NCBI GenBank assembly: GCA_017551515.1
Contig: JAFZLK010000022.1
Coordinates: 1-64,000, forward strand
Length of the DNA stretch: 64,000 bases
Origin: Bacteroidales bacterium
GTDB lineage: Bacteria; Bacteroidota; Bacteroidia; Bacteroidales; ML635J-15
Reading direction: 5' to 3'
Positions 1-64,000 of this stretch are shown here, in pieces. The notes under the pieces were generated by a model that saw nothing but the letters and a program-made list of their open reading frames with translations, was not told where the DNA came from and did not search any database. Within the stretch, counting starts at the first letter, position 1; the number at the start of each line of letters is the position of its first letter. The translations under genes were made by a program, and so were the position numbers.

Positions 1-68
1 TGGCATCCTGTCATAGCAAACGCCAAGCATACAGCTATCAGTGTAAAAGCAAATAAATTTCTAATCAT
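1..68 (-). CDS. Lipoprotein, N-terminal fragment (runs off left edge)
   Basis: Reading the minus strand from an ATG at 66-68 gives 22 codons without a stop before the window ends. They encode a short basic start, a hydrophobic stretch and a lipobox ending AMTGC, with the modified cysteine at residue 22. This is a typical signal peptidase II leader, so the product is very likely an outer-membrane or periplasmic lipoprotein. It lies downstream of, and on the same strand as, the InlB-repeat lipoprotein. The mature part is outside the window, so its function cannot be told. Confidence 0.6.
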   Translation of the reverse strand, partial: MIRNLFAFTLIAVCLAFAMTGC

Positions 69-153
69 ATAATTCTTTGCCGGTTATATCCCATCGGCAC
101 ATCGGTCTAATAAACATAAATCTATTGCTATAAACTATCTTATATAATTTGTT

Positions 154-813
154 TTAGTCTCCAGTTGGTGGTGTCCAGCGTTTTATTTGAAATCCCATAT
201 TTGCAAACCGAACACTATCACTTTCATACATTCCTGGAACATACGGATGCCCCTCTGGTACTTGAGCACCACCCTCAGGGGCAACAATTATCGTTCCAAA
301 TCCACGAACCTTGTTTGATATATCAAAACGTGGTTGTAAACTATCACAAAATGCACGCATTTCACCAGGCAGACGATACGTAACATCGCTATATTCATCT
401 GGTAAATTCAAAAATACAAACTTCACATCTTCCTGCGCCGTATATTTTCTAACCGTATCTTTTGATGGGAAATGCCACCAATCCCAATCAATGGTGATTT
501 CCTTGGTTTGTTTTATCCATTGTGCGTACAAGGTCATATCGGCGGTGGCTGTTATGGTCTGTCCATCAGTGTAACTTGCACCACTGCCACCCTGCACGGT
601 GTTCCAGCCTGTAAAGGTGTAACTATCGTAGGTAAACGCATTGCGTGTGAGCGCCTGTGCTTCTCCTTCAGTGAAGGTCTGGGCTTCCATTGTACCAGCT
701 CCTCCATTCGCATTGAAAGTAACCGTGTAGGTTTCCGTCTTCTTGCAACCACTAATTGCCATCATCCCAACTACGGAAACGATTGCGAACAATAAGAATA
801 AATTTTTCTTCAT
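154..813 (-). CDS. Lipoprotein with one InlB B-repeat
   Basis: 219 residues when started at the ATG at 811-813; the frame stays open further upstream, but only this start puts a signal sequence at the N terminus. The leader ends in a lipobox ISGC with Cys23. Residues ~28-97 form one Listeria-Bacteroides repeat (InlB B-repeat): YTVTFNANGG at the start, FTGWNT in the middle, and LYAQW at the end. The remaining ~120 residues match nothing I recognise; they contain WDWWHFPSKD and end in a Pro/Thr tail. Such repeats occur in exposed Bacteroidetes surface proteins. Binding partner unknown. Confidence 0.75.
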   Translation of the reverse strand: MKKNLFLLFAIVSVVGMMAISGCKKTETYTVTFNANGGAGTMEAQTFTEGEAQALTRNAFTYDSYTFTGWNTVQGGSGASYTDGQTITATADMTLYAQWIKQTKEITIDWDWWHFPSKDTVRKYTAQEDVKFVFLNLPDEYSDVTYRLPGEMRAFCDSLQPRFDISNKVRGFGTIIVAPEGGAQVPEGHPYVPGMYESDSVRFANMGFQIKRWTPPTGD

Positions 814-1150
814 TGTAACTATAATTTTCTCCGCCCACCAGCACCTAACGAGCAAATTCAACCAATAAAGAAGCGTGGCACTGATATACCACTTCTTTTC
901 GTGGAGGTCGTGAGATTTACCTTTAATGGAAGAAATAGCAAATAGTCCACGCATAACGCGCAAAACCATTATACCATCTTGCCATTGTTAGAAATTTCTC
1001 ACGTTTCCGCGAACAAGACGAGCATAACGCTTCGTTTTTCAATATACACGGCTTGGCGAACCAAACCGAGGGCAAATATAAGGAATGGGAATGGAATGGC
1101 AAAATTTATTTTTAGAACACTCACAATCAACTAAAAATAAGTAAATTACA
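814..1150. other. Non-coding spacer
   Basis: About 340 bases between the divergent InlB-repeat lipoprotein and the first ATPase module. I see no convincing gene, RNA or hairpin here; AT content rises toward 1150, where the ATPase palindrome begins. Confidence 0.5.
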
Positions 1151-1197
1151 AAAAATAGTACAAATTTACGATTGAATCGAAAAATTGTACTATTTTT
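1151..1197. repeat. Palindromic repeat upstream of ATPase (copy 1), overlaps promoter
   Basis: Two 22-base arms (1151-1172 and 1176-1197) separated by TGA match in 20 of 22 positions, so the site is a long imperfect palindrome. Its core (1156-1190, from TAGTACAAATTTACG to AATTGTAC) recurs in the same orientation at 2371-2406, just past the ATPase stop codon. The right arm runs into TATTTTTG (1191-1198), a good Bacteroidetes -7 box placed 20 bases before the ATPase ATG, so the palindrome sits where an operator would. Either an autoregulatory site or the end of a mobile unit. Confidence 0.8.
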
Positions 1198-1198
1198 G
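1191..1198 (+). promoter_or_regulatory. -7 box of the DUF4143 ATPase promoter
   Basis: TATTTTTG fits the Bacteroidetes TAnnTTTG consensus; the predicted start of transcription is near 1205 and translation begins at 1218. The -33 position falls inside the palindrome 1151-1197. Confidence 0.5.
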
Positions 1199-1217
1199 CC
1201 ATCAAAAATAAAACTAT

Positions 1218-2366
1218 ATGATTGACAGGACAATAACACCGAAACTGAAGCACTTTATGAAACTATACCCCATAGTGCTACTCACCGGACCAAGGCAGTC
1301 GGGAAAATCCACTTTGCTAAAAAATGTTTTTCCAGACTACAACTATGTGTCTTTAGAAGATTTGGACGAAAGGAACTATGCGGCAACCGACCCACGCGGA
1401 TTTATAGCGGCACATCCTGACAAAACAATAATTGATGAAGCACAACTTGTCCCTTCAATATTTTCCTACCTGCAAACCCACATAGACAAGGAACAACGCG
1501 AAGGAATGTTCATCTTGTCCGGTTCCCAAAACTTCCTGCTAATGGAGAGAATTTCACAATCGTTAGCAGGGCGAGTTGCAATACTCGAACTTCTGCCGTT
1601 TTCGCGCAACGAACTGAAAACTGCGAACTTGCTTCCAACCAATGTATGGCAGGAAATCTTCAACGGTGGCTATCCGCGACTGCACGACAAACAAATGCAC
1701 CCAACAGAGTTTTACCCATATTACATAAGGACTTACATAGAACGCGATGTGCGACAATTGAAAAACATATCCGACCTAAGTCTTTTTACTAAGTTTATAA
1801 AACTGTGCGCGGGTCGCATCGGTCAACTATTGAATTATTCATCAATAGCCAACGACTGCGGAATCTCCGTTTCCACTGCACAGGCATGGCTTAGCATCCT
1901 AGAAACCAGTTACATTATATATCTGCTTCGCCCCGACTACAACAATTTTTCGAAACGGCTCGTAAAATCTCCAAAATTGTATTTCCACGATACAGGACTA
2001 GCCTGCTCGCTACTTGAAATCAAGGAAGCCAACCAACTCGAAAACCACTATCTCAACGGTGGACTATTTGAAAATTATGTCATAAATCAATTTTTGAAAG
2101 CCTCGTACAACAACGGAAAAGAACCGCAACTATCATTCTGGCGCGACAACAAAGGAAATGAAATCGACCTTATCGACAATAATGGAGAAAAACAATGTGC
2201 ATACGAAATTAAATCGGCAAAAACTTTCTCAACAGACTTCACGAAAGGCCTGCATTACTGGACAAAACTATCATCGGCAGACAGTTCTCAATGCAATATA
2301 GTTTATGCTGGTGAAAAAACAATGCAAATGAGTGATTGCAAACTATTGACATTAAATGAGATATAA
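1218..2366 (+). CDS. AAA ATPase with DUF4143 C-terminal domain
   Basis: 382 residues, a normal length for the AAA_14 + DUF4143 family. Walker A GPRQSGKST is at residues 24-32, Walker B TIIDEAQ at ~70-75 and a sensor-like FILSGSQ at ~98-104. The C-terminal domain holds a conserved LFENYV (~283-288), then NEIDL (D317) and YEIKSAK (E330, K332), which together look like the D...ExK signature of PD-(D/E)XK nuclease folds. Role unknown; members are scattered and often multi-copy in Bacteroidetes and archaea, suggesting mobility or a cell-cell or defence function. The gene stands alone, bracketed by direct copies of one palindrome (1151-1197 and 2371-2406). Confidence 0.88.
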   Translation: MIDRTITPKLKHFMKLYPIVLLTGPRQSGKSTLLKNVFPDYNYVSLEDLDERNYAATDPRGFIAAHPDKTIIDEAQLVPSIFSYLQTHIDKEQREGMFILSGSQNFLLMERISQSLAGRVAILELLPFSRNELKTANLLPTNVWQEIFNGGYPRLHDKQMHPTEFYPYYIRTYIERDVRQLKNISDLSLFTKFIKLCAGRIGQLLNYSSIANDCGISVSTAQAWLSILETSYIIYLLRPDYNNFSKRLVKSPKLYFHDTGLACSLLEIKEANQLENHYLNGGLFENYVINQFLKASYNNGKEPQLSFWRDNKGNEIDLIDNNGEKQCAYEIKSAKTFSTDFTKGLHYWTKLSSADSSQCNIVYAGEKTMQMSDCKLLTLNEI

Positions 2367-2370
2367 AATT

Positions 2371-2406
2371 TAGTACAAATTTACGATTGAATCGAAAAAA
2401 TTGTAC
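2371..2406. repeat. Palindromic repeat downstream of ATPase (copy 2)
   Basis: Begins 4 bases after the TAA stop codon of the DUF4143 ATPase and repeats the 35-base core found at 1156-1190 with a single extra A (six-A run instead of five). Same orientation as copy 1, so the ATPase gene lies between direct repeats. Confidence 0.85.
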
Positions 2407-2457
2407 CGTATTACCAAAATGCTTTGATTATAAACAAATTAAAATAGAAATGTATTT

Positions 2458-2545
2458 AAATTTCGGTGTCAGACCATAAAACATCAAAACAAATTTTAGT
2501 GTCAGACTATAAAATGGCAAAATAAATTTCGGTGTGGGACTATAA
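2458..2545. repeat. Degenerate 33-34 bp tandem repeat
   Basis: Two and a half units begin at 2458, 2491 and 2525. Each starts AAATTT, carries (C/T)GGTGTCAGAC or a close variant and continues with (C/T)ATAA. The third unit is truncated and reads GTGTGGGAC. Non-coding, no known family recognised. Confidence 0.6.
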
Positions 2546-2563
2546 TTTGTTGTCTAATTTGTT

Positions 2564-2759
2564 GTCTGGATTTGTAATCCAGACTATATGAATATTAGGA
2601 TTTATAATCCGTATTTATATGACATTCAAATTATTCGCTTTTATTTACGCATTGCAAATGCTGATATTCAATTCATTCGGATTGCAAATCCGAATGAACG
2701 ACGACGACGGTGGTTATATTTACAAATGTAGGGTCAGGTTTCAAACCTGACCCTACATT
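2564..2759. repeat. Cluster of short perfect palindromes (REP-like)
   Basis: Four hairpins follow one another in non-coding DNA: 9-bp arms GTCTGGATT/AATCCAGAC at 2564-2584; GGATT-TAT-AATCC at 2598-2610; 12-bp arms TTCATTCGGATT/AATCCGAATGAA around GCA at 2672-2698; and 17-bp arms around a single C at 2725-2759. The shared GGATT...AATCC core resembles repetitive extragenic palindromes common in Bacteroidetes. No RAYT transposase is visible nearby. The last one could also serve as a terminator or barrier. Confidence 0.7.
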
Positions 2760-2841
2760 GTAACACCAACACGCATTCATTATCAATTTGGTATGTAAAA
2801 ATGCTCGGGTATAACATTGTATTCGTCCCACAGATTATCCC

Positions 2842-3600
2842 TTAGGAATCGTACCCAAACCCCATCTTTCCCCGAACAACAACATCGTTTTTCTGTATCA
2901 TCTCAATTATCCGTCCGGCATTGTCGATTGTTTCGATTGCCTTTTGTAAGTCGCTGTGCTTTATTGCAATGTCAATCTGCTGTTTTCCGTCCTTGAAGTT
3001 GGCAAATATGTGCGACACAATCTTCTTATGCTCAAAACTTAAATTCTCGACACCATAAGACTTAAGTCTTTGCTTTGCAATAGTTTCAATGGAAGTTACG
3101 GTTACAGAACGAGCCTTCTCCTTCTTCTCCCGCGCAAATATCACCTCGGCAATCGTCTTTTTCATCTTCTGCTCCATTTCCTGCTTCAAGACTTCAAACT
3201 TATCCAATGCCTTGGGCGATTCTTCGTTTGCACACTTCAAAAACTCAAAAAACTTTTCATCGGAACACTTGACTTCCACATAATAATTCGCCAGACACGG
3301 TGCTGTAAATCTCACAATATATGTATCCCAAAAGAAACGGACATGCACCTTAACTGAAATATTACTCAACTTTACACTCAATACATCACCATTCAAGATA
3401 ATGTCATCTTTAGGAATATTTTGCCATATAAGGAAACTGTTGAGTTTGGAAACAGAAGCCTTAGAATCACCATATTTCTGATAGTATTTTCTCGCCAATC
3501 CCGCCATGTAACTCACAAAGAAAGTTGACTTCAAATCTTCCTCAGAAGCCCCCTTTTTCAGCATTGAGACATATTCCTTTATCAATTTCTCGTCAAACAT
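2842..3600 (-). CDS. Hypothetical protein
   Basis: 252 residues from the ATG at 3598-3600 (MFDEKLIKEY); an upstream TTG in the same frame is less likely because it falls in the terminator tail of the neighbouring gene. No signal peptide or membrane segment. The N-terminal half looks alpha/beta, the middle (~120-165) is charged and helical with several Lys/Glu runs, and the C terminus is again helical. I do not recognise a family. It is separated from the peptidase gene upstream by a strong terminator, so it probably has its own transcription start within or just after that hairpin. Confidence 0.6.
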   Translation of the reverse strand: MFDEKLIKEYVSMLKKGASEEDLKSTFFVSYMAGLARKYYQKYGDSKASVSKLNSFLIWQNIPKDDIILNGDVLSVKLSNISVKVHVRFFWDTYIVRFTAPCLANYYVEVKCSDEKFFEFLKCANEESPKALDKFEVLKQEMEQKMKKTIAEVIFAREKKEKARSVTVTSIETIAKQRLKSYGVENLSFEHKKIVSHIFANFKDGKQQIDIAIKHSDLQKAIETIDNAGRIIEMIQKNDVVVRGKMGFGYDS

Positions 3601-3616
3601 TCCAACTTTTTTCAAA

Positions 3617-3652
3617 AAAACCGTCCCGACTTTTAAAATCAGGACGGTTGAA
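3617..3652 (-). terminator. Rho-independent terminator of the M13 peptidase gene
   Basis: On the minus strand AACCGTCCTGA pairs with TCGGGACGGTT across a short AT-rich loop and is followed by seven T residues. It lies ~35 bases after the stop codon at 3686. Confidence 0.85.
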
Positions 3653-3685
3653 TAACAATAACCTTATAAAACTTTACTAATTATA

Positions 3686-5722
3686 TTACCAAATCTTTGC
3701 CCATTCGGATTCGGGGATGTACATTGCATCGCCTTCCTTTATTCCAAATGCCTTGTGGAAATCGTCAATGCCAATCAACTGACCGTTTACTCTCCACTTG
3801 CCGAGCGAATGAACATCTTCCTTTGTGCGACGGATAATTTCCTCATCGCGGATATTGTTAGCCCATACCTTTGCGTATGAGAGATAGAAACGCTGTTCGG
3901 GAGTGAAACCGTTGATTGTCGGCTGTTCCTTGCCTTCGGATGCCTTCTTGAATGCATCGAACGAAATCTTCAATCCTCCGTAGTCGGCAATGTTTTCACC
4001 AAGCGAAAGTTCGCCGTTTGCATGGAGAGTATCAAGAACTACGATTGCGCTATATCTGTCAGTCAACACCTTTGCCCTTTCGTTAAACTTAGCGGCATCT
4101 TCTTCTGTCCACCAACAAGCGAGGTTACCGTCCTTGTCGAAGTTACGACCTTGGTCATCGAATCCGTGAGTCATCTCGTGTCCGATAACAACACCAATTG
4201 CGCCATAATTTACAGCATCATCAGCATCCATATAGAAGAACGGCGGCTGAAGAATACCTGCAGGGAAGCAGATTTCGTTGGTGTTGGGGCTATAATATGC
4301 ATTAACGGTCTGTGGGTTCATCAACCATTCGGTCTTGTCAACCGGCTTGCCAATCTTGCTAACCATGTCATCGAACTCGAACTCGTTGCATCTCATTACA
4401 TTAGCATAGTATGAATCTTCCTTCAACAAAAGTTTAGAATAGTCTTTCCACTTGTCAGGATAACCGATTTTTACAGTGATAGCAGCAAGTTTTTCCAATG
4501 CCTTTGCCTTGGTTTCCTCGCTCATCCAATCAAGATTCTTGATTCTTTCGCCGAAAGCCGAACGCAAATTCTCTACAAGGGTAACCATGCGCTCCTTTGC
4601 CTCGGGCGGGAAATACTTCTGTACGAAAATTTCGCCTACTAATTCGCCAAGATTGCCGTTTACAACCCTTACAACTCGTTTCCATCTGTCCTGCTGAACA
4701 GGAACGCCCGACAAAGTCTTGCCGTAGAACTCGAAGTTCTGCTTGTTAAGGTCTTCGCTCAAATACGATGCCGATGAATTAACGACATTCCATTTCAAAT
4801 ACTGCTTAAGGTTGTCAAGCGACTGTTTTTCAATTATATCGGAAACACCTGCCAAGAACAAAGGCTGGCATACATTGATGTTTTCCTTTACTGTAATGCC
4901 TTCAAGTTCCAAATATTTTGCAATATCGAAGTTCGGAGACTTTGCAGACATTTCCTCGACGGTCATCTTGTTTGTTGTCTTAAACGGGTCACGCTCCTCG
5001 ATGCTTCCCATTGAAACATTAGCAAGTTGATCCTCAATGTCGAAAACATTCTTTGCAGCGGTCTTAGCATCTTCCTCTGAATAGCCAATCAAAGCAAACA
5101 TCTTTCCAACATGCTCAACATACTGCTGACGAATCAAATCTTCTCTTTCGCCCTTGTCGGTATAGTATTCCTTGTTTGCAAGACCAAGTCCGCTCTGATA
5201 ATACCACGGAATATTAAGGTCGCTGTTTTCGGGGTCGCTTGTACCGAAAATGCCGAAGAAAGCGGAAACACCCTGACGGTGCATCTTGGCTACCAAGTCA
5301 ACAATCTGAGCCTTGTCGGTCATCGCATCAATTTCGTCAAGCATAGGCTTTATAGGCGAAATGCCATCTGCGTTGAGTTTTGCCTCGTCCATACCAAGGT
5401 TGTACAGAGTAGCGATTTTCCACTCGGTGGAATTTTCCTCGTTCTGCTGTTTTGCCAAATCCTGAATAAGAGTATTAACCTTCTTGTCGGTTTCCTCACC
5501 AAGAATGTCGAACGAGCCATAGCGCGACTTGTCGTTTGGCAACGGATTATTCTTCTGCCATCCACCTGTTGCGTAAGCGTAAAAATCAGCCGATGCCGAT
5601 ACGGTGGTATCAAGGTCGGCCATGTTCAAAGCCTTGTCTTCCATACTTTGATTCTGATTTGAGTTACATGCAGTAAGACCGAAAGCCAGTCCGCATGCCA
5701 TTAGTTTTAGTATTGATTTCAT
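3686..5722 (-). CDS. pepO: M13 family metallopeptidase (neprilysin/PepO-like), lipoprotein
   Basis: 678 residues, the usual M13 length. The start is set at the ATG 5720-5722, which gives a lipoprotein leader with lipobox LTAC and Cys19; the frame also extends upstream to a TTG overlapping plsY. The zinc site HEMTH is at residues 515-519 and the third ligand is Glu576 in GENIADYGG, followed by the M13 C-terminal motif region. It should cleave short peptides at the cell surface or in the periplasm. Located directly downstream of plsY (22-base gap) on the same strand, and closed by the hairpin at 3617-3652. Confidence 0.93.
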   Translation of the reverse strand: MKSILKLMACGLAFGLTACNSNQNQSMEDKALNMADLDTTVSASADFYAYATGGWQKNNPLPNDKSRYGSFDILGEETDKKVNTLIQDLAKQQNEENSTEWKIATLYNLGMDEAKLNADGISPIKPMLDEIDAMTDKAQIVDLVAKMHRQGVSAFFGIFGTSDPENSDLNIPWYYQSGLGLANKEYYTDKGEREDLIRQQYVEHVGKMFALIGYSEEDAKTAAKNVFDIEDQLANVSMGSIEERDPFKTTNKMTVEEMSAKSPNFDIAKYLELEGITVKENINVCQPLFLAGVSDIIEKQSLDNLKQYLKWNVVNSSASYLSEDLNKQNFEFYGKTLSGVPVQQDRWKRVVRVVNGNLGELVGEIFVQKYFPPEAKERMVTLVENLRSAFGERIKNLDWMSEETKAKALEKLAAITVKIGYPDKWKDYSKLLLKEDSYYANVMRCNEFEFDDMVSKIGKPVDKTEWLMNPQTVNAYYSPNTNEICFPAGILQPPFFYMDADDAVNYGAIGVVIGHEMTHGFDDQGRNFDKDGNLACWWTEEDAAKFNERAKVLTDRYSAIVVLDTLHANGELSLGENIADYGGLKISFDAFKKASEGKEQPTINGFTPEQRFYLSYAKVWANNIRDEEIIRRTKEDVHSLGKWRVNGQLIGIDDFHKAFGIKEGDAMYIPESEWAKIW

Positions 5723-5744
5723 CGATAACAATTTTTTTGCAAAG

Positions 5745-6419
5745 TTATTCCTTTTTGCCAATCGTTATCTTTGGTTCCTCGTGGTTTAACAATCTTTTAA
5801 TATTCTTGCGATGTGTGACTATCAATAATATGGCTACAAGTATCGAAAAAACGCTCATTGTAATGCTGTAACCTGCCTCGCGGACAAAGCCCAACACGCA
5901 TACCACAATCGGGAAAGCCACAGCAGCCGACATCGATGACACGGAAACGATTTTTGTAATGAGTACTACAATGATGAATACTCCCAAGCTTATTCCTGCC
6001 GACAGCGGGTCGAGAGCAAGCACAAGACCGAGCATTGATGCAACGCCTTTTCCTCCTTTGAATCCAGAGAAAATCGGGAAAATGTGACCGACAATCGCCA
6101 TCATACCAAACAAAAGCTGGTAAAGGTAGTATGCCTCCGAACCTTTTTCTACAAAGGTTTCGCAATCTGTTGATGCAAAATGATTTAGAATCATAACGAA
6201 GAACATCGTCGGCACAAAACTCTTTATGACATCGGTTATGAAAACAGGAATGGCGCATTTCCAACCAAGTACGCGCAGAACATTGGTGGAACCAGCGTTT
6301 TTGCTTCCGTGTTCGCGTATGTCAATACCGTAGAACCATTTGCCGTACCACAGAGCCGAACTGAACGACCCAATAAGGTAGGCGACAATTGCAAGTAATA
6401 TTATTATAAGTATGTTCAT
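5745..6419 (-). CDS. plsY: Glycerol-3-phosphate acyltransferase PlsY
   Basis: Integral membrane enzyme that transfers the acyl group from acyl-phosphate to glycerol-3-phosphate, the first step of phospholipid synthesis. 224 residues with about five hydrophobic segments. The three family motifs are present: GSKNAGSTN (residues 38-46), GHIFPIFSGFKGGKG (111-125) and a C-terminal loop with RHRKN-like basic residues (THRKNIKR). Slightly long for the family (~200) because of an insertion around residues 80-98. Precedes the M13 peptidase gene on the same strand. Confidence 0.93.
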   Translation of the reverse strand: MNILIIILLAIVAYLIGSFSSALWYGKWFYGIDIREHGSKNAGSTNVLRVLGWKCAIPVFITDVIKSFVPTMFFVMILNHFASTDCETFVEKGSEAYYLYQLLFGMMAIVGHIFPIFSGFKGGKGVASMLGLVLALDPLSAGISLGVFIIVVLITKIVSVSSMSAAVAFPIVVCVLGFVREAGYSITMSVFSILVAILLIVTHRKNIKRLLNHEEPKITIGKKE

Positions 6420-6431
6420 TTTTTATCAAAT

Positions 6432-7280
6432 TTAATCTCTTTTTATTCTGTCCATTAGAATTTCGACACTTGAACTATCCATCTTTGTAAAGGCAAACAT
6501 TTTCTTTCCCAAGTCCTTCAGCGATGCCCCGAAAAGATACATTTCCGAATTGTCGAGAATTAGAAATCTGTCGTGACAATCAGCGAAACGCACCATTTTT
6601 AAGTTACCATATTGATTATTAAACTTATCGGCAGCAAGTTCCAATGCCTTACCTATCGACTTTGTGTAAATAACAACGGAAACTCCATCAGACTTTTCAC
6701 TCATCATAGTAAGCACCGACTCGTCAACATAATTATCTATAAGTATAATGCTTTTCTTTGCCGACTTTATCAGTTTTTGAACCAACGCAAACGCATCATA
6801 GAACTCACCATCCATAAACACATTTTCTGCAATCGGAGTAGCAGACTTTATGAAGAATTGTATTTGCTCATCGTGTTTTGCGACCTTGCGTTCCAATGTT
6901 TCCAGACGATTATTTACAGCATATCCACGCAACAGAAATTCCTTCAGCACACGATTTGCCCACTGACGAAACTCAATGCCTCGCTTGGATTTGACACGAT
7001 AACCGACGGAAATGATTACATCAAGATTGTAGTATTCAACATTGCGTTTTACTAATCTGCCTCCTTCATTTTGAACTGTCGCAAAATTTGCGACAGTTGC
7101 CATTCCAGACAACTCTTCCTTCAATGCATTGCTTATATGCTTTCCAATTGTTTTTATATCTCGACCAAACAATATAGACATCTGCTGGCGATTTAACCAT
7201 ACGGTTTCTTCCTCAAGTCTAACCTCTATGTTTATAGAATTGTCAGGATTATAAAGTACTATTTCTGTTTCGCCTAACAT
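6432..7280 (-). CDS. RhuM-like protein with C-terminal PLD-like domain
   Basis: 282 residues. Residues ~1-115 follow the virulence RhuM family: a helix-turn-helix-like stretch (VWLNRQQMSILFGRDIKTIGKHI, ~27-49, split here as VWLNRQQMS and GRDIKTIGKHI), then EYYNLDVIISVGYRV (82-96) and FRQWANRVLKEFL. Residues ~150-282 resemble a phospholipase-D-like fold, with YVDESVL and HDRFLILD (His236, Arg238, Asp243), i.e. an HxK-type motif with Lys replaced by Arg. Residues 61-69 are encoded by a perfect 25-bp palindrome that recurs in the DNA upstream. Function unknown; family members are common in mobile and defence regions. Lies 12 bases upstream of plsY on the same strand. Confidence 0.75.
   Translation of the reverse strand: MLGETEIVLYNPDNSINIEVRLEEETVWLNRQQMSILFGRDIKTIGKHISNALKEELSGMATVANFATVQNEGGRLVKRNVEYYNLDVIISVGYRVKSKRGIEFRQWANRVLKEFLLRGYAVNNRLETLERKVAKHDEQIQFFIKSATPIAENVFMDGEFYDAFALVQKLIKSAKKSIILIDNYVDESVLTMMSEKSDGVSVVIYTKSIGKALELAADKFNNQYGNLKMVRFADCHDRFLILDNSEMYLFGASLKDLGKKMFAFTKMDSSSVEILMDRIKRD
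7074..7098. repeat. 25-bp palindrome inside the rhuM-like coding sequence
   Basis: Arms AACTGTCGCAAA and TTTGCGACAGTT (12 bp, perfect) flank one central base. In the gene frame it encodes T-V-A-N-F-A-T-V. Because it is palindromic it encodes almost the same peptide on both strands. Confidence 0.9.
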
Positions 7281-7519
7281 AAAAATTCGTTTCTAACTAT
7301 CGCAAATTTTGCGACAGTTGCCATACATAACATTTTACCAACACGTTCCCAAATAGAACTTGCGCATTCTTGACGAACTTGTAAGAAATTCTTACAAGTT
7401 GAAAATATTTCATTTAGAGTTGTCGCAAATTTTGCGACAACTAATCGAACTACCGAGAAATCCTCTGCAGTTAGTAAGCAATACTTACATACTGAAAATA
7501 TTTCCGTTTTGACAGCCAT
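7274..7519 (-). repeat. Array of 25-bp palindromes in one open frame, upstream of the rhuM-like gene
   Basis: An 81-codon open frame holds five 25-bp palindromes (12-bp arms, one centre base) at 7295-7319, 7376-7400, 7418-7442, 7448-7472 and 7469-7493. Arm matches are 11, 12, 12, 9 and 9 of 12. All share outer AACT/AGTT-type ends with a variable inner part and all are read in the same phase, giving T/V-x-x-x-F/C-x-x-V/T octapeptides (TVAKFAIV, TCKNFLQV, VVAKFATT, TAEDFSVV, VCKYCLLT). These resemble the variable segment just after the HTH of RhuM proteins. The frame ends 7 bases inside the rhuM start. It may be a short gene, but a repeat array or a graveyard of gene pieces fits better. Confidence 0.7.
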
Positions 7520-7522
7520 CTA

Positions 7523-7972
7523 CTACTTCATTTTTCTTGTTCTGTCGAGGTCTCGTTTGGTATCACGATCCTTTATGTCTTCGCGCTTGTCGTGAAGTTT
7601 CTTTCCACGAGCAAGAGCAATTTCCATCTTGGCGATTCCAGCCTCGTTGAGAAACAGCGAAATCGGAACAATAGTAAGGCCTTTTTCTGCGACCTTCTTC
7701 TGCAACTTATTCAATTCCTTGCGATTAAGCAACAACTTACGATCTCGCTTGGGGTCGTGGTTGTTGCAAGTGCCAAGCGAGTACTCTGCAATGTGAACCG
7801 ACGTCACCCACAATTCATTCTCCTTGAAAACACAATACGAATCGGTAAAGTTTATCTTTCCATCACGAATCGACTTTATCTCAGTCCCTGTAAGCACAAT
7901 GCCCGCAGTGAATCGCTCGATAAATTCAAACTTGAATGATGCCTTTTTATTTTTATACTCAATTTTTTTCAT
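7523..7972 (-). CDS. smpB: SsrA-binding protein SmpB
   Basis: 149 residues starting at the ATG 7970-7972 (MKKIEYKNKKASF); the frame extends much further upstream but that part is the shadow of the neighbouring membrane-protein gene. SmpB binds tmRNA and brings it to stalled ribosomes for trans-translation. Family signatures: FIERFTAGIVLTGTEIKS, FTDSYC, and the Lys/Arg/Asp-rich tail KKLHDKREDIKDRD that inserts in the empty mRNA channel. Starts 2 bases after the Yip1-family gene ends, so the two are probably co-transcribed. Confidence 0.97.
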   Translation of the reverse strand: MKKIEYKNKKASFKFEFIERFTAGIVLTGTEIKSIRDGKINFTDSYCVFKENELWVTSVHIAEYSLGTCNNHDPKRDRKLLLNRKELNKLQKKVAEKGLTIVPISLFLNEAGIAKMEIALARGKKLHDKREDIKDRDTKRDLDRTRKMK

Positions 7973-7974
7973 TG

Positions 7975-8544
7975 TCAAACATTTAAAAAGAATCCCATAA
8001 TTATGCCATCCAGCGTGAGCGAAACTGCAATGCCCAACACGACAAGAAGCACCGACAATATCATGAACACAATCACCCTGTCTTCTTGTATTTTTAGAAA
8101 ATACAACGCACCGAAGTACATGAGATAAAGTCCGTAAGCCACGAGTATCCAGAAGAAAAACAAACTCGGGAACACTGCCAGAATCGCGTAAAGCATATAA
8201 AACGGGAGCATACTCTCTATCAGCAACAACGATGACTTCGGATACTCTATGTTCCCATAAAGCCGACAAATCCAATTTTCCAGGAAACTTACCAGCAGGT
8301 AAGTTAGTGCGAAAAGCAGTGTGATGACAACCGTATCTAGCAGAACTATCGGGAAGCCTTCCTCGGGCATACGGTTCAGGGCGGAACCGAACAGCACAAT
8401 CACAAAGAATATGGACATCAGTACAGGATAGACCTTGCCGTGCAAGTCTTTCGCTGTCAACGATGAAAATTCGTACCGCTGCCAATAATGGCGCGGATTG
8501 ACGAAAATCTTCATCATTTTGCCCATAACACTTTTTATAACCAT
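7975..8544 (-). CDS. Yip1-family membrane protein
   Basis: 189 residues from the ATG 8542-8544. Five hydrophobic segments (around residues 42-60, 70-90, 108-125, 128-150 and 160-185) after an N terminus beginning KIFVNPRHYWQRYE, which is typical of the Yip1/DUF1282 domain. Role in bacteria unknown. Transcribed with smpB (2-base gap); a -7 box TATCTTTG on the minus strand (8563-8570) sits close to the start codon. Alternative upstream start is a TTG. Confidence 0.7.
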   Translation of the reverse strand: MVIKSVMGKMMKIFVNPRHYWQRYEFSSLTAKDLHGKVYPVLMSIFFVIVLFGSALNRMPEEGFPIVLLDTVVITLLFALTYLLVSFLENWICRLYGNIEYPKSSLLLIESMLPFYMLYAILAVFPSLFFFWILVAYGLYLMYFGALYFLKIQEDRVIVFMILSVLLVVLGIAVSLTLDGIIMGFFLNV

Positions 8545-8562
8545 AGTCTCTGCAAAATCTTG

Positions 8563-8570
8563 CAAAGATA
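8563..8570 (-). promoter_or_regulatory. -7 box for Yip1-smpB
   Basis: Minus-strand TATCTTTG, matching TAnnTTTG, about 18 bases before the ATG at 8544, giving a very short leader. Confidence 0.4.
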
Positions 8571-8629
8571 GTGCTTTATTTCAAAAGACGGAAAATAAAG
8601 TTGAACTTAGAGACAAAAAAGCATTGGTA

Positions 8630-9649
8630 TCATTCCCTAATGAACTTGTTCGAAAATACATGGTTTCGTTTCCACAATTCGAATCTTTCTTTTTCAATCT
8701 GCTTTTCTTCCGCATCACTTTTTTTGCCAGACATTATGCTCAGATTCAGTTCGAAACCGAGAATCAGTGAAATTGATGTCAAGTAGAGAAGCATAAGCAC
8801 AATTATTATAGTACCAAGCGAACCGTACAACTTGTTATAGTTTGCAAAGTTGTTGAGGTAAAACGAAAATCCAGACGAACAAAGTATCTGCACTATTGTT
8901 GCCAATATTGCACCAGGACTTATAAACTTGTAACGACTCTTTTTCGATGGTGCAAGATAATATAGAAACGATATTGCTATGAAGTACAGCAGTACAATTA
9001 TCAACCACTTTGCAATGTGCAGACATACAAACCAGAATTTATTGTCTGCAATGATTGAATGATGTGTTGCAAGGTGGTCAATATACCTTGATCCACCGAT
9101 TATTATTGTCATCGCTGCAATAATGAGCGTGCAGAGAATTAGCACCATTGCGATGGAAATCAATCGTTTGCTGAGCAAATTTCGGCGGTCAACATGGTGA
9201 AATGATGCATTGAAAGCCTCGATTATCGCCAAAATTCCGTTAGATGCAAAATAGAGCGATGTTATGATACCAAACGACAGCAATGTACCGCTCGGTTTCA
9301 TGATAGTATCTGAAATTGTGTCGAAAAATACATCGTAGATTGCAGGTGGCATAATCTCGGTAATAAGATTTATTAGCGCATCCTGAAATCCATCAATCGG
9401 AATGAATGGTATAATGCTGAACCCAAAGATTAGCAAGGGGAAAATAGCAGAAAACAGGCTGTATGTCACACTTTTTGCCCTAATGGTAAACGAACCTTTT
9501 GACAAGCCGTTCACGAAGAAATTGCCTATGTAGTATAGTGAAAATCCGCCAAATCCTGGAATTACAATTTTATCGCCGATGATTTTAATCAGTGCGTTTA
9601 TCCTTTCGAGGAAACCGAACAGTAGGGCGCGAAAATTGAATTTTTTCAT
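8630..9649 (-). CDS. YihY/BrkB-family inner-membrane protein
   Basis: 339 residues with six hydrophobic segments. Family features: an N-terminal FTIRAKSVTYSLFSAIFPL region, the IPFIPIDG stretch, and SLYFASNGILAIIEAFNASFH followed by RRNLLSKRLISI. Although once annotated as ribonuclease BN or virulence factor BrkB, the family is a membrane protein of unknown transport role. Starts one base after nadC ends on the same strand, so it belongs to the DUF4783-nadC-brkB operon. Confidence 0.88.
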   Translation of the reverse strand: MKKFNFRALLFGFLERINALIKIIGDKIVIPGFGGFSLYYIGNFFVNGLSKGSFTIRAKSVTYSLFSAIFPLLIFGFSIIPFIPIDGFQDALINLITEIMPPAIYDVFFDTISDTIMKPSGTLLSFGIITSLYFASNGILAIIEAFNASFHHVDRRNLLSKRLISIAMVLILCTLIIAAMTIIIGGSRYIDHLATHHSIIADNKFWFVCLHIAKWLIIVLLYFIAISFLYYLAPSKKSRYKFISPGAILATIVQILCSSGFSFYLNNFANYNKLYGSLGTIIIVLMLLYLTSISLILGFELNLSIMSGKKSDAEEKQIEKERFELWKRNHVFSNKFIRE

Positions 9650-9650
9650 T

Positions 9651-10499
9651 TTACTTTACAGCCTTCAGACTGAGGTCCAGACTTTTAATCTGATGTGTAA
9701 GTGCGCCTATCGACACAAAATCGACACCACATTCGGCATATTGGCGTATGTTGCTAAGCGTGATTCCTCCGCTCGATTCGGTTTCAACTTTTCCGTCGAT
9801 GATTTTCACGGCTTCGCGCGTGGTTGGAATGTCGAAGTTGTCGAGCATAATGCGGTCAACGCCACCTATGCGCAATACTTCGCGTACATCGTCTAGATTG
9901 CGGGTTTCGACTTCGATTTTCAGGTTGCGACCTGTATCTTTCAAATATTTGCGAGCCTTGGCGACAGCTTTTTCAATTCCACCGGCATAGTCGATGTGGT
10001 TGTCCTTGAGCATAATCATATCGTACAGACCGATGCGGTGGTTTGTGCCACCGCCAATCTTCACGGCTTCCTTCTCAATGAGACGAAGTCCTGGCGTGGT
10101 CTTGCGGGTGTCGAGAACCTTGGTGTGCAGGCCTTGCAACTCCTTGACATATTCGGCAGTAACCGTGGCGATTCCGCTCATGCGTTGCATGAAGTTGAGG
10201 ATAGTGCGCTCGGCGCGGAGAATATCGTGTTGCGGACCAGTGAGTTCAAACACAATGTCACCTTTTTTTATCGGTGTGCCATCCTGAATGAAAACGTTGA
10301 GTTTGAGGTTTTTCGACAAGTAGTTGCAAACTGCCTTTGCTACCTCAACGCCTGCAATTATACCATCCTGCTTGACGAGCAACTTCGCCTTTCCCTGTTC
10401 CGACTTGTCAATGCACGACAGCGTAGAATGGTCGCCGTCGCCCAAATCCTCTTCAAACGCCCTTGCGATGAGCGAGGTAAGATATTTTTCCGGAATCAT
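9651..10499 (-). CDS. nadC: Nicotinate-nucleotide pyrophosphorylase (quinolinate phosphoribosyltransferase)
   Basis: Converts quinolinate and PRPP to nicotinate mononucleotide, CO2 and PPi in de novo NAD synthesis. 282 residues, normal length. Conserved elements: EEDLGDGDHST at the N terminus, Arg98 in RTILNFMQRMSGIAT, TRKTTPG (131-137), GGTNHRIGLYDMIMLKDNHI with His154/Arg155/Lys165, and VETRNLDD. The ATG overlaps the stop of the DUF4783 gene by 4 bases (ATGA), and brkB follows after one base, so all three are coupled. nadA and nadB are not in the window. Confidence 0.96.
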   Translation of the reverse strand: MIPEKYLTSLIARAFEEDLGDGDHSTLSCIDKSEQGKAKLLVKQDGIIAGVEVAKAVCNYLSKNLKLNVFIQDGTPIKKGDIVFELTGPQHDILRAERTILNFMQRMSGIATVTAEYVKELQGLHTKVLDTRKTTPGLRLIEKEAVKIGGGTNHRIGLYDMIMLKDNHIDYAGGIEKAVAKARKYLKDTGRNLKIEVETRNLDDVREVLRIGGVDRIMLDNFDIPTTREAVKIIDGKVETESSGGITLSNIRQYAECGVDFVSIGALTHQIKSLDLSLKAVK

Positions 10500-10897
10500 T
10501 GTTCTTCCTCTATTCTAAGTTGGTGGATTAGCGGAGTTCCCGACTGTTCCTTCACGAGGAAGTAAACGCGGAATTTCTTGCCGCCTATTATTTCAAGAGT
10601 TCCGATTGCATATTGAGCTTCGCTTTTCCCGCCTTGATGCAGAAGCGTAAAATTCTTCGGAGAATTCTTGTCGAAGAAATTTTTAACCACTTGTTCAGCT
10701 TGCTGGCGACTGTAAACGGCTTCTGTTTCAAGTATTGCCACTTCAACCGAGTTGTTAAAATACTTCGCAAGTTCGGTGGAATTGCCAACTTTCATTGCAT
10801 CGAAAACCTTCGGTGGTATTGCCGAAAAAGCCAGCGATGTTATCAGCATCGCAAACGCAATCAGTATTAATCGTATGCCTTTCATCTTTATGCGCAT
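10496..10897 (-). CDS. DUF4783 domain-containing exported protein
   Basis: 133 residues with a cleavable signal peptide ending near SLAFSAIP. The remainder is a compact NTF2-like alpha/beta domain: VFDAMKVGNSTELAKYFN, then a repeated beta stretch ending LRIEEE, which matches the Bacteroidetes family DUF4783. Function unknown, periplasmic. First gene of the nadC-brkB operon, preceded by a -7 box at 10945-10952. ATG at 10885 is an alternative start that shortens the leader by four residues. Confidence 0.75.
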   Translation of the reverse strand: MRIKMKGIRLILIAFAMLITSLAFSAIPPKVFDAMKVGNSTELAKYFNNSVEVAILETEAVYSRQQAEQVVKNFFDKNSPKNFTLLHQGGKSEAQYAIGTLEIIGGKKFRVYFLVKEQSGTPLIHQLRIEEEQ

Positions 10898-10944
10898 TTA
10901 AAATTCATCATTTACATGCAAAAATTAAACCAATTTTTACAATG

Positions 10945-10952
10945 CAAAGCTA
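10945..10952 (-). promoter_or_regulatory. -7 box for DUF4783-nadC-brkB
   Basis: Minus-strand TAGCTTTG fits TAnnTTTG, ~48 bases before the first start codon. Confidence 0.45.
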
Positions 10953-11089
10953 TCCAAAATAAAAAAAAGGAATAGAGGTCGTTACAGACTTTTATTCAAA
11001 AATTATGAACAAGGAATGAATGATGTTTTCCGTGGCTGTCCCCAGTTTATAAATATATATTGAACACATGTTATACGCAGGATTTTGTC

Positions 11090-13066
11090 TTATTTCAATC
11101 CTTTTTTCATATTGAAATCCACTGTCTTTGGCATTTTGGTCGATGTCTTTACCGACTGCAAAATCTCTCCCAGCAACGACAAACTATTATTGTGCGAAAT
11201 GTCAATCAGGAAACGACAGAAACCTTTGCTTCTCAACTTGTCCACATTTTGCGTCCACGAAACTGCCTTCCTGTCGGAAACAACCGTGATACCAGATTCA
11301 ACAGAACAATCGTAAACAGACTGGCTATCATCAGAAAAATGCTTTGCCGCAATCGGCTGACGCGAATAGAACAAATCGGGATGGAAGTAAACAGGCAAAA
11401 TTCCTCCCCTATCCCTGCCAGAAATCAAATTGGGATAATCACTTTCGGCAGGATAACAATAATAGCGCACCTTCTCAGACCTTACAAAGTTAACGGCAAT
11501 ATCGTTCATCAGATACACATTCTCGTTCGTTGCGACAATGCTCTCCCCTGGAATTAACGGCAACTGCGAAATATTTGAAATCACAAACCTTGCAAATCCT
11601 GATGCATAAAGCCGATTCAACATTTTGCGCCACCCACCAAACGAAAGTTCCGAAATAAATTTGGGCAATTCCACAAAAATCTTCTGCTTGGTCTCCTTGG
11701 GAATTGTGGATGAAAGCATTGCTTCCAAGTCAGACAACTTCAACTTCGTAAAAATGGCATCGTATGAGTTCGGATTTATCTTCTTTAGAATACCAATATC
11801 TGACACTCGTAGGAAAAGCCGCAAATCTCCGCCTTTAGATCCGACAGTAGCAAACGAACGCTTCATATTTTCTATTCGTTGTGGAGACGGAAAACTAATT
11901 CGCTTAGATACTGGTCTCTTGAATTTCGATGAGAACGGCAAATTCGAAAAACCTACCAGATAAATGTCCTGTCCCACCGAATAGCCCTGAGTATTGCAGA
12001 ATATTCGATACTGACCTTTTTCATGATCAATCTTAGCAATTTTTATGAACTCCGCATCGGTATCGGACGCATTTCGGCATCTTAACTTCGCCTTTTCAGT
12101 AATTTTCACATTCGATTCAACAACAATACATTCACTATCAACACTTTGAATCTTCCCAACATAAACTCCTGTTTCGGACCTGCCGGATGTAGAATGAGCC
12201 ACATCGTGTCCCATAAACCACAAGGTTTTCTCCCTAGCAAAGTCTGATGCTAGCAGTTCCTTCGCCTCATCTATCCGCGAATGGTCATCAATAGCCATAC
12301 GGTACGCACGAGCCACATTATAAACATAGTCGGGAGTTTTCATCCTGCCCTCAACCTTGAGCGATGAAACACGCAACTTTGCAAATTCGGGAATAAGGTC
12401 AATAAGTTGGAAATCCTTCATGCTGAACAGCGGAATATTTCCGTTGTCAGTCTTGAAATTTCTACGGCAGACTTGTGTACAAAGTCCCCTATTTGCCGAA
12501 TTTCCTCCAAGATAACTACTGAAAAGGCACTGTCCCGAAACCGAATAGCACAAAGCGCCATGCACAAAAACCTCCGTTTCGACATCCACCGACTGCATCA
12601 GTTGCGACAATTCGTGCATCGTAAGTTCTCGAGCGAGCACTACGCGCGTGAAACCACAATATTTCATATAGTTGCACGATTCAGAATTATGTACCGACAT
12701 CTGCGTACTGGCATGTAACTGCAATTCTGGGAAAAACCTGCCAACAATGTTAGCCACAGCCAAATCCTGAACTATCAGTGCATCGGGACGGCACTGCGAC
12801 AATACTGACAAGGTTTCAATAAGTTCTGCCAACTCGGCATTCTTTATCAGAGTATTAAGCGTAACATACACCTTGCGTCCATGCGAATGTGCCTCTGAAA
12901 TAACATTTTGCAAGTCGGCGTATGAAAAATTGCGTGCGCGATTGCGAGCATTGAATTTTTTCAATCCGAGATAAACTGCATCGGCACCGCCTTCCATGGC
13001 AGCGAAAAACGATTCAATCGTCCCCGATGGCAAAAGTAATTCCGGTTTGAAAAGAGGAGAAGGCAT
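11090..13066 (-). CDS. U32 family peptidase (RlhA/YegQ-like, with C-terminal extension)
   Basis: 658 residues. The N-terminal TIM-barrel opens with PELLLPSGTIESFFAAMEGGADAVYLG and contains the U32 signature EVFVHGALCYSVSGQC with cysteine cluster SANRGLCTQVCRR (probable Fe-S or metal ligands). Relatives include RlhA, which hydroxylates 23S rRNA C2501 using prephenate, and the UbiU/V proteins; proteolysis is not proved for this branch. The C-terminal half is the Collagenase_2-type extension. Length is typical of the longer Bacteroidetes form. Monocistronic as far as can be seen. Confidence 0.85.
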   Translation of the reverse strand: MPSPLFKPELLLPSGTIESFFAAMEGGADAVYLGLKKFNARNRARNFSYADLQNVISEAHSHGRKVYVTLNTLIKNAELAELIETLSVLSQCRPDALIVQDLAVANIVGRFFPELQLHASTQMSVHNSESCNYMKYCGFTRVVLARELTMHELSQLMQSVDVETEVFVHGALCYSVSGQCLFSSYLGGNSANRGLCTQVCRRNFKTDNGNIPLFSMKDFQLIDLIPEFAKLRVSSLKVEGRMKTPDYVYNVARAYRMAIDDHSRIDEAKELLASDFAREKTLWFMGHDVAHSTSGRSETGVYVGKIQSVDSECIVVESNVKITEKAKLRCRNASDTDAEFIKIAKIDHEKGQYRIFCNTQGYSVGQDIYLVGFSNLPFSSKFKRPVSKRISFPSPQRIENMKRSFATVGSKGGDLRLFLRVSDIGILKKINPNSYDAIFTKLKLSDLEAMLSSTIPKETKQKIFVELPKFISELSFGGWRKMLNRLYASGFARFVISNISQLPLIPGESIVATNENVYLMNDIAVNFVRSEKVRYYCYPAESDYPNLISGRDRGGILPVYFHPDLFYSRQPIAAKHFSDDSQSVYDCSVESGITVVSDRKAVSWTQNVDKLRSKGFCRFLIDISHNNSLSLLGEILQSVKTSTKMPKTVDFNMKKGLK

Positions 13067-13100
13067 AAGAATTGGCGTTGAACCAATCGTTCTTTTTCAG

Positions 13101-13121
13101 ATCCTGAAACTAGTTCAGGAT
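13101..13121. repeat. Short intergenic palindrome ATCCTGAA...TTCAGGAT
   Basis: 8-bp arms around ACTAG within TTCAG-ATCCTGAAACTAG-TTCAGGATGACA, between the U32 gene and the NfnAB-like gene. This kind of sequence (ATCCTGAA/TTCAGGATGACA) is a familiar dispersed repeat in Bacteroidetes genomes. Might act as a weak terminator. Confidence 0.5.
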
Positions 13122-13187
13122 GACAAAAAGAGCAATTGATAATTATACATTATTAAATTCCAAAATCGTAAATCGTAAATCGCAAAT

Positions 13188-15458
13188 TTATTTTCCTTTT
13201 ACATATTCATCTATCGCCTTGGCGGCCGTCTTGCCTGCGCCCATTGCTAAAATCACGGTTGCAGCACCGCTTACAGCATCACCTCCTGCGAAAACGCCCT
13301 TGCGCGATGTTGCGCCCTTATCGTCTGCCATAATGCAATTCCAACGATTGGTGTCAAGTCCAGGTGTTGTTGATGAAATCAACGGATTAGGCGAAGTTCC
13401 AATTGACATTATCACCATATCGGCATCAATAACAAATTCTGAATCAGGAATTACAACAGGACGGCGTCTGCCAGAATCATCGGGTTCTCCAAGTTGCATA
13501 CGAACGCACTTTATAGCCTTCACCCATGCATTGTCATCGCCGAGAATCTCGATAGGATTGCATAGCAAGTCGAACAAAATGCCTTCTTCCTTCGCATGAT
13601 GCACCTCTTCTGCCCTTGCCGGCAATTCCTCTTCGGAACGACGGTAAACAATATGCACCTCAGCACCAAGTCGCAACGCTGTACGCGCTGCATCCATAGC
13701 GACATTTCCACCGCCGACAACAACTACCTTCTTGCCGACATAATTTGGTGTTTCGTAACCTTCCTTATAAGCAAAAAGTAGATTGTTTCTTGTCAAAAAT
13801 TCGTTTGCTGAGACAACGCCACATAGATTTTCGCCTGGAATATTCATAAAGTTCGGCAAACCTGCACCAGAACCAACAAACACTGCATCGAAATGCTCCT
13901 TGTCCATAAGGTCATCTATCGAAACAGAACGCCCGATTATAACATTCTTCTCGAATTTTGCACCGAGTTTCAGAAGATTCTCCACCTCATGCTTTACAAC
14001 GGTGTTCTTGGGCAAACGGAACGAAGGAATACCATATACAAGCACACCGCCATATTCGTGCAGAGCCTCGAAAATAGTGACATCGTATCCCATAGTCAGA
14101 AGTTCCTTTGCACAAGTAAGTCCCGATGGTCCGCTACCTATCACAGCCACTTTGTGACCGTTTTTCTTAATTTCTACACCAAAATCCAGATTGTTTTCTC
14201 GCGCCCAGTCACCGACAAATCTTTCCAACTTGCCAATTGCAATAGGTTCGCCCTTGATTCCAAGAATACACTTGCCTTCGCACTGCGTTTCCTGTGGACA
14301 AACACGACCACAAACAGCAGGCAATGCCGAATCCTCGTTGATTATCTTTGCTGCCGATGCAAAATCGCCTTCAGCAACCTTCCCAATGAAATCCGGAATC
14401 TTAATTGACACAGGACAACCCGAAACGCACATCGGTTTCTTGCATCTGCGGCAACGCTGTGCCTCCTGCATGGCCTCTCCGGCATTGTAACCAAGGCAAA
14501 CCTCATCGAAATTTGTTGCACGAACCTTTGCATCCTGTTCGCGAACAGGAACACGCTTGCTGGCATCGCGCGGTTCATCTATTACGCCACCAATATGGCA
14601 GACATGACCTTCGGCTTTTTCCTCTGCTTCGAGTTGCTTATGCCCCTCAACATTGTTATACATCGCCTGACGCTTCATCGCCTCCTCAAAGTCAACCAAG
14701 GACGCATCGAATTCCGGACCATCCACGCAGGTGAACTTGGTCTTACCACCAACCGAAACACGGCAAGCGCCACACATTCCAGTGCCATCAACCATAAGCG
14801 AATTGAGACTTACGGTACACTTTATGCCAAGTTCGGTGCAGAGTTTCGACACAAACTTCATCATTATCATAGGGCCAATAGAGACAACCTCATCGTACTT
14901 GCGACCAGATTCCACCAATTTTCTGAGCATATCGGTAACAAGTCCCTTATGCTCTGTTGTTCCATCTTCGGTAACGCAATACAAGTTGCCAGCCATTGAC
15001 TTCAGTTCGTCAACATATATAAGCAACGACTCTGTCTTCGCGCCTATTATTACATCGCAATCAACGCCTTGCTCGTGCATCCACTTAACTTGCGGGAAAA
15101 TAGGAGCAATACCTACGCCACCGCCAATGAAAGCAACCTTGTAGTCCTTAAGTTTATCCTTCGGTATATGCACAAGTTCCGATGGACGACCGAGTGGACC
15201 AACCACATCGCAGAAACAATCGCCGACATTATATGTCGCCATCTGCTTTGTTGATTTGCCAACCACCTTGAACACTATTGTCACGGTTCCTGCCTTTGCA
15301 TCGTTATCGCTGACCGTCAATGGTATTCGTTCGCCTTTTTCATCCATCTTAACAATCAGGAACTGACCGGGCAATGCCGATTCTGCAATTCTTGGTGCCA
15401 GCACATCAAACAACACCATGTCGTCTGTAATGTCAACTTTTCTTAAAATCTTATACAT
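13188..15458 (-). CDS. Single-chain NfnAB-like flavoprotein (DHOD-B NAD subunit fused to NADPH glutamate-synthase-like subunit)
   Basis: 756 residues join two enzymes. Residues 1-275 are a PyrK/FNR-type module: FAD motif RIPLTVS (44-50), nucleotide loop GGGVGIAPI (112-120) and a [2Fe-2S] site with Cys229, Cys232 and Cys244. Residues ~280-756 are a GltD-like module: two 4Fe-4S clusters (Cys336/339/344/348 and Cys383/387/393/397), FAD loop GSGPSGL (441-447) and a second GGGNVAMDAAR for NADPH. Two-subunit relatives (NfnAB) bifurcate electrons between NADH, NADPH and ferredoxin; the fused form is common in Bacteroidales. Likely balances cytoplasmic pyridine nucleotides and ferredoxin. Confidence 0.93.
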   Translation of the reverse strand: MYKILRKVDITDDMVLFDVLAPRIAESALPGQFLIVKMDEKGERIPLTVSDNDAKAGTVTIVFKVVGKSTKQMATYNVGDCFCDVVGPLGRPSELVHIPKDKLKDYKVAFIGGGVGIAPIFPQVKWMHEQGVDCDVIIGAKTESLLIYVDELKSMAGNLYCVTEDGTTEHKGLVTDMLRKLVESGRKYDEVVSIGPMIMMKFVSKLCTELGIKCTVSLNSLMVDGTGMCGACRVSVGGKTKFTCVDGPEFDASLVDFEEAMKRQAMYNNVEGHKQLEAEEKAEGHVCHIGGVIDEPRDASKRVPVREQDAKVRATNFDEVCLGYNAGEAMQEAQRCRRCKKPMCVSGCPVSIKIPDFIGKVAEGDFASAAKIINEDSALPAVCGRVCPQETQCEGKCILGIKGEPIAIGKLERFVGDWARENNLDFGVEIKKNGHKVAVIGSGPSGLTCAKELLTMGYDVTIFEALHEYGGVLVYGIPSFRLPKNTVVKHEVENLLKLGAKFEKNVIIGRSVSIDDLMDKEHFDAVFVGSGAGLPNFMNIPGENLCGVVSANEFLTRNNLLFAYKEGYETPNYVGKKVVVVGGGNVAMDAARTALRLGAEVHIVYRRSEEELPARAEEVHHAKEEGILFDLLCNPIEILGDDNAWVKAIKCVRMQLGEPDDSGRRRPVVIPDSEFVIDADMVIMSIGTSPNPLISSTTPGLDTNRWNCIMADDKGATSRKGVFAGGDAVSGAATVILAMGAGKTAAKAIDEYVKGK

Positions 15459-15463
15459 ATACC

Positions 15464-15612
15464 TTAATTTTTAGTTTCTTGTTTCTATGGCTTACGCCGT
15501 TTCTAATGGTTTCTATGTTTCTGGTTGTGGGCTAACAGGCTTGCAGGCTTAAAGGCTAACAGCCATGGCTGTTTTGCTGTCTCGCTGTTTTTGCTTTTAG
15601 CCTTTTCAACTT
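15464..15612. repeat. GTTTCT-type repeat locus 1
   Basis: Non-coding spacer between lptB and the NfnAB-like gene. It holds several GTTTCT(A/G) units and a GGCTTACGCC block, which on the other strand reads AGAAAC-GGCGTAAGCC-ATAGAAAC. The right part turns into short GGCT-rich repeats (GGCTAACAG, GCTGT). One of five loci of this dispersed family in the window. Confidence 0.65.
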
Positions 15613-15623
15613 TCAATTTTTCA

Positions 15624-16352
15624 TTATTTTCTCAATTCAAAATTAGCACCCAAATAAACTTTTCTTACTTGTGGGTCGTTACTTAAATCCTCGGCAGTTC
15701 CGCTCTTCAATATTCCGCCCTCGAAAAGCAGATACGCACGGTCGGTGATTGCCAAAGTCTCATGAACATTATGGTCGGTAATAAGCACGCCTATATTCCT
15801 GTTTTTCAAGTGCATAACAATGGTCTGAATATCATCGACAGCAATCGGGTCAACGCCAGCAAATGGTTCATCCAGCAGAATGAACTTCGGGTCAATTGCC
15901 AATGCCCGTGCAATCTCGGTACGCCTGCGCTCGCCACCCGACAACTGGAAACCCTTGCTCTTGCGAATATGCTTCAGGCTGAATTCTTCCAATAGTTGCT
16001 CGGTAATCTCGTTGCGGTCCTTACGACCAAGCCCCTTTCTGAACTCAAGAATCGCCTTAATGTTATCCTCAACCGAAAGTTTCTGGAAAACAGACTCCTC
16101 CTGCGCAAGATAGCCGATTCCCAAACGAGCACGCTTATAAATAGGGAGCTTAGTTATTTCCTTGTCATCAAGGAAAATACGACCGCTGTTCGGCTTTATC
16201 AGTCCGACTATCATATAAAAAGTGGTAGTTTTTCCTGCACCATTAGGACCAAGCAAACCAACGATTTCTCCTTGATTTACTTCAACATCAACACCCTTGA
16301 CCACGGTGCGTTTTCCGTACTGCTTGACCAACTGTTCCGTATAAAGTCGCAT
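15624..16352 (-). CDS. lptB: LPS export ABC transporter ATP-binding protein LptB
   Basis: 242 residues. ATPase that powers extraction of lipopolysaccharide from the inner membrane with LptFG. Walker [11 protein letters not shown] is at ~35-44, the Q-loop follows as YLAQEESVF, the ABC signature is LSGGERRR, and Walker B is [13 protein letters not shown] with the LptB-typical DDIQ helix and ITDHNV H-loop. Preceded by a well-spaced Bacteroidetes promoter (16375-16405). The other lpt genes are not in the window. Confidence 0.95.
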
Positions 16353-16374
16353 CTGTTCCTAAATTTTCGGTACG

Positions 16375-16405
16375 CAAAAGTACAAATAATAATTTTTTCA
16401 ACAAA
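16375..16405 (-). promoter_or_regulatory. lptB promoter (-33/-7)
   Basis: On the minus strand TTTG (16402-16405), a 19-base spacer and TACTTTTG (16375-16382) match the Bacteroidetes consensus TTTG-N19-21-TAnnTTTG exactly. Transcription should begin ~16368, a 15-base leader. Confidence 0.65.
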
Positions 16406-16440
16406 ATATCATCTCTTAATTAAGGTATGATTTTTTTTAT

Positions 16441-16448
16441 TAATTTTG
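16441..16448 (+). promoter_or_regulatory. -7 box for ppdK
   Basis: TAATTTTG matches TAnnTTTG 44 bases before the ppdK start codon. No clear -33 TTTG at the standard distance. Confidence 0.4.
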
Positions 16449-16491
16449 CGCCCGTTTTTTAAAGGAATTATAAATTAAAATTTACTGTTAA

Positions 16492-19221
16492 ATGAGTAAA
16501 GTAAAGTATGTTTACACCTTTGGTGGAAAGACTGCCGAAGGTAAAGCCGACATGAAAAACTTGTTGGGCGGCAAAGGTGCCAACCTTGCCGAAATGTGTT
16601 TGCTGGGACTTCCTGTTCCCGCTGGTTTGACAATCACAACTGAATGTTGTACAGCTTACTACGCAAACAATTGCAAGCTCCCCGACACATTGATGGAAGA
16701 TGTATGGGAAGGAATGAAGAATGTTGAAAACATCATGGGCATGAAATATGGCGACACCGAAAATCCTCTTTTGGTATCGTGCCGTTCGGGCGCTCGCAGC
16801 TCTATGCCTGGTATGATGGACACAGTATTGAATATTGGTCTGTGCTCAAAGACTATCCCCGGCCTCATAAAGAAGACCAACAACCCTCGTTTCGTTTACG
16901 ATTCATACCGTCGTCTCATTATGATGTACGCCGATGTCGTTATGGAAAAGGCTGAAGGCATTGAACCTGCTGACGGCAAGGGCATCCGCAAGATCCTCGA
17001 CGATATGCTCGATGAATTCAAGCACAACAAAGGATACAAGTCAGATACAGAAATCACCGCTGACGAACTCAAGCAACTTGCTGAAGAATTCAAGGTAAAG
17101 GTAAAAGAAGTTCTCGGAACTGAATTCCCGGATGACGCTCGCGCTCAGATGGAAGGCGGTATCAAGGCCGTTTTCAAGTCATGGAACGGAAAGAAGGCTA
17201 TCTCTTACCGTCGTATCGAAGGTATTCCAGATGACTGGGGTACAGCTGTAAACGTTCAGGCAATGGTATTCGGTAACATGGGCGACAACTCTGCAACAGG
17301 TGTTGCTTTCACCCGTAACCCAGCTACCGGCGACAACCAGTTCTACGGCGAATGGCTTATCAACGCTCAGGGCGAAGACGTTGTTGCAGGTATCCGCACC
17401 CCGAACCCACTGAACGATGACACAAAGAACGAACAGAACAAGCACATGAAGTCGATGCAGGAACTCATGCCTCAGACCTACAAGGAACTCTGCGACATCC
17501 GCGACATCCTCGAAAAGAGCTTCCACGATATGCTTGACATCGAATTCACAATTCAGGACGGAAAACTCTATATGCTCCAGTGCCGTGTTGGTAAGAGAAC
17601 AGGTGTTGCAGCTCTCACAATGGCTCTCGATATGCTTCACGAAGGCCTTATCGACGAGAAGGAAGTTGTAATGCGCCTCACTCCTGCTCAACTCGATGAA
17701 CTCCTCCACCCGATTCTCGATGCTGCTGACGAAAAGAAGCACACCGTAATCGCTAAGGGTCTGCCAGCTGGTCCTGGTGGTGCAGTTGGAAAGGTTGCCC
17801 TCACAAGCGAAAAGGCAATGGAATACAACAAGGCAAAGGTTAAATGCGTTCTCGTAAGAGAAGAAACCAACCCTGAAGACGTTGAAGGTATGCGTGCTGC
17901 TGACGGTATCCTTACCGCTCGCGGTGGTATGACTTCACACGCTGCTCTTGTTGCTCGTGGATGGGGTAAGTGCTGCATCGTAGGTTGCGAAGATGTAAAG
18001 ATCGACTTCAAGAAGAACGAAGTTCACATTGGCGACAAGACCTTCAAGGAAGGCGACCTCCTCAGCCTCAATGGTTCGAAGGGTTGGGTTTACGCCGAAG
18101 AAGTAAAGATGATCGACGCTACCGAAAATCCTCTCTTCCAGGAATTCATGAAGCTCGTTGACAAATACAGAACTATGGGTGTTCGCACCAATGCCGACAA
18201 TCCAGAAGATGCACAGAACGCTATCAACTTCGGCGCTGAAGGTATCGGTTTGTTCCGTATCGAGCACATGTTCTACGGAAAGAACAGCGAAAAGCCGTTG
18301 GAAAAGCTCCGCAACATGATTCTTTCGAACACTACCGAAGAACGCGTTGCTGCTCTCAACGAACTCGAACCTTACATCAAGGAAGCTGCAAAGGGAACAT
18401 TGAAGGTTATGAACGGCAAGCCGTTGACATTCAGACTTATGGATCCGCCTCTGCACGAATTCGTACCTCATACCGAAGAAAAGCAGCGTGAAGTTGCAAA
18501 GGAACGCGGTATGGATTTGGCAGAACTCAAGAGCCGTATCGAAGCATTGCACGAAGTTAACCCGATGATGGGTCTGCGTGGTGTTCGTCTTGGTATCGTT
18601 TACCCGGAAATCACCGAAACTCAGTTCCGCGCTTTGTTCGAAGCTACAGCTGAACTTATGAAGGAAGGTTTCGATCCACATCTGGAAATCATGGTTCCAT
18701 TGACAATCAATGTTAAGGAATTGAAGCACCAGAAGGAAATCGCCAACAGAGTTAAGGCAGAAGTAGAAAAGAAGATGGGTGTTACAATCAACTACATGTA
18801 CGGAACAATGATTGAAATTCCGCGTGCTACTTTGGTTGCTGACCAGATTGCAGAAGTTGCAGAATTCTTCTCATTCGGAACCAACGACCTCACTCAGATG
18901 ACTTTAGGTTTCTCGCGTGATGATGTTAACGAAATCGTTCACACATACGTTGACAACAAGATTATCCCTGCCGACCCATTCAACACATTGGATCAGGAAG
19001 GCGTTGGTCAGCTTGTAAAGCTCGGCGTAGAACGCGGTCGTTCAACTCGCGAAAAGCTGAAAGTTGGTGTTTGTGGCGAACATGGTGGAGACCCAGCATC
19101 TGTTGAATTCTTCTACAAGGCAGGTATGACCTATGTATCATGCTCACCGTTCAGAGTTCCAGTTGCTCGTCTTGCTGCTGCACAGGCTGCAATCAAGAAC
19201 TGCAAATGCTCTTGCAAGTAA
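16492..19221 (+). CDS. ppdK: Pyruvate, phosphate dikinase
   Basis: 909 residues, full length. Interconverts pyruvate, ATP and phosphate with phosphoenolpyruvate, AMP and PPi; central to glycolysis or gluconeogenesis in many anaerobes. The N-terminal ATP-grasp domain starts with GGKGANLAEM. The swivelling domain has the phosphorylated His483 in TARGGMTSHAAL, and the C-terminal TIM barrel carries catalytic Cys861 in GVCGEHGGDP. Ends in a short Cys-rich tail (CKCSCK). Codon choice is strongly biased (AAG, GGT, CTC, GCT), as expected for a very highly expressed gene. Followed by a clear terminator. Confidence 0.98.
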   Translation: MSKVKYVYTFGGKTAEGKADMKNLLGGKGANLAEMCLLGLPVPAGLTITTECCTAYYANNCKLPDTLMEDVWEGMKNVENIMGMKYGDTENPLLVSCRSGARSSMPGMMDTVLNIGLCSKTIPGLIKKTNNPRFVYDSYRRLIMMYADVVMEKAEGIEPADGKGIRKILDDMLDEFKHNKGYKSDTEITADELKQLAEEFKVKVKEVLGTEFPDDARAQMEGGIKAVFKSWNGKKAISYRRIEGIPDDWGTAVNVQAMVFGNMGDNSATGVAFTRNPATGDNQFYGEWLINAQGEDVVAGIRTPNPLNDDTKNEQNKHMKSMQELMPQTYKELCDIRDILEKSFHDMLDIEFTIQDGKLYMLQCRVGKRTGVAALTMALDMLHEGLIDEKEVVMRLTPAQLDELLHPILDAADEKKHTVIAKGLPAGPGGAVGKVALTSEKAMEYNKAKVKCVLVREETNPEDVEGMRAADGILTARGGMTSHAALVARGWGKCCIVGCEDVKIDFKKNEVHIGDKTFKEGDLLSLNGSKGWVYAEEVKMIDATENPLFQEFMKLVDKYRTMGVRTNADNPEDAQNAINFGAEGIGLFRIEHMFYGKNSEKPLEKLRNMILSNTTEERVAALNELEPYIKEAAKGTLKVMNGKPLTFRLMDPPLHEFVPHTEEKQREVAKERGMDLAELKSRIEALHEVNPMMGLRGVRLGIVYPEITETQFRALFEATAELMKEGFDPHLEIMVPLTINVKELKHQKEIANRVKAEVEKKMGVTINYMYGTMIEIPRATLVADQIAEVAEFFSFGTNDLTQMTLGFSRDDVNEIVHTYVDNKIIPADPFNTLDQEGVGQLVKLGVERGRSTREKLKVGVCGEHGGDPASVEFFYKAGMTYVSCSPFRVPVARLAAAQAAIKNCKCSCK

Positions 19222-19243
19222 TTGAATCAACAAGAATAATTAA

Positions 19244-19275
19244 AATAGGGACAGGTTGCTGTCCCTATTTTTTTA
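19244..19275 (+). terminator. ppdK terminator
   Basis: AATAGGGACAG pairs perfectly with CTGTCCCTATT across the loop GTTG and is followed by a run of T residues. Confidence 0.92.
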
Positions 19276-19315
19276 TTAGGTATTGAGAAGCAAAGCCTTG
19301 CTTCTCAACAAAACA

Positions 19316-19440
19316 ACCTTTAGCTCGACAAAGCCAATTTCAAACAACCAGAAACAACCAGAAACATAGAAACAATTAGAAACAGGCTTCGCCCATGGAA
19401 CTTAGAAACAGCGAAGCTTGAAACGCCGCAGGCACAAAAA
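19316..19440. repeat. AGAAAC-type repeat locus 2
   Basis: Between the convergent ppdK and DUF3276 genes. Several (C/T)AGAAAC units (AACCAGAAAC, CATAGAAAC, TTAGAAAC) are interspersed with GCGAAGC and with GAAAC-GCCGCAGGC-AC. Non-coding. Confidence 0.7.
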
Positions 19441-19515
19441 AAAGCCGCTATTACACGGCAATAAAAAACGGCAGCAGTTTCACTGCCGAAATCAAACAAT
19501 AAAAGGGGACTTTAA

Positions 19516-19806
19516 CTATTGTTCCTCTTCCACTTCTGGAAACTCCGGCTCCACAAAGTAATCGGGCTTTTCTGCCTTCATAAAGGACATAACCTCGTCG
19601 TAAGCCTGAGTAAACTTGTAAAAATCTTCCTTGTACAGGAAAATCTTATGCTTCTCGAAACTACCATCTTGAATACGTCTGCTCTCTGTCATCACAAGGT
19701 AGTAGTCGCCATTCGCAGTTGCCTTTACATCAAAGAAATATGTTCTCTTTCCAATCTTTACTGATGTGGAATTTACAATCCTTCTATCTTTCTCAATCGC
19801 ATCCAT
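19516..19806 (-). CDS. PUR-like nucleic-acid-binding protein (DUF3276)
   Basis: 96 residues. A single PUR-type repeat: RTYFFDVKATANGDYYLVMTESR followed by a helix ending in FKYEDFYKF-like sequence (LYKEDFYKFTQAYDEVM) and an acidic tail (EFPEVEEEQ). The family occurs across Bacteroidetes and resembles eukaryotic Pur-alpha single-stranded nucleic-acid-binding domains. Likely cytoplasmic and monocistronic. Confidence 0.85.
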   Translation of the reverse strand: MDAIEKDRRIVNSTSVKIGKRTYFFDVKATANGDYYLVMTESRRIQDGSFEKHKIFLYKEDFYKFTQAYDEVMSFMKAEKPDYFVEPEFPEVEEEQ

Positions 19807-19929
19807 AACTAAAATTTTGTCGGGACAAATTTAGACAAATAACTTGATAATGCAAATTTAATCTTAAAAATTAACAAGAAAAAGTGAAATTAATACTCAA
19901 AAAGATTATGCACTTATTAATAGAATAAC

Positions 19930-19937
19930 TAAATTTG
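19930..19937 (+). promoter_or_regulatory. -7 box for the nusB operon
   Basis: TAAATTTG matches TAnnTTTG, 23 bases before the nusB start codon. Confidence 0.45.
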
Positions 19938-19959
19938 CGCAAATAATTTTGCATTAACG

Positions 19960-20904
19960 ATGATTAGCAGAAGATTGGTTAGGATAAAAGCAGTTCAGAC
20001 ATATTACGCTTTTGTTCAAGGGAATTACGATGGTTCGCTGGAGAAAGTCTGGGAAGCTCTCGAAATGAGCATTGAAAAGTCATACGAACTTTTTGTGGAA
20101 ACTTTCTGCCTAATGGTGGCTATTGCCGACCATGCCGAATACAAGATAGAATTCAACCGCAACAAGTTGCTTCCAACCGAAGAAGACCTGAACCCAAACC
20201 GCAAATTCGTTGACAACCGAATTATACAGGCATTCCGCTCCGAACCTACCATAAAGAAATACATGGAGAACGCCAGCTCCAACTGGTCGGAACACTACGA
20301 GTTCGTAAGAGGAATCTTCAACAAGATGGCAAATTCGGAGTTCTACAAGAACTACATGGAAGACGAAAGCCATAGTCTAAAGCAGGATACAGACTTGATT
20401 TGCAAGATTATAAACAAATACCTCGTAGATAACGCTGACCTCGATGAAATACTCGAAACCGAAAGCATCTACTGGAACGATGACATCGAATTTGCACTCA
20501 GCAACCTGATACAGACAATAAAGAAGCTTAACGATGAAAACATAGACAAGTTCAGGCTTCCTCCTGTTTTCAAAAACGAAGAAGACCGCGAATTTGCACA
20601 CACTCTCATAAAAAGCACCTGCCTGTTCCGCCAGAAATTTGACGAGCTAATCGAAAAGAACCTGCAAAAATGGGAACTTCAGCGCATCGCATTCATGGAC
20701 AGGGTAATACTCCACCTCGCTCTATGCGAAATGACACAGTTCCCCGAACTTCCAATAAGAGTTACCATAAACGAATACATTGAAATCGCCAAGGGATACA
20801 GCACCGAAAAGAGCGGGACATTCGTCAACGGCATCCTCGACAGGATATACAACCAAAGCAAAAACGACAACACGCTTAACAAAATAGGCATGGGACTATT
20901 ATAG
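19960..20904 (+). CDS. nusB: Transcription antitermination factor NusB (long Bacteroidetes form)
   Basis: 314 residues, about twice the E. coli length. It begins MISRRLVRIKAVQTYYAF, and the canonical NusB fold is at the C terminus: RDREFAHTLI-like segment (EDREFAHTLIKSTC), WELQRIAFMDRVILHLALCEM, INEYIEIAKGYSTEKSGTFVNGILD. With NusE, NusB binds boxA of rRNA operons and supports antitermination. The N-terminal ~190 residues are an all-helical extension found in this phylum. First gene of a run with DUF1573, yajC, ybbR-like, coaE and TerB/DnaJ genes. Confidence 0.93.
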   Translation: MISRRLVRIKAVQTYYAFVQGNYDGSLEKVWEALEMSIEKSYELFVETFCLMVAIADHAEYKIEFNRNKLLPTEEDLNPNRKFVDNRIIQAFRSEPTIKKYMENASSNWSEHYEFVRGIFNKMANSEFYKNYMEDESHSLKQDTDLICKIINKYLVDNADLDEILETESIYWNDDIEFALSNLIQTIKKLNDENIDKFRLPPVFKNEEDREFAHTLIKSTCLFRQKFDELIEKNLQKWELQRIAFMDRVILHLALCEMTQFPELPIRVTINEYIEIAKGYSTEKSGTFVNGILDRIYNQSKNDNTLNKIGMGLL

Positions 20905-20935
20905 ATAATTTCGGGGCAACTAAATCAACGCTTAG

Positions 20936-21066
20936 CAACCAAAAAACACAGAAACTCAGAAACCTAGAAACACAGAAACCCAGAAACTTAGAAACTTAGA
21001 AACTTAGAAACTTAGAAACGCCGCAGGCATAGAAACTTAGAAACACAGAAACCAAGAAACTCATAG
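20936..21066. repeat. AGAAAC-type repeat locus 3
   Basis: The most regular locus: about 13 eight-base units (C/T)AGAAACN in direct tandem, with one GCCGCAGGC block in the middle that reads GAAAC-GCCGCAGGC-ATAGAAAC. It fills the space between nusB and the DUF1573 gene, both on the plus strand, and ends 3 bases before the next ATG. Confidence 0.85.
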
Positions 21067-21068
21067 AA

Positions 21069-21533
21069 ATGAAAAAATTATCAATCATACTAATCGTCAT
21101 AATGGCTTTCACCACAATATCGTGCAAGGAAACCCCGAAGACAGGTGGCGGTGAATACGGAATCGACAATCCCATTTCAGCCGACAATGTGGACGACTAC
21201 ACAAAGGCTAGTGATGGAATGCCAAAGATGGTATTCTCCGAAACAGAATACAACTTCGGCACAGTGATTCAAGGCGAAAAGGTGACGCACAAGTTCAAGT
21301 TTACAAACACTGGAGATGGAAACCTAGTGATTTCTAGTGTAAAGCCATCGTGCGGATGCACATCTCCCAAATGGACGCGTGAACCCGTTAGACCCGGCGA
21401 AGAAGGATATGTGGAACTAACTTTCGACAGTTCCAACAAGAACGGAATGCAAAACAAGAATGTGCGCATCTCCGCCAATACCGACCCAAACGAACATGTA
21501 CTATATATTAGGTGCGATGTCGTTGCAAAATAG
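21069..21533 (+). CDS. DUF1573 domain-containing lipoprotein
   Basis: 154 residues. Signal sequence with lipobox TISC (Cys19). The DUF1573 immunoglobulin-like domain spans ~55-150: FNFGTVIQGEKV-type start (YNFGTVIQGEKVTHKFKFTNTG), then VKPSCGCTSPKW and a beta-rich end VRISANTDP. The family is abundant in Bacteroidetes and of unknown function. Lies between nusB and yajC on the same strand; the array of 8-bp repeats directly precedes its start codon. Confidence 0.88.
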   Translation: MKKLSIILIVIMAFTTISCKETPKTGGGEYGIDNPISADNVDDYTKASDGMPKMVFSETEYNFGTVIQGEKVTHKFKFTNTGDGNLVISSVKPSCGCTSPKWTREPVRPGEEGYVELTFDSSNKNGMQNKNVRISANTDPNEHVLYIRCDVVAK

Positions 21534-21556
21534 TTAACTAATTTAAAATCATTTAT

Positions 21557-21916
21557 ATGCAAAACATGTTATTAATTTTATTACAGGACGCAGCACAGGA
21601 AGCTCCGAAGTCGAACATCTGGATGAATGTAATTTTCTGGGTACTGCTAATCGCAGTAATCTATTTCTTCATGATTAGACCAGCATCGAAGCGCAACAAG
21701 GAAGCACAAAAGTTCAAAGAAAGCCTCAAGAAGGGCAGCAAGGTAATAACCGCAGGCGGTGTTTACGGAATCATCGATGAACTCAGCGACACATACGTGC
21801 TTCTCGAAATTGCAAACGGCGTGAAAATCAAGATTGACAAGAACTCAATCGTAAGCTTCACCGAAGCCGAAAGCAAAGATGACAAGTCGGGCAACGAAGC
21901 ATCCGAAAAGAAATAG
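21557..21916 (+). CDS. yajC: Preprotein translocase subunit YajC
   Basis: 119 residues. One transmembrane helix (residues ~21-41) followed by the conserved FFMIRPASKRNKEAQKFKESL and a small beta domain with GSKVITAGGVYGIIDE. YajC accompanies SecDF-YidC at the Sec translocon. An acidic tail follows. 23 bases after the DUF1573 gene and 21 bases before the ybbR-like gene. Confidence 0.95.
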   Translation: MQNMLLILLQDAAQEAPKSNIWMNVIFWVLLIAVIYFFMIRPASKRNKEAQKFKESLKKGSKVITAGGVYGIIDELSDTYVLLEIANGVKIKIDKNSIVSFTEAESKDDKSGNEASEKK

Positions 21917-21937
21917 TCCTAATAATCACATCTTTGG

Positions 21938-22939
21938 ATGACAGAACAGCAGGAACCAAATAAGAAAGGGAATCCCGTTGTAAAGGTGGTCAATAACAGA
22001 AATTTTCTGGTATTCCTTGTTTTTGTTGTCCTGTCATTCTTCCTTTGGTTCCTCAACTACCTCAACAAGAACCTCACCAGCGACATAACCATAAAGTACA
22101 AGTTCAAAAACATCCCCAAGACAATAAGCAACGAGAGTTCTCACAGCGGAGAACTTTTTGTAACGGCATCGGGACAAGGATACAACCTTTTTCAGGAAAG
22201 CTTCAAGACGAGGAATATTCCGCTAAGCATTGACCTTGAAACAAAAGCACAAGATAGCCGTCCATTGCTGAAATATGCTAGCAGTAAGGGAAAAGCCTAC
22301 ATCATAACCAACGACCTTAGACCGCTAATTAGGAAAAAAGTAGGTGAAAAAATAAACCTCGGCGATATAAAACCCGACACAATCTTCTTCGACATCATAA
22401 ATGTAAAGGAGAAAAAAGTCCCCGTTGACATTTCAAACATCACATACAAGCTTATTGACGGACAAAGAATAACTAAGACAATGATTGTCCCCGACTCTGT
22501 AAGCATCATCGGAAAAATAGCAAGCATCGACAGCATTGTTTCAATTGGCGTTGAAGATGAGAACCTCGGTTTGCTAAAGGCAAAAAAACAATACAACCTT
22601 GTACTCGACATACCCGATGGCATAAGTGCATCACAATCAATTGTAAGCATTTCGCACGAAATTGGAATGTTTACAAAGGCAAGCAAACGCATAAAAATAA
22701 AGGCAGTCAACTTTCCTCCAGAATATTCGTGCACGATTCTACCTCAATATGTTGATGTGAACTACCTTGTACAGCTTTCACACTACAACAATGTACAGGA
22801 ATACAATTTCACAGCCACTGCCGATTATCAGAACGCTAAAGGTAACATCATCGAAATCAAAGTTCTGTCAAACGACGGCAAAGTACAAATACTACGAAGC
22901 GCACCCGAAACCTGCAGCTTTATACTCGAAAAGAAATGA
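21938..22939 (+). CDS. YbbR/CdaR-like membrane-anchored protein
   Basis: 333 residues. One N-terminal transmembrane helix (~22-42, VFLVFVVLSFFLWFLNYLNK) and a periplasmic part of YbbR-like repeats (FKNIPKTIS, VPVDISNITYKL, IPDGISASQS). In Firmicutes the family regulates diadenylate cyclase CdaA; in Bacteroidetes the role is unknown. Its stop overlaps the coaE start by 4 bases. Confidence 0.75.
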   Translation: MTEQQEPNKKGNPVVKVVNNRNFLVFLVFVVLSFFLWFLNYLNKNLTSDITIKYKFKNIPKTISNESSHSGELFVTASGQGYNLFQESFKTRNIPLSIDLETKAQDSRPLLKYASSKGKAYIITNDLRPLIRKKVGEKINLGDIKPDTIFFDIINVKEKKVPVDISNITYKLIDGQRITKTMIVPDSVSIIGKIASIDSIVSIGVEDENLGLLKAKKQYNLVLDIPDGISASQSIVSISHEIGMFTKASKRIKIKAVNFPPEYSCTILPQYVDVNYLVQLSHYNNVQEYNFTATADYQNAKGNIIEIKVLSNDGKVQILRSAPETCSFILEKK

Positions 22940-23511
22940 TTAGCATCGGCATAACAGGAATCATAGGTTCGGGGAAATCCATGCTAAGTCAGGTTTTCCG
23001 CTCAATGGATATACCAGTATATGATGCCGATAGCAGAGCAAAATCGCTGATGAACAACGATTTTATTATACGGGCAAAGCTAATCCTTGAATTTGGTGAC
23101 GACACATACATCAATGGAACAATCAACAAGGAATATCTCAGGAAAATAGTTTTCGGAAGCGAAGAAAACAGGAAAACTGTAAATTCAATAGTTCATCCTG
23201 CAGTAAAGAAAGACTTCATTGATTGGAGAAATGCACAGAACTCCAATATAGTAGCAATCGAATCGGCAATAATATTTGATGCAAAACTCGAAGACATTCT
23301 CGACAGAATAATTTTCGTTGAAGCGCCAGAAGAAATCCTTGTAAAAAGAATTTGCTTGCGTGACAATGTTTCGGAAGAAATCGCACTTCAAAAAATAAGA
23401 ATGCAAAAGGAAAATTCCGGCCGTGAAAGATGCAATGCTATCTTCATAAACGACAGGAACCATTCGTTAATAGAACAAACAGAAACATACATTAACAATC
23501 TAAAACACTGA
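22936..23511 (+). CDS. coaE: Dephospho-CoA kinase
   Basis: 191 residues. Phosphorylates the 3'-hydroxyl of dephospho-CoA, the last step of CoA synthesis. P-loop GIIGSGKS is at ~8-15; YDADSRAK follows (usual CoaE YDAD), and VVEAPEE-like FVEAPEEILVKRI and KIRMQ mark the lid and C terminus. Starts in a 4-base overlap with the ybbR-like gene; the TerB/DnaJ gene begins 5 bases after its stop. Confidence 0.95.
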   Translation: MISIGITGIIGSGKSMLSQVFRSMDIPVYDADSRAKSLMNNDFIIRAKLILEFGDDTYINGTINKEYLRKIVFGSEENRKTVNSIVHPAVKKDFIDWRNAQNSNIVAIESAIIFDAKLEDILDRIIFVEAPEEILVKRICLRDNVSEEIALQKIRMQKENSGRERCNAIFINDRNHSLIEQTETYINNLKH

Positions 23512-23516
23512 CAATC

Positions 23517-24257
23517 ATGGGAAAATGGAAATGGATACTTGGTGGCTTGACATGGGTACTTACCGGTCCTCTTGGCGGACTTATTGGCTTCTTCATCGGT
23601 TCGGCAATTGACGGACTAAGCGGTTCATCCGATAACGAACAAGTGAAACCTAGCAATAGGACAAGGCGCACCGAAAAGGGAGACTTCATGGTGGTACTGC
23701 TCACTCTTTCGGCAGCAGTTATGAAAGCCGACAACATTGTAAAGAAGAGCGAACTTGAATATGTAAAAGCTTTCCTCGTTCAGAACTTTGGTAAGGAAAA
23801 GACGCTCAAGGCATTGCAACTGCTAAAACCAATGCTGAACGCAGAAATTCCACTCGATGATGTTTGCCGGCAGATAAGGTACAACATGAACAACTCGCTG
23901 AAGTTGCAACTTCTGCACTATCTTTTCGGCATCGCTAACGCCGACAACGAAATTGTAAAGGAAGAACTTGATGTTTTAAAACGCATTGCAACAGGAATCG
24001 GCATCAGCGATTACGACTACAACTCCATAAAGTCGATGTTCATTGTTGTAGGCAAAGATTCTGATTACGAAATACTTGGAATTACAAAGGATGCAACAAA
24101 CGAAGAAGTTAAGAAGGCATACAAGAAGATGGCTATGAAGCACCATCCCGACAAGGTTGCAGGCATGGGCGAAGAAGTCACACGCAAGGCAACCGAGAAA
24201 TTCCAAGCTATAAACGAAGCCTACGAAAGGATAAAGAAGGAAAGAAATATGGCTTAA
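23517..24257 (+). CDS. TerB-DnaJ domain protein (DjlA-like)
   Basis: 246 residues in three parts: a Gly-rich hydrophobic N terminus (~6-32) that probably inserts in the membrane; a TerB-like helical domain (~55-170) with LSAAVMKADNIVKKSELEYV and FGIANADNEIVKEE; and a C-terminal J domain (~181-246) with the HPD tripeptide at 210-212. This layout is that of DjlA, a membrane co-chaperone of DnaK. Last gene of the nusB-coaE run. Confidence 0.85.
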   Translation: MGKWKWILGGLTWVLTGPLGGLIGFFIGSAIDGLSGSSDNEQVKPSNRTRRTEKGDFMVVLLTLSAAVMKADNIVKKSELEYVKAFLVQNFGKEKTLKALQLLKPMLNAEIPLDDVCRQIRYNMNNSLKLQLLHYLFGIANADNEIVKEELDVLKRIATGIGISDYDYNSIKSMFIVVGKDSDYEILGITKDATNEEVKKAYKKMAMKHHPDKVAGMGEEVTRKATEKFQAINEAYERIKKERNMA

Positions 24258-24261
24258 GCCG

Positions 24262-25335
24262 TCACTTTTTCTTCTTTTTTGGATTTTTTTGGACGCCAAC
24301 ATCTTTACGTCCACGCTTTACAGTCTCACTGGTACGCAAACGTTCTGCATTATCTTCACTCATCAAAACTTCATCTTCCTCAAATTCTGGCTCTCCTTTC
24401 TTACGCTTACCCGCATTGGGATTGTCAACAGGCTTACCGCCATATATGATGTTTTCGTACTTTATCGGACTTCCCCTAAAACTATTTTCGTGGAAAACTA
24501 CATCCTTAACTTTCCCCACCCTACTTGTATTGCAGATAACAGTATCCAAAGCCTTGCACTCAGCAAAGGCATCAGCCGAAACCACCGTCCTCACCGACGA
24601 CTCGACAAGCTTTGAAAATCCTACCATCTTTAGACTTCGACACGACATAAAAGCACCTTCCCCGACATTTCGCACCTGGTCATACAACAAAACCAACGAC
24701 AATGCCCAACAGTTTGCAAAAGCCTCCTTGCCAATAGTCCGCACAGTCTTCGAAAAACGCACTGTTGTCAAAGACTTGCAACCTTCGAAAGCGTATGCAC
24801 CAATATCCTTTAGTCCATTTGGCAAAACAATGGACATTAGTCCACTTGCTCGAAACGCGCCATTGCTTATCGAAGTCAAGCCATTCGACAAGTAATAATT
24901 CCTTAAGTTAGTACAATTGCGGAAACAATCTGGTCCAAGACGCTTGATATTATCAAGAACTCTAACTACCGACAAATTAACACACCATCGGAATGCACTG
25001 CTGTCAATTATCTCAACTTCGTTCGGAATCGTAACGCAGGTAATGTTCCGACAACCATAAAATGCCTTGCTTCCTATCCTCTTAACTGGGTAATCTTTCC
25101 CATTTATTTTGATTTTACCAGCAATATCAACCTTTGTCGGCGTTTCGTCATTATAATTCACATCTACATAAATTGATTTCTGCCCATCATCAAAAGCATA
25201 CCTTATACCCCTGTAAATAAAATGCATTTGCAACGAATCGACAAACACAACATCGCCCACACTCGCCTGTGACATACTCTCAATAGCACACAACAGCGAC
25301 AATGATAATATAAACAAGAAACGCTTCATTTTCAA
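24262..25335 (-). CDS. Leucine-rich-repeat (BspA-like) exported protein
   Basis: 357 residues with a signal peptide ending around IESMSQA. Residues ~90-290 carry BspA-type LRRs (about 23 residues each): KRIGSKAFYGCRNITCVTIP, DSSAFRWCVNLSVVRVLDN, GAYAFEGCKSLTTVRFSKT, GKEAFANCWALSLVLLYDQ and more. The tail is charged, ends in Lys-rich KKKKK and has no sorting domain I recognise. BspA-like proteins bind host proteins or matrix in oral and gut bacteria, but that is not demonstrable here. Convergent with the TerB/DnaJ gene. Confidence 0.88.
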   Translation of the reverse strand: MKMKRFLFILSLSLLCAIESMSQASVGDVVFVDSLQMHFIYRGIRYAFDDGQKSIYVDVNYNDETPTKVDIAGKIKINGKDYPVKRIGSKAFYGCRNITCVTIPNEVEIIDSSAFRWCVNLSVVRVLDNIKRLGPDCFRNCTNLRNYYLSNGLTSISNGAFRASGLMSIVLPNGLKDIGAYAFEGCKSLTTVRFSKTVRTIGKEAFANCWALSLVLLYDQVRNVGEGAFMSCRSLKMVGFSKLVESSVRTVVSADAFAECKALDTVICNTSRVGKVKDVVFHENSFRGSPIKYENIIYGGKPVDNPNAGKRKKGEPEFEEDEVLMSEDNAERLRTSETVKRGRKDVGVQKNPKKKKK

Positions 25336-25471
25336 AATTTTTAGGCAAAGTTAAGAAACATAATGGAAAAAACATAATGCACACCGACATTTTGCTGTTT
25401 AGTGCTGAGAACCCAACATTGTGCTGTTGACAAAAAAAAGCGAACAGATTCACAAGTGAATAATATATAGG

Positions 25472-25479
25472 TATCTTTG
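25472..25479 (+). promoter_or_regulatory. -7 box for the Ldh-family gene
   Basis: TATCTTTG, 22 bases before the ATG at 25501. Its position makes the TTG-initiated upstream extension of the frame untenable. Confidence 0.45.
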
Positions 25480-25500
25480 TCAAAAAATATTTTATTAGAA

Positions 25501-26607
25501 ATGAGACATTTAGATTTTGATACATTGCATCTGTTCAGCGTTGAATCGTTGAAAAAGGCTGGAGTGCCAGAAAAAGATGCGGAAATAATAGCAGATGTAC
25601 TCCTCGAAGCCGACAAACTCGGAATCGACTCACACGGAATCAACCGACTGAAACCCATATATTTGGATAGAATCAAAGCAGGAATCGTAAATCCAGTTAC
25701 CAAAGTTGACATTTTGCGCGAAAGTCCGACAACCGCCCTACTTGACGCCAACAACGGCATGGGACATGTGGTTTCGAAACAGGCAATGCAAATGGCTATC
25801 GACAAGGCAAAGAAATTCGGTATGGGTATGGTGGCTGTTCGCAATAGCTCTCACTATGGAATCGCTGGGTACTACGGACTTATGGCAGCACGCGAAGGCA
25901 TGATTGGTCTTACTGGCACAAACGCACGTCCATCTATCGCTCCGACTTTCGGTGTTGAAAACATGCTCGGCACAAACCCATTGACATTCGTTATTCCAAC
26001 CGATGAAGAATTTCCGTTCTTCCTCGACTGCGCGACATCGGTAAGCCAGCGTGGAAAATTCGAATACTACGCAAAAGTCGGCAAAGACCTGCCCAAAGGC
26101 TGGTGCATCGACCGCGAAGGCAACTCCAAGACCAATTCGGTAGAAGTCCTCGAGGACCTCGTAAAAGGTCGCGCCGCTCTTGCTCCGCTTGGTGGCATTG
26201 GCGAAGAAACCGCAGGATACAAAGGTTACGGATACGCAACGGTTGTGGAAATTTTGTCGTCGGCATTGCAATGCGGAGGATACATGAAGGCTCTCACCGG
26301 ACTTGACGAGAACGGCAACAAAAAGCCATACCGCCTCGGACATTTCTTCATTGCAATAAATGTTGAAACATTCCAGGACTTGGATGTTTTCAAGAAAAAT
26401 GCAGGCAACTTGCTCCGCGACCTCCGCAATTCGCAGAAAATGCCTGGTCACAACAGAATATACACTGCTGGTGAAAAGGAATACGAAAACTTCTTAAACC
26501 GTCGCGAAAACGGAGTGCCTATCCCCGATTCACTTTGGGAAGAAATGATTGGTGTAACAAAAGATTACAAACTCGACAAGTTCTACAGATTATTCGGTTT
26601 GGAATAA
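25501..26607 (+). CDS. Ldh family oxidoreductase (malate/L-lactate/ureidoglycolate dehydrogenase type)
   Basis: 368 residues from the ATG at 25501. NAD(P)-dependent dehydrogenase of the LDH2/MDH2 superfamily, unrelated to classic Rossmann LDH. Conserved stretches: DKLGIDSHGINRL, NNGMGHVVSKQAM, VRNSSHYGIAGYYGLMA, and GTNPLTFVIP followed by DCATS. Substrate cannot be told from sequence; malate or a related 2-hydroxyacid is most likely. Single gene with its own promoter and terminator. Confidence 0.9.
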   Translation: MRHLDFDTLHLFSVESLKKAGVPEKDAEIIADVLLEADKLGIDSHGINRLKPIYLDRIKAGIVNPVTKVDILRESPTTALLDANNGMGHVVSKQAMQMAIDKAKKFGMGMVAVRNSSHYGIAGYYGLMAAREGMIGLTGTNARPSIAPTFGVENMLGTNPLTFVIPTDEEFPFFLDCATSVSQRGKFEYYAKVGKDLPKGWCIDREGNSKTNSVEVLEDLVKGRAALAPLGGIGEETAGYKGYGYATVVEILSSALQCGGYMKALTGLDENGNKKPYRLGHFFIAINVETFQDLDVFKKNAGNLLRDLRNSQKMPGHNRIYTAGEKEYENFLNRRENGVPIPDSLWEEMIGVTKDYKLDKFYRLFGLE

Positions 26608-26621
26608 ACGCAAATAATAAC

Positions 26622-26648
26622 AAAAAAGCACCGATTGGGTGCTTTTTT
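26622..26648 (+). terminator. Terminator after the Ldh-family gene
   Basis: AAAAAAGCACC / GGTGCTTTTTT around GATTG, with a T tract; 15 bases past the stop codon. Confidence 0.9.
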
Positions 26649-26686
26649 TATATTGCTATCCATTATCCTATCTCAATTATAATTAT

Positions 26687-26694
26687 TACTTTTG
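26687..26694 (+). promoter_or_regulatory. -7 box for the YfhO-like gene
   Basis: TACTTTTG, 27 bases before the ATG at 26721; supports that start rather than the longer frame. Confidence 0.45.
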
Positions 26695-26720
26695 TCGCAC
26701 ATAAAAATATCATATCGAAG

Positions 26721-29210
26721 ATGAAACCTATAGTAAAGAACATTCTGACTCACGCTGGGATCGTGATATTATTCTTTTTGATTTCCATTCTATTTTTCGA
26801 CAAGCTTGTCACCACAAACAAAGTCCTCAGCCAAGGCGATGACCGCAACTGGATGGGAATGGTCAAGGAGCAGAAAGATTTTCTGGCAGAAACTGGAATA
26901 TACACCCACTGGAACAGTGCAATGTTCTGCGGAATGCCAACCTACCAGATAACCAACAAACCTCAGGATTCAATCTTCAGGATAAAGGATATAATCGACC
27001 TCGACTGGATTGGATGGTCAAAAAATATAGGTATCATATTCCTATACCTAATTGGATTTTACATATGCCTTGTTGCTTTAGGTGTCAATCCGTGGCTAAG
27101 TCTAATCGGAGCATTGGCATTCGGGCTTGGAAGTTACAATATAATAATAATCGAGGCGGGACATTTATCGAAAGCATGGGCTTTGGCTATGGTCGCACCA
27201 ATATTTAGCGGTATAATACTGACTCTCAAGAAGAAATATATCTGGGGCGGAATACTTTTCACTTTTGCGCTCGGTGCACAAATTGGATTCAACCACCTGC
27301 AAATCACTTACTACACTCTGCTTTCAGTAATAATACTCGGATTGGTTTACCTTATCTACACGATAAAGGACAAGACATTCAAACAGTTCGGAACAGCAAT
27401 ATGCATACTCATAGTAGGCGCAATATTTGCAGTCGGTGGCAATGCCAGACTACTGATGACTAGTTACGAATATTCAAAATACACTATGCGCGGTGGTTCG
27501 GAAATAACTGTTACACCAGAATCACTGTCGGGCGACATAGAACACTCGCAGGACAAAAACAAGGTTGGACTTAACAAGGATTACGCCTTCGCTTGGAGCT
27601 ACGGAATTGGCGAGACCTACACTCTGCTTGTCCCTGGTAGTTTTGGCGGTGGTTCAAACGAACCAGTTGACAAGTCAACCGAAACATACAAGAACTTCAA
27701 AATCAAAAATGCGCCACTCTACTGGGGCGACCAGCCATTCACATCAGGACCTGTTTATTTCGGTGCGATAATAGTTTTCCTTTTCTTCCTCGGACTTTTC
27801 ATTGTAAAAGGACCTGAACGTTGGTGGCTGCTTGGAATAACAATCATGGCAATAATACTTTCGTGGGGAAAGAACTTGATGGGACTTAATGGATTCCTTT
27901 TCGACTATCTGCCAGGATATAACAAATTCCGTACACCGTCAATGAGCCTTGTCATTGCAAATGTTGCAATGGTAATGATGGCAATACTCGCTCTGAAAAA
28001 CATATTCAGCAACGAAATCGACAATAAAAAACTTAAAGTCGCTTTGTACGCATCAACAGGAATCACATGCGGATTGATACTTGTCGTATTGATTATGTCG
28101 GGTTCGTTCTCATTTTCAGGTGCGGTTGACGAGCAAATGGCAGCACAATACGGTGACAACTGGCCAAGAATCCAAGAAATATTCATTCAGGACAGGCAGG
28201 ATTTGTTTAGTACAGATTCATGGAGGTCGATAATATTGATACTGCTATCGGCTATAACATTGTTCATCGCAATAAGTTTCAAGGAAAAGAAACAGAAAGT
28301 TACATTTGCCGTCACAACCGCAGTTATCGCATTGCTTGTCGTTTTCGACCTCTGGTCTGTTGACCGTCGTTACCTCAACGACGACAGTTATGTCTCGAAA
28401 AAAGAAGTACAACTCAATCCGACAAAAGACGACAATACAATAGACCAATATGCAGAGCGTTTCGGTGACAAGGATTTCCGTGTTATGAACCTTGCAACCA
28501 GCACATTCAACGATTCGCGTACATCGGCATTCCACCACTCTATTGGCGGATACCACGGAGCAAAACTTCGTCGCTATCAAGACCTCATCGACTTCTACAT
28601 GACGCGCGAACTGAACATGAATGTAATCAATATGCTGAACTCCCGCTATTTCATCGTTCCTGACCAGCAAGGTTCGACTATGGTACAACGCAATCCTGCC
28701 GCACTCGGAAGCGCATGGTTTGTGGATGGTTGTCAACTTGTTGACGATGCAAATGCAGAAATTCTTGCACTCAACAACTTTAATCCTTCCGACACTGCAA
28801 TCATCGATAAGAGGTTCGCAAATTTTGTTGATGGCAAAAATCTATCACGCGACACTACCGCCGTCATCGAAATGACACACCAGAAGCCATACAACCCCGA
28901 CCATCTGATATACAGCACAATGTCCAATAAAGAACAATTGGCAATCTTCTCTGAAGTTTACTATGCTCCTGACTGGAAAGCATACATCGACGGCCAACCT
29001 GCAGAATATTTCCGTGCAAACTACATACTTCGCGCAATGGTCATCCCTGCAGGCCAGCACAAAATTGAGTTTATAAACGAAGCACCAATGTTCAAGGTCT
29101 GGGATATTGTTTCAATTGCATTCTCGGCACTGCTTGCAATTATCATAGCAGGAATCTTTTTCTTGAAATACAGGAAAGAAAAAGCACAGAAAATTGCAGT
29201 CAAAGCATAA
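26721..29210 (+). CDS. YfhO-family membrane protein
   Basis: 829 residues with about a dozen hydrophobic helices and a large soluble C-terminal part (~600-790) followed by one last helix near 800. It starts MKPIVKNILTHAGIVILFF; the preceding open frame is a shadow over the promoter. Features such as GDDRNWMGMVKEQ (after TM1), HWNSAMFCGMPTYQ and the soluble GGYHGAKLRRYQDLIDFY are typical of Bacteroidetes YfhO-like proteins, distant GT-C-type relatives implicated in glycosylation of surface polymers. A GT2 gene follows after 6 bases. Confidence 0.85.
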   Translation: MKPIVKNILTHAGIVILFFLISILFFDKLVTTNKVLSQGDDRNWMGMVKEQKDFLAETGIYTHWNSAMFCGMPTYQITNKPQDSIFRIKDIIDLDWIGWSKNIGIIFLYLIGFYICLVALGVNPWLSLIGALAFGLGSYNIIIIEAGHLSKAWALAMVAPIFSGIILTLKKKYIWGGILFTFALGAQIGFNHLQITYYTLLSVIILGLVYLIYTIKDKTFKQFGTAICILIVGAIFAVGGNARLLMTSYEYSKYTMRGGSEITVTPESLSGDIEHSQDKNKVGLNKDYAFAWSYGIGETYTLLVPGSFGGGSNEPVDKSTETYKNFKIKNAPLYWGDQPFTSGPVYFGAIIVFLFFLGLFIVKGPERWWLLGITIMAIILSWGKNLMGLNGFLFDYLPGYNKFRTPSMSLVIANVAMVMMAILALKNIFSNEIDNKKLKVALYASTGITCGLILVVLIMSGSFSFSGAVDEQMAAQYGDNWPRIQEIFIQDRQDLFSTDSWRSIILILLSAITLFIAISFKEKKQKVTFAVTTAVIALLVVFDLWSVDRRYLNDDSYVSKKEVQLNPTKDDNTIDQYAERFGDKDFRVMNLATSTFNDSRTSAFHHSIGGYHGAKLRRYQDLIDFYMTRELNMNVINMLNSRYFIVPDQQGSTMVQRNPAALGSAWFVDGCQLVDDANAEILALNNFNPSDTAIIDKRFANFVDGKNLSRDTTAVIEMTHQKPYNPDHLIYSTMSNKEQLAIFSEVYYAPDWKAYIDGQPAEYFRANYILRAMVIPAGQHKIEFINEAPMFKVWDIVSIAFSALLAIIIAGIFFLKYRKEKAQKIAVKA

Positions 29211-29216
29211 AGGGAA

Positions 29217-30116
29217 ATGATTTCTGTAATCGTCTGCACATACAATCGCGACAAGTATCTGTACGATGCATTGTCGCGTATTGCCGAAAACAACTACCCT
29301 GTCGACGATTACGAAATCATCCTTGTAAACAACAACAGTACCGACAACACACTTACCGAAGCTGATAGGTTCAAGTATGACTATCCCAATGTAAACATCA
29401 AGATTGTAACAGAACTACAGAACGGCCTTTCGCAAGCACGCAACCGAGGCATAGAAGAAAGCAAAGGCGAGTTCCTCGTTTTTCTCGACGACGACACAAC
29501 TGTAAGTAACAACTACCTGCACAACATAAACGAAAACATAAAACGCCATCCCGATGCCACTGCTTTCGGAGGCAAGGTTGTTCCAATTTTCGAGACAGGA
29601 ATACCAAAGTGGGTATCTTGCTGGACAATGCCCATGTTCGCAGTAACTGACAAAGGCGAAGGAACGGGAATTTTCAAGGGTATGTCGTACCCTGTAGGAG
29701 CAAATATGGGAGTAAAACGTACTGCATTTGAGAAATACGGAACATTCGACACGCAACTTGGCAGGAAATGGAATCTGCTTCTTGGCGGAGAGGAGAAAGA
29801 TTTCTTCTATCGACTAAAAGCCGACAAACAAAAAATATACTATTTCGGAAACATTGACGTTGAACACCTCATACCTGCATCAAGAACGACTTACGATTAC
29901 ATAAGAAACATAGGGATTGGAATTGGCATAAGCGAACGAATCAGATACAAAAAGAAAAATTCGGCAAGAGTGTTCACAAAGGCAATATGGGAAATCGTCA
30001 AAAACTGCGGTTCGCTATTGTTATGGGCATACTACGCAATAAGTTTTCGCCCAGCAAAAGGAAAGGCAATAATGATTCTCCGAAAAAATGTCGTTGCCGG
30101 ATTTTTGAGAAAATAA
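29217..30116 (+). CDS. Glycosyltransferase family 2
   Basis: 299 residues. GT-A fold with ISVIVCTYNRDKYLYDAL at the N terminus, NNNSTDNT, RNRGIEESKGEFLVFLDDDT (DxD site DDD near residue 93) and the acceptor region GGEEKDFFYRLK. A hydrophobic stretch near residue 265-285 may anchor it to the membrane. Follows the YfhO-like gene by 6 bases, so the pair may act on one lipid-linked substrate. Donor sugar unknown. Confidence 0.88.
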   Translation: MISVIVCTYNRDKYLYDALSRIAENNYPVDDYEIILVNNNSTDNTLTEADRFKYDYPNVNIKIVTELQNGLSQARNRGIEESKGEFLVFLDDDTTVSNNYLHNINENIKRHPDATAFGGKVVPIFETGIPKWVSCWTMPMFAVTDKGEGTGIFKGMSYPVGANMGVKRTAFEKYGTFDTQLGRKWNLLLGGEEKDFFYRLKADKQKIYYFGNIDVEHLIPASRTTYDYIRNIGIGIGISERIRYKKKNSARVFTKAIWEIVKNCGSLLLWAYYAISFRPAKGKAIMILRKNVVAGFLRK

Positions 30117-30126
30117 CAAGAAACAA

Positions 30127-31362
30127 TTATTTCAGTCTTTCTGCCAGCATAAACGCATCATGCATATTGTCCTCAAGCGAACAATACTTCCACTCGCCAT
30201 AACGTCCGATTGAATAAACACCATGACTATTCAAAAATTCCATTTTTTCAGTCTTGTCTGCTTCCGACTGCCGTGTAATGTGAACATATGCAGGATTCAT
30301 TGTCACACACTCATAATCAACAACTTGTTCTTCTGCGACTATTCCAGCCTTCTTCAAATCGGCAAGAACTCGCTGATACAACTGCTTTTCATCAACTGCT
30401 TCGTCGTGTGCAAAGCCAACTTCCACATACAACGACATCTTGTCTAATCCGATGATATTATCATAGAAACCAACGCGATAGAAAACAATGTCCTTGTCTG
30501 GGAAATATATCCAGTTGTTTTTCGTATCGGCACCTTTCTTATCGAAGCCAATATTGAACACAACAACTTTGTTGCACGAATACACCTTTCTATCGTATGG
30601 CACTTGTGCCATATCGAGCAGACGAGGAAAAGGAACCGTAGAAATCAAATTGTCGTAATGTATTGTTCGCTTGTTGGTTACTGCTATTTTTTTCTCAATA
30701 TCAATAGAGATGAGTTGTTCATTCAAAGCAATTTTATTAGCATCCACTCTTGATGCTACCGACTCAACAACCTTTATCACGCCCTTTTTAGGATACAAGA
30801 AAAACGAATTGTACGATAGATTTTTGGAATTCCTGAAATTCAAAATTATCTGCTCCTTGTCGGCGTATGGGAAAAAACGCCCCATTGCGTCAACATCAAG
30901 GTTGTTAAGGTCGGTTGCGTACAACTTTTCATTGTATGGAATCAGAAATTTTTCGGCGATGGACTTTCCGAATTTTGCATAAAGCATTTCCTTGAACGAA
31001 CTGACATTGCCATCCAGCTTTACCGCAAAAAGGTCGTATAGGCAATCAATAAATTCTTCCTTTTCAAGTTGATGGATATTCATTTGGAAAGGATAATCCA
31101 CAAGGCGACCTTTGTAATATATCTGAGTGAACTTATTTACAGTAAGAACTTCTTCTTTCTGCAACCTTTCCATCACATAATCTCTTATTTCAGAATGCTG
31201 AAAATGGAAAAAATGCCCAGAAAAATCCCAAACATAGTCGCCGGAATAATGTGTACGACAATACCCTCCTATTTCGCTTTCCTTTTCTACGACAATATAA
31301 TCGTTTGATGTCCTTGCCGCGTATGTAAGTCCTGTGATTCCCGCTCCAATTATTAAATCCAT
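30127..31362 (-). CDS. FAD-dependent oxidoreductase (amine-oxidase/UDP-galactopyranose-mutase-like)
   Basis: 411 residues. FAD-binding loop IIGAGITGLTYA (4-15) followed by VVEKESEIGGYCRTH (24-38) and the conserved FSGHFFHF. The C-terminal FAD contact reads GVYSIGRYGEWKYCSLEDNMHDA. This subgroup, often annotated protoporphyrinogen oxidase-like, regularly occurs in polysaccharide clusters beside glycosyltransferases and resembles UDP-galactopyranose mutase. Substrate inferred only from context. Last gene of the minus-strand glycopolymer group (31382-35583); 19 bases separate it from the GT2 gene. Confidence 0.82.
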   Translation of the reverse strand: MDLIIGAGITGLTYAARTSNDYIVVEKESEIGGYCRTHYSGDYVWDFSGHFFHFQHSEIRDYVMERLQKEEVLTVNKFTQIYYKGRLVDYPFQMNIHQLEKEEFIDCLYDLFAVKLDGNVSSFKEMLYAKFGKSIAEKFLIPYNEKLYATDLNNLDVDAMGRFFPYADKEQIILNFRNSKNLSYNSFFLYPKKGVIKVVESVASRVDANKIALNEQLISIDIEKKIAVTNKRTIHYDNLISTVPFPRLLDMAQVPYDRKVYSCNKVVVFNIGFDKKGADTKNNWIYFPDKDIVFYRVGFYDNIIGLDKMSLYVEVGFAHDEAVDEKQLYQRVLADLKKAGIVAEEQVVDYECVTMNPAYVHITRQSEADKTEKMEFLNSHGVYSIGRYGEWKYCSLEDNMHDAFMLAERLK

Positions 31363-31381
31363 ACTACTTTCCCGTTATAAT

Positions 31382-32389
31382 TTAAACGACATACTCCTTG
31401 CGCCTCGAGTAATACTTTATGAACATCACCGCTAATCGTGGAAATGTCCTGATAAATGACATCAATGCGCGCAATTTGAAATTTGATTTATAGAAGCGAT
31501 TCGACTTATAATCAGGTATCAATTTCAGCAATTCGCTATATATGGAAGCAATTGTTTCTCTATTAGGTTCAGTCGAATTTGTCACATAATTGAACACCGT
31601 TGACAAATATCCCTTCTTGATATACATGAAATCAACCTCTTGTTTGAACTTATCGTAAACGCCATTTTGCTTGGAAAATTCAAGCAATTTGCTGAAAACT
31701 GCCAATCGCTTCTGGTACTTGGAACTATCCTTTGTCGTACATACCGAACCCGGACGAATCAAATAAAGATAAAACGGCTCATCAACATACGAAATTGACT
31801 TTGCCAACATCAGCACGCACGAAACAAAATAACTGTCGTCGGCACTTCGTTCTTCAGGAAAACGAATGCTATACTGGTCTATCAAAGTCTTTCTGTATAT
31901 GAGCGAAGTGAACTGCGATACATAGTGAGTAAGGAAATACGAACGCTTTTCATCGGAAACAATGCCATTACCAATAAAAGGATTCTTCAGTATATCGCCA
32001 CGACGCCCATCGGGATAAACCTTTTGCATCTGACAGCAACACAAGTCACTGTCATACTTTTTTGCTTCGGCATACATCCGCTCGAACATATCATTTTCAA
32101 TCCAGTCGTCGCTATCGACGAAAGCAATGTATTCTCCTTTTGCGTGAGGAATTGCAAAATTTCGCGCCATTCCTGCGCCCAAGTTGTGCTCAGGTTTAAG
32201 AAAAACAAACTGATTCTTGCGGGGATGGTCGGCGATCATATTCTGCACTAGTTCGATGCTATTGTCTGGACCGTGGTCATCCACAAATATGAACTCCATA
32301 TCATCCAAAGTCTGCGCAAGCAGCGTTGCAGTACATTTTTCTATATATTGAGCAACCCCATAAACGGGCAAAATTACCGAGACCTTCAT
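31382..32389 (-). CDS. Glycosyltransferase family 2
   Basis: 335 residues. Begins MKVSVILPVYGVAQYIEKC, then DDHGPDNS, GAGMARNFAIPHAKGEYIAFVDSDDW with the DSD metal site at ~94-96. The C-terminal ~100 residues are helical and basic. Typical of capsule or teichoic-type polymer enzymes that add one sugar. Its start overlaps the stop of the CDP-glycerol-transferase-like gene by 4 bases (ATGA), so they are translationally coupled. Confidence 0.9.
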   Translation of the reverse strand: MKVSVILPVYGVAQYIEKCTATLLAQTLDDMEFIFVDDHGPDNSIELVQNMIADHPRKNQFVFLKPEHNLGAGMARNFAIPHAKGEYIAFVDSDDWIENDMFERMYAEAKKYDSDLCCCQMQKVYPDGRRGDILKNPFIGNGIVSDEKRSYFLTHYVSQFTSLIYRKTLIDQYSIRFPEERSADDSYFVSCVLMLAKSISYVDEPFYLYLIRPGSVCTTKDSSKYQKRLAVFSKLLEFSKQNGVYDKFKQEVDFMYIKKGYLSTVFNYVTNSTEPNRETIASIYSELLKLIPDYKSNRFYKSNFKLRALMSFIRTFPRLAVMFIKYYSRRKEYVV

Positions 32390-33720
32390 TTTTTATTCCC
32401 TGATATTGCGTTATCTATATAATCAAATATTTTCTGCGACGGCATTCTCCTATCCCTTGCAAGCAATTCGTTGTAATGCCTACTGCGCATCTCTTTCTTA
32501 TTGTCTATTCCGTTGATTACATTCTGTACAAACCGCTCTATATCCTGCTCACTATGGGCTTGCTCGTGGCAATGGAACGATTTGATTCCTACCGCATTAA
32601 ACTTTGATTCAATTACGTTTGCATCCTTTACAAGAAACAATACAGGTTTGTTCAGGTATATGTATTCGGAAGTAAAACTACAGCAGTCGTGAATCATGGC
32701 ATCGGAAGTAAAGAACCAGTCGCTATACTCGCCAAGTTCCACCTGCGTATTTGTCATTGTCTCCCATTGACGGTAATATTCCGCAGTTTTCTCTTCACCC
32801 CAAAGTTTGCACAACTTAAACCACAGCAAATGGTGTGGTTTGAAAAGGAACTGCACATCATCTTTGTACTTTTGTGCCAGCTGCAACATAAAATCGTGAT
32901 ATTCAAGGAATGTAGCGATATTAAGGTTATCATCGAAAGAATGATGCGGAGCCCAAATTATCCGCTTCATCGGTTTTTCTATACGTTTCCAATTATCCTT
33001 CGGAATATAATCTGCATCTAAGTATATATCTGCAGCGACATAACCTGTAACGACCATGTTTTCTCCTTTTGACACCGCATATTCAGCACCAAGTTCCATG
33101 TTTTTTTCAGTTTCCACAAAATAGGTCCACAAAATCTGATGCAAAGGCAACTTGTAACTTAGAACCGGCAAATCCGTTGTGGAAAAACCATAATGATTGT
33201 AACATGTCAGCTTATCCCTGAATTTGTATATATAATATTGTGGCGGCATATCCTTGTACGGGACAGTGTAGAAAATAATATCAGGATTATACAACTTTCT
33301 TACATCCAACCACTTCTTTTTATTTTCATCGTATGGGATAACATATTCAAAACCCTTGTCCTTCATAAGTTGCTCTGTTCTACGAAGTGTTGTAGCAATA
33401 TCATCGCTATCAAAATCCTTGAACCAACTATATGGACATATTACTACAAACGGATGATAGCGTTTGTTGTCGCGAAACATGCGAAAAAGGTAGTCAAATT
33501 TCCAAATTCCTGGCATTGTTAGAAAAAAGCAAACCTCTATACGAGACTTATTTCTCAGCTTTTCTATTGTTGCATTCTGCTCGCGCCGGCACTTTGCAAT
33601 ATATCGTCTCATGACCGACGGAAAACGACAGCGCAAAAAATCTCGGTACGCCAACTGTTCCCTAATTGCATATTTCAGAGATACTGGGAAAAATTTTTCT
33701 TTGAGCTTTCTAATCCACAT
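32386..33720 (-). CDS. CDP-glycerol glycerophosphotransferase-like protein (TagF-related)
   Basis: 444 residues. Conserved elements of the Glyphos_transf family: IIWAPHHSFDD (~245), FLFKPHHLLW (~285) and SDAMIHDCCSFTSEYIYLNKPVLFLV (~345-370), corresponding to the nucleotide-binding half of TagF. TagF-type enzymes build polyol-phosphate chains of teichoic acids; in Gram-negative bacteria relatives add glycerol-phosphate or similar units to capsule or O-antigen. N-terminal 100 residues are basic. Sits between a GT2 and a methyltransferase gene. Confidence 0.85.
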   Translation of the reverse strand: MWIRKLKEKFFPVSLKYAIREQLAYRDFLRCRFPSVMRRYIAKCRREQNATIEKLRNKSRIEVCFFLTMPGIWKFDYLFRMFRDNKRYHPFVVICPYSWFKDFDSDDIATTLRRTEQLMKDKGFEYVIPYDENKKKWLDVRKLYNPDIIFYTVPYKDMPPQYYIYKFRDKLTCYNHYGFSTTDLPVLSYKLPLHQILWTYFVETEKNMELGAEYAVSKGENMVVTGYVAADIYLDADYIPKDNWKRIEKPMKRIIWAPHHSFDDNLNIATFLEYHDFMLQLAQKYKDDVQFLFKPHHLLWFKLCKLWGEEKTAEYYRQWETMTNTQVELGEYSDWFFTSDAMIHDCCSFTSEYIYLNKPVLFLVKDANVIESKFNAVGIKSFHCHEQAHSEQDIERFVQNVINGIDNKKEMRSRHYNELLARDRRMPSQKIFDYIDNAISGNKK

Positions 33721-33730
33721 AACAGTCCCA

Positions 33731-34366
33731 CTACTTTTCGGCCACTATTGCATAAAAATGAGTATTCGACCACCTGTTACATTCTGGCGGATAGATGTCA
33801 AATGTCTGTATATTCTTATAGCCAACAGATTTCAATATTTCAACCTCCTTGGGCAAATGACGGTAGCAACAAAAATAGTCTGTCTTTAATTCTTCAGAAA
33901 AACCAGAAACTATTACATCCTCTTCCACCCCAAACTGCGACTTAATGATTATTTTTCCATTTGGGCGCAAATAAGAATAATACTTCTTATATAGGCTTTT
34001 CACTTCTTCGTCATTGAAATAACATGTAATGCCAAACATATTCACCAAATCGAAATTCTTGTCAGATTCATAATCCTTGACATCACAATTGACAATAGAA
34101 ATCTTATCGGTTTTTTCTATGAATTTCGTAAACTCCTTATAAAGTTCAACTGCCTCAATATGCTTTACTTTCTGATAATACTTATTGATTGTCAAGCCTG
34201 TAGAGCTTGCCAAATCAAGAATTTCTGTATTTTCATTAGCATACTTCATTATAAAGTCGGCATCCATCTGCGTAAAATCGTTGCACGGATTAACTTTTGC
34301 TGTCAACTGAGTTGGATTATTTTGCGCTATTTTAGTCCAATAATTTAAAGAATCTTTGTTTTCCAT
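33731..34366 (-). CDS. Class I SAM-dependent methyltransferase
   Basis: 211 residues. Motif I reads ILDLASSTGLTINKYY, motif II IVNCDVKDY, and NMFGITCYFNDEEVKSLYKKYYSYLRPNGKIII corresponds to motifs III-IV of Methyltransf families. AdoMet-binding glycine-rich loop is weak (ASSTG instead of GxGxG). Substrate is unknown; from context it may modify a glycan or a lipid-linked intermediate. Gaps to neighbours are 6 and 10 bases, consistent with one operon. Confidence 0.8.
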   Translation of the reverse strand: MENKDSLNYWTKIAQNNPTQLTAKVNPCNDFTQMDADFIMKYANENTEILDLASSTGLTINKYYQKVKHIEAVELYKEFTKFIEKTDKISIVNCDVKDYESDKNFDLVNMFGITCYFNDEEVKSLYKKYYSYLRPNGKIIIKSQFGVEEDVIVSGFSEELKTDYFCCYRHLPKEVEILKSVGYKNIQTFDIYPPECNRWSNTHFYAIVAEK

Positions 34367-34372
34367 ATCAAT

Positions 34373-35005
34373 CTACCATTCTTTTGTTATTTCCATTACC
34401 CTCTTATAATCCTCGTATGTATCAATATCGTAAGCTCTTACTTTTATTCCTTTCATTGGCAAATAAGGTTCAAGTTGATTGAATACATTGCCCGATGAAT
34501 ACTGAACCTTGCGTTTCATTATGCATGCAGGACCAGTCCATTCGTAATCACCTGTCTCGCGCGAAAAAGCTAATACATTTCCTTTTTCATCAGTCTGAAC
34601 GAAAACTGCCTCATCGGAACTCTTGTCGGCATAGCAGATATATTCGCCATCAGTGGCAAGAATTTTCTTAACATCATCGGGATGCACAAGCAAATCACCA
34701 TCCCATTCGAGCACATATTCATTAGCATCAACCGCGCCAAGATAGAAACTCGCGCCAGTCTTTGTCTCAAAATAGCGGTGGTTGTAAACGAAAATCACAT
34801 CTTTCCTGTATTTCAATACTTCCTCTACTATGTCGTTTGCCTGATAGCCAATTACAATGCGTACATCCTCGACATCCTTAAACAATTCGAGTTGCCATGC
34901 TATCAGCGACTTGCCGTTTATCTTAATCAGAGCTTTGGTCTGACCAAGTCCTAAGCGAGAACCAATCCCCGCACAACTTATAACAACTGATTTAACTGAC
35001 GACAT
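34373..35005 (-). CDS. Sugar/polyol-phosphate nucleotidyltransferase (LicC-like)
   Basis: 210 residues. NTP-transferase signature VISCAGIGSRLGLGQTKALIKI at the N terminus (split CAGIGSRLGLG and TKALI), then WDGDLLVHPDDV holding the metal-binding aspartates and the C-terminal YDIDTYEDYKRVME. Closest in style to small cytidylyltransferases such as LicC that activate phosphorylated alcohols. Its start lies 28 bases inside the end of the HAD gene, a large but credible overlap. Likely produces an activated precursor for the TagF-like enzyme. Confidence 0.78.
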   Translation of the reverse strand: MSSVKSVVISCAGIGSRLGLGQTKALIKINGKSLIAWQLELFKDVEDVRIVIGYQANDIVEEVLKYRKDVIFVYNHRYFETKTGASFYLGAVDANEYVLEWDGDLLVHPDDVKKILATDGEYICYADKSSDEAVFVQTDEKGNVLAFSRETGDYEWTGPACIMKRKVQYSSGNVFNQLEPYLPMKGIKVRAYDIDTYEDYKRVMEITKEW

Positions 35006-35583
35006 AAGGCTTTTTCGTTAAAAATCAAATAATTGGTGATAGGTAAAATACTTTTTGATGGAGAATGTGTCATTCCTGCTGCTATTGCGACATCGGCTAC
35101 ACGCATAGCTTCCATATCGTTGTTACCATCGCCAACATAAACCACTTTGTATCCTTCCTCCTGATACTTCTCCACCACAACTTCCTTGCGTAGAATTTTG
35201 GTCAGCTTTACGACCTTGTTATTCTCGACAATAGCATCAGAACAATATGCCTCGCACCCGAGTCGCGCCAAAAGTTTTTCCGACCAGCACAGCAAATTTC
35301 CTGTTGCCACAACGCATTGTTCTTTGTGTGCACGGATAAAATCAGCCAAATCTGGATACAATTTTACATTTTCTAGAAGTGATGCCACTTCATCGACCGG
35401 CAATTTGCCAAGTATAAACACACGACGGATAAAACTTTCCACAAATGGAATATCACCTTGGATTGTCTCACGGGTAAGTTGCTCAATCTCTTCCTGCACA
35501 TTGAAATGCTTTGCCATAAGTGGCAAGGTTTCTTCGGAAGTAATAGTACCATCGAGGTCGAATATGAATTTTATTTTTGCCAT
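34978..35583 (-). CDS. HAD-IB family phosphatase (SerB-like)
   Basis: 201 residues. Motif I FDLDGTITSEE (nucleophile Asp9, general acid Asp11), motif II VVATGN, and motif III VVYVGDGNNDMEAMRVADVAIA. Cap domain between residues ~20 and 80. Similar to phosphoserine phosphatases, but in this context it may dephosphorylate an intermediate of the glycopolymer pathway. First gene of the minus-strand group, with a TATCTTTG -7 box at 35613-35620. Confidence 0.85.
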   Translation of the reverse strand: MAKIKFIFDLDGTITSEETLPLMAKHFNVQEEIEQLTRETIQGDIPFVESFIRRVFILGKLPVDEVASLLENVKLYPDLADFIRAHKEQCVVATGNLLCWSEKLLARLGCEAYCSDAIVENNKVVKLTKILRKEVVVEKYQEEGYKVVYVGDGNNDMEAMRVADVAIAAGMTHSPSKSILPITNYLIFNEKALCRQLNQLL

Positions 35584-35612
35584 GTACCTTTTCGGTTTTC
35601 TAATGGAATTTG

Positions 35613-35620
35613 CAAAGATA
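35613..35620 (-). promoter_or_regulatory. -7 box for the glycopolymer operon
   Basis: Minus-strand TATCTTTG, 30 bases before the HAD phosphatase start codon; probably drives the genes down to 30127. Confidence 0.4.
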
Positions 35621-35673
35621 ATAAATATTTCATCACAACTTTTAACCTTTGGATGTTTATTTTTCTTCTATCT

Positions 35674-36372
35674 TCAAACAAGTATCTCCATAATCCTCAA
35701 GTCTTTCTTATATGTAACCTTGATGTTGGAATCGTCACCATCCACAATGAATATCTTTTCTTCGGGAAGATAACGGACAACAACTCCACAATCATCTGTT
35801 GCGACAAAATTGGAATCATCAAGAGCGAGATTATATGCTTTTGCAATAGTTTCGTAACGGAATCCTTGCGGGGTCTGCTGGCAACGAAGCATCGAACGCT
35901 TGGGAATACAACCGATAAATTGTCCCGATTCGTCAACTACCACAATAGTGTCAGTTGACGGTACGGAAACCGCCACCGCATTATAAATTTTCAAAGCTTC
36001 GACCACATCGGCAATAATTCTCTGAGAAACCAACGGGCGAACCGCATCATGGAATATCAAGTTGCAATCCACTCCTTCGTATGCTTTTATTGCAGAAAGA
36101 CTTGAATCGGAACGTTCTGCTCCTCCATCAAGGATTTTTTTCACCTTTGTCCACGAATTTCGTGCGACAATCTTGTTCATTTCAGCAACAAAATCCTTGT
36201 TCACGACAACTGAAATTTCATCAATGCCATCGCATTTTTCAAAAGCATCAATGGAATATTCGATTATCGCACGTCCATTCACCTCGATGAACTGTTTTGG
36301 CAAGTCGCCACCGATACGACGACCGCTACCTCCAGCCAATACAACAGCAATATTTTGTCTTTCTTTATCCAT
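35674..36372 (-). CDS. IspD/TarI-type cytidylyltransferase
   Basis: 232 residues. CTP-binding loop VLAGGSGRRIGGDLPKQF, then IIEYSI, FHDAVRPLVS, QTPQGFRYETI and TDDCGVVVRYL, all standard for the 2-C-methyl-D-erythritol 4-phosphate cytidylyltransferase family. IspD would serve the MEP pathway, and dxr is present at 57.8 kb; but the position beside a TagF-like enzyme also fits TarI (ribitol-5-phosphate cytidylyltransferase). Sequence alone does not separate them by eye. A second IspD elsewhere in the genome would favour TarI. Confidence 0.85.
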   Translation of the reverse strand: MDKERQNIAVVLAGGSGRRIGGDLPKQFIEVNGRAIIEYSIDAFEKCDGIDEISVVVNKDFVAEMNKIVARNSWTKVKKILDGGAERSDSSLSAIKAYEGVDCNLIFHDAVRPLVSQRIIADVVEALKIYNAVAVSVPSTDTIVVVDESGQFIGCIPKRSMLRCQQTPQGFRYETIAKAYNLALDDSNFVATDDCGVVVRYLPEEKIFIVDGDDSNIKVTYKKDLRIMEILV

Positions 36373-36434
36373 TTTCTAACGCAAAAATAATATTTCTCAA
36401 TCAAAAAAAATCGCGAGTTGCCAATAATTTTCAT

Positions 36435-36442
36435 TAACTTTG
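36435..36442 (+). promoter_or_regulatory. -7 box for 36464 gene
   Basis: TAACTTTG, 22 bases before the start codon at 36464. Confidence 0.4.
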
Positions 36443-36463
36443 CAGCATATAATTTGAAACAGC

Positions 36464-36970
36464 ATGAAAATTTCGATTTTTTACACATTGATAGCAGTCG
36501 TAATTGTTGTTATGCTTGGCGTTTGCATGTCATTCTGCTGCAGTGGTGACGGACTAAAAGGCGAAGACCTTACATTTTATCAATACCATGTCGGGAACGG
36601 CTATTCTGGACAATCTACCGATTATAGCATCTACGAAAAGGACGGTGTTGTTACAGCAAGCATAAAAGAATGCAACTTCCTGATGATGAGAGAAGATGAT
36701 TCAATTCCATGTAATGAATATGCCATAAGCGATGTGCCACGTGAAAAACTTATAGAGATAGGCAAATTGCTCGTTGATGCCAAAATACAAAAATGGGAAC
36801 GCGATTACTATGCCACCGATGTCTTCGATGGTGACAACTGGTCGGTATCGGTTAGGTTCGGCGACAAAAGTTTCGATTCCCACGGCTACATGAAATGGCC
36901 AAAGGATGCCCCATTTCATGAGATAAACAGAATTATCGGCGAACTTTGCATGCCCAAGGAGGAAAGATGA
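36464..36970 (+). CDS. Hypothetical lipoprotein
   Basis: 168 residues. N-terminal hydrophobic segment ending MSFCCSGDG, so Cys25 or Cys26 may be lipidated, although the box is not ideal. The rest looks like an alternating beta/alpha domain (DGVVTASIKECNFLMMREDD, YATDVFDGDNWSVSVRFGDKS). No family recognised. Its stop overlaps the next gene's ATG (ATGA), so the two exported proteins are coupled. Confidence 0.65.
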   Translation: MKISIFYTLIAVVIVVMLGVCMSFCCSGDGLKGEDLTFYQYHVGNGYSGQSTDYSIYEKDGVVTASIKECNFLMMREDDSIPCNEYAISDVPREKLIEIGKLLVDAKIQKWERDYYATDVFDGDNWSVSVRFGDKSFDSHGYMKWPKDAPFHEINRIIGELCMPKEER

Positions 36971-37554
36971 AAAAGTTGGTGCTTATTTTTATAACTACTA
37001 TCGCTTTTGCTTCAATAAAGGCACAAAGCTCACACAATGCCGATGAACAGTTCTACTCCCAGCACTATGACGAGATTTTGAATCTTTTCAACGAAGAATG
37101 TCCCGTGCTTGAATATAGCGACGACAAAAATATGACATTCGAATACGGACTTATCGACCTCGATGGTGATGGCATAAATGAACTATGGGTAAGAGAAACC
37201 ACCGGTGAAAACGAAGCATTCTTCTGCCGAGGCAACGGCAAACTCGAAATAATTGCCACCACATGGTTCAAGTCGTTTGCATCGGTAAGCGGGAATGTGC
37301 TGTGCGCTGAGGGACCAGCGGGAACTGGCGCATTCTTCTCGACATATTATGTCATAGAAAACAGCACGATAGCGCATCATGCTTCCGACTTGCAACAGTG
37401 CAACTTGAATTCCAAAATAAGCCATGAATGTGAATACGACGGCAACGAAGTATCGTGGAAATGGTTCAAGAAATTCAAGGCTACGTTTGCCCAAAAATTT
37501 GTTGCACCCGAGAACAACGACTGGCAACCGTTGGACAAGCTTAGGAATAATTAA
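36967..37554 (+). CDS. Hypothetical exported protein with an EF-hand-like loop
   Basis: 195 residues from the ATG at 36967 with a cleavable signal peptide (MKKLVLIFITTIAFASIKAQ). A calcium-loop-like segment IDLDGDGINELWV lies near residue 62, of the kind found in FG-GAP/VCBS-like exported proteins. It contains two cysteines. Function unknown. Start chosen because it overlaps the stop of the preceding lipoprotein by 4 bases and gives the signal peptide; the frame upstream (MHAQGGK) has none. Confidence 0.65.
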   Translation: MKKLVLIFITTIAFASIKAQSSHNADEQFYSQHYDEILNLFNEECPVLEYSDDKNMTFEYGLIDLDGDGINELWVRETTGENEAFFCRGNGKLEIIATTWFKSFASVSGNVLCAEGPAGTGAFFSTYYVIENSTIAHHASDLQQCNLNSKISHECEYDGNEVSWKWFKKFKATFAQKFVAPENNDWQPLDKLRNN

Positions 37555-37608
37555 ATCAGCGTGCGACTTGCAAACTGACAAGCATTTTCCCTTGATAACA
37601 AGATTGCT

Positions 37609-39564
37609 CTATTCTACACTTACAACCTTAAATTCTGTACGACGGTTCTGCGCACGGCCTTCCTCGGTATCGTTGGTGGCAACTGGAACCGAAAAATCAT
37701 ATCCACTGTACGACAGGCGTTCCTTTGCAATGCCCTGCGAAACAAGGTAGTTGTAAACCGACTTAGCACGATTTTCTGAAAGTGTCTTGTTGTATGCCTT
37801 TGTGCCTACATTGTCGGTGTGACCGCCGATTTCTATCTTCATCTTCGGGTTTGCGTTCATGTATTCCACAACCTTGCCAAGTTCGGTGTACGAATCGGGT
37901 AGCAAGTCGTAGCTGTCGGTCTTGAAGAAAATGTTTTTCAAAACTACCGTCACGCCCTTTTCTATCGGTTGTAGCGGAATGTTCATGATGTACGGTTCCT
38001 CTGGATGTTCAAGGTTGGTGAGCGAAAAGTTTTCGGAGTAGAAAAGGTATCCCTCGCGCGATACATTAAAGGCGTAGTCCTTGTCGATTGGCAGACAAAC
38101 CATATACTCGCCAGTGTTTTCCTGAGAATACATATCAACCATCTTTTCTCCGCTCTCGATGTCAAGCATTTCGCATTTTGCCTTTAGCCTTTCGTTGGTC
38201 TTCGAATCGTAAATGTAACCTTTTACGTATGTGACAGTCACTGGTTTAACCTCTGGCGGAAGTTCAAATCCATAAATATCCAAGTCGCGCTTTGTGCCCG
38301 ATGACGAAAACATGGCAAGGTCGCCTTTTGCGTTAACAATAAGGCTCCTTTCTTCGCCAAGTGTATTTATCGGATATCCAAGATTTTTCGGTTTTGACCA
38401 AGTTTTGCCTTCGTCCTCTGTTTTTGATACGAACAAGTCGTAGCTACCAAGTCCGGGATGTCCCTTTGAGGCAAAATACAAGGTCTTACAGTCTGGATGT
38501 ATGAACGGGGAAATATCCTCGTAAGGTGTATTCACTTTTCCGCCAAGGTTTTCTGCAGGCTTCAATGCATTGCCCTTGCTGTCTATTTGTACGCGCCAGA
38601 TGTCAGTCTTGCCGAATCCGCCCGAGCGAGACGATGAGAAATACAAATATTTTCCATCGGATGACAGCGATGGGTTACTCTCCCAGAATTCAGTATTCAC
38701 CGAACGCATATTCTGCGGTTGCGACCATTGCTTGCCTTCCCAGAACATTATGTACAAGTCACAGCTTCCTTTGCCATCGGGACGGTTGCAAGCCGTTATT
38801 ACACAAGTTTTTCCATCAGCTGAAATACATTGTGCGCCTTCGTTGAGTTCGGTATTGATTCTTCCGGGAAGCGGTGCGCCCGAATCGTATTTGCCAGTCT
38901 GCGGATTGCGATAGGCGTAGAATAAATCCTCGTTCATATTTGACTGGTTTCTCGATGGATTGTTCTTATTCAAAGGGATTTGTCTTGTGAACACAAGTAT
39001 TTCTTCGTCTGCCGAAAGTGATGGCCAGTATTCATCCCATTCCGTATTTATTCTGCCAACGCTATGTGGTTTGAAATTCACAGGATTACGCACTGCACTA
39101 TCCGAAAAAGTTATGAATTCGCGCAGACGGTCGGTGTCATATTTCTTGTAAACTTTCAAATCGGCATTTTCATAAAAGAAGTCGATGTACTTTTTGGCGG
39201 AAGCATATTCGCCGATGCCGTAGTTGTGCATTGCAAGCTTGAGCGTTATGCCGTAGTCGAAATGCGGGTCAAGGTCAACAACCTTCTCATAGAACTTTAT
39301 GGAAGTTTTGATGTCGCCAAGAAAATCATAGATTTCAGCCTTAAGCATATAAGGTTCAATGAACATTGAATCCTTGGCGATGGCGTTGTCGGCTTCCTGC
39401 AAGGCGAATTTTATAGTCTGGTCGGTTTTGCCATTCTGGTAATATGATACAGCTTTTTCAAAACACTTTATAGCCGCTTTCGACTTCGTGTGGTATTCCT
39501 CGTTCTGCGAAAATGCAAGTCCGCACAAGACCGAAAATGCCAATATGAACAATATTTTTTTCAT
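37609..39564 (-). CDS. PorE-like OmpA-family protein (TPR, PD40 propeller, CRD, OmpA)
   Basis: 651 residues with signal peptide (ends ~GLAFSQ). Domains in order: TPR-like helices (~25-140); WD40/PD40 beta-propeller repeats (~180-430, e.g. WPSLSADEEILVFTR, SNPSLSSDGKYLYFSS, ISPFIHPDCKTLYFAS); a carboxypeptidase-regulatory-like domain (~445-530); and an OmpA domain (~540-651) with IEIGGHTDNVG and LSENRAKSVYNYL that binds peptidoglycan. Porphyromonas gingivalis PorE, a type IX secretion component, has this architecture; no T9SS cargo was seen in this window, so a general envelope-anchoring role is equally possible. Confidence 0.87.
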   Translation of the reverse strand: MKKILFILAFSVLCGLAFSQNEEYHTKSKAAIKCFEKAVSYYQNGKTDQTIKFALQEADNAIAKDSMFIEPYMLKAEIYDFLGDIKTSIKFYEKVVDLDPHFDYGITLKLAMHNYGIGEYASAKKYIDFFYENADLKVYKKYDTDRLREFITFSDSAVRNPVNFKPHSVGRINTEWDEYWPSLSADEEILVFTRQIPLNKNNPSRNQSNMNEDLFYAYRNPQTGKYDSGAPLPGRINTELNEGAQCISADGKTCVITACNRPDGKGSCDLYIMFWEGKQWSQPQNMRSVNTEFWESNPSLSSDGKYLYFSSSRSGGFGKTDIWRVQIDSKGNALKPAENLGGKVNTPYEDISPFIHPDCKTLYFASKGHPGLGSYDLFVSKTEDEGKTWSKPKNLGYPINTLGEERSLIVNAKGDLAMFSSSGTKRDLDIYGFELPPEVKPVTVTYVKGYIYDSKTNERLKAKCEMLDIESGEKMVDMYSQENTGEYMVCLPIDKDYAFNVSREGYLFYSENFSLTNLEHPEEPYIMNIPLQPIEKGVTVVLKNIFFKTDSYDLLPDSYTELGKVVEYMNANPKMKIEIGGHTDNVGTKAYNKTLSENRAKSVYNYLVSQGIAKERLSYSGYDFSVPVATNDTEEGRAQNRRTEFKVVSVE

Positions 39565-39578
39565 ACTAATACAATAAC

Positions 39579-39607
39579 AAAAAACAAGCCGAGAAAATCC
39601 CGACTTG
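39579..39607 (-). terminator. rho gene terminator
   Basis: On the minus strand CAAGTCGGGA and TCTCGGCTTG pair (two G-U) around ATTT and are followed by TTTTTT. About 28 bases past the rho stop codon. Confidence 0.8.
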
Positions 39608-39634
39608 CAAATATAATAACTTTTATGGAACTAA

Positions 39635-41548
39635 TTACAAACCTTTGTCCATCGTCAAGAGGAACTCTTCGTTGCTTGCAACCTGTGGCAGACGGGTACG
39701 GATGAATTCCATTGCTTCTACCGAATTCATGTCGGCAAGGAACTCGCGCATTACCCACAGACGGTTTACAAGGTCCGGATTTACAAGCAAATCCTCGCGA
39801 CGAGTACTCGATGCGGTAACATCGACAGCAGGGTAAATTCTGCGGTTCGACAACTTGCGGTCGAGCTGAAGCTCCATGTTGCCCGTACCCTTGAATTCCT
39901 CGAAAATCACATCGTCCATCTTTGAACCGGTTTCGGTAAGTGCTGTAGCAAGGATAGTGAGCGAACCGCCATTTTCGATGTTACGGGCAGCACCGAAGAA
40001 GCGTTTTGGCTTGTGCAATGCGTTGGAATCAACACCACCCGACAAAACTCTACCCGATGCAGGTGCAACTGTGTTATATGCACGAGCAAGACGGGTTATG
40101 GAGTCGAGAAGAATCACAACATCGTGACCGCATTCTACCATACGCTTTGCCTTTTCAAGCACAATGCTTGCAACCTTTACATGGTGGTCTGCTGGCTCGT
40201 CGAAAGTTGATGCAATGACCTCGGCACGAACATCACGAGCCATGTCGGTAACTTCCTCCGGACGCTCATCGATAAGCAATATTATAAGGTAAACCTCTGG
40301 ATGATTGTCGGCTATTGCGTTTGCTATTTCCTTAAGCAACACTGTCTTACCAGTCTTTGGCTGAGCGACTATCAAACCACGCTGACCTTTTCCGATTGGC
40401 GTGAACAAATCTACAACTCGGGTCGAAAGGTTTGCATGTCCCTTGCCTGTGATGTTGAACTTTTCGGTTGGGAACAATGGCGTCAGATGGTCGAAAGGAA
40501 TCCTGTCGCGGACAAGCATCGGGTCAAGTCCGTTAATCTTTATGACCTTTGTCAACGGGAAATACTTTTCGCCTTCCTTTGGAGGCCTTACCGTTCCTTC
40601 GATAGTATCACCGGTCTTTAGTCCGAACAATTTTATCTGCGACTGCGAAACATAAACATCATCGGGAGAATTCAAGTAATAATAATCCGATGAGCGCAGG
40701 AATCCGTAATTTTCGGGCATAATTTCAAGTACGCCGGTAACGGTAACTATTCCTGAGAAATCGTAGTTTGGCTTTTGCTCTTCAACATTATGATTCTGCT
40801 GGGCATTTTGTTGCTGGCGGTCCATGTCAAACGACAATTGTTGAGCTTTTTGCTGCTGGTCGTTTCTGCCGTTGTCGTTGCGCGGAGCACCATTATTGTT
40901 GCGTTGCTGGTCGTTGCGCTGCTGATATTGCTTCCTGAAATCTTGGCGTGGTTGCTGATTCCTGTCGTTTTCGTTGCGATTGTCGTTTTGCTGTTGTGGC
41001 GTAAATGTTTCTACTCTTGGAGTAGCAGGCTCATTTTCTGAAAATCTTGCAACAGGTTCTGCAGCTATTTGAGTTTTCTGATTTTCCTGATTGTTGAATA
41101 CTAATTTTGCAGCAGAACCATTCTCATCCAGATGCGTAGTCATAATCGGTGACTGGATCCTTGCTCTGCGCTGACGCCTTCTTGGTTCAGATGAATATTC
41201 GTCAGTTGCAATAGGTTCTTCCTGACTTTCTGCAAGAAATTCGCTTGCACTCTCTACTGCGCTCGAAATCCGTGGCGGACGACCGCGTCTCGGTCTTTGT
41301 TCATTATTTTCTATACTATGATTATGCTTGATATTGACATCTTTCAGCGGAGCCATAATATCGGTAACGCCAACCAACGAATCGTCATCATCATCGTCAT
41401 CTTCACCGAAATCCGGGTCTTCCGTATCCTGTATCCTTCTAATCAAATCTTGTTTTCTAAACGCTTCCACTCTCTTGATACCCAAACCTTTGGCATATTC
41501 TCTCAATTCGGGTAGCAACATATCGTTCAACTCTGAATAACTTTTCAT
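39635..41548 (-). CDS. rho: Transcription termination factor Rho (with Bacteroidetes insert)
   Basis: 637 residues, longer than the E. coli 419. N-terminal SAP-like domain (~1-45, [25 protein letters not shown]), then ~200 residues of low complexity rich in Asp, Arg, Asn and Gln (e.g. [29 protein letters not shown]), then the cold-shock RNA-binding domain (~265-335) and the RecA-like helicase: Walker A QPKTGKT near 397, [14 protein letters not shown], and SGGVDSNAL. The disordered insert is characteristic of this phylum and may promote phase separation or RNA binding. Single gene with a long 5' leader. Confidence 0.97.
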
Positions 41549-41917
41549 TTTAAAGTTAGTTACAAAATATTTTAATTAAAATTTGTGAAATCAAATAATA
41601 TCATTTATCAAAGCTACCAATTCCAACACCTTACAAGCGGTCAAACAGATATTTCTTTTGTGATTTTTAATCTTCAGAAATGAATTGATACCTTATCAAA
41701 TCAATTGCAGTGCAAAGATATATCTTTTTGCGTAGATACAAGCAATTCGGATAGATTTTTTTCCACAGGAACAATTTGCGTTAAAACACTATGGCGCAAA
41801 GTCTTATCCTTTTTATCAACATGGCAATTCCTACAATGAAAAACTTTGCAGGTCGCGTCGCCTCTGAGTTTTACGGCAAAATTCAAGCTATAGCGCCTGA
41901 ATTTGCCACTTGCTTTA
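41549..41917. other. rho leader / spacer
   Basis: About 370 bases between pheT and rho. A -7 box TATCTTTG on the minus strand at 41713-41720 would give a ~155-base rho leader; rho is often autoregulated through its leader, but I see no clear structure that proves it. Nothing else recognised. Confidence 0.4.
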
Positions 41918-44350
41918 CTATCTTACCTTTGCACCAAGTTCCTTCTCGTAGAACATTATCAGCTTCTGCATTATCTTGTCGATCTGCTTGTCGGTCATTG
42001 TCTTTTCAGTATCCTCAAGCTCGAAGCTCAAAGCGTAGGAAATCTTGCCTGGCTCAAGGTTCTTGCCTTCGTAAACATCGAACAGTCCGACTTCAACAAT
42101 GTGCTTAGGTTCGGTGCGTCTTGCGACTTCCTCGAGTTGTGCATAGGTCACCGATTTGTCAATAAGCAATGCAAGGTCGCGGCGAACGCGCGGGAACTTC
42201 GATATTGGCTGATACTCAATCTTGTGTGTCTTGGCGAACTTCAAAAGCACATCCCAGTTGATTTCTGCATAGAAAACATCCTGGTCTATGTCCATTTTCT
42301 TCAGCAAGTTCTTCGATACAACTGCAATGCGAGCAACTTCCTTGTCCTTCAGCTTGAACGACTGGAAAGTGCTGAACTTTTCGTCTGATGAAACCTCGAA
42401 CTTCAAAGCCGACATGTCAATGCCGATTTTCTTCAGCACTGCAGCCACGCCTGACTTCAGCATGAAGTAGTCGGTTGGATTGTCCTTAAGGTTCCAGCTC
42501 AGCGGATTGCGCTTTCCTGTAATCCACATTCCGAGATACTGAGTTTCGCTGTATGCGGTAATGTCCGAAACCTGCTTTTCTGCATTATAATAATAGGTGC
42601 GACCAAACTCGAAGAACTTCAAGTCGCCATTGCGATAGTTGAGATTTGCCTTGATGCTGTTCAATCCACCATAAAGCAACGATGGACGCATAACATTCAA
42701 ATCACGGCTCAACGGATTGTAAATCTTTACTATGCGGTTTGCGTATTCGCTGTTTTCAGCAATGTCGTCAGCAGAAATCATCGAAAGACACATAATTTCG
42801 GTGTAGCCAATACCTGTGAGCACATCTGAAACAAGATTCATCATCTTCTGCGGTTCCGGCTTTTCAGGATAGTTGATGCTGAACGAAATATGATTCGGAA
42901 CCTCTATGTTGTTGTATCCGTAAATTCTCATAATATCCTCAACCACATCAGCTTCGCCTGTGACATCCACCCTGTAGGTTGGGATTTCAAGTTTCAAATC
43001 ACGACCTTTGTCCTCCAAAATCTTCATATCGAGCAAGCCGATGATTTCGCGAACGCGGTCTTCGGGGATTTCCTTGCCGATAAGTGCGTTGCCACGGTCA
43101 ATGTTGTAATCAACGATTGCCGGTTCTATTGGATTTGGATAAACATCAACAATTTCCGATGCGATACGACCGCAGCCCATTTCAACAATCAGGCTTGCAG
43201 CACGGCGCAAAGCGTAAGGCACCATGTTGATGTCAACTCCGCGCTCGAAATGGAACGAAGCATCGGTCTTAAGTCCGTGAAACTTCGATGTCTTGCGGAT
43301 TGAAACCGGGCTGAAATATGCAGCCTCGATGAAAACATTCTTTGTTTCGTTTGAGATTCCCGACTTTTCGCCACCGAACACGCCACCTATGCACATCGGC
43401 TCTTCGGCGTTGCAAATCATAAGGTCGTTTGCAGACAACTTGCGCTCAACGCCATCGAGAGTAACGAAAGGTGTTCCTTCTGCAACATTCTTCACGATAA
43501 TCTGCTTGCCAGTAATCTTGTCGGCATCAAATGTATGAAGCGGATTTCCAGTTTCGTATAACACGAAATTGCTGACATCCACGATGTTGTTTATTGGATT
43601 CAAGCCGACCGATTTAAGACGGTTTTTCAGCCATTCTGGCGATTCCTGCACCTTCACATCGGTAAGGCAGATGCCCATATAACGGCGACAAGCATCGGTA
43701 TTTTCGATTTTTACATCGATTTTTATCTCATTTTTCGAATTTTCGGTGATTTCAGCCTTTGGAATGTTGTATTTTATTCCCTTCACGGCTGCCACATCGC
43801 GGGCTGCGCCAATGTGCGAAGCACCATCTATGCGGTTTGGTGTGATGTCGATTTCGATAGCGGTATCGTTTTCAACATTGAAATATTCTGCTGCAGGCGT
43901 ACCCACCTTTGCATCTGCTGGCAGAACCATTATTCCGTCGTGCGAAGTGCCGATATTCATTTCGTCCTCTGCGCAAATCATACCTTCCGATGGTTCACCG
44001 CGAAGTTTCGACTTCTTGATTTCGAACACGCCGTCCTTTGAGTAAATCTTGGTGCCGATAGTAGCGACAACAACTTTTTGTCCCGCTGCCACATTTGGCG
44101 CACCGCACACGATATGCAAAGGTTCGTCACCGCCGACATTTACTGTAGTAACATGCAGATGGTCAGAATTTGGATGAGCCTCGCAGGTGAGTACTTCACC
44201 GATTACGAAACCTTTCAGTCCGCCAATTACAGACGAAACTTCTTCAGTTCCATCAACTTCGAGGCCAACGCTTGTTAGTATTGCTGCCAGTTCTTCCGGC
44301 GATTCGTCAAACGACACATAGTTCTTAAGCCAATTGTATGAAATCTTCAT
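41918..44350 (-). CDS. pheT: Phenylalanine--tRNA ligase beta subunit
   Basis: 810 residues, normal length. tRNA-binding OB domain near 40-150 (VIGEVLTCEAHPNSDHLHVTTVNVGG), B3/B4 editing domain (~210-370, DPDTCRRYMG-like NTDACRRYMGICLTDVKV, VEASYFSP-like IEAAYFSPVSIRKTSKFHGLKTDASFHFERG), B5 domain (~405-480) and the C-terminal ferredoxin-like anticodon-binding domain (~715-808, ISKFPRVRRDLALLIDKSV). Preceded by a TATCTTTG -7 box. pheS is not in the window, so the subunits are encoded apart, which is common in this phylum. Confidence 0.97.
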   Translation of the reverse strand: MKISYNWLKNYVSFDESPEELAAILTSVGLEVDGTEEVSSVIGGLKGFVIGEVLTCEAHPNSDHLHVTTVNVGGDEPLHIVCGAPNVAAGQKVVVATIGTKIYSKDGVFEIKKSKLRGEPSEGMICAEDEMNIGTSHDGIMVLPADAKVGTPAAEYFNVENDTAIEIDITPNRIDGASHIGAARDVAAVKGIKYNIPKAEITENSKNEIKIDVKIENTDACRRYMGICLTDVKVQESPEWLKNRLKSVGLNPINNIVDVSNFVLYETGNPLHTFDADKITGKQIIVKNVAEGTPFVTLDGVERKLSANDLMICNAEEPMCIGGVFGGEKSGISNETKNVFIEAAYFSPVSIRKTSKFHGLKTDASFHFERGVDINMVPYALRRAASLIVEMGCGRIASEIVDVYPNPIEPAIVDYNIDRGNALIGKEIPEDRVREIIGLLDMKILEDKGRDLKLEIPTYRVDVTGEADVVEDIMRIYGYNNIEVPNHISFSINYPEKPEPQKMMNLVSDVLTGIGYTEIMCLSMISADDIAENSEYANRIVKIYNPLSRDLNVMRPSLLYGGLNSIKANLNYRNGDLKFFEFGRTYYYNAEKQVSDITAYSETQYLGMWITGKRNPLSWNLKDNPTDYFMLKSGVAAVLKKIGIDMSALKFEVSSDEKFSTFQSFKLKDKEVARIAVVSKNLLKKMDIDQDVFYAEINWDVLLKFAKTHKIEYQPISKFPRVRRDLALLIDKSVTYAQLEEVARRTEPKHIVEVGLFDVYEGKNLEPGKISYALSFELEDTEKTMTDKQIDKIMQKLIMFYEKELGAKVR

Positions 44351-44370
44351 CGTAAATCAATTTTGGGTTG

Positions 44371-44378
44371 CAAAGATA
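44371..44378 (-). promoter_or_regulatory. -7 box for pheT
   Basis: Minus-strand TATCTTTG, 21 bases before the pheT ATG at 44350. Confidence 0.45.
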
Positions 44379-44476
44379 CAATATTATTTACGATTTTGGA
44401 TTTACGATTTTGGATTTTTTAATAGAGAGGTTAGTGACGAACTAGAAAGAATTTCTTTCGAGTTGCCTCTGCATTG

Positions 44477-45006
44477 TCAATCTGTTATCACTTCCCAGAA
44501 ACCGCCCTTGTCCGGACCAACACGACGGATATATTTATCTCGCATTACATTAATGTTACTACCAACAGCAGTATAGCTTAAACCTAAAACAGTAGCAATT
44601 TCCGACTTTGATATATACGGGTCACGGGTCTTCTAACATCAATTTTAATATTGACATTCTGTTTTCTGTCAACTTAACACCACTTGACTTCGATTTTTCT
44701 ATAATGCTACCTATCAATTCAGCACGATTTTCTGGTAATTTTTCTGGTAACTTTTCTGTCACCTTACTTTTCCCATTATTTGACTTAGTTGTCGAAACGC
44801 CCAATACATCTACTTTATTGTCAGTTGTTTCTGTTCGGTTTCTGTTCGGTTTCTGCTACTTTCTGTTCGGTTTCTGTCACCTTGGGCACTGTTATTTTCA
44901 AGATGAAATCATCTGTATGGTACTTGGGTTCTTTGACGCCATTGGCTATCAGCTCCCGACACATACGGTCAACACCTTCGCCGTACTCTTTCAATGCATT
45001 AGTCAT
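44477..45006 (-). pseudogene. Broken AlbA_2-type ATP-binding regulator (C-terminal half, two frameshifts)
   Basis: Three pieces in different frames add up to one protein end: ALKEYGEGVDRMCRELIANGVKEP (45006-44824), then ENRMSILKLMLEDP (to 44625), then DPYISKSEIATVLGLSYTAVG...FWEVITD (stop 44477-44479), the last a winged helix. Family: putative DNA-binding AlbA_2/HATPase regulators. The first break lies in an 11-bp tandem repeat (TTTCTGTTCGG, 44828-44880); adding one repeat would restore the frame. The second is a tandem duplication of GACCCGT (44617-44632); removing one copy restores DPYISK. The N-terminal ~300 residues are missing, so the gene is probably dead. Overlaps mutT by 8 bases. Confidence 0.75.
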
Positions 45007-45397
45007 TTTTCAAAAACATATGAAGTTTTTCAAGGATAATTTTATCAGCTGGCAACCAATTTACATTGTATAATTCATCTTTTGATAACCATTTTGCTGC
45101 TTCATGTTCTTTCAAAATAAGACTCCCACTTTCAACACGACATAAAAAGCAATGCATTGTAAGATGAAATTTAGGATAATCCCATTCTACAGTATCAATA
45201 AATCTTTCAACAACAATTTTTGTATCCAATTCTTCCAAAATCTCACGTTTAAGAGCTTCTTCTGGAGTTTCTCCAACTTCAATTTTTCCGCCAGGAAATT
45301 CCCAATAGTCTTTCCAATCTCCGTAACCACGTTGAGTTGCGAAAATACAACCATCGGAATCGTGGATTATGGCTGCTGCAACTTCGATTTTTTTCAT
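44999..45397 (-). CDS. Nudix hydrolase, MutT-like (8-oxo-dGTP diphosphatase type)
   Basis: 132 residues. The Nudix box is intact at 37-59: Gly37, then Glu43 and REILEEL (51-57). N-terminal VAAAIIHDSDGCIFATQRGYG and the C-terminal HEAAKWLSKDELYNVNWLPAD are typical of MutT. Hydrolyses oxidised or other NTPs to monophosphates. Coupled to the upstream DUF2075 gene by a 4-base overlap, so it may belong to that accessory operon rather than serve general mutation avoidance. Confidence 0.9.
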   Translation of the reverse strand: MKKIEVAAAIIHDSDGCIFATQRGYGDWKDYWEFPGGKIEVGETPEEALKREILEELDTKIVVERFIDTVEWDYPKFHLTMHCFLCRVESGSLILKEHEAAKWLSKDELYNVNWLPADKIILEKLHMFLKND

Positions 45398-47469
45398 AAT
45401 ACTTGTAGCCCTAATGACTTCAGATAGTTATATGTTCCATCATAAAATTCAGATCTTCTTGTATTGTCATCATTATTTCCTTCTGGAACACAGATTACCA
45501 TTCCTTGACGAGCACGAGTAAGAAGAACTCTGTATGCATTCAGCTGATAAACTTTTCGTTCTTCTTTATTAATACGATTCCATCGATTACCACCATTAAA
45601 CTCATAAAAATCCCATTTCCCATCATTATATCGCAAGTCGCCATCCCATACCAAACAAGTCCAATCTAGCTCTAAACCTTGAATATCAAATTCACTTGCA
45701 GCATCTTCTAAAAATAATGAAGAACGCACATCATCAATATCGTCAAGAAACCAATGAACAGTATCAGGCTTACACCTTACATCTATGGCTAACGGTTTCA
45801 ATCTATATGCTTTTGAAGAAACTAACATTCCGTATCGTTCGCTACCCCTTGCTTTGTTCCTCAACCATTGTTTTGCAACATTAATATCCCTTGTTAATAC
45901 AATAGGATAGCGATCTTTTATTTTTGCATAATTTTCTATAACTTTGTTAATCTCACAATCTAGCAAATGGTGTATCATATTCGACAAACTCTCAGCTCTA
46001 AAAGAACGCATAGAAACGGACAAATGCAAATCATCCGAATACAATACATTAGGATTTTTAGAAAGCAACTCTTCAATCTTACCTTCTGCATATTCTTTCG
46101 CCGTTAGTTGATTAGATATATATACTCGCCATTCTGGGAAGGTTTCATTAATTGCTCTAATCCACTCGCCAATGCCAGCTTCACCAGTATTTATTTCCTG
46201 TCCACCACCGACAAGACAAACTATTACTGCCCAATCCTTTCGTTGATCCAATGACCATATCAGGAATTCTCCTTCTGACATTGGAAAATCTTGTATTCCC
46301 TTCTTACGCTTTAGCCAACTCGAAATATGCTCTTGATCCCAAGAACGTTGTGCTTCGTCAAAAATGGCAATATTCTCTACTTCTGCATATCCAGCCGTTT
46401 TATCCTTAAGTTCTTTTTGCGGATCAATTTCTATCTTTTTTCCGACGATTGGTGTGCGCAATTTTTGAAGCATATTATCACGATAGCGGTGAATTATTTG
46501 TATAAATTGACCTACTTCTCGACGAGCATCAGTTATATTGTATTTTTCTCCTTGTTCATTCTTCTGACGCTTTCGATCTCTTGCCAACGCCTCTGTCAGA
46601 ACACTTACCAACGGACCATTACCAGACAAATACACTGCTAAATCTGGATTTTCTCCATCTTTGTGAGACAATTGCTTAATAGCAACATTCAAACCTACCA
46701 AAGTTTTTCCTGCTCCAGGCACTCCTGTTACAAAACAAATGCTTTTACCCCCTCGAGATTTTGTTTCTCGAATAACTTTCAACACATAATCCGTAGTAAT
46801 ATCAAGTTGCTTTCCCTCTGCCTCATGACGAGTTATCTCCTCTACACTATGCTGCGAATACAATGCACTTGCCGCCTCAATAATAGTGGGCGAAGGAGCA
46901 TATCTACTTCTTACCCAATCGCGCATGGACACATCTCCATTATAATTCGCAATATCTTGTGATAAAACCTGTTTCATAATAAATGACAGACCTTCGGTAT
47001 TTGTCATTAATGGGTCGTATATACCATCATTGTAATGAGACAACTTCAGCTCAGTCGAACAATCTTTAGCATTTGTCGCTATCAATATAGGAACGATATA
47101 TCTATCAGAACTACCTTGATGGAAATTTTTCAAATCAAGAGCATAATCCATTACTTGGTCTCTGTCTTGACGAATATAATCTTCTTGTCCTGCTTTAAAT
47201 TCAAGCACAAAAACTCTTTCTCGAAGCAAAACAACGACATCTATTCTCTTTCCTAAACGCGGTATAGTATATTCAAATATTATCCATCCTTCTTCATTTT
47301 TGTATTGAGACAAAACATTCTTTAAAAGCGTTATTTCTTCTTTCCATGCGAACTTTTGTGTATCACCGGTATCGTACTCATCATTTCCTGCCAATATACC
47401 AAATATCTCAAGTTCGTTTTGTGAAAGGAATTCTTTTATTGAATTATGATAAAAACAGCGTTCGTTCAT
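45394..47469 (-). CDS. DUF2075 protein: nuclease-like N terminus plus SF1-type helicase core
   Basis: 691 residues from the ATG 47467-47469 (MNERCFYHNSIKEFL), the start that matches family N termini; ATG at 47490 is an alternative. Residues ~60-95 look like a PD-(D/E)XK site: Asp77 in GKRIDVVV and Glu90/Lys92 in VLEFKAGQ. The P-loop FVTGVPGAGKTLVGLN is at ~247-262, Walker B IFDEAQRSWD near 375, and ARQGMVICVPEG near the C terminus is a helicase motif VI-like arginine. Family proteins occur in restriction and defence neighbourhoods. Followed by mutT with a 4-base overlap. Confidence 0.85.
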   Translation of the reverse strand: MNERCFYHNSIKEFLSQNELEIFGILAGNDEYDTGDTQKFAWKEEITLLKNVLSQYKNEEGWIIFEYTIPRLGKRIDVVVLLRERVFVLEFKAGQEDYIRQDRDQVMDYALDLKNFHQGSSDRYIVPILIATNAKDCSTELKLSHYNDGIYDPLMTNTEGLSFIMKQVLSQDIANYNGDVSMRDWVRSRYAPSPTIIEAASALYSQHSVEEITRHEAEGKQLDITTDYVLKVIRETKSRGGKSICFVTGVPGAGKTLVGLNVAIKQLSHKDGENPDLAVYLSGNGPLVSVLTEALARDRKRQKNEQGEKYNITDARREVGQFIQIIHRYRDNMLQKLRTPIVGKKIEIDPQKELKDKTAGYAEVENIAIFDEAQRSWDQEHISSWLKRKKGIQDFPMSEGEFLIWSLDQRKDWAVIVCLVGGGQEINTGEAGIGEWIRAINETFPEWRVYISNQLTAKEYAEGKIEELLSKNPNVLYSDDLHLSVSMRSFRAESLSNMIHHLLDCEINKVIENYAKIKDRYPIVLTRDINVAKQWLRNKARGSERYGMLVSSKAYRLKPLAIDVRCKPDTVHWFLDDIDDVRSSLFLEDAASEFDIQGLELDWTCLVWDGDLRYNDGKWDFYEFNGGNRWNRINKEERKVYQLNAYRVLLTRARQGMVICVPEGNNDDNTRRSEFYDGTYNYLKSLGLQVL

Positions 47470-47567
47470 AAATTTGAAACAGATGGTCATTATTACATGA
47501 CACAAATATACCTTAATTTGTATAAAAATAAGACTTCCAGTTGAACATACTTATCAACATTTATTTT

Positions 47568-47619
47568 CTAATACATCTCCATCGCATATTCAACCGCCTT
47601 ATTCAGCAGCGAGTTGAAT
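47568..47619 (-). repeat. DUF2461 3'-end remnant (copy 3)
   Basis: Encodes NSLLNKAVEYAMEMY and the stop codon, the last residues of the intact DUF2461 protein at 50293-50955. Over 50 bases it differs from the remnant at 49102-49151 at one position and from the intact gene at seven. Confidence 0.85.
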
Positions 47620-47702
47620 ATAATATCGCAACCTATCTTTCACCTACTGCATTTCTCAAATCACCGAGTCGCAGTATTAACTTCTGCAAAACAAAAAACC
47701 AC

Positions 47703-48730
47703 TTATTCTTTAGTATCAACAATTTTTTCCACAATCTGCTTCAATTGATCTTTATTAGGCAAGTATAATTCGTATTTTGAAACAAAAAGATTTGTATTAA
47801 TGCCATAAGTTGCATATTCCACGAGCAAATCGTCTTTATAGTGCGAAAGAATAATGCCTATCGGCGGATTGTCGTCCGGCATATTTTCCTCCGTGGCAAA
47901 ATAGCCTAAATACATATTCATCTGTCCAATATCTTCGTGCTGCACAGCATCTCGTTTCAAATCAATTAGGACAAAACATTTCAAAATACGATGATAAAAG
48001 ACCAAATCGCAATGGTAGTGCCTATTGTTCACTGTTATAGGATATTGCCGTTTTACAAATGTGAAGCCTTTGCCCATTTCCAAAAGGAACATCTGCAAAT
48101 GGTCTATTATACGTTGTTCGAGTTCTGTTTCCGAAAAATGGTAATCCTCAGGAATTCCTAGAAACTCCAATGTATAACTGTCCTTAACAACATCTTCTGG
48201 CTTATGAATCGTAACACCATCCTTGGCCAAAGCAAGAACTCCATCCTTGTCCTTGCTTGATGCTAGACGCAGATACAATGCGGAATTCATTTGACGTTTT
48301 AGTGTTCTCACATCCCATTTTTGTGCAATACACTCTTTTTCATAAAAACTACGCTCCAATGGGTCGTCTGCTTGCATCAATGTGCAAATATGAGTCCAGC
48401 TTAAATTGTCAGTCAGTGACTGACAATTAGGATAAAACAGATAAAACTTTCTCATATTCACCAAATTAGGACGACTAAACCGCGTCCAAAGCGTAATGTC
48501 AATTGCTTGGACAATTCCGAGAGCGTAGATGTTCCGTATGCAACTTTTGCTTGTCCACCTTGTTCGTATTCCACTATATACTTTCCAATCTGCCAATAGG
48601 TTTCGGTCATTGTTGCATTAATGCTTATAGCCAAACGCTTACGAGCATTTGATATCACTTCCGAAACGCTGTCAATCAAATGCTGAACTGTATTGTATTC
48701 TGATATTTTATTCTCATTGTTTTCCATCAA
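47703..48730 (-). pseudogene. DUF1016 (YhcG-type) PD-(D/E)XK nuclease, frameshifted
   Basis: Two overlapping frames make one DUF1016 protein. The N-terminal frame (48730-48458) has ISEYNTVQHLIDSVSEVISNARKR... ETYWQIGKYIVEYEQGG and ELSKQLTLRFGRG; the C-terminal frame continues FSRPNLVNMRKFYL, LSWTHICTLMQADDPLERSFYEKE and the nuclease motif CDLVFYH...FVLIDLKRDA (D...DxK). The join at ~48482 needs one extra base in GGTTT (GGTTTT), so a single-nucleotide deletion in a short T run broke the gene, or it is phase-variable. It carries a perfect 25-bp palindrome (48404-48428). Normal length would be ~340 residues. Confidence 0.82.
48404..48428. repeat. 25-bp palindrome inside the DUF1016 coding sequence
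   Basis: Arms AATTGTCAGTCA and TGACTGACAATT (12 bp, perfect) around one G. It encodes N-C-Q-S-L-T-D-N just before LSWTHI. Same 12-1-12 geometry as the rhuM palindromes, but a different sequence. Confidence 0.92.
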
Positions 48731-49100
48731 AACATGTCTTTGTTTATCTTTATTAGAGATTCAATTGCAAACATAATTATAAAAAGAATATAATACAACT
48801 AAAGTTGGGTTTTATTTTAAACAAAAGAATGCAAGGTGAATACTCTACAAAACAAATGCTTATCCAAGAAAACTAACAAATCCTTCTACCATAACCTCCT
48901 ATTTATTCCTCACAAAATTGACTATCGCACGCCCCCATTTTCCTAACTGTGTTTCGCAAATTACCTCGCCTTAGGATTTGTTTTTGCAAAACAATAAACC
49001 ACTTATTCCATTTTTTAGTACTGCAAAATAACCACTTATTCCGAATTTGGAAGAAGGAAATATTATTCAAATCACTACAACACAATCAATTAGCAAAAAT
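48731..49100. other. Spacer with repeated NKWF segment
   Basis: A minus-strand frame at 49044-48903 encodes NKWLFCSTKKWNKWFIVLQKQILR... ending DSQFCEE. A related piece (NKWFFVLQKLILRLGDLRNAV) is encoded at 47709-47641, overlapping the DUF1016 stop in another frame. At DNA level TGCAAAACAA(T/A)AAACCACTTATTC occurs at 47685-47709 and 48985-49009, and a shorter form at 49022-49042. The copies flank the DUF1016 pseudogene. Not recognised as a protein family; probably part of the repeat structure of this module. Confidence 0.4.
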
Positions 49101-49180
49101 CAATACATCTCCATAGCATATTCAACCGCCTTATTCAGCAGCGAGTTGAATTCGTAGGTGCGGCGGAGGTCGGAAACAAC
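49101..49180 (-). repeat. DUF2461 3'-end remnant (copy 2)
   Basis: 80 bases encode VVSDLRRTYEFNSLLNKAVEYAMEMY of DUF2461 without a stop codon at the end. About 87% identical to the intact gene (50294-50373). Its left-hand boundary with the next gene is exact: the stop codon of the DUF3791 gene spans the junction at 49180. Confidence 0.88.
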
Positions 49181-49410
49181 TAATATTTCTTGTATTTTTT
49201 TTCTTGAAATTCTCGCCAAACTTCTTCTGCCAGATATTTGTCACTTCGACAATGCAAGTCTGCTACTCCATCATCTATCATTGAGGATGTTTCCGAACTA
49301 TAGTACATGTCTGTTGCATCGTTGAGTGATACACCATACATCTCACTGATGCATACAATTATTCTTGCACACTGGGCACTTTTCATTATTTGCTTACCTT
49401 CCTCGCTCAT
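49180..49410 (-). CDS. DUF3791 family protein (second)
   Basis: 76 residues. MSEEGKQIMKSAQCARIIVCISEMYGVSLNDATDMYY, then a helix and KYLAEEVWREFQEKK; small helical DUF3791-type protein. Start overlaps the stop of the DUF3990 gene by 4 bases (ATGA). The stop codon lies at the junction with the DUF2461 remnant. Probable partner or antitoxin of the DUF3990 protein. Confidence 0.7.
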   Translation of the reverse strand: MSEEGKQIMKSAQCARIIVCISEMYGVSLNDATDMYYSSETSSMIDDGVADLHCRSDKYLAEEVWREFQEKKYKKY

Positions 49411-49877
49411 AACTGCTTACTTTCAATATATACAAGACACTCTTGCAACATATGTTCAGAACGAATGCAATATTGTATGTTTGGTTTCTCGAACATAAGT
49501 AGTCCAAGCGCTACTTCCTGCGAAATCTCTCCATTAAAATATCTATCAAGAGTGATAATAACCTTATCATTGGCAATGCCGCCAATTACCAAGTCAAAAT
49601 CTCCAAACTCATTACCTTCACGGCATTGCGCCACAAAATCAAGCCATTCCTTGTCGTATGCTTCAAAATATTTTATATTCCATTGCTCTTCACTATACGA
49701 GAACTCATATACATTGAGCCACGCAGACTGTCCTCTTCTTTTAAATCGTTGTGCATATCTGACTGCCTGTTCATCAATTGATGTCAGATAAAATCCACGT
49801 CCGAAATCCAAATATTTGCGCGAATGCTGTGTGTCGGGATGAGACACAATCATATTTGAAGAATGGTATAGTTTCAC
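49407..49877 (-). CDS. DUF3990 protein, predicted ADP-ribosyltransferase fold (putative toxin)
   Basis: 156 residues. N terminus KLYHSSNMIV with His5, then DFGRGFYLTSIDEQAVRYA with Tyr30, which match the first two motifs (H and Y) of the H-Y-E ADP-ribosyltransferase class; a late Glu in the QEVALGLL region could be the third. DUF3990 is generally regarded as a mono-ADP-ribosyltransferase-like family found with small DUF3791 partners. Here it is sandwiched between two DUF3791 genes with 4-base overlaps on both sides, which strongly suggests a toxin-antitoxin-like unit. Target unknown. Confidence 0.75.
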   Translation of the reverse strand: MKLYHSSNMIVSHPDTQHSRKYLDFGRGFYLTSIDEQAVRYAQRFKRRGQSAWLNVYEFSYSEEQWNIKYFEAYDKEWLDFVAQCREGNEFGDFDLVIGGIANDKVIITLDRYFNGEISQEVALGLLMFEKPNIQYCIRSEHMLQECLVYIESKQL

Positions 49878-50101
49878 GCGTCAAGCACCCCTTTCTCCTT
49901 CATGTAGTCTGTCAAGTCTTCCATTAGATAGCGAGAACTGAATGTGTGCAATACATCGTATGAAGGAACAATGTACCCATATAGTATGCCTGATTTTTTT
50001 AGCCGCCTATATATTTCTTGCTGAGACAAATTTAGTGTCAGCGAAAGTTTTCCTATGCAATATGTAACAAACTCCAATGTCTTTTTATCCATATTCGTCA
50101 T
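49874..50101 (-). CDS. DUF3791 family protein (first)
   Basis: 75 residues (72 if started at the ATG 50092). MDKKTLEFVTYCIGKLSLTLNLSQQEIYRRLKKSGILYGYIVPSYDVLHTFSSRYLMEDLTDYMKEKG: helical, typical DUF3791. First gene of the three-gene unit; a TAAGTTTG -7 box is on the minus strand at 50139-50146. The stop overlaps the DUF3990 start by 4 bases. Confidence 0.72.
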   Translation of the reverse strand: MTNMDKKTLEFVTYCIGKLSLTLNLSQQEIYRRLKKSGILYGYIVPSYDVLHTFSSRYLMEDLTDYMKEKGVLDA

Positions 50102-50292
50102 TATACAGTTACAAAATTATCGCAACATCTTTACTTTGCAAACTTACATAAAAATTGTCGATTTTTATGCCAGTATAATAAAGAAAATTTCATTGCTGAT
50201 AGTCAGTGTATTACATTTTTCTTTAGAGGAAAGATAAACAAAACATCCATATTATAACGCCTAAATCTCAAACAATTTGTCGAAAAAACATT

Positions 50293-50955
50293 CTAATACA
50301 TCTCCATCGCGTACTCCACAGCCTTATTCAGCAATGAGTTGAACTCGTAGGTGCGGCGGAGGTCGGAAACGACATGGTCCACAAAACTATTGTCGAGGAT
50401 GTCGGATTCATTAATTGGCTTCTCAATGAGGAAACTTTTAAGTTTGTAGTATTCGGCAAATTCGTCATCGGCACTGAAGCCAGCAGGAATCTTTTTCAGC
50501 GCATCTTCCCACGATAGCGAAAAGCCCTTGGCACTGCGTATGGCCTTGTCGAAATTCTTGCCGTTGAGCATTATCTCCTCACGCACACTCTTCACAATAC
50601 GAGGTTCGGGACACCACAATCCTGCACAGATAAAATAACTCACATTAGGCTCAATATGAATATAATAGCCTGAGTATCCGCTCTTTTTTCCGTGCGGACA
50701 GACAAATGTGCCTATGTGTTGCTTGTAGGGTGTCTTGTCGTGCGAAAAACGCAGGTCGCGGTATATACGATAGGTGCAGTCCTTCACCTGCAAGCCCGCC
50801 ACCGACTTGTCGAAACTTGCGATGCCATCGATCAGTTTCTGCGAAAAATCATTATGTACGGCAAGCATTTCCTTGTACTGCTGCTTGTGAGCATCGAACC
50901 ACGGCTTGTTGTTGTTCTGCTGCAATTGCTTGAAAAAATCCAAAACTCGTTTCAT
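50293..50955 (-). CDS. DUF2461 domain-containing protein (intact)
   Basis: 220 residues from the ATG 50953-50955 (MKRVLDFFKQLQQNNNKPWFDAHKQQY). Family landmarks: WFDAHKQQYKEM, YRIYRDLRFSHDKTPYKQHIG, YYIHIEPNVSYFICAGLWCPEP, and the C-terminal RRTYEFNSLLNKAVEYA. Function unknown. Its 3' end is copied twice downstream (49101-49180 and 47568-47619), each copy bordering accessory genes, so this gene appears to be an integration or recombination site. Confidence 0.9.
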   Translation of the reverse strand: MKRVLDFFKQLQQNNNKPWFDAHKQQYKEMLAVHNDFSQKLIDGIASFDKSVAGLQVKDCTYRIYRDLRFSHDKTPYKQHIGTFVCPHGKKSGYSGYYIHIEPNVSYFICAGLWCPEPRIVKSVREEIMLNGKNFDKAIRSAKGFSLSWEDALKKIPAGFSADDEFAEYYKLKSFLIEKPINESDILDNSFVDHVVSDLRRTYEFNSLLNKAVEYAMEMY

Positions 50956-50997
50956 GGTCAAAAATTTTGCGAAAGATAAGAAAAATTTCAAAATTTT

Positions 50998-51260
50998 TGG
51001 TTTCTGTGCCTTCGGCGTTTCTATGTTTCTATGGGCTGCGCCCGTTTCTGCGCTACGCTGTTTCTGGGTTTCTATGCCTGCGGCGTTTATAAGTTTCTCG
51101 CTGCGCTGTTTCTCAGTTTGAATGTTTCAAAACAATATCAAACAACCAGAAACTCAGAAACTCAGAAACCCAGAAACCCAGAAACCAGAAACTCAGAAAC
51201 TCAGAAACCCAGAAACCCAGAAACCAGAAACTCAGAAACCCAGAAACCCAGAAATCCTCA
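50998..51260. repeat. GTTTCT/AGAAAC repeat locus 4 (inverted halves)
   Basis: The left half (50998-51118) has GTTTCT units with blocks GCCTTCGGC, GGGCTGCGCCC, GCCTGCGGC and CGCTGCG. The right half (51138-51260) is a tidy array of about 14 eight-base CAGAAACY units, with three 7-base slips. The halves are inverted relative to each other and could form a long hairpin. Lies between the divergent DUF2461 and glyA genes. At 51253-51300 it grades into TTCAAATC repeats. Confidence 0.85.
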
Positions 51261-51326
51261 AATCTTCAAATTTTCAAATCTTCAAATCTTTGAATTTTTT
51301 GAATCCTCATTGTGACAAATAATTAT

Positions 51327-51334
51327 TACATTTG
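51327..51334 (+). promoter_or_regulatory. -7 box for glyA
   Basis: TACATTTG, 38 bases before the glyA ATG, just past the repeat locus; TTTG at 51298-51301 is a possible -33 with a long 25-base spacing. Confidence 0.4.
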
Positions 51335-51371
51335 CCAAAAATTTTTAAAACACATATTAAAATAAAATATC

Positions 51372-52652
51372 ATGGTTAGAGATGAACAAATTTTCGACCT
51401 TATAAAGAAGGAAAGAGAAAGACAGATGAAGGGCATCGAGCTCATCGCATCGGAGAACTTTGTAAGCGACCAGGTAATGGAAGCTATGGGTTCGGTAATG
51501 ACAAACAAGTACGCTGAGGGTTATCCCGGAAAGCGTTACTACGGTGGTTGCGAAGTTGTTGACCAGAGCGAAACCCTCGCTATCGAAAGATTGAAAAAGA
51601 TCTTCGGTGCTTGCTGGGCAAATGTACAGCCGCACTCGGGCGCACAGGCAAACATGGCAGTATTCCTTGCATGCCTCAACGTTGGTGACACCTTCCTCGG
51701 ACTTAACCTCGCACACGGCGGACACCTTTCACACGGTTCACCAGTAAATATGTCGGGTATCAACTACAAGGCATTGGAATACAATGTAAAGGAAAGCGAT
51801 GGTCGCGTTGACTACGACCAGCTCGAACGCGTTGCTCGCGAAAACAAGCCGAAACTCATCATCGCTGGTGCATCTGCTTACAGCCGCGAATGGGATTACG
51901 CTCGCATCCGCAAGGTTGCCGATGAAATTGGTGCAATCTTTATGGTTGATATGTCGCACCCAGCAGGTCTTATTGCTGCAGGTTTGCTCGACAACCCAGT
52001 AAAATACGCTCACATCGTAACAACAACAACACACAAGACCCTTCGTGGTCCGCGTGGTGGTGTCATCATGATGGGACAGGACTTCCCGAATCCTTGGGGC
52101 AAGAAGACTCCAAAGGGCGAAGTAAAGATGATGTCGGCATTGCTCGACTCTGCAGTATTCCCAGGTTGCCAGGGTGGTCCGTTGGAGCATGTAATCGCTG
52201 CTAAGGCTGTTGCTTTCGGCGAAGCTCTCACTCCAGAATTCAAGGAATACCAGAAGCAAGTTAAGAAGAATGCTGCTGCTTTGGCTGATGCATTCATGGC
52301 AAAGGGCTACAAGATTGTCAGCGGTGGTACCGACAACCACTCTATGCTTGTTGACCTTCGCACCAAGTTCCCGGAACTCACAGGTAAGGTTGCAGAAAAG
52401 GCACTTGTTGCTGCCGACATCACAACCAACAAGAACATGGTTCCTTTCGACACCCGCAGCCCATTCCAGACTTCAGGTTTGCGTTTCGGAACTCCGGCTA
52501 TCACAACCCGTGGCGTAAAGGAAGACAAGATGGCTGTTATCGTTGACCTTATCGACCGCGTTCTCTGCGACCCCGAAAACGAAAAGGTTATTGCAGAAGT
52601 TCGTGCCGAAGTTAACAAGATGATGGCAAACTACCCGCTTTTCGCATGGTAG
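51372..52652 (+). CDS. glyA: Serine hydroxymethyltransferase
   Basis: 426 residues, normal length. PLP enzyme that converts serine and tetrahydrofolate to glycine and methylene-THF. Landmarks: [36 protein letters not shown] at the N terminus, [10 protein letters not shown], and the PLP lysine Lys222 in [14 protein letters not shown]. Strong codon bias like ppdK marks high expression. Between the repeat locus 4 and a terminator, so monocistronic; it interrupts the accessory zone as an obvious core gene. Confidence 0.98.
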
Positions 52653-52671
52653 GAAATTGAAATATCAACAC

Positions 52672-52712
52672 ATAAGCCACTTTGGACTTCCTATCCTGAG
52701 TGGCTTATTTTA
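52672..52712 (+). terminator. glyA terminator
   Basis: Perfect 10-bp arms ATAAGCCACT / AGTGGCTTAT with a 17-base loop and a short T run; 19 bases past the stop. Confidence 0.7.
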
Positions 52713-52942
52713 AAAGATATTGTTAAACTAAATTTTTGGCAAGGGAAATAGGATAATGTAGCGATATGCACATCATAGAATAGGAAAAAGCCAAGTTGCT
52801 TATCTGGCACTTTTGAAACTTCGACACTTTCAAAAACAACACTCCAGAATTGAGCGACAGCATTCCCGCCATTAGGCGTGGACTTGTATGTTGTAATTGG
52901 AGTGTTTAGGTAGTCGAAGACCTCAAAAGTACCGATGAAAAC
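52691..52942 (-). pseudogene. Possible gene remnant without start codon
   Basis: The otherwise gene-free 52713-53092 stretch holds an 83-codon minus-strand frame with no ATG, reading TFEVFDYLNTPITTY, STPNGGNAVAQFWSVVFESVEV and DKQLGFFLFYDV. Its composition looks protein-like, but the frame runs into the glyA terminator. No family recognised; it could be chance. The remainder of the spacer shows nothing I can name apart from a CGCTTTTTTT stretch near 52956. Confidence 0.25.
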
Positions 52943-53092
52943 TTAAAAGTGCCACGCTTTTTTTATGTGCTTATTTCAAAATAAAGGCACTGGCGGTGAA
53001 TGTCCCGAAAAGCCATAAAAGAGTAGGGAAAATGATTTTAAATTTTGAATAAAACCGATGTGCCGATGGGATATAACCGAGCATACATTAAA

Positions 53093-53941
53093 ATGAATAA
53101 TAAAATACTAATACTAATCTTGATGGCAATAGGTTTTACGACAGCATTGTCATCTTGTAAAAAAGATGAAGAACCAGATAATGAAACAAAAATTGTTGTT
53201 CCTGAAGGCGCATTGCCGCATTTGTTTTCGGTGAGTCCAACGAAAAAGGTATTTTTTGCCAACGGAAATCTACAATACCAAGCATCTACCAATACTTGGC
53301 GATTTGCTGCAAACCAATGGGACACAATAGGCTGCGGAAATATACTACGTTCAGCAACATATGAAGGTTGGATCGATTTGTTTAGTTATGGAACAAGTGG
53401 TTATAATGGTGCTGTTCCATATAAATTCTACGGACAATATGAAGATTTACCAACGAATGATATTTCTGGTACCAATTATGACTGGGGGGGCTATAATCCA
53501 ATAAGCAATGCAGGAAACAAAGCAGGTCTATGGCGATCTTTGACATACGATGAAATACGTTATATGCTGTATCAAAGATCTTTTATTGGTTATTCTTTTG
53601 GACTCGGAAAACTTAAATTACAAAATGATAGCGAAATGATAGGTGTATTTATATTTCCAGATGACTCTGAAAATTATAGTGATAATTATAGTTCCAATGT
53701 TATAAAAATGTCAGTTTCTGAATTAGAAGCAACAGGAACAGTATTCTTGCCTTATACGGGTGTAATAAATCAGATGTGGTCAGGTTCATATTTTTATGAT
53801 AAAGATCATCTAAGTGTATATCTTTTAGGTTCTCCTAAATGTTTAGAATTTGTTACCGGCTATTTATGGCCTCCGACCCAATCCAGAGAGTACGGATGTG
53901 TGCGCTTAGTATGCGATTACAAAGAACAAAATAACAAATAG
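53093..53941 (+). CDS. Lipoprotein, GNLQY-type surface protein (paralogue 1)
   Basis: 282 residues from the ATG at 53093, giving a lipoprotein leader with lipobox LSSC (Cys20). The mature protein begins KKDEEPDNET and contains FSVSPTKKVFFANGNLQYQASTNTWRFAANQWD, TYEGWIDLFSYGTSGY, and YDWGGYNPISNAGNKAGLWRSLTYDE. This organisation recurs in many Bacteroidetes surface proteins and has the feel of a C-type-lectin/SUMF-like domain. About 45-50% similar to the next gene by eye. Role unknown. Confidence 0.72.
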   Translation: MNNKILILILMAIGFTTALSSCKKDEEPDNETKIVVPEGALPHLFSVSPTKKVFFANGNLQYQASTNTWRFAANQWDTIGCGNILRSATYEGWIDLFSYGTSGYNGAVPYKFYGQYEDLPTNDISGTNYDWGGYNPISNAGNKAGLWRSLTYDEIRYMLYQRSFIGYSFGLGKLKLQNDSEMIGVFIFPDDSENYSDNYSSNVIKMSVSELEATGTVFLPYTGVINQMWSGSYFYDKDHLSVYLLGSPKCLEFVTGYLWPPTQSREYGCVRLVCDYKEQNNK

Positions 53942-53952
53942 GAGGATATGAT

Positions 53953-54768
53953 ATGAAAAAAATATTGATAATAACAAGTTTGCTTATAGTAGCAATCGCA
54001 TTTACTCAGTGCAAGAAAGATGAAGAAAATAACATTTATCCCGAACTAAATGGACCTGTAGGTACTACAGGAAATACATTCTCGGTAAGTGCTAGCAAAA
54101 AAGTTTATTTCTCGCAAGGAAACTTACAATATAACCCGTCATCCAGCACATGGCGCTTTGCAGTGAACCAATGCGATACAATTGGTGTCACACCAGACAG
54201 TATTCCTCCAACATACGATGGATGGATAGATTTATTCATTTATGCTTCTAGCGGATACGACAGCATATTTCCATATCTGAACAAACTTCCAAGCAATAAG
54301 ACAGACATTGGAAAGACGAACATATCTGGCACCAGTTACGACTGGGGACACTACAACCCCATAAGCAACGGCGGAAACAAGGCTGGACTATGGCGTATCC
54401 TTACAAAAGAAGAAATGTCGTATTTGCTTGAACGTCAGGATGCAAATGGGTACTACCTCGCAGGAAAAGGTTCTCTATACAGAGAAGATGGAAGCATATT
54501 GGAGGGTGTTTTCATCATGCCAGACAATTATGTAGGTGAACACGAAGATCATTTTAACTGGGGAGAAATCACCGAAACAGAACTAAACAAGTGGGGTGGC
54601 ATATTTTTATTAAGTGCGCCATCATATTATTGCTTGCACATAGGTTCTGACAGAACAAGTATATATGGTTCTTCTGAATATTTTAACACTCGTTTTGGCG
54701 TTGTATCATGGCAACCTGGTTGGAGCCCAAAAGCAATTGTCCGACTTGTACAAGATTGCACGGAATAA
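53953..54768 (+). CDS. Lipoprotein, GNLQY-type surface protein (paralogue 2)
   Basis: 271 residues. Leader with lipobox FTQC (Cys19), then KKDEENNIYP. Shares with paralogue 1 the blocks FSVSASKKVYFSQGNLQYNPSSSTWRFAVNQCD, YDGWIDLFIYASSGYD, YDWGHYNPISNGGNKAGLWRILTKEE. Twelve bases separate the genes, so they form an operon made by tandem duplication followed by divergence (C-terminal halves differ more). Terminated by a hairpin at 54795-54823. Confidence 0.72.
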   Translation: MKKILIITSLLIVAIAFTQCKKDEENNIYPELNGPVGTTGNTFSVSASKKVYFSQGNLQYNPSSSTWRFAVNQCDTIGVTPDSIPPTYDGWIDLFIYASSGYDSIFPYLNKLPSNKTDIGKTNISGTSYDWGHYNPISNGGNKAGLWRILTKEEMSYLLERQDANGYYLAGKGSLYREDGSILEGVFIMPDNYVGEHEDHFNWGEITETELNKWGGIFLLSAPSYYCLHIGSDRTSIYGSSEYFNTRFGVVSWQPGWSPKAIVRLVQDCTE

Positions 54769-54794
54769 GCCACAAATCATCGCATGATGATTTT

Positions 54795-54823
54795 AAAAGC
54801 CGCTCGTTTGGGTGGCTTTTTTA
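54795..54823 (+). terminator. Terminator after the lipoprotein pair
   Basis: AAAAGCCGCTC and GGGTGGCTTTT pair around GTTTG (two wobble pairs), followed by TTTTT. Confidence 0.8.
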
Positions 54824-54870
54824 TTAGAATCACTTCATAAACTTAATTTCAATATATAGAATTTTCTATC

Positions 54871-54878
54871 TAACTTTG
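54871..54878 (+). promoter_or_regulatory. -7 box for 54901 gene
   Basis: TAACTTTG, 23 bases before the start codon. Confidence 0.45.
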
Positions 54879-54900
54879 CACATCGTAAAAATAGCACGAA

Positions 54901-55395
54901 ATGACTACAGACGATAAAGGCATAAAACACACTGACGAACAAGAACATGATGAACTCATCGAAATCATGTCTGGATTTATGGACAATGGGAAACCAAAAG
55001 TTGGCATTTTCTGGTACGACATTGCAGACAATTCTTTGTTCGGAGTCGAAAAAACAGATGCCGATAAAGCGATTTTCATAAACGGAAAAGCCACAATAAA
55101 CAAATTGCACAAAACATATTGGCAAAAGCAACATCATCGAGCTACTGCGAAAGGAGATACTACATCAATATTCTATACTGAAAGCAACTATACGATGATA
55201 CCGCGTGGCAGAATTTTCCAAAACGAGGCGGACGGCAAATTCCAAGTTTACGTCAGGCACTGGCTTAATAGTATTGACATTGAGAAATTTCGCGAAACCC
55301 TTGAGGATGAATTCAACCTGCCATCGGATTTTGAGTTTGTAGTGGATGTGCATTGGGATTTGGGACACGGCTGGTCGGAAGAGTTTTTCGAATAA
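54901..55395 (+). CDS. Hypothetical cytoplasmic protein
   Basis: 164 residues, acidic, no signal peptide. Reads as DELIEIMSGFMDNGKPKVGIFWYDIADNSLFGVEKTDADKAIF, then TYWQKQHHR and RIFQNEADGKFQVYVRHWLNSIDIEKFRE, ending VDVHWDLGHGWSEEFFE. I do not recognise a Pfam family but similar proteins seem common in Bacteroidetes accessory regions. Own promoter; the toxin-antitoxin pair follows with its own promoter. Confidence 0.6.
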   Translation: MTTDDKGIKHTDEQEHDELIEIMSGFMDNGKPKVGIFWYDIADNSLFGVEKTDADKAIFINGKATINKLHKTYWQKQHHRATAKGDTTSIFYTESNYTMIPRGRIFQNEADGKFQVYVRHWLNSIDIEKFRETLEDEFNLPSDFEFVVDVHWDLGHGWSEEFFE

Positions 55396-55432
55396 AATCA
55401 CAAAACATTATTCCACATTTCATTTTTTGTAG

Positions 55433-55440
55433 TATTTTTG
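55433..55440 (+). promoter_or_regulatory. -7 box for the ParE-type TA operon
   Basis: TATTTTTG, 24 bases before the antitoxin start codon. Confidence 0.45.
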
Positions 55441-55464
55441 CAAATATATTAAAAGCGAACTAAA

Positions 55465-55725
55465 ATGAATGGTGTCAGCATACAGGTGAATCTACCGAAT
55501 TATGGCAAATACGAACCCGCGGAACTCAAACATATCCTTACTCGTATTGCTCTAGATTTAATAGAGGAAACAGAGGTTTCGTTTCCATGCTCGTACACTG
55601 AAGAAGAAGCCAAATCAATAGCCATACAAAGAGGTCGTGACATTAAGGCAGGCAAAGCAAAACTGATACCGCACGATGATGTTATGTCAGAAATGAACCA
55701 ACTAATTGCTTCTTATGCAGATTAA
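55465..55725 (+). CDS. Putative antitoxin of a ParE-type toxin
   Basis: 86 residues. Small, with an N-terminal beta-like stretch and C-terminal GRDIKAGKAKLIPHDDVMSEMNQLIASYAD, a tail typical of antitoxins that pair with ParE/RelE toxins. The downstream toxin start lies 11 bases inside this gene. Probably binds the toxin and represses the operon. Confidence 0.7.
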   Translation: MNGVSIQVNLPNYGKYEPAELKHILTRIALDLIEETEVSFPCSYTEEEAKSIAIQRGRDIKAGKAKLIPHDDVMSEMNQLIASYAD

Positions 55726-56041
55726 TTGGAGCGAACAATCGCAAAACGACCTAAAAGATATTTTGTCGTATGTTGGAAGTAATTTTGGACGGCAAAAGGC
55801 AGAAATTGTACTTTCTAACATTCGCAGTACAGTTGAATTATTAAAAGATTTTCCTCTTTTAGGCAAAAATTTTGTTGAAGATAAAACATTAGGAATTTAC
55901 TATCGGTCTCTTTCTTCCAAATTGAATCAGATTGTTTACTACATTGAGAGCGATTCCATTAACATTGTCGCTATTTGGCAAAACCGCTGCGACATAAATA
56001 GTTTGTATAAGAGAGTAAACACAAAAAAAACAATTCGATAA
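55715..56041 (+). CDS. ParE/RelE superfamily toxin
   Basis: 108 residues from the ATG at 55715. Typical opening MQINWSEQSQNDLKDILSYVGSNFGRQKA, then LLKDFPLLGKNFV, and the beta strand IYYRSLSSKLNQIVYYIESDSINIVAIWQNRCD with the conserved R...I..IWQNR end. ParE members inhibit gyrase, RelE members cleave mRNA; sequence favours ParE. Overlaps the antitoxin gene by 11 bases. Confidence 0.88.
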   Translation: MQINWSEQSQNDLKDILSYVGSNFGRQKAEIVLSNIRSTVELLKDFPLLGKNFVEDKTLGIYYRSLSSKLNQIVYYIESDSINIVAIWQNRCDINSLYKRVNTKKTIR

Positions 56042-56060
56042 TAACTTGCTAAGCTAGCAT

Positions 56061-56155
56061 ATTCCGCCAAAATACTTTTCATATTTCAGCGGAATCTATA
56101 CTTCAAAACACACATTCCGCTGAAAGTTTATATAGATTTCAGCGGAATCTTTTTA
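56061..56155. repeat. 95-bp double palindrome, left copy (after ATPase stop)
   Basis: Contains four ATTCCGC/GCGGAAT half-sites making two hairpins: ATTCCGC...GCGGAAT (56061-56095) and a perfect 12-bp-arm hairpin ATTCCGCTGAAA / TTTCAGCGGAAT with an 11-base loop (56113-56147). It is 93% identical (7 differences of 95) and in the same orientation as 57622-57716. Separated from the ATPase stop codon by four bases. Confidence 0.92.
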
Positions 56156-56159
56156 GTGT

Positions 56160-57578
56160 TTATACAAACAAATCACTTAATATCAAATTGTTATCTAAAA
56201 TTTGCGAATTAGAATTAGGCGTAATACCCTGCGTTGTTATCATTGCAATAAAAACCGTTTTGCTGGTTTCGTTTTCTTCGATAAAAGTTTCAATCTTATT
56301 GCTGAGATTTTTCTCATAGGCGGCAGTTATGGTGTATTGCTTGTTGCTCCATTTCATTTCGCAAAGCGTTATGGAATCATCGTTTCTGTCGATTACAAGG
56401 TCAATTTGCGCACCGCCATCTTGCTTGCTACTGCGCCACGAATATACATTTGTAATTACTCCCGAAATGCCAAGTCCTTGCTTTATCTGCCTTACATGCG
56501 CCAGACACAATTGTTCAAACGCATATCCAATCCAAGCATTACGCAATGAAGACCGCATATTCTTCGACCAGAATTCTTCTTCATTAACCTTGCGTTCCCA
56601 TATGAAATTCAAGTAAAACAATGTGTAAAAATCAACAAGTTGGAACAAAGCGGTCTTCTTTTTCTTGTCAAATGGCGTATAGCAACGAATGAAACCGCAG
56701 TTTTCCAAGTCAGCCAAAGCCTTCGAGAATGTTCCCCCGTCTGAGATTTTCAATCCTTTGACAATCTCGTCACGCGAAAGGCCTTTTTTCTTGCTTCCAA
56801 GCAGTTTAACTATACCAATATATAGTTTGGAATTTGTAAATAGCGATGCATAAAGGTTGTTGAATTCGCCACGGAGTACGCCATTCTGCCTGAAAAATAG
56901 AAAATCCACATTTTTTGCAAGACTTAGCGACGGGTCGAGCAGGCTTAGATAATATGGTACGCCACCGAAAATCATATAACATTCGGCAATCATCATTCTG
57001 CCCCAGCGGAATTTCCGTGATTTCAAATAAAGTTCCGTTTCCTTGAGCGTGAACGGCTCGAGACGAATGTGCAATGTAATACGATTGTGCAGTCCGCCAC
57101 GATTGTTTATCAGTTTGTCTGTCATCCAAGATGTTGCCGAACCGCAAACCACAAGCATGATATCTTTGCGAGCCGATGCCCATCCGTTCCAGAAATGCTC
57201 AAAAGCCGAGATAAAAACGGCATCCGACTTGTCCATCCACGGCAGTTCGTCAAGGAATACGACCTTTTTGCGCGACTTAGGCAATGCGCCAAGAAACCTT
57301 TTCAGTTCGCCAAACGCATCCTGCCACGAAGTAATTTCTGCTACATCGGTTAGACCTTGTTCGCGCAATGCGTTGGCAAAGCCTACCAACTGCTCGCGTC
57401 GCGAAGCATTCATCATCGCTGCGTACTGGAAATCAATTTTCCGAAAAGCATTCCTTACCAAAAATGTCTTTCCTACACGCCTACGACCATAAACAGCGAC
57501 AAACTCCGACTGCTTTGATTCATAGTAGCGAGCCAACTGTCGCAATTCGTATTCCCGACCTACAATTTTTACGTTCAT
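56160..57578 (-). CDS. ATPase_2/DUF234-type AAA ATPase with nuclease-like C terminus
   Basis: 472 residues. Walker A GRRRVGKT (31-38), Walker B VVFLDELPWMD (106-116), sensor VVCGSATSWM (~144-153), winged-helix-like middle (~255-310) and C-terminal DUF234 domain. The end carries AQIDLVIDR (Asp393) and LCEMKWSN (Glu407, Lys409), a D...ExK pattern like PD-(D/E)XK nucleases; GYAFEQLC at 351-358 is an additional conserved Glu. Family members are lineage-specific and mobile-looking in Bacteroidetes and archaea, function unproved. Lone gene between two direct 95-bp repeats; the upstream repeat overlaps the region of the -33 box. Confidence 0.9.
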   Translation of the reverse strand: MNVKIVGREYELRQLARYYESKQSEFVAVYGRRRVGKTFLVRNAFRKIDFQYAAMMNASRREQLVGFANALREQGLTDVAEITSWQDAFGELKRFLGALPKSRKKVVFLDELPWMDKSDAVFISAFEHFWNGWASARKDIMLVVCGSATSWMTDKLINNRGGLHNRITLHIRLEPFTLKETELYLKSRKFRWGRMMIAECYMIFGGVPYYLSLLDPSLSLAKNVDFLFFRQNGVLRGEFNNLYASLFTNSKLYIGIVKLLGSKKKGLSRDEIVKGLKISDGGTFSKALADLENCGFIRCYTPFDKKKKTALFQLVDFYTLFYLNFIWERKVNEEEFWSKNMRSSLRNAWIGYAFEQLCLAHVRQIKQGLGISGVITNVYSWRSSKQDGGAQIDLVIDRNDDSITLCEMKWSNKQYTITAAYEKNLSNKIETFIEENETSKTVFIAMITTQGITPNSNSQILDNNLILSDLFV

Positions 57579-57598
57579 TCCAATTATTATTTATGCCA

Positions 57599-57606
57599 CA
57601 AAGGTA
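57599..57606 (-). promoter_or_regulatory. -7 box of the DUF234 ATPase promoter
   Basis: Minus-strand TACCTTTG; the expected -33 position (TTTTG at 57629-57633) falls inside the right 95-bp repeat, so the repeat could act as operator. Confidence 0.5.
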
Positions 57607-57621
57607 ATAATATTTCCCAAC

Positions 57622-57716
57622 ATTCCGCCAAAACATTTTTCATATTTCAGCGGAATCTATACTCTAAAATATACATTCCGCTGAAAGTTTATATATATTT
57701 CAGCGGAATCTTTTTA
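57622..57716. repeat. 95-bp double palindrome, right copy (ATPase promoter side)
   Basis: Same unit as 56061-56155: ATTCCGCC...GCGGAAT and ATTCCGCTGAAA / TTTCAGCGGAAT hairpins. The seven differences from the left copy are six transitions or AT-rich changes in loops and one G/T; all arms of the second hairpin are conserved. Confidence 0.92.
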
Positions 57717-57807
57717 ACAAAAAAAATCAAATTAAATTATTATACATCAAACATTTAGCACAATTTATTATTAAAAAAAATTGGACAATCTTAATGCAAT
57801 TTTACAA

Positions 57808-58983
57808 CTAGAGACTCTTTGACACAAATTCTTCAGCTACCCTCCTAGCCTCATTGTCTGTTGCAAAACACGATTCTATGGAAATTTTGCTTTCGAAAGG
57901 CAATTTTTCGTGGGTTGACTCTATTATTTCGGGAATACGCATAAAGCCTATACGTCCTTTTAGGAAGGCATCAACTGCGATTTCGTTGGCGGCATTCATT
58001 ATGCACGGTGCATTTCCACCTTGCGAAAGACAATCGTAAGCAATTTTCAGACATCGGAAAGTGTCAATGTCTGGCTTTTCAAATGTCAGGTTGCAACCAT
58101 GTTCGAGGAAAGAAAAGCGATTTTTCGGTGAATACGACCTATTCGGATAATCGAAAGCATATTGAATAGGAATCCTCATGCTTGGAGCGCCAATCTGTGC
58201 CTTTATCGACGCATCGGAAAACTCAACCATGGAGTGCACTATCGATTGGCGATGCACAAGCACCTCAATCCTGTCGGCAGGAATACCAAACAGCCAATGT
58301 GCCTCGATAACCTCGAAACCCTTGTTCATCAACGATGCAGAATCGATCGTCACCTTGCTGCCCATTTTCCAATTAGGATGGTTCAAAGCCTGTTCGGCTG
58401 TAACATTTTTCAGAAATTTAACATCTTTTCCGAAGAAAGGTCCGCCCGAGGCGGTAAGAATCAGTTTTTCAACATCGTCAATATTTTCGCCACGCAGGCA
58501 CTGGAAAATAGCTGAATGCTCTGAATCGACAGGCACAATGCATGACGTTGTACTTTCTTTCAGTTTATCGCAAATTATCTTGCCACCAACTACAAGTGTC
58601 TCCTTGTTGGCAAGAGCAACCACTTTTCCTGCTTCTATGGCCTTAATTGTCGGCATCAACCCTGCAAAACCAACCATAGCCGCCAAAACCATGTCAACGC
58701 AGTCCATTGCCACAACATCAAGTATCGACTCTGCACCAGCGTAAACCTTTATAGGCAAGTCGGCAAGAGCATCACGCACTTCGGGATATTTCTCCTTGTT
58801 GGCAATAACTACAAAGTTAGGATCAAACTCACGAGCCTGGCTAATAAGCAACTCGGCATTATTGTTGGCGACAAGCACCTCTGCCGAAAACTTGTCGGGA
58901 TAGTCGCGGATAATATCCAAGGCCTGAGTTCCGATTGACCCCGTAGAACCAAGAATTGCTATGTTTTTACGTTTCTGCTCCAT
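57808..58983 (-). CDS. dxr: 1-deoxy-D-xylulose-5-phosphate reductoisomerase
   Basis: 391 residues. Second step of the MEP isoprenoid pathway: DXP to MEP with NADPH. NADPH loop LGSTGSIGTQALDII (11-25), LANKETLVVGG, VPVDSEHSAIFQCL with the metal-binding Asp/Glu, GGPF and the substrate loop KMGSKVTIDSASLMNKGFEVIEAHWLF. Complete. The start overlaps the stop of the M23 peptidase gene by one base (TAATG), so the two are coupled. Confidence 0.97.
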   Translation of the reverse strand: MEQKRKNIAILGSTGSIGTQALDIIRDYPDKFSAEVLVANNNAELLISQAREFDPNFVVIANKEKYPEVRDALADLPIKVYAGAESILDVVAMDCVDMVLAAMVGFAGLMPTIKAIEAGKVVALANKETLVVGGKIICDKLKESTTSCIVPVDSEHSAIFQCLRGENIDDVEKLILTASGGPFFGKDVKFLKNVTAEQALNHPNWKMGSKVTIDSASLMNKGFEVIEAHWLFGIPADRIEVLVHRQSIVHSMVEFSDASIKAQIGAPSMRIPIQYAFDYPNRSYSPKNRFSFLEHGCNLTFEKPDIDTFRCLKIAYDCLSQGGNAPCIMNAANEIAVDAFLKGRIGFMRIPEIIESTHEKLPFESKISIESCFATDNEARRVAEEFVSKSL

Positions 58984-59822
58984 TAGAATTCAATATAATC
59001 GGTTGGATTTAGCGGCTCTCCATTCTGCCAAAGTTCGAAATGTAAATGCGGACCGCTCGTATTTTCGCCAGAGTTTCCATAAACAGCAATCTGCTCGCCC
59101 TGACGAACTTTCTGACCTTCCTTCACCGATGGAACTTCGCAATGCTTGTACACCGACAAAATTCCCCTCGCGTGCTGCAAAATCACAGAATAACCGTTAT
59201 CAATGGTATAATTACTTTCGATGACTATACCTGGAAGCACAGCAAACACAGCCACATCTGACATCGGGGCAATGTCAATGCCAAAATGCCTGTGTACTTT
59301 ATCAAACTGGTTCACAATCATGCCTTTCATCGGAATGAATAGATTGGGAACAATATCATTTTTATCCACAACGTTCACATTTTCAGCATCATCGTAACGC
59401 TGGCGCGGCTTTGTCGGATCATTGAAATCACGAATCTGCTCATCGGTAAGCCCCGAAACCGGCACAGCGAAATCAGCGTCAACCGGCACCTCCGAGAAAA
59501 TTATGTCGTGAATCATATTTAAATACTCCTCACGTGCTTCAATTTCCGCCGAAAGGCTATCCACACGCTCGGCATTTTCATATATCAGTTCCAAAGTTTT
59601 ATGATCGGGATAACCTGGCACAAGATACTTCAACGGAGTATAAACCACTAAAGCTGAGATTATTGCAAAGAAAATCAAAAACATAGTCACTATGACAAGA
59701 GAAAAGATAATCTTGTTCATGCGGAATTTCTTCAGCACCTCGAAATTACCATCGCGATATATCACAAACTGGTAAGGCCGTGTAAGCCAAGCCCAAAACT
59801 TATGTTTTTTCTTTTCTGCCAT
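58983..59822 (-). CDS. M23 family metallopeptidase (membrane-anchored LytM)
   Basis: 279 residues from the ATG 59820-59822 (MAEKKKHKFWAWLTRPYQFVIYRDG). One transmembrane helix (~43-67), a coiled coil (~85-115) and a C-terminal LytM domain with VHRHFGIDIAPM (H...D) and GPHLHFELW (HxH) zinc motifs, intact. Likely a peptidoglycan endopeptidase or divisome-type regulator in the periplasm. Precedes dxr in an operon; the promoter TACCTTTG on the minus strand (59841-59848) is 19 bases from the start. Confidence 0.9.
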   Translation of the reverse strand: MAEKKKHKFWAWLTRPYQFVIYRDGNFEVLKKFRMNKIIFSLVIVTMFLIFFAIISALVVYTPLKYLVPGYPDHKTLELIYENAERVDSLSAEIEAREEYLNMIHDIIFSEVPVDADFAVPVSGLTDEQIRDFNDPTKPRQRYDDAENVNVVDKNDIVPNLFIPMKGMIVNQFDKVHRHFGIDIAPMSDVAVFAVLPGIVIESNYTIDNGYSVILQHARGILSVYKHCEVPSVKEGQKVRQGEQIAVYGNSGENTSGPHLHFELWQNGEPLNPTDYIEF

Positions 59823-59840
59823 AAAGAAACAATTGCGCTG

Positions 59841-59848
59841 CAAAGGTA
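59841..59848 (-). promoter_or_regulatory. -7 box for M23-dxr
   Basis: Minus-strand TACCTTTG. Divergent from the HD-gene box TACCTTTG at 59882-59889. Confidence 0.45.
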
Positions 59849-59881
59849 ATAAAGTTTTAAGAGGAAAACATCAAGAATCAT

Positions 59882-59889
59882 TACCTTTG
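59882..59889 (+). promoter_or_regulatory. -7 box for the HD-domain gene
   Basis: TACCTTTG, 15 bases before the start codon 59904; makes the TTG-initiated extension unlikely. Confidence 0.45.
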
Positions 59890-59903
59890 CAAAAAATTTG
59901 ACA

Positions 59904-60887
59904 ATGAATATTCATCATATATACTCAACAGAATTTCCAGAATTCATTCAGGAAATAGCACAAACTCCTGCAATGCTCCAGCTCGACGACATAGGTATGA
60001 ACTGCGGATGCGAATACACTAGTTTTCCGATGTTTGCTGGGCTCGAGAAATATTCACGATACTACCATAGCATTGGAGTTGCCCTTATTGTATGGCACTT
60101 TACCCACGATAAAAAGCAAAGTACGGCAGGACTGCTTCATGACATTTCATCACCGGCGTTTGCACATGTCATCGACTTTATGCATGGCGACTACCTAACG
60201 CAAGAATCGACAGAGAACGGAACGCAGTCAATAATTGAAAACTCGGCTGAGATTCAGCATTTTCTCCAAAAATATGGCATGAAAACCTCCGAAGTCGCCG
60301 ACTATCACCTCTACCCCATTGCCGACAACGACACGCCACGACTATCGGCAGACCGACTTGAATACACAATAGGCAACATAGTGAACTACAAGCTCGCAAG
60401 TCCAGAAAAGGCAAAAGAACTATACGACAACCTTATCGTCGGCACAAACGAGGAAAATCAACCAGAGATAATGTTCACCGACAAGGGCAAAGCACTGGAA
60501 TTTGCAAAACTGTCGCTACAATGCTCACGCATATACGTTGCCGACGAAGACCGCTACTCAATGCAGCGTCTGGCCGAGATATTAAAGGAATGCATAATCC
60601 GCAGAATAATCGCCGAAAGCGACTTATATCTTGGTGAAACGCCTGTCATCAAAAAACTTATGGATAACGAATTCTCGGCTAAGGAATGGCAGAAGTTCAG
60701 ACGCTACTCGACCATAGTACATACAGCCAACAATCCCGATTCCAGAGTTATCCTCGCCAAGAAACGCCACATAAACCCATATATCAGCGGATTAGGCAGA
60801 GTTGGCGACATTTTCCCAGAATACGGCAATGCACTAAGGAAATATTTGGAGGAAAGCCAGGATTATGCAATTTGTGGAACGGTTTAA
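59904..60887 (+). CDS. HD-domain phosphohydrolase
   Basis: 327 residues from the ATG at 59904. HD motif: YYHSIGVALIVWHFTHDKKQSTAGLLHDISSPAFAH contains the H...HD...D set (the HD pair lies in LLHDI). The C-terminal two-thirds is helical with ADRLEYTIGNI, supplying the last Asp. Members include dGTPases, nucleotidases and (p)ppGpp-related hydrolases; substrate not predictable. Monocistronic with its own promoter. Confidence 0.82.
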   Translation: MNIHHIYSTEFPEFIQEIAQTPAMLQLDDIGMNCGCEYTSFPMFAGLEKYSRYYHSIGVALIVWHFTHDKKQSTAGLLHDISSPAFAHVIDFMHGDYLTQESTENGTQSIIENSAEIQHFLQKYGMKTSEVADYHLYPIADNDTPRLSADRLEYTIGNIVNYKLASPEKAKELYDNLIVGTNEENQPEIMFTDKGKALEFAKLSLQCSRIYVADEDRYSMQRLAEILKECIIRRIIAESDLYLGETPVIKKLMDNEFSAKEWQKFRRYSTIVHTANNPDSRVILAKKRHINPYISGLGRVGDIFPEYGNALRKYLEESQDYAICGTV

Positions 60888-61052
60888 AAGTTTCTGGTTT
60901 GATTGTTTCTAGTTTCTGGTTATAGTTGATTATGGTTGTTTAAGATTGTTTGAGATTGTTTTAACCATACATAGAAACTATCAAACGGCGAAGCCATTCA
61001 AACCCAGAAACTTTCAAACAGCGAAGCGCAGAAACGCCGAAGGCATAGAAAC
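60888..61052. repeat. GTTTCT/AGAAAC repeat locus 5
   Basis: Between two convergent genes. Left part has GTTTCTGG/GTTTCTAG and GATTGTTT units, right part has CATAGAAAC, CCAGAAAC, GCGAAGC blocks and GAAAC-GCCGAAGGC-ATAGAAAC. Like locus 4 its halves have opposite orientation. Confidence 0.75.
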
Positions 61053-61070
61053 CACACAGAGCAACCTTTC

Positions 61071-61844
61071 CTACTCTATCGGGAAATTAAAATATGTATC
61101 AGGATAAGGTTCGTTCTTGAGAACAAAATGCCACCATTCGGTGCTAATACCCCTGAATCCATGACGAACCATTGCATCGCGAAGAATCATGCGGTTACGG
61201 TGCTGTTCGGGAGTTACGCCGGGATAGTCGGGATGACTTTCTTCGCCTAGCCAATCGAATGGACTGCCCATGTCAACCTCCTTTTCGGTGCTCATATCGA
61301 AAAGTGTAAGGTCTACTGTAGAACCTGTTGTATGACGGCTTTTCTTTGCAATATAACCTTCTTCGAAAAGACGAGGCTTGTCAATATCGGGATAGAAATA
61401 ACGTTTCATAAGAGTGTCTGATGCCTCCTGCGACCAGCGAACAAAATGATCGACAGCGCTTTGCGGACGGTATGCATCATAAATTTTCAAGCGGTAGCCC
61501 ATTGCCTTTACATCGTCGCTGACGGCCTTTAGACTGTCGGCAGCCTCTTTGGTAAGATATGCTATCGGTGCATTGTAACCATCAACGCGCACACCCATAA
61601 AGTTGAATGTGCTGAAATAACGTATTTCCAAAATTGCATCGGGAACGACATCAGTAACAACAACAAAACCATTCTTCGAAGCCTCGGAAACAGTTGTATC
61701 AGCAACAGGTTCAACCGATGCAGCTTCTTCACTAACTACGTTTTTTTCCTCTGTAACGCTAGTATTTTCCTTGTTTTGGCACGAAAAAGCCATCATGCAC
61801 ATTGCCAGTGCAACAATTGCATAAAGTAAACTTTTTTTATTCAT
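61071..61844 (-). CDS. VanX/DdpX-type D-Ala-D-Ala dipeptidase, lipoprotein
   Basis: 257 residues. Lipoprotein leader (lipobox AFSC, Cys22), then a ~45-residue Glu/Val/Thr-rich linker and the M15D domain. Zinc and catalytic motifs are intact: SRHTTGSTVDLTL (His and Asp) and TEWWHFVL (Glu and His). An outer-membrane-located dipeptidase would recycle cell-wall peptides; it is not evidence for vancomycin resistance because no vanHA are seen. Convergent with the HD gene across repeat locus 5. Confidence 0.9.
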   Translation of the reverse strand: MNKKSLLYAIVALAMCMMAFSCQNKENTSVTEEKNVVSEEAASVEPVADTTVSEASKNGFVVVTDVVPDAILEIRYFSTFNFMGVRVDGYNAPIAYLTKEAADSLKAVSDDVKAMGYRLKIYDAYRPQSAVDHFVRWSQEASDTLMKRYFYPDIDKPRLFEEGYIAKKSRHTTGSTVDLTLFDMSTEKEVDMGSPFDWLGEESHPDYPGVTPEQHRNRMILRDAMVRHGFRGISTEWWHFVLKNEPYPDTYFNFPIE

Positions 61845-61906
61845 GACTGTTCGTTTTTGTTTGAGCGCAAAGATATTTCTTTATCTGCAAATAGAAAAAG
61901 AAAAAC

Positions 61907-62359
61907 TTATCTGCACAATCTTTCTATCAATGCGCCATGCAGCGGAAACTCATGCAAAAGTTCTTCTTTTTTAGCCAGTTCGAAATTTTCAAATTTGAAT
62001 GCGGGAGCCACAGCGCATCCCACGAGTGAAAAACCTTTCTTGCCAGACAGTTCTGCAGCGAACCACTGTTCAGGTTCAATTACAACCTGCATTTCGTCAT
62101 CAGCGGACAAATGATGTACAATGAGTTCTCCCTTGGCATTAATAACATAAATATCAAGACATTCGCCAGCATGGTAGTACCAGATTTCGGACATACCGTG
62201 CAGCTTGTGGAAAGCCGAGAACTCATCTCCGCAAAGCATATAATATATGGTAGAGATTTGCTTTTCTCCACTCTCATCGTTCCCGTAAACCTGGCGATAA
62301 TAGCCGCCTTCGGGATGTGGCACAAGGCTTAGTTTTTCAATATAATGCTTATAATCCAT
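61907..62359 (-). CDS. Cupin (DUF985) protein
   Basis: 150 residues. LSLVPHPEGGYYRQVY at the start, FSAFHKLHGMSEIWYYHAGECLDIYVI in the centre (metal-binding His/Glu), and VGCAVAPAFKFENFELAKKEELLHEFP at the end; standard Cupin_5/DUF985, possibly an epimerase-like or metal-binding small molecule enzyme. Starts 2 bases after the radical SAM gene ends, in the same operon. Confidence 0.87.
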   Translation of the reverse strand: MDYKHYIEKLSLVPHPEGGYYRQVYGNDESGEKQISTIYYMLCGDEFSAFHKLHGMSEIWYYHAGECLDIYVINAKGELIVHHLSADDEMQVVIEPEQWFAAELSGKKGFSLVGCAVAPAFKFENFELAKKEELLHEFPLHGALIERLCR

Positions 62360-62361
62360 AT

Positions 62362-63435
62362 TTATTTCCCATTTATCATCTTATACTGGCACATTTTCAA
62401 CTCACCGTTTTCATCGCGGAGATGCATACCGTTGCCCTGACAAAAACGCCAGACCTTACACGACTTGCAGTCGCCCGTACGCATCCAGTTGCGATAGCGG
62501 AACTTCTCGAAACGATTTTCCCACACATCCCAGAACGAATCGGTGTATATGTTGCCCTGATTGTAGTCGCTACGTATGCTCAGGCAGCCCGAAATAGCCC
62601 CATCGGCACGGATGGAAGCAACATTAACGCCCGAACTGCAGTTGAAATACTTGCGTCTAACTTCTCCCTCATAGCGACCAAGAAAACCGTCGCAGGCATA
62701 ACTTGCGTCAATTTTGCCTTCGAGACGAGTCAACTTTATAAAATCCATCATCTGCACAAATTCCTCGTTGCTCAGGCGCAATTCAGGATCATCCGCAGCC
62801 CGACCAGACGGGAAAACGCTGAACAACCGCCACTTACGCACTCCGTTTTCTATCAGAAAATCGCGAAATTCAGGCAAATACTTTATTGTGCGCTTATTCA
62901 CACAAGTGATAACATCCCACACTAACCCACTTTGCTTTTTCAATGCCTCAATCGCTCGCAGCGCATTGGCGAAACTATCACTATGTCCGCGCATCCAGTT
63001 GTGGTCATCGGCAAAACCATCGAGACTTATCGCAATGGAACGCAGACCATTACGCACAAGTTCAGTAAGTTTTTCATCGGTAAGCAACATGCCGTTTGTC
63101 ACCATCCCCCAGATGAAGCCGTGCTCTGTGATTGCGCGTCCACATTCAGCAATGTCGGCACGCACAAGCGGTTCGCCACCTGTAGTAATCACCATAATGT
63201 CATAAGGTGAAATGTGCGCTTTTATATCATCAAGCACTTTCAGAAAATCGTCGAGAGGCATGTCCTGCTGCTGCGAAACCATACGGCAATCGCTTCCACA
63301 ATGACGGCAATTAAGGTTGCAACGCAGTGTACATTCCCAGAAAAGTTGGTGAAGATGATGCTCATCGGCACGAAGCGAAAGCACTGCACGATTCAATTCG
63401 AGTGAAAGTCGCTTGTATAGGGAAAATTCCGACAC
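62362..63435 (-). CDS. Radical SAM/SPASM protein
   Basis: 357 residues with a GTG start at 63433-63435, chosen because it overlaps the stop of the upstream lipoprotein gene and precedes the Fe-S motif. The radical SAM cluster is CNLNCRHC (Cys39, Cys43, Cys46). VITTGGEPLVRADI is the GGE motif. The C-terminal SPASM/twitch cluster has GCLSIRSDYNQGNIY, FNCSSGV and GDCKSCKVWRFCQGNG cysteines. Such proteins modify peptides or other substrates; no precursor peptide gene was found next to it. Confidence 0.9.
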   Translation of the reverse strand: MSEFSLYKRLSLELNRAVLSLRADEHHLHQLFWECTLRCNLNCRHCGSDCRMVSQQQDMPLDDFLKVLDDIKAHISPYDIMVITTGGEPLVRADIAECGRAITEHGFIWGMVTNGMLLTDEKLTELVRNGLRSIAISLDGFADDHNWMRGHSDSFANALRAIEALKKQSGLVWDVITCVNKRTIKYLPEFRDFLIENGVRKWRLFSVFPSGRAADDPELRLSNEEFVQMMDFIKLTRLEGKIDASYACDGFLGRYEGEVRRKYFNCSSGVNVASIRADGAISGCLSIRSDYNQGNIYTDSFWDVWENRFEKFRYRNWMRTGDCKSCKVWRFCQGNGMHLRDENGELKMCQYKMINGK

Positions 63436-63992
63436 TACTGCTTGCTACTATTATTAATGTTGTAAATTTCTCTGTCGATTTTATCAATCTCGTTCTGAAG
63501 CGAATCACGACTTTCGCGCAAATTCTTGGTACGATTGTTATACTTATTAATCATCTCTGGCGGACCATAAACCTTAGCCCCCGACCTAGCGTTAACAGTT
63601 TCATCTATAGCATCCAAGCGTTCCTTAAGAGAACTTTTTTCCGATTCGAGCATTTTCAGAAGTTCATTCTGCAACGAATCAGCCTCGTGACGCATCGCAC
63701 GAGTTCTAGCGCTGTATTCCCTCATAACTTCGGGAGAACCATAAACGCACGACGTTTCACGATCTTTGATTGTAGCACGCAAACTCTCGAGGCGTGCCTG
63801 CAACTCAGCCCGTCTTGCATTTATCGAATCCTTGGGAACATACATCTCATCGTTTTCACCAAGATTGTCATTGTCGGCAGGTTGCGGTGCTGTCTCAGCA
63901 CTTTCGGAAGTACGCTTTGTCGCTGTGCAGGCTGCCACTATTGCCGTAGCAAGCGCAAGTATAGAAATCCATGTTTTCTTTACTATTTTCAT
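63435..63992 (-). CDS. Coiled-coil lipoprotein with internal duplication
   Basis: 185 residues. Lipobox VAAC (Cys22). Two ~48-residue repeats: VYGSPEVMREYSARTRAMRHEADSLQNE (~83-110) and VYGPPEMINKYNNRTKNLRESRDSLQNE (~139-166) follow helices ending in Glu/Arg-rich heptads. Asp/Glu/Arg-rich, very likely all alpha-helical. Function unknown. Gene is complete (the ATG lies 8 bases from the window end) and couples to the radical SAM gene by a one-base overlap. Confidence 0.7.
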   Translation of the reverse strand: MKIVKKTWISILALATAIVAACTATKRTSESAETAPQPADNDNLGENDEMYVPKDSINARRAELQARLESLRATIKDRETSCVYGSPEVMREYSARTRAMRHEADSLQNELLKMLESEKSSLKERLDAIDETVNARSGAKVYGPPEMINKYNNRTKNLRESRDSLQNEIDKIDREIYNINNSSKQ

Positions 63993-64000
63993 GGTCGTGC

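What the first reader, a model, noticed from the sequence alone, without database searches (positions are those of the whole stretch)
56061..57716. DUF234 ATPase gene bracketed by 93%-identical 95-bp double palindromes
The two copies differ at only seven of 95 positions while containing four ATTCCGC half-sites each. One covers the -33 region, one ends four bases from the stop codon. High identity of flanks around a single ORF suggests recent duplication or transposition, or strong selection as paired binding sites.
Basis: seen in the sequence. Interest (0 to 1): 0.78.

Follow-up and report, generated by a model that had tools for sequence, protein, structure and literature searches.

The report
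Palindrome-framed ATPase-nuclease gene (PDC-S27 family)
A suspected anti-virus gene of rumen bacteria sits between two copies of a DNA palindrome found nowhere else in its genome, and most of its relatives carry palindromes of their own over their promoters, which suggests that each protein recognises its own DNA tag and gives a directly testable clue to a common defence gene of unknown mechanism.

Summary
Two 95-bp direct repeats (56061-56155 and 57622-57716, 7 differences), each of two palindromes, bracket a 472-aa ATPase + winged-helix + PD-(D/E)XK protein (ATPase_2/DUF234; PADLOC candidate defence gene PDC-S27, E=3e-195). All seven differences fall outside the 12-bp palindrome arms. The palindrome occurs only at this gene, in this genome and in five relatives with the orthologue. 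Recent duplication is not supported: six species share the two-copy state.
The pattern is general. A strong upstream palindrome is present in 85% of 117 homologues (8% of control genes, 3% of shuffles), most often 13-15 bp from a TAnnTTTG promoter box. Matching repeats flank 32/37 genus homologues and 44/53 further ones (6/130 controls). Each paralogue has its own arms. Arm sequence covaries best with the helix-turn-helix, though a simple residue-base code failed a held-out test.
Units sit at different loci in related genomes.
Best reading: a horizontally moving, self-recognising ATPase-nuclease whose palindromes are its own operators, with a second site behind the gene. Self-catalysed mobility is possible but unproven. 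I found no published description of the palindromes.

The parts
56160..57578 (-). 472-aa ATPase_2 + winged helix + DUF234 PD-(D/E)XK nuclease (PDC-S27 family)
   Evidence: ORF; Pfam; PADLOC PDC-S27 E=3.4e-195; Walker and nuclease residues invariant in 47 homologues; AF2 pLDDT 91.6
57622..57716 (-). Upstream repeat: two palindromes (57622-57656, 57675-57709), 53 bp centre to centre; candidate operator
   Evidence: conserved in orthologues
56061..56155 (-). Downstream repeat, same orientation: two palindromes (56061-56095, 56114-56148); ends 4 nt from the stop codon
57599..57606 (-). TACCTTTG, Bacteroidota -7 box (TAnnTTTG), 15 bp from the palindrome edge
   Evidence: sequence; family-wide modal spacing 13-15 bp
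57629..57632 (-). TTTG inside the palindrome arm, candidate -33 box
   Evidence: sequence; 22 bp from the -7 box
56700..56774 (-). Residues 269-293: helix-turn-helix (LKISDGGTFSKALADLE), the region that covaries best with arm sequence
   Evidence: AF2 helices 269-276 and 282-293; covariation
56352..56516 (-). PD-(D/E)XK nuclease core (E355, D393, E407, K409 invariant)
   Evidence: DUF234

Best explanation
The gene and its palindromes form one horizontally moving unit. The encoded STAND/ORC-like ATPase binds its own palindromes as a symmetric oligomer through the winged helix. The upstream palindromes lie on the -33 region and act as the operator, keeping the potentially toxic nuclease low. The second copy behind the gene is a further binding site, perhaps for looping, a local reservoir, or marking the other edge of the unit. 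Each paralogue has its own arm sequence, so a dozen such genes can coexist without cross-talk. The nuclease probably acts in defence, as its PDC-S27 listing suggests. Shown: palindromes, their conservation, promoter spacing, bracketing, exclusivity, loss with one copy left, different loci in relatives. Inferred: binding by the encoded protein, repression, the role of the second copy, defence activity.
For: Palindrome in the 150 bp upstream of 85% of 117 homologues vs 8% of 74 control ORFs and 3% of shuffles; 47/53 in a later set. TAnnTTTG in the last 75 bp in 124/141 vs 7/141 shuffled, with modal gap to the palindrome 13-15 bp. Matching flanking repeats in 32/37 genus homologues, 25/74 broad homologues, 6/130 control ORFs, and 44/53 in the later set. 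Palindrome exclusive to its gene. Arms conserved while spacers vary; arms change on both sides in relatives. Arm similarity, controlled for overall protein identity, correlates best with residues 273-284, the HTH (partial r 0.23, 0/300 label shuffles reach it; rank 1 of 461 in the pooled set). Within-clade switches pair S280 with CCAAA and N280 with CTAAA (L085 vs its clade; L100, L123 vs L095, L119). Palindrome centres cluster 51-54 bp apart, about five helical turns.
Against: No binding or expression data. The residue-280 code failed on held-out paralogues (10/16, p=0.125; 1/4 among distant non-redundant ones). In the held-out set the HTH window ranks only 44 of 461 (r 0.11, p 0.008), and the label shuffles ignore relatedness. 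An operator alone does not explain the downstream copy. Most of the broad homologues lack a detectable matching downstream copy. No upstream palindrome found at the Haloferax and Desulfosarcina homologues.
Confidence: 0.6

Rival explanations
1. The palindromes are the ends of a self-mobile single-gene element: the ATPase-nuclease recognises them, cuts, and moves or reinserts the unit (like RAYT/REP or IS200-type logic with different enzymes).
For: In non-syntenic pairs at 80% DNA identity or more, homology ends at the palindrome outer edges (window clade left 132-137, right 102-105) or at palindrome and stop codon (Bacteroides clade left mostly 80-94, right -3 to +9). L110/L118 at 96% identity share only -58 to stop. 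Empty alleles. G024 has a truncated left-end remnant where G000 has a unit, and a complete unit of that type 45 kb away. A homologue lies between head-tail genes of Wolbachia phage WO.
Against: No multiplication: one copy per type per genome, no solo copies except relics. Flanking repeats are direct rather than inverted in most clades. No target duplication seen at two sites examined. ATPase paralogues in which Pfam detects no nuclease domain are also bracketed. Sharp edges could come from loss of unselected flanks.
Confidence: 0.2
2. The palindromes are transcription terminators or RNA hairpins on both sides of the gene, with no link to the encoded protein.
For: Hairpins with a T-rich tail (CTTTTTA) at the window copies.
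Against: The upstream copy lies upstream of the -7 box at a preferred spacing. Several clades show no T-run. Arms are gene-specific and match between the two flanks. The G-T mismatch excess is part of a general G excess, so there is no wobble signature.
Confidence: 0.1
3. The repeats are a recent duplication or slippage product, or common genomic repeats, that happen to frame one gene.
For: 93% identity of the two copies.
Against: Shared by six species; found nowhere else in the genome; frequent across the family and rare in controls.
Confidence: 0.03

Closest known systems
PDC-S27 phage defence candidate (PADLOC; PMC12988326, PMC13356809)
   Same: Same protein family, full length, E=3.4e-195; ATPase fused to PD-(D/E)XK
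   Different: Those papers treat the protein only; a search of PMC12988326 for palindromes found nothing. Defence activity is unvalidated there.
arCOG03166, AAA+ ATPase fused to HTH and RecB nuclease (PMC4158269)
   Same: Same domain order; suggested there as defence or plasmid gene
   Different: Archaeal; no palindromes or inverted repeats mentioned. My one Haloferax homologue shows no upstream palindrome
RAYT/REP elements (from general knowledge)
   Same: Single gene flanked by its own clade-specific palindromes
   Different: No HUH transposase; palindromes not dispersed through the genome; mostly direct orientation
Autoregulated toxin-antitoxin operons (from general knowledge)
   Same: Palindromic operator over the promoter of a potentially toxic gene; horizontally moving
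   Different: One gene only, an ATPase; a matching copy also behind the gene
Integron cassettes with attC sites (from general knowledge)
   Same: Compact single-gene units with a palindrome behind the gene, direct orientation
   Different: Palindrome also in front, arms differ by gene type, scattered loci, no array

Membership tests
PDC-S27 | Full-length match to the PADLOC model | tested here: met
   1-471 of 472 residues, E=3.4e-195
PDC-S27 | Antiviral activity | not testable with these tools
   No assay; candidate only in the literature
ATPase_2 + DUF234 | Both domains over the Pfam cut-off | tested here: met
   62.4 vs 33.2 and 27.7 vs 22.5 bits
PD-(D/E)XK nuclease | Catalytic E...D...ExK conserved | tested here: met
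   E355, D393, E407, K409 invariant in 47 homologues
STAND / ORC-like ATPase | P-loop ATPase plus winged helix fold | tested here: met
   Foldseek: 2qen first, then ORC/Cdc6, STAND and NLR proteins
RAYT/REP | HUH Y1 transposase | tested here: not met
   Pfam shows ATPase-type and DUF234/DUF4143 domains only
RAYT/REP | Palindromes dispersed in the genome | tested here: not met
   Only four sites, all at the gene
Insertion sequence / transposon | Terminal inverted repeats and target duplication | tested here: inconclusive
   Repeats are direct; no target duplication seen at two sites; no clean recent insertion available
Insertion sequence / transposon | Several near-identical copies in a genome | tested here: not met
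   The 18 matches in G000 include no near-identical copy; the next best after the gene itself is 51% identical
Type II toxin-antitoxin | Toxin and antitoxin gene pair | tested here: not met
   One gene between the repeats; the adjacent ParE module lies outside and is absent from that place in relatives
Integron cassette | attC core sites and integrase | not tested
   Palindromes are gene-specific; no dedicated search was run

The most novel reading that the evidence does not exclude
PDC-S27 genes are a new kind of minimal mobile element: an ORC/STAND-like ATPase-nuclease that recognises palindromes at its own edges and moves or restores itself by cutting there, each lineage with its own orthogonal palindrome.
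Probability: 0.17. Interest if true: 0.85.

Novelty: new variant of a known kind. Interest (0 to 1): 0.62.

Why it matters
PDC-S27 is among the commonest candidate defence genes in rumen bacteria and archaea and its mechanism is unknown. A cognate palindrome next to each gene gives a DNA ligand to test, a possible way to predict specificity from sequence, and an explanation of how many paralogues coexist. If the palindromes mark a mobile unit, the genes' presence inside defence loci may partly reflect insertion, not only function.

Tried and rejected
1. Stop codon supplied by host DNA at the right edge: rejected, tails are short and clade-consistent. 2. RNA hairpin with G-U wobble: G-T 66 vs A-C 29, but the G excess is general, so inconclusive. 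3. Concerted evolution of the two copies: no clear signal. 4. Three-letter code at residue 280: 23/33 in the discovery set but not confirmed on held-out paralogues. 5. Phage targets carrying the same palindrome: none in 2.9 million viral contigs for two palindrome types. 6. Known RNA family: none. 7. Clean target-site duplication at the C17 and C94 sites: not found, flanks rearranged. 9. Papers on DUF234/DUF4143 with palindromes or repeats: none relevant.

Full report
Observation. Each folds into two hairpins far better than shuffles. All seven differences lie outside the four 12-bp arms. The gene between them is a 472-aa ATPase_2/DUF234 protein. It matches the PADLOC candidate PDC-S27 over its full length. 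In 47 homologues the Walker residues and the nuclease residues E355, D393, E407 and K409 are invariant. The predicted structure (pLDDT 91.6) resembles 2qen, then ORC/Cdc6 and STAND proteins.

Exclusivity. ATTCCGC-N16..24-GCGGAAT occurs in the window's genome only at the four palindromes beside this gene. G007, G009, G010 and G022 also have exactly four and G021 three, all beside the orthologue. Genomes without the orthologue have at most one or two matches to this loose pattern (G008, G017, G024). One of these is a true relic: G024 keeps a solo double palindrome. Its left flank is the ORF found left of the unit in G000, G007, G009 and G010. Its right flank matches G021's flank beyond the unit at 91% over 4 kb. 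So G024 shows the locus without the gene and with one repeat left, now decayed in arm positions that are conserved in the other copies. In G002 and G020 glyA and dxr are neighbours with neither gene nor repeat. The unit is next to dxr in G000, G007, G010 and G022, but not in G009 and G021.

Generality. Of 118 homologues tested, about half have flanking repeats well above shuffles, mostly direct. Against other ORFs in the same loci the rates are 25/74 and 32/37 versus 6/130. Of the six control hits, one looks like a tandem gene copy and one is an AAA_14/DUF4143 ATPase. The repeats are palindromic with clade-specific arms. In 54 further loci, 53 gave genes that could be tested; 47 had an upstream palindrome and 44 had flanking repeats. 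An upstream palindrome within 150 bp is found in 85% of homologues versus 8% of controls and 3% of shuffles. Plasmid homologues in Segatella, Emticicia, Butyrivibrio and Rhodothermus, and the one in Wolbachia phage WO, also have one.

Operator. 124 of 141 genes with a palindrome have TAnnTTTG in the last 75 bp (7 of 141 after shuffling), most often 13-15 bp from the palindrome edge. In those genes the palindrome sits on the -33 region, as in the window. Pairs of palindromes cluster at 51-54 bp centre to centre, about five helical turns.

Recognition by the encoded protein. Pairwise arm similarity, after removing the effect of overall protein identity, correlates best with residues 273-284 (partial r 0.23; 0 of 300 label shuffles reach it). 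This is the turn and start of the recognition helix in the model. In the later loci the same pre-chosen window gives r 0.11, p 0.008, rank 44 of 461; pooled it ranks first. Within clades, S280 goes with CCAAA and N280 with CTAAA. A mechanical three-letter code scored 23/33 on the discovery set but 10/16 on held-out loci, so I do not claim a code. The shuffles ignore relatedness, so these values are supportive, not decisive.

Mobility. In pairs at 80% DNA identity or more with different flanks, homology ends at the palindrome outer edges, or at the palindrome and the stop codon. For the C17 paralogue, flanks lie side by side without the unit in nine relatives. For the C94 paralogue, G024 has a truncated left-end remnant at the G000 site and a complete unit 45 kb away. 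I found no target duplication and no multiplication within a genome. Movement between genomes and sites is well supported; that the protein drives it is not. ATPase_2 paralogues of about 375 aa in which Pfam finds no nuclease domain are bracketed too, which speaks against the nuclease being the reason for the palindromes.

Known. PDC-S27 is described as a common, unvalidated candidate with an ATPase and a PD-(D/E)XK domain. arCOG03166 has the same architecture and was suggested as a defence gene. I found no paper on the palindromes in the library held; most subscription papers and all preprints could not be searched.

Limits. Most genomes are metagenome assemblies, one per species. No expression or binding data exist here. 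The control sets come from the same loci. The palindrome detector is simple and misses degenerate cases.

Noticed in passing
55410-56058: A small module with a ParE-like toxin (PF05016, E=1e-9) lies exactly between the neighbouring ORF and the outer edge of the palindrome in G000 only; in G007, G010 and G024 the ORF abuts the palindrome. The palindrome edge may be an insertion hot spot.
   Followed up: partly
L013, L016, L021, L029, L031, L033 (own genome): ATPase_2 proteins of about 375 aa with no nuclease domain found by Pfam (four scanned) are also bracketed by direct copies of short, nearly spacer-free palindromes (e.g. TTGCGAAATTTTTCGCAA, ATTATTCAAAATGAATAAT). Most have no PADLOC name.
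   Followed up: partly
L090, L100, L119, L095: In Muribaculaceae-type homologues the two flanking palindromes match better in inverted orientation; in L090 the spacer is the reverse complement between the copies.
   Followed up: no
L302:1350-1510: Wolbachia phage WO carries a homologue next to head-tail genes, preceded by two near-identical GC-rich palindromes (ACCGCGG...CCGCGGT).
   Followed up: no
L117 and L132, upstream regions: Three or more tandem palindromes at about 52-bp period (L117), or a very long nested one (L132).
   Followed up: no
53045-54768: Two tandem, similar lipoprotein-like ORFs (298 and 271 aa); Pfam was run on the second only and found nothing.
   Followed up: no
51031-51315: ORF of low-complexity tandem repeats (ETQKPRNPETRNS) in an intergenic stretch.
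   Followed up: no
[quoted passage not shown]
   Followed up: no
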